DNA from: Candidatus Altimarinota bacterium
GTDB lineage: Bacteria; Patescibacteriota; Gracilibacteria; BD1-5; UBA2023
Reading direction: 5' to 3'
NCBI GenBank assembly: GCA_028689245.1
Contig: JAQTWO010000004.1
Span: 1-33,705 of the forward strand
Length of the DNA: 33,705 nucleotides
The notes below the pieces were generated by a model. The model had not been told where the DNA came from. It searched no databases and was given only the letters and a program-made list of their open reading frames with translations. Position 1 is the stretch's first letter, and each line of letters starts with the position of its first letter. Made by a program: the position numbers and the translations under genes. Shown here piece by piece: positions 1 to 33,705 of the stretch.

Positions 1-48
1 ATATATTTCTTCTCGCTCTTTTTCAGAAAGATGTGTATACTGTGACAT
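1..48 (-). CDS. IS30-family transposase, N-terminal end only
   Basis: The first 16 codons of a minus-strand gene leave the window at its left edge. They read MSQYTHLSEKEREEIY, which matches the usual start of IS30-family transposases (YTHLxxxER..IY, the first helix-turn-helix of the DNA-binding region). The catalytic DDE part lies outside the window. The ATG is at 46-48. The call rests on a short motif plus the adjacent hairpin and terminal-repeat-like sequence, so the family is likely but not proven. Confidence 0.72.
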   Translation of the reverse strand, partial: MSQYTHLSEKEREEIY

Positions 49-50
49 AG

Positions 51-94
51 AAATGGTAGGTTATGTGGGATTAAGCAATCACATACTACCATTT
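51..94. repeat. Hairpin upstream of the transposase start
   Basis: AAATGGTAG (51-59) plus TATGTG (62-67) pair with CACATA (80-85) plus CTACCATTT (86-94), leaving a 2-nt bulge and a 12-nt loop. A T-run follows on the plus strand. It lies just before the transposase ATG. It may act as a terminator for transcription leaving the element, or limit readthrough expression of the transposase. Confidence 0.65.
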
Positions 95-135
95 CTTTTT
101 TTATTGCACTTCGATTTTGATTATAGCTAAAAAAT

Positions 136-159
136 AGAAATCAAAAAGTTTTGATTTCT
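136..159. repeat. Perfect 11-bp palindrome next to the IS end
   Basis: AGAAATCAAAA (136-146) and TTTTGATTTCT (149-159) are exact inverted repeats separated by 2 nt. They lie about 12 bp outside the likely IS30 end. Some IS30 elements prefer palindromic targets, so this may be the target palindrome. It could also be a small terminator or an operator for the HD-domain gene starting at 207. Confidence 0.6.
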
Positions 160-206
160 GCCTTATTCATGCTATAGTACTGAAAATATCATATATCTTC
201 TGAAAA

Positions 207-803
207 ATGGATCAACAAAAAATAATCAATAATGTTTTACGCTATATCCTTGATATTCTTGAACCCATAAATCATTATCCTTATCATAATATCAATCATA
301 CCCTTGATGTGTATTCCCGCGTATGATATTTAACAGATAAGGAATGTATAGGAGGCGAGGATCGAGTAGACCTTCTTATCGCGGCTCTTTTTCATGATAC
401 CGGATTCGTTGTACAATATGCAAATAATGAAAAAATAGGTATGCATATAGCACGCGTTTATTTAGAATGAATATCCTATCCCGAGGATCGTATACAAAAA
501 ATAGAGCGTATTATTTTAGCTACAGTTCTTTTTAATGAAGCTCATGATATTCTCGAAAGCATTATTCAGGACGCTGATTTAGATAATTTCGGACGAAAAG
601 ATTGTTTTATCAAAACGCTCCTTGTGAGAAAAGAGCTGAGTACGATTGCTCATAATGATATTCCCAAGGAAAAATGGCTTGAAATGAGCTATAATCTCAT
701 CAGAAATCATCAATATAAAACAGCTACGGCAAAAGAGGAACGAAATGTAATAAAAAACATAAACATTCAGAAATTGAAAGAAAAACTACAACTCCAAACA
801 TAA
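207..803 (+). CDS. HD-domain phosphohydrolase
   Basis: A 198-residue protein read with two UGA codons as glycine (324-326 and 468-470). It has the HD-superfamily metal-binding pattern: His31 in HNINHTLDV, His63-Asp64 in LFHDTGF, and Asp124 in QDADLDN. HD proteins of this size hydrolyse phosphoester bonds, often in nucleotides. The substrate cannot be told here, and no regulatory or RelA/SpoT synthetase domain is attached. The gene starts at the first ATG after the IS end, about 83 bp downstream of the likely terminal repeat. It is closed by a strong terminator and faces a convergent operon. Family assignment is firm; specific function is unknown. Confidence 0.85.
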
Positions 804-830
804 TCTGTCAAAGAGAGTTAGTTATGAAAT

Positions 831-869
831 AGTATCAAAAAATCCCATCAAATGGGATTTTTTGATACT
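831..869. terminator. Bidirectional intrinsic terminator
   Basis: Perfect 18-bp stem: 831-848 pairs with 852-869 around a 3-nt CAA loop. It has a central ATCCCAT/ATGGGAT core, A-rich on the left and T-rich on the right. It sits between the HD gene (plus) and the operon ending at 884 (minus), so it can terminate both. Confidence 0.9.
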
Positions 870-883
870 ATTTCTCGAATAAA

Positions 884-2116
884 TTACTTTCTGAGTTGCA
901 TATAGCTCATAAATAAAAGAATAGATTCAAAAAATAAAAACAGGGAAAGTCCCAGTATATCGCCGAATGTCCTTACTTGAATATAATAATAAACAATTGC
1001 GCCTACACTAAATGCTATTCCAAGAGTATGTAGAGCGAGAACATCAGCTTGTCTCCGAAGAGATGCAATATAGTTTGCTCCAATAAATACATAGGGAAGA
1101 AGGAAAATAAACATACAATAAGAAACAAATGTTTCAGCTCTCCAAATAGGGGATGTTTTGATATACAAAAGAATCAATGACACCAAGAAAAGTATATAGG
1201 AGGGAAATCTGTTAGCGATTTTGTACATTACAAAATCATATGCCAACAAAATGGTAAAAATAAAAAAAATAAAACCTGATAATGGCTCAAATATAAGCAC
1301 GAGTGTAGAAAAAAAAGAAAGTATATAACTCATATACTGTCATACACTCTCTGACAGTACTATGAATTGAGAGAATTTGCGGATGGAGGGGAGTATAAAC
1401 GTGCACAAACAGACAAAGAACGAAAGAGTAAGAAGAAAAAGATGCCATACTGACGTTTCTGGAAATATCAGAGAAGTATAATACCATCCTGAAAAGAACA
1501 TATAAAAAAGCAGGAGAAGAAATATATATCTTTTTTCCTCCTGAAAAAATCGATCAAACAGTATAACACTTAAAAGTGTTATACTTGGCAGAAGTGTATT
1601 AAAAATAAATATAACGCTTGGTGTGGTATCTGTGAATATATAAAAAGGTATGACGGCAAGATAAATGAGTGCAAAAACAATACTATTGGACCGAAAAATG
1701 AGAAATATAGTCTCGTACCGCTTGTGTATAAACGCGAAAAAAACAAATATTATAGAAAGAGATATCGATATACTCAGGTATTCAAATATTTTTAAAGAAG
1801 AAGAAAAAGCATACACAATATTGAGTCCATAGACAACTCCATAGAGAGAGAGATAAAAAAGCAGGAATGATATATAATACGCTGATTTTTTAAAAAATTC
1901 TAGGTTTTTAAAAAAATGAAGAGCGCTTTTATATTTATTACCGCTTTCCGATTCTCCGGTGTCTTTATTTTCGATGATGAAAAATGAAAGTATCTTACTG
2001 AAATACACGATAAAAAAGAGAGAAAGTCCTCAAAACACAATACTTTCAACATACCTTCCAAACAAAAAAAAGAAAGCAACAAAACTTAGATTGATAAGAG
2101 AGAAAAGAAATAACAT
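884..2116 (-). CDS. Multi-pass membrane protein of unknown function
   Basis: A 410-residue protein, last gene of a four-gene minus-strand operon, joined across two UGA-glycine codons (residues 29 and 259). Nearly the whole chain is hydrophobic: roughly ten to twelve membrane segments rich in Phe, Ile and Leu, with one hydrophilic loop around residues 52-65 (ENKDTGESESGNKYKS). No catalytic motif or family signature is visible. The ATG at 2114-2116 lies one codon past the stop of the upstream gene, so the two are probably translationally coupled. The context (a second membrane protein and two small soluble proteins) suggests a membrane complex, but I do not recognise it. AT content is high, as in its neighbours. 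Confidence 0.75.
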
Positions 2117-2119
2117 CTC

Positions 2120-3463
2120 TTAAAAGTTAAGTTGTAAAAAGACATAAAAGATCATAAATATCCCTACATACACGAGTATATGTGAGTCATTTTTCATAAT
2201 TCGAACAAGAAATGAGAAGAAAGAAAGTATGACTATAAAAAACAATATAGAATAATTTATCGGTTGAAATGTTCCTAAAGAATAGATAAAAAATAGAGAA
2301 TAGAGAAAGACTATATACAATGCTGCTTCTCATGCCAATTTAAAGAGATACAACAATACATCAGTATAATATCGAATTCATTTTGCAATACTCGTATAGG
2401 AAAAGGTAACATTTTTAATTCGCTTTTCTATGAGTTGTATATTTTGTACGATAAGTTTCTTTCGTATAACAAGACGTGCTATTTTATCCTTTTTAAACAA
2501 AAGAGTTGCCATAAACAAATCCTTCTGAACAGATCGAAGCTTTTCTTTATAAAGATTGAGTTCTCTGAGATTTTTAAAAAAGATGAACGACTGGGTATCT
2601 ATTTTTTTTTCTACAACAGAATGCTCCTTTTTTTGAATATATATCTCATACGCATTCTTCACCATGCGTTGCAACTTCATAAGAATATCGGTTTCTGGAT
2701 TGCGAATCTTTGTTCCCGACCCAAATTGTTTCAGAAGAACGTTGGTTTCATTCAAGAAGTTTTGTTTTTTTTCCGCTTTGTTTGATTGTATAAATTCCAA
2801 CTCCAGTTCACCTATTTTCAACAGAGCATTCTCTGAAACAATCCGAAGTTTGTCTATATTCGTTGTGTTTTTCAATTGCTTGAGCGCAACGAGAAAATCC
2901 TGAAGTTTCATCCTTCGATCAATATCTATGTTTTGTCCATACGTATTGAGAATATTCTCAATTTTTTGAAGGATCTTATCGATAAGACCGTAGTATTTTT
3001 GTATCTCTTTTCCGATAAAAGTTTCTGATATATCAGAATATGCAGCCTGCACTTGAGTGGTTTGTTCGATCTTTTCTTCTTTTTTTACTTCTTTTTTCGT
3101 ATTTTGTTGAAGAAAGAGAAGGTATCCGGAATGAATCTTAGACGTGGTGGTACGTTTTTCTTCTTCTGTTGCATTTTTATCATCGTAGATCGATATAACC
3201 TGATAATGAAGATCATTTACCAGTTTAATATATGCCTTAAATATATCATTCGATTGGATTTGTCAGCTTTTTTTCTGATTATTCAAGAGTATATCAAAAT
3301 AATATACCTTTCCCTGGTCTCCATTTTCTGCTATCTGCTTAATATCGACAATAGAATACCCCTGATTATGAAGAGCTTGGCGAGCCTCCTCCAGAGAATT
3401 ATATTGAACGATGAGTTCTACTTTTTGATTGTTTTTGGCACAGACGGCCTGAAAACTTTGCAT
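2120..3463 (-). CDS. Membrane-anchored coiled-coil protein of unknown function
   Basis: A 447-residue protein assembled across three UGA-glycine codons (residues 67, 362 and 378). Residues 1-45 (MQSFQAV..., then SLEEARQALHNQGYSIVDI) resemble the short N-terminal motif of GspF/PilC-type proteins, but the helical-bundle T2SF domain is missing. Residues about 100-350 are charged and helical with coiled-coil character. Residues 375-447 form about three membrane helices. The ATG at 3461-3463 is chosen because the preceding gene ends at 3471 and the homology-like start is MQSFQ. The frame stays open to 3607, but that part overlaps the upstream gene. Role unknown; it could be a scaffold for a membrane machine. 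Confidence 0.72.
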
Positions 3464-3470
3464 ATTATAT

Positions 3471-3680
3471 TTAAACGATAGTGTTTTTAATATCTCATAA
3501 TCATTGTTTTGCTCTTTGCATAGTCTCTTGTACCCGTTGTTCACGGACCAATCATGGAAGTCATGTAAAAAGCTGGGCAACGATTTCTTGATTTCATCTG
3601 TTTTCAAAAAGCTCAGAGAACATTTCTCCTGCTTTTTTTAGAGAAATGCTTTGGTCAATTTCATGTGCTTGTTCTATCAT
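3471..3680 (-). CDS. Small helical protein, unknown function
   Basis: A 69-residue reading frame visible only when UGA is glycine: five of its six glycines (29, 40, 43, 60, 62) are UGA codons. It starts at ATG 3678-3680, six bases below the stop of the upstream gene, and ends eight bases before the start of the downstream gene, so it fits neatly between them. The chain is amphipathic and helical (for example SLKKAGEMFSELFENRG) with no cysteines and no membrane segment. The alternative is that this DNA belongs to the N-terminal extension of the next gene in another frame. The tight spacing and the sensible glycine positions favour a separate gene. Confidence 0.6.
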
Positions 3681-3685
3681 ATCCG

Positions 3686-3997
3686 TTAAATATTATCGAA
3701 TAATATATTAAAATCCGTATTGAATACCGTTTCTTTTTCCTCTTGTTTTCGTATCTGTTGTATCTTCTCAGTTTGTTTTTCCCCATTGGTCATAACCTCT
3801 TTTTCCTCTATGATATCAATAAGTGCGGTGAGTTTTTTATAGAACATATCAAGATATTCGTCATCAATAATATCAAGCGAATCAAAATAGAGCTGTTCTT
3901 GTTTTTTATCCAAAGAGAGACGATAAATAACCTCACGTATTATCTGACGTTTTTCATTATCTTTTGAGAATCTTTTGAGGAGACTTCCGAGAAACAT
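3686..3997 (-). CDS. Small charged protein, first gene of the membrane operon
   Basis: A 103-residue protein with ATG at 3995-3997 and TAA at 3686-3688 and no UGA codon. It is rich in Lys, Glu, Asp and Ile, predicted mainly helical, and has an acidic run near YFDSLDIIDDEYLDMF. It has no signal peptide, membrane segment or known motif. It heads the four-gene operon running to 884, with a 5-bp gap to the next start. Promoter elements must lie in the AT-rich region 3998-4130, which is shared with the divergent protease gene. Function unknown. Confidence 0.7.
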   Translation of the reverse strand: MFLGSLLKRFSKDNEKRQIIREVIYRLSLDKKQEQLYFDSLDIIDDEYLDMFYKKLTALIDIIEEKEVMTNGEKQTEKIQQIRKQEEKETVFNTDFNILFDNI

Positions 3998-4333
3998 TAT
4001 TTTCCGATTAAATAATACTAGAATCTTTTTGCTAGTATATCACTTTTACTGAAAAAAACAAAATTTTTAAAAAGTAAATTATTCTTAAATGTTATTTTAA
4101 CAATTATTTATTATATAATGTATTTAAATATGTAATAGATAGTAATATATAATATCTATTACTGATAAATAGATCTCCTTTTAACTGAGAGGATTACAAA
4201 AAAAGTTTTTAACATTCCTTTGGGTGAGTACTCTGATTTTCATCTCTATGAAAGGAGCAAAAATACTTTCTTACATTTTTTAAATCTGAAAGAAATAAAT
4301 CATTTGACTTGTTTTTTTCGAGAAATCCATACT
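3998..4333. promoter_or_regulatory. AT-rich divergent intergenic region
   Basis: 336 bp between the minus-strand operon and the S41 protease. It contains two TATAAT hexamers on the plus strand (4114-4119 and 4148-4153) but no convincing -35 at standard spacing. It also contains a 10-bp inverted repeat (4132-4162) and a GAAAGGAG-like stretch at 4250 that is not followed by a start codon. The protease frame is open back to a TTG at 4220, but that extension lacks a signal-like sequence. The long leader may be an untranslated region; I see no recognisable riboswitch. Confidence 0.45.
4132..4162. promoter_or_regulatory. Candidate operator, 10-bp inverted repeat
   Basis: GTAATAGATA (4132-4141) and TATCTATTAC (4153-4162) are perfect inverted repeats with an 11-nt spacer. 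The spacer overlaps a TATAAT hexamer at 4148-4153. The position over a likely -10 element suggests a repressor site, though the low complexity of the region makes a chance occurrence possible. Confidence 0.4.
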
Positions 4334-5722
4334 ATGAAATATGTGAAGAAGTATTGTTCTATTTTTATCATTTGTTTTCAAAACATGCCGTATCTTTTCA
4401 AAAATAAATACATTATCATTATTTGTTTTTTATCATTCCTTCTCGGAATTGTCGTTGATTCTTTGGTCGGGGAAAGGGCTCAGTCTTTTATACAAACAAG
4501 GGTTTTAAACCAAAGAATTAAAAATGAGAACTCCGCTTTGAATATCGCCGAAAAACCATCGATCAATATCGACTTGTTCTATGAAGCATATAAACAAGCT
4601 TCGGAAAATTATTATGGATTTGATACAATTTCTGAAAAGGATATGGTTTCAGGAATGATAAAGGGGTTTATTAACTCTTTTTGAGATAAGCATAGTGAAT
4701 ATTTCAATATTGATGAGACGAGGAAATTCAATGAGGTACTTTCTGGAGACTTTGAATGAATCGGAGCAGTGATAGAAAAAAATGACTTCTGAGTCGTTAT
4801 AGGACGGATTATTGGAGGTTCCCCCGCAAAAGAGTCGGGACTTTTATCTGGGGATATTATTACAAAGGCAAATAACGAGGAATTAAAAAATATAAATCTT
4901 ACTGATGCAGTTGCAAAAATACGCTGAAAAGCAGGTACGACCGTTATTTTGGAAATTATTCGACCATGACAGAAAGAAGTTATTATAAAAACGGTTACGA
5001 GGAGAAAGATAGACATCCCATCGGTGGAGGGTAAAATCATAGACGGTACAAGTATCGGACAGATAACACTTTCTATATTCGGGGAAAAAACAGCGGATGA
5101 TTTTTCCCGGACCCTTACGGAATTGGAGGATAAAAAAATCACAGGTCTTATCATAGATCTTCGTGACAATGGCGGTGGTTATCTTGAAACAGCCGTATCT
5201 ATTCTCTCAAATTTTGTTGAAAAAGATAAAATCCTCGTTACTACCAAGGAAAAAAATCCATTTTTCAACAGATCGTATTTTTCTTATGGAAATAATGGAA
5301 AGAAACTTCCCATCGTGGTTCTTATAAATGAAAACTCGGCTTCCGCATCAGAGATAACTGCCGGTGCTTTGAAAGATTATAATCTCGCTATTCTTGTTGG
5401 ACAAAAGAGTTATGGAAAAGGTTCTGTGCAGCAACCGTTCAATCTCTCCGATGGAAGTGAGATGAAGATAACTATCGCAAAATGGTATACTCCGAAAGAC
5501 AATCTGATTGATAAAATAGGAATAAATCCAGATATCGAAGTAAAATTCGAAAAAGATGATTTTGAAAAAAAATATGATCGACAACTTGAAGAGGCAAAAA
5601 ATATACTCTCGAGGTTTATTCTTCTGTGAGATAAACAAAAAACCGTGGATGCCTATTTGAAGGAAAGAGAAACGATTCTAAAAAAAGCTCTTGAAAGTAG
5701 TACGGGAAGTTTAAAAAAATAG
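4334..5722 (+). CDS. S41-family C-terminal processing peptidase (CtpA/Prc-like)
   Basis: A 462-residue serine protease read through several UGA-glycine codons, the first at 4682-4684. Order: N-terminal membrane anchor (about residues 27-45, IIIICFLSFLLGIVVDSL), a helical region, a PDZ domain (about 137-220, containing GIGAVIEKN and SGLLSGDIIT), then the S41 catalytic core with LRDNGGGYLE. The catalytic Ser337 lies in SASASE and Lys362 in YGKGS, 25 residues apart as in the family. It should face outside the membrane and trim secreted or envelope proteins. The ATG at 4334 is preferred; ATG 4385 just before the anchor is an alternative. Its substrates may include surface proteins such as the giant one downstream, but that is only inference. 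Confidence 0.92.
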
Positions 5723-5727
5723 TATCC

Positions 5728-5759
5728 AAAAAATAATCCGCCAGGGCGGATTATTTTTT
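5728..5759. terminator. Bidirectional intrinsic terminator
   Basis: AAAAAATAATCCGCC (5728-5742) pairs with GGCGGATTATTTTTT (5745-5759). The stem has an A-run on one side and a T-run on the other. It ends the S41 gene on the plus strand, and the stop codon of the convergent ferredoxin gene (5751-5753) lies inside the stem. Confidence 0.88.
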
Positions 5760-5990
5760 CTTGAGTTCTGCAAGATATGCATTACTGGCTTTAATGGGGT
5801 CCATTTTATCAAAAATGACTGTATCGACCACGATTGTCGGACTTGTTTTACAGCTTCCTTGACACCCGCATTCTTCGATGGTGCTTTTATCTCCTGTGTC
5901 GTACTTTTCTTTTTCTGCGAGAAGTCGTTTCAGTATATAAGGAGAAAATCTATTGGTACATGTTTTTCCGGTGCATACTTTTACAATCAT
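5751..5990 (-). CDS. Thioredoxin-like [2Fe-2S] ferredoxin
   Basis: A 79-residue protein with the C-x4-C ... C-x3-C cysteine spacing of thioredoxin-fold [2Fe-2S] ferredoxins (NuoE / HydA-associated type): Cys6 and Cys11 in VCTGKTC, Cys43 and Cys47 in CGCQGSC, plus an extra Cys41. It is shorter than NuoE and consists of the ferredoxin domain only. ATG 5988-5990 is chosen because the preceding in-frame residues look unlike a domain and run into the superoxide reductase gene. It lies 28 bp downstream of that gene in the same direction, so it may be its electron-transfer partner; that pairing is inferred from position. The stop sits within the shared terminator stem. Confidence 0.85.
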   Translation of the reverse strand: MIVKVCTGKTCTNRFSPYILKRLLAEKEKYDTGDKSTIEECGCQGSCKTSPTIVVDTVIFDKMDPIKASNAYLAELKKK

Positions 5991-6018
5991 TGGTATTGAG
6001 GTGAATAAAATAAAATTC

Positions 6019-6486
6019 TTACTGTAGAGTATCTTTGATTCGTATACCACGCCATATGCCATGAATATTACAACTGAGGCGAACTTCATAATCATCGATT
6101 CATGGATTTTCAAAAACAAGCGTCGTATCTTCGGGTTGAATCTGTATTTCCAGGATTTCGCCATCCCCATCAAAAACACCAACATATTCTATAAAATGGT
6201 TTTCCTCTATTTCGTGAGGATTGTCAGTGGTGCCTACTTGGACCATGAGAACACCTCATTGTTCTTTATAAAAAGGGATATGGCAAACTTCCTCATCGGT
6301 ATACGTGCTTCCTGAGATTTCTTGTATGTTTTGAGGAGTCTCTATGAAGACATCTTTATCATCTCCGCAGTGTGGACAAACCCAAGATTCGTCCAGATTT
6401 TCAAAAGAAGTTCCGGGTAGTATATTTTCTTCTCATACGAAAGGATTATAGACGTATGAACAGGATGTGCAAGTGAATTTTTGCAT
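6019..6486 (-). CDS. Rubredoxin-superoxide reductase fusion
   Basis: A 155-residue protein reconstructed across three UGA-glycine codons (residues 18, 77 and 129); standard-code calling misses it. Residues 1-47 form a rubredoxin: Cys6-x2-Cys9 and Cys37-x2-Cys40 hold one iron. Residues 65-150 match the superoxide reductase (neelaredoxin/desulfoferrodoxin C-terminal) domain with all ligands of the Fe(His)4Cys centre: His69, His91 and His97 (HEIEENH), Cys139 and His142 (CNIHGIW). The enzyme reduces superoxide to hydrogen peroxide without making oxygen, with the rubredoxin feeding electrons. It suits an anaerobic or oxygen-limited cell facing transient oxygen. The commoner class I desulfoferrodoxin carries a smaller desulforedoxin domain instead. 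The ferredoxin gene follows. Confidence 0.9.
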
Positions 6487-6688
6487 AAATTACAGCATAT
6501 ATTTAGAGGATGGATAACGTACGAAGATTGACTTTTTTTATTTTTTCTTATAGTACTGGCTAGGAAAGAGATATTTTCCTTCAAAATTCGATCAAAATTT
6601 ACAAATTCTTTTACAGAATATTCTCTCGGAGTATAGGGAAAAATCTGTTTTATGCAATGATTTCTTTTTATCTCTCAACTCATCTTTT

Positions 6689-8221
6689 ATGCAAAATATT
6701 ATTATTGGCATCCTTACTGGTGCTATTGTTTCCGGTACTTCCGTATATTTTCTCTTCGCATTTCTTACGAAAAAACAAGAATCACAGGAACAACAACGGC
6801 TTGATAAGCTCTTTCAGGCAGGACAAGAGGAAGTGAAAAGTCTCATATCTGAAGCAAAGATTCAAGCCACGGAAGAACGAAAGCGAATAGAAGAAGAAAA
6901 GATGGAGATTCGAGAAAAATCAAAAAAGACCGAAGAGATCGAAACTAAAATTATCCAAAAAGAAGAACGCATAGAACAGAAACTCGAAGAAATCGATAAA
7001 AAACAAACTCTTCTCCGGGAGAAAGAAGACGATCTTGAAAAAGTCCGGACAGATATGGAACAGACAAAGAAAGAGCTTCAATGAAAGTTGTCCGAGATAG
7101 CAAAACTCTCTGTCGAAGAGGCTAAGGAGCTCCTTTTGAAACGCACCGAAGAGGTATATGAAAAGGATATACTTGCGGTTATCGAGAAGAAAAAAATAGA
7201 GCTTCGCGTGAAGGAAAAAGAACTCTCTCGAGAAATTCTTATAAAATCCATTCAACAATATTCTGGGGATGTGACCGCTGAAATGACACAAACCCTTATC
7301 CATCTCGAAAATGATGATATTAAGGGGAAGCTTATAGGAAAAGAAGGACGAAATATTATTGCATTTGAACGAGCAACAGGAGTTTCTCTTATTATCGACG
7401 ATAGTCCGGACACGGTATTTATTTCCAGTTTCGACTTGTTTCGACGATATATTGCCAAGAAGTCTCTTGAACAGCTGATCGAAGATAAACGTATCCAGCC
7501 GGCTCGTATTGAAGAAATCGTTGAACAAAATCAGCAGGATGCTGACAAAGTCATCTATGATCTCGGCGAAAAAGCCTTGAACGAGATGGGAATCACGGGA
7601 ATACCAGATGAAATTATCCCACTCATCGGGAAACTCCGATTCCGAACGAGTTATGGACAAAATATCCTTATTCACTCAAAAGAAGTGGCATACATTGCTG
7701 AAGCGATTGCGAAGCAGATTGGTGCTGATTCGCAACTGGCCCTGAAATGAGGACTTCTTCATGATCTTGGGAAAGCACTTGATCATGATATAGAAGGGAC
7801 ACATCCTGAAATCGGGGGAAAAATTGCTCGTAAATACGGTCTTTCTGAAAATCTCGTAAATATCATAGAGGGGCACCATGATGCGGTTCCTCAAATCTGT
7901 ATCGAAACAAAAATCGTACAAATTGCGGATGCCATCAGTGCAGTACGACCATGAGCTCGCCGAATGAATGCGGAAGAGTATATTAAGCGCATCCAAGAGA
8001 TGGAAAATGTTGCCATGAGTTTCCCATGAGTTTCCAAGGCATATGCTCTTTCAGCTGGACGAGAAGTTCGAGTATTTGTGGATGCGGACACGGTTTCTGA
8101 TTATGAAGCAGAACAACTCGCTCAGCAGATCGCCGGGACTATTGAGGCAAATCTTTCCTATCCTGGGGAGGTGAAAGTGAATCTTATTCGGGAAAAACGG
8201 GTTATTGAGTATGCTAGATAG
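6689..8221 (+). CDS. rny: Ribonuclease Y
   Basis: A 510-residue endoribonuclease close to the usual 520. An N-terminal membrane helix (residues 2-25) is followed by a long Glu/Lys-rich coiled coil (about 28-195). A KH RNA-binding domain follows (about 208-270, GKLIGKEGRNIIAFE), then the HD domain (about 325-420) with HSKEV, LLHDLGK and EGHHDAVP. The gene is read through several UGA-glycine codons, including 7082-7084 and 7748-7750, the latter next to the catalytic HD. It initiates mRNA decay at the membrane. An AT-rich 202-bp region separates it from the divergent superoxide reductase gene. It probably starts a rightward gene cluster with the Lgt-like protein and ComEC. Confidence 0.96.
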
Positions 8222-8230
8222 TTGCCAGGG

Positions 8231-8254
8231 AATAGTTGTTAGTTGCTAGTAAAT
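8231..8254. repeat. Short TAGTTG-type repeat
   Basis: Tandem-like TAGTTGTTAGTTGCTAG sequence just after the rny stop. A closely similar stretch occurs at 11331-11361. It looks like a small dispersed intergenic repeat without coding content. Confidence 0.45.
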
Positions 8255-8274
8255 TTATTTTTAAATACAAGATT

Positions 8275-9042
8275 ATGTACCCCCAAATAGAAATACTTTG
8301 AGTTACTATATTTACTTTTGGACTTGCTCTCTCGATTTCATTTATTCTTTTTTTCTTTATGCTGTATAAGCTTTCTGAAAAATTTGGAATCAATGCAAAT
8401 TTCTTTCTCGGAAACGCTCTTTGGTTTTTTCTTTCGATGTTCATTTTTTCAAGACTTTTCTATATCATGGCAGAGTGGCGAGATTTTCAATTTCTTTGGA
8501 GTCAGGGCATCCTGAAATTCCTTCTCATGTCAGATTATAACTTTTCCCTCATGGGAGGAATCCTTGGATTCATGATCATTCTTCTTATCCAACTCAAACG
8601 CTTTAAAATTTCAACAAGAAAATACATAGATGCGATCGTTCTCTCTTTTCTTTTCGCTTCCATTATCGGATTTATCGGGGCTTTTTTTGGTGGACAGATA
8701 TATGGACGACCAACGGATTCTTTTGTGGGTATATCCGCAACGAGTGATATGAGTAATACGCCGTATACATCACCAATGTTTCCCCTTGCACTCTTGTATT
8801 CCACCGTTTCTTTCGTTCTCTTCTTCTGTCTCTATCTTGTCCGAAAATTTACGAAGATTGAGTGACTTATAGGGTATATTGGAATACTTTTTTTCTCTAT
8901 TATTCTCTTTAGTGCTGAGTTTTATAGTGGGGGAACGGATATTTTCAAAGCTTACGTATATCTGAATCTCAATCAAATAGGGGCCATACTTCTTTGTATT
9001 CTTTGATCACGAGGGCTTTATAAAATATATAAAGAAGAATAA
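8275..9042 (+). CDS. Lgt-like membrane protein (prolipoprotein diacylglyceryl transferase family, divergent)
   Basis: A 255-residue protein with about seven membrane segments, read through UGA-glycine at 8299, 8863 and near 9004. It shares the Lgt outline: a MGGILG segment where Lgt has HGGLxG, GAFFGGQIYGRPTD where Lgt has GRxGNFINGELYGRxTD, and TSPMFPLALLYS where Lgt has HPSQLYE. The total length is close to Lgt (about 260-290). However, the Lgt histidine of the HGG motif and the Arg and Asn of the GRxGNFIN motif are replaced. It may be a diverged lipid transferase or may have lost that activity. It sits between rny and comEC in the same direction. Confidence 0.65.
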
Positions 9043-9136
9043 AAAAACGCATATTCAAATGATTTTTTTCTAGATTTATTGATCTGAATATAACTTCCTC
9101 ATAAATAGGCGATTATTGAACATTTTGTCTTGGCAT

Positions 9137-10636
9137 ATGATAAAAAATCTCCGGATCCACGATCAAACACTCTTTTTCCTTGGTTCCCTCGGTGTGTTGT
9201 CGGGGATTTTTTTGTCGAATATTTTTCGTGAAAATATTGTATGGATTGTATATTTTGTCTGAATTTTGTCTATTCAGATTCTTTTCTTTTATCGTTTATC
9301 TTTGCGATATATAGTCATAACTATCCTCTCTTTTTGTTTCGGAGGATATATGAGTCTTCAGACTCTTCACGACATCGATAGTACCATGTCACTTTTCGAA
9401 AAAGAAACCGTATTTTTTACCAAAGATATCCTCGTAACAGGAACGCTCACGGAAAAGATAGGAGAGACAAATAAGACCGCACGATATATACTCCGAGATA
9501 TAACTCTTGGAACCCAAAAAATCCCTAAAAAAGCCGGGATTATCGTATCATTTCCAGATAGTCGAGGGAAAGAAATCGACGATAGTATATCATTTACCGG
9601 AAAACTCTCACTTCCTATAAACAACGAAGCCTTTGATTACCAAAAATACCTTCTGTTGGATGATATATTTGCAACTGTTTCGGTATCGTTTCCAGAAAAA
9701 AAAGGCATGGCACACTCCTCTTGGATAAGTATATATGTACGAGAAATAAGACTACGACTCCTTTCAATCATAGAAAGCATTTACCCGGGAGAGAGTGCGA
9801 AACTTCTGGAAGGCATGCTCATTGGTGAGCGAGCGAATTTATTGCCCGAAACCAAAAAGTCGTTCAATAACTCCGGTATGACCCATATCATCGCGGTGAG
9901 TGGGTTCAATATCACGATTATTCTCATATTTCTTTCGTTTTTATTTCGGTCATTTCCTCTTATTGTACGACTTATTCTAGCAATCCTGTGTATAGGATTC
10001 TTCACACTCTTGGTCTGACCACAGATATCGGTTCTGCGGGCGAGTGTTTTTGGTATCATTTCATATGCCATTCTTCTTTCTGGGAAAAAGATGCGAGCTT
10101 TCTCTTTGCTCATCGGTGTAGGAATCGTTTTTGTGTTGTTGAATCCGCTGATTCTGAACTATGATATAAGTTTTCATCTCTCATTCTTGGCGGTATTTTG
10201 ACTCCTGTTTTTTGGGGACTTTTTCACTCGAATGTTTTCTTTTCTTCCGAAGTGGTTTGGAATCTGGGAAGCCCTCTCGATGTGTTTTGCTGCCATGGCC
10301 TTCACTCTTCCGATCATCATGGTGAATTTCTGACAGGTTTCCCTTATTTCGCCAATCGCCAATCTCGCCATAGTACCAATCATTCCGCTTATCATGCTTG
10401 TTGGATTCCTCAGCATACTTATCACCATTTTTTCCGTAAAAATCGGCATCCTGATAGGTTTTCCTACATGGCTCGGACTTTCGTATATATTGCATACCAT
10501 TCAATGGTTTGGCAGTCTTCCATATGCCGTATTGCCTGTCAATCTTGTCGAATACAGGTGGATGTTTGAGTGCGTATACTTTATGATACTTATCTTTTGT
10601 ATCTTGTATTTTTCTCAAAAAGAAGAAGTGCAATAA
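9137..10636 (+). CDS. comEC: ComEC/Rec2-type DNA-uptake channel
   Basis: A 499-residue inner-membrane protein read through at least four UGA-glycine codons (near 9260, and at 10016, 10199 and 10328). An N-terminal pair of membrane helices is followed by an extracellular OB-like domain (about residues 70-190), then the competence domain with the hallmark HIIAVSGFNITII and the PGESAKLLEGMLIGER segment, and about eight further membrane segments. It forms the channel through which single-stranded DNA enters the cell. The C-terminal metallo-beta-lactamase domain of longer ComEC proteins is absent. DNA uptake is thought to supply nucleotides or genes in such reduced bacteria. The ATG at 9137 is taken because it precedes the first membrane helix. 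Confidence 0.93.
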
Positions 10637-10648
10637 ATTTTCCGGATA

Positions 10649-11326
10649 CTATATCTTTTCAAGATTCAGTGTTTTGATTCTCTTTTCTACTTCTTTCAAA
10701 ATAAACTCCGTATAGAGCGAAGCTCGGACTTCATTTATGTGGATATTCAGGGAAGCGAGAAAAAATATAAGAATCTCAGCAAGAAGCTTTGTGAGGTGCT
10801 TTTTTTCTTTTGAAGATAAAATCTCCAAAAACCTTGCAGTCATAATCACAGAAGGATCATGAGAGATGATGGTGAATATGTCCTCTATCCATTCATTGAT
10901 CCTCCTTCGTACAAGGGGTTCTAATGTTTCATCATCAAATTCCACAGGAGTAGAATAAGCGGAAAAATACAGATTTCTATAATTCTTCTCATCGCCCTCT
11001 CCGGTATAGTCATTGCGGATAATATTGGATGCCGGTTGATAAATCAAGGAAAATGCTCCTATGATGATATGCGATGGTATTCCTATCTCAAAAAGAGGGA
11101 AAATATGTGGAATAACTCTGTCATATCGTCGGGAGGTAATAATATCTCGCAAACATGAGTGGAGTTTATCGTCATCCCGCTGAGCTTTTTTTTCATCTTT
11201 TTTTGTTCGTCCTATTCCGGCAAGCGATTTCGCCGCTTTGGCTCGTGCTGCTTCGGACTGCTGTTCGGAACCACCCTCTGCTCCGTCTTCATCACCGTCG
11301 AGATTACCCAGACCATCAAGTCACAT
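10649..11326 (-). CDS. Acidic-headed protein of unknown function
   Basis: A 225-residue protein, convergent with comEC and only 12 bp from its end. The proposed ATG is at 11324-11326 and its second codon is a UGA-glycine. Residues 1-30 are Gly/Asp/Glu/Ser-rich (GLDGLGNLDGDEDGAEGG) and disordered-looking. Residues 30-58 are Ala/Lys-rich. The rest is globular and helical, with one hydrophobic stretch near LLAEILIFFLASLNI. A TTG inside the frame at 11150-11152 is an alternative start. No family recognised. The smooth run of codons and the absence of TAA or TAG support a real gene. Confidence 0.65.
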
Positions 11327-11330
11327 AGTG

Positions 11331-11361
11331 TAGTTGTTAGTAAATAGTTGTTAGTTTTTAG
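11331..11361. repeat. Second copy of the TAGTTG-type repeat
   Basis: TAGTTGTTAG followed by AAATAGTTGTTAG, matching the stretch after rny at 8231-8254. It lies just upstream of the acidic-headed gene. Confidence 0.45.
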
Positions 11362-11373
11362 AAGAAATACTTT

Positions 11374-11567
11374 GTCATTCCAGAATTTTTCGAGCACATA
11401 ATTTCTGAAGTTACGATGCTTTTTTTGAAAAATATATGGCACAGGATTGCCCCTGATAGTACTACCTTCGGGAGCCTTCGGGGAAAATCTACCACTTATA
11501 AAGAACACAAGGAGATATTCTCTAAAATTTAGGATATAAGAGAGATTCCCTCTTTCGAGAGAATGAC
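11374..11567. repeat. Intergenic repeat with GTCATTC / GAATGAC ends
   Basis: About 194 bp bounded by GTCATTCC at 11374 and GAATGAC at 11561-11567. Its left part (GTCATTCCAGAATTTTT, then GAGCACA) resembles the repeat at 14712, and shorter inverted repeats lie inside (for example around 11540-11565). No gene is evident in it. It looks like a non-autonomous or REP-like intergenic element. Confidence 0.5.
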
Positions 11568-11572
11568 ATTTC

Positions 11573-12823
11573 TTACTTTGTATACAATGGAAATTTCACG
11601 CAAAGATTCTTCACTTCCTGTTTGATTTTCTCAAGCTCGTTCTGATCCTCTCGGGATTTGAGTGTTCGGACAATGATATTTCCGAGTATCTCCATCTCGT
11701 TCTCCCCCATTCCACGGGTAGTGATAGCAGGTGTTCCGATACGGATTCCTGATGGATCCAACGGTTTTCGCGGGTCGAAAGGGATCATATTTTTATTGGT
11801 GCTGATTCCGACTTCCTCGAGAGCCTTTTCCGCTTCCTTTCCGGTAATCCCGAAACTTCCGAAGACATCGAGGAGCATGAGGTGATTATCGGTTCCACCA
11901 GATACCACTCGAAGCTCTTGGGAAGCAAGGTTAGCAGCGAGCGTTTGGGCATTCTTGACTACTTGTTTTGCATATATCGCGAAAGATGGGTCGAGTGCTT
12001 CTCGGAAGGCAATGGCTTTTGCAGCTATGAGGTTCTCATGAGGTCCTCACTGGACTCCCGGGAACACGGCACGAGCGAGAGCCGGACCGAGATTCTCCCG
12101 GGACATGATGATCGCCCCTCGTGGTCAGCGAAGCGTCTTGTGCGTTGTGGTCGTAACAACATCGCAGTACGGAACTGGATTTTCGAGAACCTTCCCCGCG
12201 ACGAGACCCGCGATATGGGAGATGTCTGCCATGAGGTACGCACCGACTTTGTCAGCGATGTCTCGAAACCGTTTCCAGTCAAGATCCCTTGAATACGCGG
12301 AAAAACCGGCGATGATCATTCGTGGTCTCGACTCTATGGCGATTCTTTCGACCTCATCCATGTCGATCATTTCCGTCGTCTTGTCTACCCCGTAGGAGAC
12401 GATTTTATACAAAAGCCCAGAAAAATTGAGCGGATGTCCGTGCGATAGATGTCCACCCTGGTCGAGACTCATTCCGAGAACGGTATCGCCTGGTTGTAAA
12501 AGCCCGAGATATATCGCGAGATTCGCCGGAGAACCAGAAAGGGGTTGAACATTCACATACTCCGCACCGAATATCTCTTTCGCCCGAGCGATGGCGAAGT
12601 TCTCGACCACGTCGATATTGACTTGCCCCGCATAGTAGCGTTTTCCCGGATATCCTTCGGAATATTTGTTCATAAGAACGCTTCCAGTTGCTTCCATAAC
12701 CGCTTCTGATGCGTAATTCTCTGAAGCTATGAGTTCGAGTTCGTACTCTTGGCGATTCTGCTCAGCGAGGATAGTGGCAAATATGTCGGGATCCTGTTTC
12801 TGAAGAGTCGTGAGGGGAGTCAT
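11573..12823 (-). CDS. glyA: Serine hydroxymethyltransferase
   Basis: A 416-residue PLP enzyme converting serine and tetrahydrofolate to glycine and 5,10-methylene-tetrahydrofolate. Signatures: N-terminal [20 protein letters not shown], and the PLP lysine Lys229 in THKTLRGPRG. The glycine after TLR (residue 233, codon 12125-12127) is UGA, and so is one glycine of PGVQGGPHE (residue 259, codon 12047-12049). Both positions are glycine across the family, which is direct evidence for the alternative code. The start [15 protein letters not shown] and the length are typical. folD lies nearby on the same strand and uses its product. It sits downstream of the TrmB-like regulator with a 73-bp gap. Confidence 0.98.
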
Positions 12824-12896
12824 GATTTGGGAAGATAGGAAATATTGTAGTGAATTATAGGAGAAATGGATGGTTTTCCAAACATTTTTATTACTT

Positions 12897-13631
12897 TTAT
12901 AAATGACTCGCCTTACAAATGTGAAATATCGTCTTTAATGTCTCTGCAAACTCCTTATTTTTTATACGTACGCCCGTGAATCGTCACTCTAGATTAAGTA
13001 CGAGAACCACATCATTATATATTGCTATACTAGAGCCTATTTTCCCGAACGATTTATCAAATAGCTTGAGACTTCTGAGCTGGGCGTTGTCATGCTTTTG
13101 GAGTTCTGTTTCCACTTCCCCATATGTCCCTATCGAATCACAGAATATTTTACTCCCTGTTCGTTCGGCGATAAACTGCTCCATGAAGTCTTGTCAGAAT
13201 GCATCGGAGAGGTCTTTATGGGCTCAAAATTCATAAAAAACATCTTTGGTATTGAGGAGCTCAAGATATGCCTTTTTGCAATTTTCTTTCCCATCGAAAA
13301 AAGTAATTTTCGGTTTTGATTGCACATTCTTGTTCATCTCTTTCAGATCAGGTACTATCTTTTTCAGAAAATACTGTCGTTTCTCGATATCTTTCTCAAT
13401 AGATATCTCAAGAAGGGTAATATCGGCTTCGTAGTAATGGGTATTATTACGAGCGGATTTTTGCAAGAATCATCGTTTCCAGAGATTATCGGACAAAAAG
13501 TTTACCGTGGATTTAGGAAATCCAAGGTGGAGGGCGATTTCCGAGGCTCCGGATATCCCGTAGGTTATGAGATAAAGATACACCTTAATCTCTTTTGGAT
13601 TCAGTCCAAGTTGTTGCAGTTCTTCTTCCAT
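12897..13631 (-). CDS. TrmB-family transcriptional regulator
   Basis: A 244-residue protein assembled across UGA-glycine codons (13470-13472, 13224-13226 and 12984-12986 among them). Residues about 5-60 form a winged helix-turn-helix of TrmB type ([16 protein letters not shown], then [19 protein letters not shown] and a wing). A C-terminal ligand-type domain of about 150 residues has a D/E-rich pattern. TrmB regulators are best known from archaea, where they sense sugars; bacterial members are common in Patescibacteria but their ligands are unknown. The gene is divergent from alaX, with a palindrome between them, so it may regulate itself and alaX. glyA follows 73 bp downstream on the same strand and might be co-transcribed. 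Confidence 0.82.
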
Positions 13632-13666
13632 CGACAGTAATTATTGATAGTTTATAATAATACGGT

Positions 13667-13697
13667 TTGACTTTATACAGAATGAATATAAAGTCAA
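13667..13697. promoter_or_regulatory. Palindromic operator candidate between trmB-like gene and alaX
   Basis: TTGACTTTATA (13667-13677) and TATAAAGTCAA (13687-13697) are perfect 11-bp inverted repeats with a 9-nt spacer. A second small palindrome, GACTC-CAT-GAGTC, follows at 13701-13713. Both lie in the 109-bp divergent region. Each arm offers a TTGACT -35-like hexamer, one per strand, so a bound dimer would block both promoters. The likely binder is the adjacent TrmB-like protein (inferred). Confidence 0.6.
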
Positions 13698-13740
13698 GTC
13701 GACTCCATGAGTCACAATATTATTTGATAACATTATTCAT

Positions 13741-14436
13741 ATGACAGAACTACAATATCTGAGAGATACCTACCTCTTTCGTTCAGGGGCAAAAATAGTT
13801 GAAATCGCCCAAAATGAGCATGGGACGTACATTGTCCTCGATCGGACTATCTTCTATCCACAGTGAGGATGACAGCCGAGTGATATCGGGACGATATCGA
13901 ATCAATCTGGTGTATTTCAAGTGGGAAGCGTTCGTATTGATGAACGGGGCATGGTATATCACTATGGCGAGTTCATGTTATGAAGTCTGAAAAAAAAGGA
14001 AACAGTGGATATATTGATAGATGAAGTTGTTCGTATTACAAATGCTCGAAATCACTCAGCAGGACACCTAATCGACGTTGCTATGAAACAGATTGGACTT
14101 AACCATCTCGTAGCTACAAAAGGATACCACTTCCCTGAATGAAAGTATGTAGAGTATTCCTGAGTCCTTAAAGAGGCTCCTGATGTCGTTATCGCTCGGC
14201 TTGAGCAAACTCTCTCGGATCTTCGAGAGAGAAATATTCCTGTCCGAGTAACATGCGATCCTGTTTGAATAAAGGCCCCCGGAGGTAAGTCTCCACGATA
14301 TGTAGCATTTGAGTGACACGAATGATGTGGGTGTGGTGGAACACACGTGCGAAGTTCTGCAGAGATTGGTACGATATTGATACGAAAGATTAAGAGCAGG
14401 GATGGCGCCATACGGGTGAGCTATTCGGTCGAGTAG
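13741..14436 (+). CDS. alaX: Alanyl-tRNA editing protein AlaX
   Basis: A 231-residue freestanding editing domain related to the second half of AlaRS. It removes serine or glycine wrongly attached to tRNA-Ala. Signatures: FYPQGGGQPSDIG near residue 40, zinc ligands in ARNHSAGHLI (HxxxH) and in CGCGGTHV (CxxxH). Two of the three glycines in PQGGGQP (codons 13864-13866 and 13870-13872) are UGA, with further UGA codons at conserved positions such as EGHEGCGCGG. Length fits the AlaX-M class. It starts at ATG 13741 and is convergent, two bases apart, with the small protein ending at 14439. In a cell where UGA-Gly tRNA is abundant, control of glycine mischarging may matter, but that link is speculative. 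Confidence 0.93.
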
Positions 14437-14438
14437 TA

Positions 14439-14678
14439 CTATTTTTTGATCTCGATACTCCCCGTTCCTAAAAGTTCTTTTCCATCGATTACGACCCGTA
14501 TTTCGGAATGTGATTTTTCGACATCGAGAGCATTCCCGTGGAGACGGAGCGAAACCTGAAGAGATTGCTTCATTTTCTCGATTTCTTGGTTCGAAAGGCT
14601 TCTTCCGAAATAGTACCCGACAAAGAAACTGCAAGAAATACAGAAGAGGGTAATAAGAAGGAGAGTGAGCTTGTTCAT
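14439..14678 (-). CDS. Small membrane-anchored protein, unknown function
   Basis: A 79-residue protein with an N-terminal hydrophobic segment (residues 3-25, LTLLLITLFCISCSFFVGYYFG) that could be a membrane anchor or uncleaved signal, followed by a charged soluble tail of about 50 residues (LHGNALDVEKSHSEIRVVIDGKELLGTGSIEIKK) that looks like one beta-rich unit. No UGA codon. The ATG is at 14676-14678 and the stop, TAG, is two bases from the alaX stop. No family recognised. A lipoprotein cannot be excluded, but the cysteines do not form a good lipobox. Confidence 0.65.
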   Translation of the reverse strand: MNKLTLLLITLFCISCSFFVGYYFGRSLSNQEIEKMKQSLQVSLRLHGNALDVEKSHSEIRVVIDGKELLGTGSIEIKK

Positions 14679-14711
14679 GGAAAAAAGAGAGTTTTTAGAT
14701 TAAAATAATTT

Positions 14712-14785
14712 GTCATTCCAAAATCTTTTGACCACAGGAGTTTGTTATGTTAAGTCATTTTGTAGCTCAAAAATTCCGGGATGAC
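14712..14785. repeat. GTCATTCC-bounded intergenic repeat, short copy
   Basis: Begins GTCATTCC (14712-14719) and ends GGGATGAC (14778-14785), an inverted-terminus element of 74 bp. Its left half aligns by eye with the repeat starting at 11374 (GTCATTCCAxAATxTTT, then CACA). It lies between folD's end and the small membrane protein's start, both on the minus strand. Confidence 0.55.
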
Positions 14786-14794
14786 AGTCTTTTT

Positions 14795-15619
14795 TTACAT
14801 CTGATTCTTCGCTGCAATAAAAGTATTTTCCATAAGCATCGCTACTGTCATGGGCCCAACTCCGCCGGGAACGGGAGTTATGAGACACGTAGACTCGAGT
14901 GCTTCAAAATCAACATCTCCTCGAATTTTGCCATTCACAAGGGTGCAGCCAACATCGATAATAGTCGCATTCGGGCGAACCATGTTTTTTTTCACAAGCC
15001 CAGGACTTCCAGCAGCGACGATGATAATATCGGCATTTCTGGTAAATTCTGCAATATTTTTCGTGTCCTTACTACAGACAGTAACCGTTCATCCAGCATT
15101 CATAAGGAGGAGAGAGAGGGGCTTCCCGACGATATTGCTTTTCCCGATCATGACAATATTTTCCCCTTGTATTTTGACGTCCGATTCCTTCAAAAGCCTC
15201 ATGACTCCTTTCGGAGTACAGGAAACAAGGTCGGCAGTACCGAGAAAGAGTTTCCCAATATTCTGACTCGTGAAGCCGTCGACATCTTTCCTTGGATCTA
15301 TTGCTTCGATAATATTATTTGTATTGATGTGGGGAGGGAGGGGAAGTTGTATGATAAATCCATGAATATTTGAATCGTTATTGAGTCATTCGACAATGGT
15401 TAGAAGTTCGTCTTCTGTCGTGTCTGCCGAAAATTGACGAAGTTCAAAATCTATCCCTGCTATTTCTGCTGAGCGACCCTTTTGTCGTATATAAGAAAGA
15501 CTCGCGGGATTATCCCCCAAAAGAACGTCGACAATCCTTGGTTTTGTGGTGAGTGTTTTCGTCTTCTCAAGAACTTCCATGAGAATGGAATGTGCGATTG
15601 ATTTTCCATCAATAATCAT
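14795..15619 (-). CDS. folD: Methylenetetrahydrofolate dehydrogenase / cyclohydrolase
   Basis: A 274-residue bifunctional enzyme converting 5,10-methylene-THF to 10-formyl-THF, the next step after GlyA. Signatures: DGKSIAHSI at the start, the YxxxK catalytic pair in SYIRQKGRSAEIAGI, the QLPLPPHIN segment, KDVDGF, GKSNIVGKPL in the nucleotide-binding part, and PVPGGVGPMT near the end. At least two glycines are UGA (15386-15388, and one in NAGGTVTV near 15090). The ATG at 15617-15619 gives the normal family start; the frame stays open to an ATG at 15707-15709, but a 30-residue extension would be unusual. Divergent from thioredoxin. Confidence 0.96.
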
Positions 15620-15792
15620 AGTTTCTTTTGTTATCGGGTAAAACGCCTGTATAGTATGGATTTTTTCGCAAATACCAAGTTTTGTTGTTGATTTTTTCCG
15701 ATTTTCCATACAATTGGTTCCCGAGAAGAATGAAAATCCTATCCTCTCGATGGATGAGTATCCACTATTATTTTTTTTAAAATTTACCGATT

Positions 15793-16113
15793 ATGGCAGC
15801 AAATGTATTTATCACAAGTGACACAAATTTTGAACGAGATATTTCGACTTGAGTGGTTCTCGTAGATTTTTGGGCAGAATGGTGCGGTCCTTGTCAAGTT
15901 ATGATCCCACGTCTCGGAGAACTCGCAACAGCGATGGGAGAATCCGCAAAAATCATGAAAATGAATGTGGATGAGAATCCCGGGACTCCTCAGAAATTCC
16001 GTATTATGAGTATTCCTACTATGATTATTTTCAAGGATGGAAAGCCGGTAGAACAGCTCGTTGGAGTCAAGGGGGTCGAAGATCTTCAAACAACCCTCAA
16101 GAAGTATATCTAG
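15793..16113 (+). CDS. trxA: Thioredoxin
   Basis: A 106-residue cytoplasmic thiol-disulfide reductant of standard length. The active site is WCGPC (about residues 30-34) within DFWAEWCGPC, and the cis-proline motif is MSIPTM. A UGA-glycine lies near residue 24 (ISTGVVLVDF). No signal peptide, so it acts in the cytoplasm. It is divergent from folD. A thioredoxin reductase is not in the window. Confidence 0.97.
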
Positions 16114-16327
16114 GAATTGCTGAAAAATATTCCCGGAGGCAATGCTCTGGAGTACGAGTTTTGCATTCAATTCTTCGAACTCCCTCACCTCCAGCTATTG
16201 ATCTCATGACAAATTCCATATATCACGGACTTTGTAAAAGTTTTATCGAGTTCGTGTGATTATTTTTGAGGAGATTCATCCGTTAATGTTGAATATTATT
16301 CCCCTGTTCTTTTAGAAAATCTTCTTC
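16114..16327. other. 214-bp gap between trxA and mfd
   Basis: No gene is convincingly supported here. One plus frame stays open with UGA as glycine from the trxA stop (TTG 16117) into mfd, and a minus frame is also open, but neither has a proper stop-bounded gene or a recognisable motif. A GGAGG followed closely by ATG at 16142 opens a frame of only about 31 codons. Confidence 0.3.
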
Positions 16328-19300
16328 GTGTTATTCGAACTCACTGATCATGCAATATACACCGCCTCGGGAAATTCCTTTTCCCGAGCTTTTTTGCTCG
16401 GAGAGAACTTCAAAGATCGGAAAAACCTTCTCGTGTTCGATACGAGAAAGGAAGCGGAAGCTTTTTCGAAAATCCTTTCGTTTATAGCCTGAGAAAATAT
16501 TTCTCCTTTGTTCGATTTCCCCTGCATTATCGATTTCTTTGGTCGCGAAAACGGATGGTTTGTGACCACGAAAGAACTCTTTGAGGCATCGGTTAATTGG
16601 AAATACCATACCGAAAAAAACACGCTCGTTTTCGAAAGAAATGGCGAAGTATCCCCGGAAAAATGCATTACGGCGCTTATAGATTCCGGGTATGTGCATT
16701 CAACATTTCTCTCGAAACCAGGAAGTTATAAGAAAGATGGTGATACTATCTCGATCCGGCTTCCATTTGAGGAAAAAGTTGTAGCCTTGAGTTTCTTCGA
16801 TACCGTCATAGATGAGATTCTCGTCTTTGATACCCATGGGCAGTTCCTTATGAAAAAAGACCATATTGTGCTCACGTCCATACTGGATAAAAGAACCGTC
16901 GAAGAAGTCGAGACACGTGACATTTCGAAGAACACTGAACTTTTTCCGCTCCTCGGAAATTCCGAGATCATTTTTATGAATCTCGATTTCTGGGAACCAC
17001 TCCAGGTGGTGGCGAAAATGTGTCAAGAATCCATCATTTTTGCAGGAAGTAGTACAGAGAAATCCATAGATATCGGCATAAAGGAGATAAAAATATCGTC
17101 TCTTCAAGAATTGGAGATGCTTGTCAAAAATTTTGGCAATACTGTCTATTTTTATACAAAACACACCAAGGCACTTGTAAATTTTCTTGAATACAACAAT
17201 CTGTCATTTTGAAGCGTAAATGAGACATCTATTTCAGGATTGGAGAGTTTTGTTATAGAGGATAGGTATTTTATCGCCGATGATATACTCGGAGACATTT
17301 TCATCCGCAATCGCACCAAAAAGAGTATTGTAAAAAATCTTGACCTCCTCCTCGAAATACGACCAAATGATTACGTTGTGCATCGAGATCATGGTGTGGG
17401 GATATTTCGGGAAATTGTGGAAAAAGATCTTGGCGGAAATAGACGCGAATATATGTTGATTGAGTACCGATTGGATGATAAGCTCTTCGTTCCGTTGGCA
17501 GAGATTCATCGCGTGAGTAAATATATCGGAAATGATGAACCGATCCTTACGCGACTTTCTGGAAACGAATGGAAAAAAACTCTCGATAAAACGAATGAAG
17601 ATGTGGAAAAAATCGCCAGAGAGCTTCTTGAAACGTATGCGAAGCGACGAATCTCCGAAGGGTTTTCATTTACTCGATATCCAGAACAGGAAGAGCTTTT
17701 CAGAAAAAATTTCCCTTATGAACATACACTGGATCAGCAAACGGCTATTGCCGAAATACTCGCGGATATGGAATCACAGAATCCGATGGACCGACTCCTC
17801 TCCGGGGATGTCGGATTCGGAAAGACCGAAGTGGCAATGAACGCTATATATCGAGCATTTCTCAATGGGAAACAGTCTATCCTTATTTCCCCGCTTGTTG
17901 TGCTTGCATACGAACATATGGAGTCGCTCCAAAAACGATATGCTCCTTTTGGTATTCGGCTGGCGGTCCTGACACGATTCAGCACGCAGAAAGATGTAAC
18001 CGCCATTCTTTCCGGTCTTCGCAATGGAACGATAGATTGCGTCGTGGCGACGCACAGAATTCTTTCCGAAGGAATTGTTTTCAAGAATCTCGGACTGCTT
18101 ATCATCGACGAGGAACACAAATTCTGAGTGCTCGACAAAGAGAAGATAAACGCCCTCAAATCCAATATCGACATACTTTCCCTTTCCGCGACGCCGATTC
18201 CACGAAGTCTGAATCTCGCTCTTTCCGGAGTGAAGAAAATCTCCGTCCTCACGACTCCTCCGCCACAGAAAAAGCCCGTACATACGATTGTGTCGAAGTG
18301 GAGCGAGATGGTTATAAAGGAAGCAGTCGAGAAAGAACTTGCTCGAGGAGGTCAGGTGATATTCCTTCATAATAGAGTGGCTTCGATTGAGTCAATACGA
18401 AAGCAACTTACCGGTATTCTTGGTAAACATGTCAGGATTGCCATTGCCCATGGAAAGCTTGATGGTATACAGCTCGAGGATATCATTATCGACTTCAAGA
18501 ACTCTAAATACGACATCCTTTTGTCGACGACCGTTATAGAAAATGGAGTCAATTTCCTGAATGCGAATACGATTTTCATCGACGATGCCGAAAAATTCGG
18601 ACTTGCACAACTTCACCAGCTTCGCGGACGTGTGGGACGCAAAGATCAGGATGCGACCTGCTATCTGCTCTATCATAATGACAAACTCGATTCCGATGGG
18701 AAGAAACGACTCCTGACCATCGTCAACAATTCCGATCTCGGAGCTGGGTTCGAGATCGCTCTACGGGACCTGGAGATTCGCGGTGCGGGCGATGTGCTTG
18801 GCATCAAGCAATCTGGAAAGACCCACGATACAGGACTCTCGCTCTATTTTACCCTGCTTGAAGAAAAGATAGAGGAACTCAGGAATGGAAAAACGGCGGT
18901 CAAAAATGACTGCAAAATAGAACTCGATATCTCGTACTTCATAGACAATGATTTCTTCGACTCGGAGCTCGATAAGATCCGGTTCTTCCGAAATATCGAG
19001 TCGATCGACACGCTCGAGGACCTCGAATATACCCACCAGACATTTGAAGAGGCAAATACAACACTCCCGGAATCCTTCGAGAATCTCTTCCTTCTCCTCC
19101 GTGCTCGGGTGATTTTCCGGAAGTTCGGAGTGACCTCCCTTAAGAAAATCGGTTCTAGCTACGTTTTTGAGCTCGATCCTGCTACGGAGGTACCGATGGT
19201 GCGCAAGTTCCTAGAACTCGATACTACGGGTGATTTTACGCTGATTTCTATACATAAAATAAAAGTTGATGTCAAGAGATTCCGGGGAGACAAGGATTTC

Positions 19301-19360
19301 TTGGAAAGTTTATTGCCCTCGCCCCCGACTCCTCTCCCAAAGGAGCGAGGGGAGAAGTAA
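16328..19360 (+). CDS. mfd: Transcription-repair coupling factor
   Basis: A 1010-residue ATPase that releases RNA polymerase stalled at DNA lesions and recruits UvrA. Order: a UvrB-like N-terminal region (residues 1-330, reduced compared with the 1150-residue E. coli form), the RNA-polymerase interaction domain (about 345-400, RPNDYVVHRDHGVGIF), then the helicase motor with Walker A GDVGFGKTE (about 493), DEEHKFGV (about 594), LSATPIPRSL, LLSTTVIENG and QLRGRVGR, and a C-terminal TRCF domain. The glycine of DEEHKFGV is UGA (18125-18127), invariant in the family. The start is GTG 16328, the first possible codon after an in-frame TAG. The last 13 or so residues (SPPTPLPKERGEK) come from a repeat. 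Confidence 0.97.
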
Positions 19361-19474
19361 TAAAAAATGTCATTCCGGACTCCGATCCAGAATCTTCCAT
19401 TTTTCTGAAGATAAATACAAAAGGAAGATCTGAGCGAAGTCCATCCTTTAGTGGCTGAAACAAGTTCAGAATGA
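19316..19474. repeat. Repeat element fused to the mfd 3' end
   Basis: The segment contains CTCC...GGAG and CCCTCG...CGAGGGG type inverted repeats (19316-19356), then GTCATTCCGGAC at 19369 and a GTTCAGAATGA end near 19464-19474. The first part codes for the last residues of Mfd; the second part is intergenic. Both resemble palindromic intergenic repeats that can extend the reading frame of a neighbouring gene. Confidence 0.55.
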
Positions 19475-19487
19475 TAAACAAGGGCGC

Positions 19488-20057
19488 TTAGATTATTGCT
19501 GAAGAATGCTTCACGATCAACATCACCCCATCGTCCGCATCGATTCCCAGGATCGAGTGGGCGATTTTTTCCTCTGTGAGGAAGCTATAGAAACTGGACA
19601 TTTTTTCTCGAAACTTGATGACGTCGTCGATGACGAAAAATCCTCCATTTTTCAGCAGTGGATAGGAGAGCTGGAAGAAATCAAGCGTTCGTTTCTTTTG
19701 CCCGTCGATGAAAATCATATGGAAGGATTCTTTCGGGAGTTTCGGGAGCTCCACGAGCGCGTTTCCGAAGATGAGTGTGGCGATATCGTCCATTCCGGTC
19801 TGTTTGATATTCTCCACGGCTTCATTATAGGATGGAAGGGAATAATCGATGGAGGTCATTTTTCCTCCGTTTGCACGAAGAGCCATGCAAAGGTGAATGG
19901 TCGAGTATCCGTTCGCAGTTCCGATTTCGAGCAGGTTCTTCACCCCGCCGATATGGATCATGTCCTTCAGAAACCTGGCGTTTTCGTCGGAGATATTGGG
20001 GATAGTGTTCGCGAGACCGTGAGCACGGAGGTCGATGAGGAATTGTTGGATGTTCAT
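19488..20057 (-). CDS. SAM-dependent O-methyltransferase (family 3, TrmR/CCoAOMT-like)
   Basis: A 189-residue Rossmann-type methyltransferase. SAM-binding motif I is LLEIGTANGYST (about residues 39-50), followed by TSIDYS (acidic residue binding the ribose) and FIDGQKKRTLDFF with the metal-binding Asp of this family, then FVIDDVI. The length fits class I O-methyltransferase family 3, whose bacterial members modify small phenols or tRNA (TrmR). The substrate is unknown. No UGA codon. It is divergent from ppa across a 231-bp AT-rich region and convergent with mfd over the repeat. Confidence 0.88.
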   Translation of the reverse strand: MNIQQFLIDLRAHGLANTIPNISDENARFLKDMIHIGGVKNLLEIGTANGYSTIHLCMALRANGGKMTSIDYSLPSYNEAVENIKQTGMDDIATLIFGNALVELPKLPKESFHMIFIDGQKKRTLDFFQLSYPLLKNGGFFVIDDVIKFREKMSSFYSFLTEEKIAHSILGIDADDGVMLIVKHSSAII

Positions 20058-20288
20058 GAATGAAAAATAATAGAATGATGAATGAGAAAGAGTATAGGTG
20101 ATAGAGCGGGTATGTCAAAATTAAAATCCGATTATTCTCTTCATTGTGAATTATCACTATTCGTCTTTTAAATTGATAAAATTTTTGATTTTTCCCGATT
20201 TCTCCCTATTATCTATCGGCGATTTCAGGAATATTCATCTATTTCTGTATTCTTTTAGCTTTATCATTTTAGCCTCTTACTCTTCTTT

Positions 20289-20876
20289 ATGGCAAATATC
20301 GATCACGCACCGAGCAAATACATGCTCAATCTCCTTCATGTACTTCCTGCTTTTGCAGACGAGTCGGAACTTCGTTTGAACTCTATCGTAGAGGTGAATT
20401 CCTCTTCACGAAATAAATATGAAATCATCACCGAATCCGGACAGTTGAAACTTGATCGAGTTGGATATTCTTCCATGATGTACCCATTTACCTATGGGGC
20501 TATTCCTTGTACATGGGATGAGGATGGAGATCCGCTTGATATTGAGATCGTCAATGTTGATGAACCGCTCATTCCTGGTTCTCTCATAGAAGCCCGAATC
20601 ATCGGTATCATGAAATTTGTGGACGGAGGTGAGGTGGATGACAAGGTTATTGCCGTGCTTGCTGACGATAAACGCCAGGATCACATCACGAGCTACGAAC
20701 AGCTCGGAGCTCATTGGCAAAAAGAGACAACCCACTATTGGGAATTTTACAAACACTTGAAGAAACCGGGAACCGGAAATGTCGTAGGATTCTACGGAGT
20801 TGATGAGGCTGTGAAGATCATCAAGGAGTGTGAACAGCGGTACAAGGAAGTATACGCTCCGAAGTTTGAAGTCTAA
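20289..20876 (+). CDS. ppa: Inorganic pyrophosphatase
   Basis: A 195-residue family I soluble pyrophosphatase that hydrolyses pyrophosphate to drive biosynthesis. Catalytic signature DEDGDPLDIEI (DxDGDPxD) near residue 78, with KYEIITESGQLKLDRV, YPFTYGAIPCTWDEDG and the downstream HWQKETTHYWEFYKHLK and Lys-rich stretch expected of the family. No UGA codon. The ATG at 20289 gives a slightly long N-terminus. It lies 19 bp upstream of the next gene, probably one transcript. Confidence 0.97.
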   Translation: MANIDHAPSKYMLNLLHVLPAFADESELRLNSIVEVNSSSRNKYEIITESGQLKLDRVGYSSMMYPFTYGAIPCTWDEDGDPLDIEIVNVDEPLIPGSLIEARIIGIMKFVDGGEVDDKVIAVLADDKRQDHITSYEQLGAHWQKETTHYWEFYKHLKKPGTGNVVGFYGVDEAVKIIKECEQRYKEVYAPKFEV

Positions 20877-20895
20877 TCCTGTTACCTATCATCAT

Positions 20896-21480
20896 ATGAA
20901 TGCTGTGCCTCCAATAGAACCAAGCTCTCCAGTGTATCCAAGACAGCAAAGAGAACAACAATCACAGAAGTCATTTGTACTGCGAAAGAGTTCCAAGGAT
21001 TTTGGTAAATATGATCAATACTATGGTACCACTCTTCAATTATTTCTTGAGAAAAGAGATCCTACCGGGGCTCGTGATAGCATAAAGCACTCCGGTCTTT
21101 CTGCGTTGAGTGTCAAAATTGGAGCCTACATGCTCATATATTCTTGGCTCTGGAATGAGCTTTCTGTGACAGATGTTTCCGAGGTTACGCAAACACGCGT
21201 ATCCAGGGTGCTGTGATCTATTAAAAAGTTTCTCACCGATAGAACCCCGGAATTTCAGTCCCTCATGACAGAATTGGAGGATGATATCTCTTGGTGGTTT
21301 GAATGAGCAATGAAGGGGGTAGTATCTGAAAATCATTATCGGGAAATAGGGTGAGGAATCATGCCTCTACCATTGCTCTATAGAGAATTCCCTTCCGGGG
21401 CTCCGGAAGGGAGTCCACTCTCGGGAAGGTTGCATGAAATATTCCAGAGGAGTACTATGGAAATTCCCCCCACACTCTAG
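20896..21480 (+). CDS. Unknown protein, 194 residues
   Basis: A soluble protein read through UGA-glycine codons (first 21214-21216, with others near 21305 and 21350). Residues 1-30 are Pro/Gln/Ser-rich and probably disordered. The middle (about 45-125) is helical with WLWNELSVTDVSEVTQTRVSRVL, which has a faint helix-turn-helix look. The C-terminal 35 residues are Pro/Gly-rich and overlap a perfect DNA hairpin (21390-21411). ATG 20896 follows ppa by 19 bp; the frame also stays open upstream inside ppa, which is ignored. Family unknown. A DNA-binding role is only a guess. Confidence 0.6.
21390..21411. repeat. Perfect 9-bp hairpin inside the 194-residue gene
   Basis: CCCTTCCGG (21390-21398) and CCGGAAGGG (21403-21411) flank a 4-nt GGCT loop. 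It codes for the FPSGAPEGSP segment. There is no T-run, so it is not a normal terminator. It could be a REP-type insertion in the coding end. Confidence 0.55.
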
Positions 21481-21666
21481 TCGACACGGTATATAGAAAA
21501 CACAGAGGACAATCCGCCTCGCGGGATTTAAAAAAACCCCACTTTGTGAGACGGAGAATATGTGGTATATTTTCAGATGATTCTACGTATTGAAAATACC
21601 AATAAAAAAGTCAAATCTTTTTTTGAAACGTTTCTAAAAACTCTTATCTTTCCCCTCAAAAATGTT

Positions 21667-21716
21667 TTGCAAAAATACCTAAATATGATACTATAGAAGG
21701 GAATTTCCCTCGTATC
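21667..21716 (+). promoter_or_regulatory. Promoter and palindromic operator of the giant surface gene
   Basis: A possible -35 TTGCAA (21667-21672) and -10 TACTAT (21689-21694) are 16 bp apart. Over the presumed start point lies the palindrome AGGGAA-T-TTCCCT (21698-21710), inside a wider GATAC (21687-21691) ... GTATC (21712-21716) pair. A repressor there would silence the gene starting at 21732; alternatively the transcript would begin with a hairpin. Confidence 0.45.
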
Positions 21717-21731
21717 AATTTTTTCAAAATT

Positions 21732-24700
21732 ATGAACTACTCCCGATTTCAAAAATGACTCTCTTCATTTTTGATTTTTTCCATTCTCTTCCTCCAGACT
21801 TTCGAGGTTCCCATGCTCGATTCCACCAGAGCAGAGGCCAAGGTGAATACCGATCTCGTATCTCTCATCGTGGACGAGGATATCTACTCGGGTATCGTCC
21901 GAGCGAAGATCTCGCAGTATGCCAAGGATGTCCAGGCGTATCTTCCGAGTACGCGAGTGGTCATAGTTCCCGTTTCTCGGACAGCGAATCCCTTCACGAT
22001 AGCTTCCACCAACGAGAAACTTTTCTATGAGGGGGACGGAGAGGGGCTTTCCCGTCTCGTCGGGACTATCCTCATCGGAGAGGTTCCGCTCCCGGTCGTG
22101 CACAAAGAGGGAAAGGCTTTCATGAGTGTGTACCCATATGTGGATTTCGACTCCAAGAGCTTCTTGTATGACCAAACCAAGAAGAGCTACGATTATACTA
22201 CCAAGATATTGATCAACGAGAAGCCAGAGATTTGGCACTCGGTGATACGCCCAAATACCGGAAATGAATCCAAAAACAAGGACGAGCTCGTGCTCTTTTT
22301 AAGTAAGACACATGACTTTTATAACAAACAGGGGCTTTTTTCGGACGCAAATACGAAGAAGGAACCACGGGTTTTCTACATGGATGCCTTTCATGATCAG
22401 GAAGCGAGTAGTCCCGATATGTGGAAATCCTATAATCTCTATCTCGACAATATCGAGGATATCGCCTACCGACGGTTCAATAAATACCTCGCCAGAAAGC
22501 TCTACGATGCCTCGCAGGGATTTTATAGCCTAAAAAGCACGGATGTAACCGATCCGACCATTAAGAGTATTCTGGAAGCCAATTCCGGTGCTACTATGAA
22601 TATATCCAATGCTCCGGATATCACGACCAAGGATATCATCGAGAAATCCGTGAAGCAGTTTTTTGAAGTGTTCAATGCGAAATACATGGGAGATGTCCTC
22701 CGCTACGTTCACAATACGGGACGATATGGGGACGCGAACAATGTCCGGGTCGACAGTACTCCGGTAGTCATCGCCAAAAAGGACCTCTTCATGAGAACAT
22801 CTCTGAAGGATATGAACACCTCCCTCGAATGAGCGATCGACCATCTCGTGCGGACAAAACTTGCGGATCCTATCAAGGTGGCAACGGGATATAAGGTTAC
22901 AACCGATAGCTACGTTGCATCCAGCACGACCATAGGAGGTTCGTCTCCATGGGGTGGTTCTGCCCTATCAACGACTGATTCTCTCCAAAAAAACACACAA
23001 TATCGAGAATATAAAAACTACTTGTTTGGGCAGGAAGCCAACACTTTGACCGATGCCAAACAATGTACCATTGTTCGCGGAAGCACGCTCAAAGTGGAAG
23101 CGAATCGCGGATATGATATTAATAATGCTGAAAAAGACGTCAATTTTCTCAATGCTGATCGTCCGGGCGGTTGATGTTTTGTGGGCGGAGTGCCCGCGGT
23201 AAATAGCTACTGGTGAGGGAATTCTCCACTGAATCTCGATCAAAATGCGATAAAAACATGAGCAATCGTCCTCAAACCTCATACATACAACAACTTTGTG
23301 TTTTCCATCTACGACATCCTTGGATCTCGGGAATTGTCAGCAACCTCATCGCTTCATACCGGAACTCCGCTTGACTGTCTCCAGAATAATATGCTTTTAC
23401 AACCGTATATAGAGAAGACAATGGATAGTCGTGGATTCGAGAAATCCGTTGGTTGGCCCACGGAGACCAATGGGACACATTTCAGTTGTATTACCGAACA
23501 TCAACAACTTACGACACCATTTTCAGATTATTACACATATCAAAAGAACGGATTTCCTGCTGAGTCAAAATGTACCGTGTCCATACTCGAACTGGATGGA
23601 GTTGTTGTAAAAAAATCGGGGAGTTATTGTCCAGAGAAAGACGGAGTAGAAAATATAACAAAGCTTTATGCTTTCAAGACTCTCACTGGTTCCATAATGG
23701 AGCATGTATCCCCAACCGATGAGGAATACGGATTGGAACTCAAACAGATGGTCACCCCTTCACTCCCATCCGATCGCGATCGTTATGTTGATTACCTCGG
23801 AGCGAATGCTGTCTATCAAAAGATAGTCTACCCAAATCTTTTCCGGATCACTCTTTCTGGATCTGAGCTTAATTATCCAGGAGCACAGACCCGAATCAAA
23901 AATCTCCTTGATACCAAGACCGCAGAGATCAAAGCACTTGGTGGAGATATTGACCTCTACGGCATCCTTTCCGGTGATGAAAAAGCTCTCAATGCCGTCA
24001 TAGAGTGAGTACTCTGGAACAATATGCGCAATGCCACTCTCAAGTACAGCAATACACTGGAGAGGAGTCTCAATATCGACGGAGAAAAGAACATCAGTGC
24101 AAATAATACCAAGAATGATTACGAGATCGCCTATCTCGGAGCTCCGGGAAATGCTCAGAACATGTATCTGAAAGTCGATCCCGAGGCAAAGTGACCATTT
24201 CCCAAAGAGATTTCCGACATCCTCGACAAGGTTAATACCTACCATGGAACCATTGACGGAAGTAATATTGCCAATGTTTCGAATGAATCGGAATTCAAGT
24301 GTGGTCCGCCAGAAGGAGTTCCTATCTGGGAATGGCTTCCAGCGATATTCTGTTGGCTCGGAACTATTTTACCTCCGACGATCGGTGCAGGAAGTTGCGG
24401 AGGAAAAACGATCGGGGACAAAACTGCGAGCACATTCGCAACTCCTATCAATGCCCTCGATCGCAATCAAAACGGCGTACTCGACGGTTATGAGCTGATC
24501 GGGAGTCCTTCGGGAGAGATCAGACTCCAAAATCCGGAAAAAATCTTCGGATACAACGAAACCATACCGTTGACCGCTGAACTGACTCAGGCAGGGAAGA
24601 TTATCGATATCGATGACTTCAATGTCGTTTCTTTCGAGCTCAAGAAATTGGCTCTTGCCTCTACGGGTGCGAGCAGTTCGCCGACCGTGGTATACGATCG

Positions 24701-25559
24701 GGAAAGCACGGGTGACCTCGCCAATATTGCCAATATCAATCCGTACATCACCTTCAAGCCACTCGGGGTTCGTGCCAACCACGGTATCGCGAGCTACGCT
24801 TTTTCGAGCAAAGATACGGATATTAACGTCGTATTCGATGCACATATCCTGACCCGGGATCGATATGGGAAAACGATTGTGGACAAGACTGCTACACCGG
24901 TGACATTTACTGTTCGATCTCTTCGTATCGCGGTCGAAAGCAAGATCAAGAACGGAGATTCTTCATTTACATCCAGTTCTGTTATATCTGCTGGAAACTC
25001 CAACGGTATCCTTTTCCATCTGAGTAAGATTAACAAAGATCAAAAAGTACTTGCAGAGAGTTTCCCGTATACGCTCAATGTGTATGACGATATAACCAAT
25101 AAGTCTGTTTTGAGCCCCATCAATATCATTAAAAATGATTATCTATTCCGTGATACCGTTGTACTCAATACCTCATGAGTGTATCGCTTCGAATTCACCG
25201 ATAAGAGTGGTATTCGGGGATTTACGACTATCACCGTACTTCCGGCACTCCCCACCAAGATAGAAGTGACTCCTGCGTCCAATATTTTTATCGCAGGTCA
25301 AAAAACGACCATCATGGTTCGGATACTCGATAGCTTCGGGAACCTTGCCCAAGGGGAAGTGTATAAACTCACAGGGTCTGTATCGGGAGGCGCTGGTTTC
25401 ATAACTCCTGAGAGCCAGACGCCGACAAACACCGTGAGTACCAATGTGATCCAAGGATATACGAGCTTCGAGGTTACCGCTCCGCAAACGAGCAATGATA
25501 TCAAGCTCTCTTTCCGGATCGATCGGGCAAATATTGCTTCCGATACTGTTAAACTTTAA
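21732..25559 (+). CDS. Giant secreted surface protein, first part (up to an in-frame TAA)
   Basis: A 1275-residue product read through eight or so UGA-glycine codons, ending at TAA 25557-25559, after which the same frame continues for another 8 kb. Residues 1-36 look like a Sec signal peptide (basic start, hydrophobic core SSFLIFSILFLQTF, cleavage near RAEA). Residues 40-400 form an uncharacterised globular part. A Cys-containing stretch (CGPPEGVPIWEWLPAIFCWLG) precedes a DRNQNGVLDG loop of calcium-binding type (about residue 910), and Ig-like/invasin-type beta domains occupy about 940-1275 (for example KIEVTPASNIFIAGQKTT). Likely exported and displayed on the surface, perhaps for contact with a host or prey cell. 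The exact family is unknown. Confidence 0.8.
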
Positions 25560-25670
25560 TCCATTGACTTCGCCAAGATTGCCATAGAAGTTGCGGATAA
25601 AAATAATATCGTTGTTTGAAAAGATAAGCATAAGATAGCCATCAAGATACAAGACAAGAATAATCAAATC

Positions 25671-28600
25671 GTGGCAGGATATAACGGGATCGCTTCTCTT
25701 GATTTTCCAAAACTTTCCGGATCGTTCAGTACTCCGTTCGTTCATATAAAAAACGGGGTTTCCGAGGGGGATATCTTCCTGACCCCTGGATATGTTGCCG
25801 AGAAAAGTCTCCGTATTCAGGTCCAGATTCCTGGTATCGACACGGTGGAATGAGATACAGTAAACATCCTGCCGGATGTTCCGATGAGCTTCGAGTTCGC
25901 GACTGCAAATGACCGCATGGAAGCACGCGAGGGAAATACGGAAAATACCCGAGCCACACTCTATGATCGTTATGGAAATATCGCCTACAATACGCTCGGA
26001 TATCGTCTCATGGTCAATATCCCGCTCGAATCGCAGAAGTATGCAATCCTTGCGTCCGATGAAATTCCTTCCGTTTCTTCGGATATTTCCCGTGCGACAT
26101 ACGCCTTTTCGGGAGGTATGTTGGATTTTACCCTTGGAACGACTGCACTTCCTGGGAAAGCATACATTATTGGAACGGTAGTTCCAGGACTTGAGTCCAA
26201 CACGTTCGACATCACCGACAAATCGGATAAGACGCTCACAGTCACAGGTATTTCACAGAACGTTGCCTTCCTGGATACCTACTATGTTTTCAACAAATCG
26301 AAGATCGACAAGATCCGTTACGATGCACAGTACACTACGCTTCTCGGTGGAGAATACGGTGATGTGACCGTGCCCGAGTATCTCGGAGGAGAGATTCTCT
26401 TTAATCACGATTCCAAATCCCTGGCAGTAACCACCCTCCTCAACAATCCTTGGCAGAATAAAACTTTGTTCGGATTCACACCGGCAGGGAAATATTCCGT
26501 TTGAAATAATAAAGATGAGACAAGTTCCCTCCAAACTTCCATCGGAGATGACGGAACCAAGAGCTATGTCTCTTTCTATGATTCCTATCGCAAAGAATAC
26601 ATCGCACGTGCCTGGCTCAATCTCAATCCCGATGTGACGAGCTATATTCCTTGTTCCGGTACCGGTAGGGATATCTCCGACTGTGCTCTTGCATCGAATA
26701 CGACCGTATTTCTAAAATGATTTGATGACAATGTTGCCACAACGACTGGCGATGATGGACTGACGCTTTTTTCAGCGATGAAGATACCGCTCCTCCGGGT
26801 ATATAAGAGCGGAAAGATAGAAAAATACCCTGGTGTCGGGATAGAGCTTGATGATACCGTTTCTTCCAATCTTCTCGGCATGAAACTTGTTTCAAATGGA
26901 GCCGATATCGGATATCTCGGAATCAAATTTTCGAGCGATTCCGTTGCTATTACTCCCTCGTCTCGCCTCGCTTCCACACTTGCGGCATATAAGAACGGAC
27001 TGGTGTTAGAAACTCTCTCAAGTCGATACACTCCGAGAAAAACCCATCTCGGTATATCGTCAAAAGGATCGGAATGAGTGACTTTCTCCTTCAACGAAAC
27101 TTCCACAAATACGATCGGTACGCTCGACGAGACCTATCTTGCAAAATCTGGACAACGCGGACTCGAAGAGTATCCGACAAAAACAGGTATCGGATGGGAA
27201 GGGACGAATCGGATGCTTCTCGAAGTAGCAGCCGGAACTACCGCCGGAAACGCCACGAAATTTTATCAGACCTTTTCTACTATTGTCCTCGGGGATGCAG
27301 TTTCGCACCTTCCAAAAGGAGCGACGAGCGGTAATTTCGATCATACGATCGGGACACAGATTGCGACAGGAAATGGCGAACAAATAGAATCCTACAAAAC
27401 AATCGATGCAAATGGCGACAGTGTACCGGATATCGTGGTATTTTATGAAAGCGGGAAAATCCAGCTCCTCATGAATTATGGCGGATCCTTCCGGGATATG
27501 GGCTATCTCGCCTCCGTTTCCGATGCCGGGAAATGACGTAAAGGAGTCGGGGATTTCTTTGGTGATCATTATGAAGATATCGTTCTCGTGGATGGTAAAT
27601 GAAAACTCATCGTTCTCGATAATCAATCGGGGAAATTTACGCGAACCGTTCCTTCTATTCTGTCGGGATCGGGAACTCCGGACGGACTCCATGGATACGC
27701 CCAACAGTTGGAAGTATTCGATATGGATCATGACGGTCGAGCCGACATCGTGACCATGGACGATTCCGGAGAAATCAACATCCTCTACGGAGAAGTTTCT
27801 GCAAACGGAGCACATATTTTCAGGAAACACCTCATCGAGAAGGGGCTCGGACTCCGACTCTCCGGGGAAGTACGAAGCGATGGTGGAGCCTTCTCATATG
27901 CAGGACTCACATTTCCGACCCAAAATATCGGACTCCAGAGAAAAGCTCTCGATCCCGATGCAAACACAGGCACCTTGAATCAGGAAATGATCGATAATCT
28001 CATCTACTATCAATACGCCTATGGTTCCGATAATGCCGTAGCAGTCGGAAATAATCAACAAACCGCTCTGCAATCGGCGGTCGGAAACGATCCGACAACG
28101 GGTACTCCCGACACACAAGCAGCAAACAATATAGCAGCACTCATAGAAAAAACTCGTACCATTGCAGGACCGGGAAATACCGATTTCAGTGCACTCGAAA
28201 CCTCTACTCGCGATGCTAAGACAACATTTGTCCGCTCCGTTTTCGCGGAGTGAAAGGGGTTGAAAGTCGAGAAAACCTACAAGCTCCTGACAACTGCCAC
28301 GCGCGATACGCTCCAAGCAGGCGATAAGGTTCGAGTCAGCATCACTCTTACCAACTCGGGAACCCGAGCATTTTCCGATGCGATCTATCTCGATTCCAAC
28401 GATCACAATCTCTTTACTCAGGATCAGAATGGGAACTATGCCTTTGCAAAGGGAACTACTCCTGCGGTACAGAAACCGCTCAAGTACTTGACAGATGGGG
28501 ATTTTGACTACGGATTCGATCTCGGGACGATCGCTCCGGGAGAGACGGTCAAGATAGAATACATCATCACCGGAAATCCGACATCGTATGGGAAAATGAA

Positions 28601-31600
28601 TGTGGGACTTCTCGAAAAATGAGAACTCGGAGACGATATCTATGGAGATGTGAGTCTTTCGCCGAACAATGCCTGTGGAGGCGAGCTCATCATGTGGCGA
28701 TCCGTGGAACCGTTCACTCCGCTTGCTCGCAATTACCAGAAAGGAACTAAGATATTCACGGACAATTCCGTGCTTCCCGAGGAACTTCAGAAAAATACCA
28801 TCGATACCGACAAAAACGGGATCCCCGACTATATCGACGAGCTCATCAAGAGCGGAAAGGGCGATATCTCTCTCCTTCAAAAATACTCCGAATCGGAACT
28901 TGCAAAATATAACATTGACAAGAATGGGAATAGTATCCCCGATCGCGGGGATACCAAAGGATCCAGAGTGGCATCCTACGACCCTGCAACCGGAAAGATA
29001 GAAATCGGAGGACTCACTTCCGGAAATATCGATGCCATAAATGGGCAGATTGACGAAGTAGTAAAATGACTCGGATGCGGATTCGGATGAGGAGGATGTA
29101 TCAGTACTCCTCTGAACTGGGCACCGCTTGCTCCAGGTTCCGCTCCGACAGCATTTGGGTACCCATTGGCACCGCTTATACCAACTACCGGTGTGCCTGT
29201 ATTTTCCATGTTTACTTTCTGTGGTCCACAATCTCCTGTGACTTGGCCGCCATGCCCTATCGGTGCGGGAGGATATTTCGGATATTCCCCAGGACCATTT
29301 CGTCTTTTTATAACTCCGACCATCACAGGTGCAGTAGGTACCGCTGTATGTTTCTGAGACAACGGCGGAGCCGGATTGTCCCCACCTCCATGAGTTTCTC
29401 CAATAGTTCCATGAGGGAACTGTATCGTCGCAGCGAAATCGCTTGCAAGTTGTAAGGATGACGGTTCCGATGGAGACGCTGGATCTCTCGGACTCGGCAT
29501 GAGCAGTGGGAATTCGTACGTCAATGCCAATGCGTGCGTGAAACTCTCCGGTACCGGGAAAGACACGGCACTCCTCCCCGAAGACAGGAGAAATATTGTT
29601 GCGTATGTGCGTGGCGATACTTCCCGTCTCCCCGAGATCAATGCGAGTATGACGCGATGAGGACTCTCGAGCTTCTCTGTCGGACCGCTCGTGAGCATCG
29701 GAGCGAATAGTCGAGGAGATTCCAGTTTCGACGTTTCCATCGATTCTGCCGCACTCAAGAACTTCGATTTCGGAAGTATCCTCAAGATCAAAAATACCCG
29801 CGTATCCGCATTTCCTGATTTCCTCATGGAATGGGCAACGCGTCAGTTGGAAGAGGTAGTGAATAAGCTCACGAGCCTCCCGACACTCTACGTCATCTTC
29901 CCGGATTTTACGGGATTCGATCTTTCTGGGTATAAGGATTTTCCAAAGAAGTTCACAGAAGGAAAATCTGCGGATAAGACTGATTATACTGCATCATTAC
30001 AAGAAAAATCACCATCTAACGATATGCTGAATGGAGCCGTATCGGGGTACAATTGATTGGTGAATAACAATGCCGATACCATCAATTCGTTCGGGAAAAA
30101 TATCTCCGGGGTCAAGGCGGCGTACGATTTCATGTCCCACCTCCCGCTCCTGAATCTCGAAACCGAGATGGTAGATATCTCTGTTCCATGGCTCTCGTTC
30201 GAAGAGATGGACAAATGGCTCATAGATGCCAAACTCAAGCAGAAACAATGGAAAACGGAACTCAGTTCCAAACAGGAAAAGTGGTCCCGACTCGGGACGG
30301 CAAGCGGCGCAGATCAGCAGGTGATTCTCCGAACCGAAGGACTCCTCTCGACGCTTCAGGAAAATATCAACGTCATAGAGGATTACAAGAAATTCCCGGA
30401 GAAACTCCAAAAGTACCTCACTTGGAAGGAACGATATGCGAGCCAGCTCCTCTGTAACATCGAAGCTATCGAGTTCATGATGGGCGGATGGATCGGTGAC
30501 AATGGAAAACGTTTCCGTACCTGGGTAGAGCTCTATATTCTCATCAAAGCCATTCTCAAGGCATGGCAGGCAATTCCTGATCTCTTCACAGGGTATGCAC
30601 AGGAGTGTGCGACTTGTAACAATGAGCGATACGACTTGAAACAATTCATGTTCAAACTCATATCGGCGATCATCCCGAAGATACCGATTATCCAATTCCC
30701 AAAGTGGCCGGATATCTGGCTCGATCTTCACAATATCCGAGGTGGGCTCAATATCCTTATGCCGGAGTACCATTTCAACTTCGTTCCGATGATATTGCCG
30801 GAGTTGCCGGATCTCCGTCTGCCGGATGTTCCGACTCTCGGGGTCGGACTTCCGAGTCTCCTCGTACTTCCGAGACTTCCGAATCTTCCGAATCTTCCGG
30901 ATCTTCCAAGTCTTCCAAGTATCAAACTCCCCGATCTCCCACCGCCACCGACGATCCCGAAACTATTTGCAGGTATCGCTGCGGTTCTCGAGATATTTAA
31001 AATCGTCGCCAAGATTCTCTGTGTCATGCGAACCAATCCGTTCGTCCCAGAGTGGAGAGCGGGGGATCAGATCGCACAGATAACCGAGCGACAAGGCAAA
31101 CTTCCGATCGACTTCCTGAATATAGAATTCCCGAACTTCTCACTTTCCTTTATAGATGCTATAAAGGTAGGAAGTTTCGTGAACCTCGAAATGGATATCG
31201 ATTTCATCGTCGCGATGTCCAAAGCGACCCTTGATCCACTCAATCGATTCACCAACGACTTCTCCAATATCGGTGCTATCCAGATTCCGGATGTGAATCT
31301 CCAAAATACCATTCCGAGCAACGTAGAAGTGACGGTCGGGAAACCGGAATCATATAATGAGAAGAATGCAAATCCTACAAAAAATGAGATAATGACCTAT
31401 CTCCTTGGAAAGCTTTCGTACGAAATCGCTCAGAATCTGGTAGCACTCAATACCTATATTGCCAAGCATGCCAAAGAAGAAACAACGGTCGAGGGGCTTC
31501 GTGGTATCCTCACCGAAAATATCGGACTCCTCCGTGCCTCTCACGATGCCAAAGTGATCGCCATCGCGGATTCTCTCCAGAAGGCCGTAACCTATCCAGG

Positions 31601-33705
31601 GGACAGTGAAAAGAAATTCGTACAGGATCTGGAGAAACAAAATACTGACAAATTCCGTCTCCTGAAAGACTACGTCAAGGGGGAACAAGCGGAAACACTC
31701 CGTCTCAAGACGGAAATCGATACTATTCTCCGAACTGGCGTTCTTGACAAAGAAACTACCCCCTCGTTCGTATCGATCGGTGCCGAACATATCAAGACTC
31801 AGGCGCTCTCGACGGACCATGGATTCTCTGACAGCCTCAAGACCCAAATTCTCGCAACCAACGACCGCATACTTCCGAGCATGAAACAGATACGGAGCGG
31901 AGGAGTGGATGCGGAAATGAAGGAGATACAAGCTATCGGATCGGATCTCGTTTCTCGTGTCGATACAGGACTCACTTCCTTTGCAAAAGATCTGAAGAAA
32001 AACGATTCCATTCATCGTCTCGCCTATGCGGACAGCACCAAGACACTTCTTTCTCTTTCTTCGACCGATGGAGGAAATGTACTGAATTCTATTACAACAA
32101 GTCTGACAACAGATACTTCCGGAGGTTCTTCCGCCAATAGTCCCGCATATCAGTATGAGGGTATCTATATACTCGACAAAAACCAGAAACAAGTACGACT
32201 CTTCGACTATACTGACGGTGTAGACGGAACCGAGGATCTGGTGTATCTCGATGCCGATAAAGACGGAGATGACGATATCCTCTATCGAATGGACAATAGT
32301 CTCTATCTGAAGCAGAACTTCGACAAAACCCTCTCTGCCCAACATATCTCCGATTCTCCCAAGATACTGTATGCAGATGAATTTCTGCACAAGGATGCTG
32401 TTTCTTCTGACGTGCTGGCAGCACCGAATCATTTTGAGGAAACCTTCAGCAACTCTCGCGAGATTAACTTCTCATTTCTGCCTGCCAATATGAATTCGGA
32501 TAATCTTATGAGGTTTGAGTACTACGATTATGTCGATCGTTTCGACAAGATTAATTCCTGAGAAAATGCTCTTTCCATAGCTCCGGAAACACCGATTCAT
32601 AAAGTTGATCTTGTTCCCGATCTCCTCAGTGAGACAACTTTTGACACCTCGCATACAGGATTTGTAGGACGAAAAAATATCGCATCATTTTGACGTGGAT
32701 TATGAGAGGCAACGGTTAGCATGAACAGTTATCAATATATCACCCCTGATACCAACGGTATAACAAATCCGATTATCATCGCTGAGGGGCGTACCGTGTA
32801 TACGGATGCGGGAGGTGCGACGATTTCATACACGTTCGACGGTGATACTATCGTTCACACTCTCAGATTTGAAGCACGAACCAATTATGAATTCCTGAAA
32901 AATGCAACCATATCGGTACAGAGCGGAAAATTGTATCTCTTCAAGGCATCGCAGGAACAAAAGACCGTCAATATGGCAGATATCTTCGGTATGCCCGTGC
33001 TTCCGGAAACAAAGGTGGAACTCCCAAATAAGAGCAGTTATGTCACCTTTTCGTATTTCGACGGCGGTAGCATGATGTTAGATGGTCCAGGAACCTATCA
33101 GTACTATCCACTCGGAAAGAAAAAACAAGAGTATAATGTTTCTATTTCCGCTCAAAATGATTGGTATTATGCTCGGCTCTCTTCTCTTCATGGAGGAGTC
33201 CAAAGCACCGTAGCTTCACTTCGTCTCCTCTCTCCTCAAAACGAAGCAGATACCGAAGGACCATTCATTACTTATGGTGATACGATTCGTGTTCCCGTGT
33301 ATCAAGAACAGTCGGTAAATATGAATTCTTATATCGACGATATATCTCCTCTCGATAATATCTGGATGGACATGGACCTGACCAAAGATTCCGATGGAGA
33401 CGGAGATACCACAAACGATAAAGATACCCTCGATCCTTCCAATCCTTATGGCGTAAAGAAGGGAAATACGATCTACGATTTCAAGATAGGCCCATTCGAT
33501 ACGCTCTTCACCAAGAAAGTCCGCCTCTATGCCGAAGATGGAAATGGAAACATCTCCTCAAAGGATCTGACGTTGACGGTCTATTCGCCCGTACCTACGA
33601 TCCAGTCGCTCTCCTGAGCTCTCGTGTCGGGAAACTTGAATGAAGTTCTCTCCGCGGAACCTGTGGATATATTCCGACTCAGAAACGGAGTGCTTTCCCG
33701 CATAG
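25671..33705 (+). CDS. Giant surface protein, second part, continues beyond the window
   Basis: The frame of the first part stays open from 25560 to the right edge (over 2700 codons) with about twenty UGA-glycines and no TAA or TAG. GTG 25671 is the first possible start after the TAA, but it has no clear ribosome site and lies inside an Ig-like domain, so this is more likely the rest of one protein. In order: further Ig-like domains (to about 26250), FG-GAP or TSP3-like Asp-rich loops (near 27404, 27720, 28803, 28917, 32250 and 33387, for example DMDHDGRADIV), a Cys/Pro/Gly-rich segment (29070-29455), helical regions (30057-30700 and 31350-32050), a nine-base LPx repeat (30867) and more beta domains. 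Probable adhesin; calcium may rigidify it. Confidence 0.75.
30867..30920 (+). repeat. Tandem 9-bp repeat coding for LPx
   Basis: Six in-frame units of CTTCCNNNN (CTTCCGAGA, two CTTCCGAAT, CTTCCGGAT, two CTTCCAAGT) give LPR-LPN-LPN-LPD-LPS-LPS. The protein around it is an extended LP-rich spacer (from about 30790 to 30965). Slippage would change length by three residues without breaking the frame. Confidence 0.8.

Follow-up and report, generated by a model that had tools for sequence, protein, structure and literature searches.

A four-gene membrane operon of Gracilibacteria whose central protein carries two GspF/PilC-like N-domains: a possible accessory of type IV filament machinery

The window analysed here is a stretch of 33,705 nucleotides, translated with table 25 (TGA = Gly). 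Between positions 884 and 3997, its minus strand contains four ORFs, named A, B, C, and D, which are separated by gaps of 5, 7, and 3 bp (Table 1). For gene C, homologues indicate that the start codon is the ATG at 3463; the ORF tool prefers a TTG at 3607. When members of the genus are compared pairwise, pN/pS is 0.14-0.31 for A and C and 0.32-0.56 for D, and these low values mark A, C, and D as clearly coding. Gene B evolves fast (0.47-0.96 in the same comparisons), and it is mainly its kept frame and position that support it as a real gene. All four are genuine genes that lie close together and evolve under purifying selection, which bears out the membrane operon of unnamed genes proposed in a preliminary description of this DNA. 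That description also mentioned one strong terminator, in agreement with the 23-bp stem and z-score of a hairpin that separates D from a convergent HD-domain gene; this hairpin is a probable bidirectional terminator. Scans for promoter and terminator patterns gave matches at chance level only.

Table 1. Coordinates of the operon, the domains of protein C, and neighbouring features in the window.
Feature	Position	Strand	Description
Gene A	3686..3997	-	103 aa soluble helical protein; conserved C-terminal NSFxFLxxN-like tail (alignment A3)
Gene B	3471..3680	-	69 aa small soluble protein, fast-evolving
Gene C	2120..3463	-	447 aa; a pair of GspF/PilC N-domains, then a DnaK-lid-like bundle and three membrane helices at the C-terminus (predicted)
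C, residues 1-48	3320..3463	-	First GspF/PilC N-domain (bbab); AF2 strands 2-10, 13-21, helix 24-33, strand 37-44
C, residues 50-97	3173..3316	-	Second, diverged GspF/PilC N-domain; AF2 bbab 52-93
C, residues 148-228	2780..3022	-	DnaK-lid-like three-helix bundle; AF2 helices 149-178, 181-197, 203-227
C, residues 372-446	2126..2350	-	Three membrane helices; AF2 helices 356-396, 404-422, 426-446
Gene D	884..2116	-	410 aa, 14 predicted membrane helices, N-in/C-in
Hairpin	826..874		23-bp stem, -31.2 kcal/mol, z = -10.5; flanked by convergent genes
S41 peptidase gene	4334..5722	+	S41 peptidase with PDZ domain (CtpA-like), Pfam S41 E 2e-51; divergent neighbour

Pfam, NCBIfam, and PADLOC contain no usable family for any of the four products. 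The operon had been called unrecognised, a label that homology to a known system would have removed, and with respect to these three collections it stands. As regards anti-phage defence, no PADLOC family matched the operon products. Similarly, no description of genes A-D was found in open-licence papers, among which those on Gracilibacteria or Vampirococcus treat pili and secretion generally.

Conservation of the operon was followed in 41 loci of the order to which the window's genome belongs; loci that were fetched by name belong nearly all to 'Candidatus Gracilibacteria' and one to 'Candidatus Altimarinus'. Gene A lies upstream of C and on the same strand in 39 of them, and D lies directly 3' of C in 39, the remaining two ending at contig borders. 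The gene order is kept in 39/41 Gracilibacteria loci, and the unlinked genes that had been named as the finding that would speak against an operon are not what relatives present. The S41/PDZ peptidase gene is found upstream and divergent, within 2.5 kb, in 38/41 loci; it is regarded here as a conserved neighbour and not as a member of the operon. The operon is often followed by ComFC (30/41 loci) and by an M17 aminopeptidase (21/41). With S41, M17, and ComFC as neighbours, pil genes never adjoin C in these 41 loci. Elsewhere in the window, positions 5751-6185 of the minus strand encode a small protein with a CTGKTC...CGCQGSC pattern that resembles a thioredoxin-like 2Fe-2S ferredoxin.

Searches with gene A returned scattered chance matches only. 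Gene B is recognisable by sequence within the genus only; in most other loci, its slot is occupied by a small ORF of ~50-117 aa, and in one subgroup of the family, A and C are directly adjacent. The ORFs in this slot (L036-L069) look unrelated in sequence, and they are possibly one very fast-evolving gene. For D, an AlphaFold model based on 20 sequences (pLDDT 81, pTM 0.72) predicts more membrane helices than the ten to twelve first proposed, namely 14, and the orientation given in Table 1 follows from the positive charge of nearly every even loop. In four loci (L062, L064, L066, and L067; genera g20, g23, and g24), D measures ~205-214 aa, with the ORF open and the operon intact. The shortened D is devoid of the middle of the protein, profile positions ~52-184.

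The domain content of C (Table 1) is as read from profile comparisons and from an AlphaFold model of 31 sequences (pLDDT 77), whose pTM of 0.32 makes the domains usable but not their arrangement relative to one another. With the class profile, hhalign scores the first N-domain at 76 against PilC N-termini (shuffled maximum 17, reversed control 14), and with the order profile at 47 (shuffled maximum 23, reversed control 9). The second N-domain scores 35 against the PilC N-domain (shuffled maximum 16), a match that is clear only through the Peregrinibacteria-type relatives, i.e., the families without in-frame TGA (lineage names inside the class are our own assignments). The two domains also match each other, with a score of 39 vs 14 in the class profile and weakly in the order profile. 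In addition, C homologues of the Peregrinibacteria type match the NCBIfam GspF family (TIGR02120) at residues 4-53, with E-values from 4e-6 to 2.5e-5. Foldseek matched the small domain of C to T7 Gp2 (4lk0_M, prob 0.99, E 0.75) and to YkzG (4njc_C, prob 0.92, E 3.1); these matches are weak when taken alone, and the N-domain of PulF has a bbab fold with the same two structural neighbours (PMC10790770). No T2SSF domain (PF00482) was found in C with Pfam. The preliminary description had noticed a GspF/PilC-like N-terminal motif on C in the absence of a T2SF domain; this is confirmed, and the motif is in fact present twice.

The bundle that follows the N-domains resembles the lid of DnaK. HMM matches to C 148-228 fall at equivalent positions in eight DnaKs, with E-values between 1e-10 and 1e-6, and hhalign scores the pair at 49 with the class-wide profile (built on 22 homologues) and 32 with the order profile, vs shuffled maxima of 18-19 and a reversed control too. 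The homology to DnaK is limited to the lid, residues 148-228, and C has no Hsp70 nucleotide-binding domain. At its C-terminus, C ends in an invariant Asn-Phe, and its topology, judged from loop charges only, is likely N-in, C-out. With C as query, profile searches of the PDB yielded nothing beyond chance coiled-coil matches and a match of its membrane part to rhodopsin, all of which were set aside.

C is present in 51/59 relatives (42/45 good genomes), in single copy save in one genome, where two contigs each hold part of it. More generally, a class-wide profile matches C in 220/288 genomes of the GTDB class; outside the class, only fragments are matched, chiefly residues 1-48, which find PilC-sized ORFs, and residues ~101-225, which find DnaK. 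The term lineage-specific, as used in the preliminary description, therefore suits the A-B-C-D operon at the level of the order and does not suit C, which is a class-wide family. In most of the loci read from Peregrinibacteria-type genomes, C lies between pyrG and lgt. In family f3, C is present together with an unambiguous D, and no A was detected. In f13, a second TGA-recoding family that we assign to Absconditabacteria, C is followed, in the loci read, by a membrane protein of 400-450 aa in the place of D. The sequence link between this protein and D is weak (hhalign 48, vs 31 for the reversed control and 38 in the tool), and it is by position and size only that the protein is a candidate D counterpart. 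Most of the f13 loci read (L134, L162-L165, L167, L168) have a KH-domain T2SSE-family ATPase gene, divergent, beside the pair formed by C and the D-like protein. In family f7, short C-like proteins of 180-281 aa (L158:1323-2168, L159:997-1539) have one or two GspF N-domains joined to the membrane part and no DnaK-lid-like bundle, and each is encoded just 3' of a predicted lipoprotein gene.

The PilC proteins of the same genomes were then compared with C. Eight T2SSF domains occur in the window's genome; they correspond to four PilC paralogues on contigs C22, C49, C62, and C83 (L143-L146), none of them at the C locus, and the N-domain is absent from all four. PilC N-domains were scored from the stop codon to the T2SSF core, which makes the choice of start site irrelevant. 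In some of the PilCs of this genome, no more than 7-18 residues precede the T2SSF core. Across the code-25 lineages sampled, the N-domain was found in 0/53 PilCs. It is also missing from 34/39 sampled PilCs of the Peregrinibacteria type (29/33 distinct sequences; 4/33 have it). Outside the class but in the same phylum, 33/35 PilCs (32/34 distinct) have the domain; this set is biased because part of it was taken from genomes in which a match had been seen beforehand, and the domain was also present in all six outside genomes taken from the non-matching list (G295, G298, G302, G305, G309, and G310).

Searching whole genomes with an N-domain profile (A10) removes most of this sampling bias. Exactly one match per genome was obtained in 22/22 genomes of the order, and it was always gene C. 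Among 38 consecutive genomes from outside the class, 31 had at least one match, nearly all in PilC-sized ORFs. No match was found in four f13 genomes, as their C is too diverged. A10 contains three code-25 C sequences, so that C matches partly by construction; the missing PilC matches do not arise in this way. The N-domain is thus absent from PilC in code-25 genomes, and C is its only detected carrier in the order. Some Peregrinibacteria-type genomes have C, yet one of their PilCs keeps the N-domain. From these sequence comparisons, the N-domain has apparently left PilC and become part of a separate membrane protein. No report of a detached N-domain was found in open-licence papers on platform proteins and CPR families.

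As regards co-occurrence, T2SSF is found in 260/288 genomes of the class (28/288 are without it), and by our own count a strong C match (E<1e-25) occurs in 153 genomes, of which only one, G214, is without T2SSF; this association is confounded by shared ancestry and genome incompleteness. In genus g67 of family f17, all five sampled genomes are without both C and T2SSF, and two other genera of the family have both. G214 (93% complete) has a full-length C and no T2SSF, and several f7 genomes encode the short C-like protein without T2SSF, so that C is not strictly tied to a platform.

We would give an even chance to the hypothesis that the products of the operon form a complex at the membrane that is accessory to the type IV filament (pilus / type II-like) machinery. 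C, held in the membrane by its three helices, would supply two copies of the PilC/GspF N-domain in trans, with D as its polytopic membrane partner and A and B as small cytosolic partners or regulators. Since the PilCs of code-25 genomes have no N-domain, C would dock on these N-less platforms or on their ATPase and thereby tune filament assembly, and one shared C may serve two to four PilC paralogues. In PulF/PilC, the N-domain is flexible, dispensable for core assembly, and needed for full efficiency; when the retraction ATPase PilT is lost, a piliation defect that maps to this domain is suppressed, and the PulF N-domain is non-essential, with an unknown partner (PMC10790770). With such properties, an N-domain that is separately encoded and shared could tune several PilC platforms. 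The domain identity of C, the relocation, the T2SSF co-occurrence, the kept operon order, and the T2SSE-family ATPase gene beside the f13 pair speak for this hypothesis. Against it stand the absence of pil linkage in the order, the occurrence of C or C-like proteins without T2SSF (G214, f7), the N-domain that one PilC keeps in some Peregrinibacteria-type genomes, the confounding of the co-occurrence, the non-essential nature of the PulF N-domain, and the KH-T2SSE ATPase of f13, which is not a typical pilus motor. The preliminary description had suggested a secretion or attachment device. The two N-domains of C, missing from the PilCs of the same genomes, support this link indirectly, and the data agree better with an accessory of the type IV filament machinery already present than with a separate new device.

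As to how this arrangement arose, the simplest account is a relocation followed by additions. In the class, the N-domain of the platform would first have moved to a dedicated membrane protein, become duplicated, and been fused to a DnaK-lid-like bundle; the code-25 lineages would then have added D, and A and B would have been added in the order's two main families. Somewhat more tentatively, and with chances that we place a little under even, we propose for the class Gracilibacteria as a whole that this dedicated, duplicated, membrane-anchored protein, with D (and A and B), provides shared subunits that act in trans on all PilC paralogues.

A different view is that the operon encodes an envelope-biogenesis complex unrelated to pili, involved in membrane protein quality control or in lipoprotein/peptidoglycan maturation, which would have reused the N-domains and the DnaK-lid-like bundle as general binding modules while PilC lost its N-domain independently. 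Its constant neighbours are a processing peptidase (S41/PDZ) and M17, with lgt in Peregrinibacteria-type genomes; the DnaK-lid match hints at a chaperone-like contact with substrates, and G214 combines a full-length C with the absence of T2SSF. However, these neighbours vary by lineage and are mostly housekeeping genes, and such a complex accounts neither for the loss of the PilC N-domain wherever C is the only carrier nor for the strong co-occurrence with T2SSF. We consider it rather unlikely.

The hypothesis of a separate secretion device, in which D would be an EccD-like translocon and C its cytosolic adaptor, comes from fold searches: EccD/ESX translocon chains take the first five places among the Foldseek matches of D (prob 0.84-0.85, best E 0.10), and one D homologue of another family matches TIGR03920 EccD at E 0.027. 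However, the TM-scores of these matches are only 0.24-0.27, and the D model matched no PDB fold at E<0.001. The 31 D members scanned and the D profile gave nothing in NCBIfam, Pfam, and the PDB, with no EccD among the members and none at E<=10 for the profile vs the PDB. D also has no ubiquitin-like domain and 14 helices vs 11, it tolerates internal shortening to about 210 aa, and the operon contains no ESX ATPase gene. With weak E-values, TM-scores of about 0.25, and no family match, EccD homology was rejected as unproven, and such a device seems very improbable. Least probable of all is a contact, at the membrane, between RNA polymerase and the bbab domains of C that would couple transcription to the envelope, as the Gp2 and YkzG matches might suggest, given that the sequence homology of C is to GspF/PilC and that the PulF N-domain, with the same fold neighbours, is without the Arg through which Gp2 contacts RNA polymerase (PMC10790770).

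These host-dependent bacteria are suspected to use type IV pili for attachment and DNA uptake, and the pilus machine is thought to attach such cells to their hosts; the operon is probably a separate add-on to it. Even in model systems, what the PilC/GspF N-domain does and what it binds has yet to be established, and a search for partners has been called for (PMC10790770). The natural split described here makes this question testable because the N-domain must find its partner in trans. In addition, core genes of the class that are undescribed in the databases searched now have names and a domain structure.

Among known systems, C is closest in content to GspF/PilC itself (TIGR02120; PulF, PMC10790770), with which it shares an N-terminal, cytosolic bbab domain, the profile match, the Gp2/YkzG structural neighbours, and three membrane segments, predicted in C, on the same chain. 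It differs in that two N-domains are carried by a separate protein without T2SSF (Cyto1/Cyto2) and with a DnaK-lid-like bundle in between. The lid of DnaK/Hsp70 (SBD-alpha) aligns with C 148-228, modelled as a three-helix bundle; unlike DnaK, C is membrane-anchored and has neither the nucleotide-binding nor the beta substrate-binding domain. D resembles EccD of type VII secretion (ESX-3, ESX-5) in being polytopic and all-helical and in its weak fold-search top match, and differs from it by the lack of a significant sequence or fold match, of the ubiquitin-like domain, and of ESX partners, as well as by its 14 helices. Finally, TadB/TadC offer a precedent for platform parts divided between polypeptides (PMC10790770); there, it is the Cyto domains that are split, whereas in C it is the N-domain that appears detached and duplicated.
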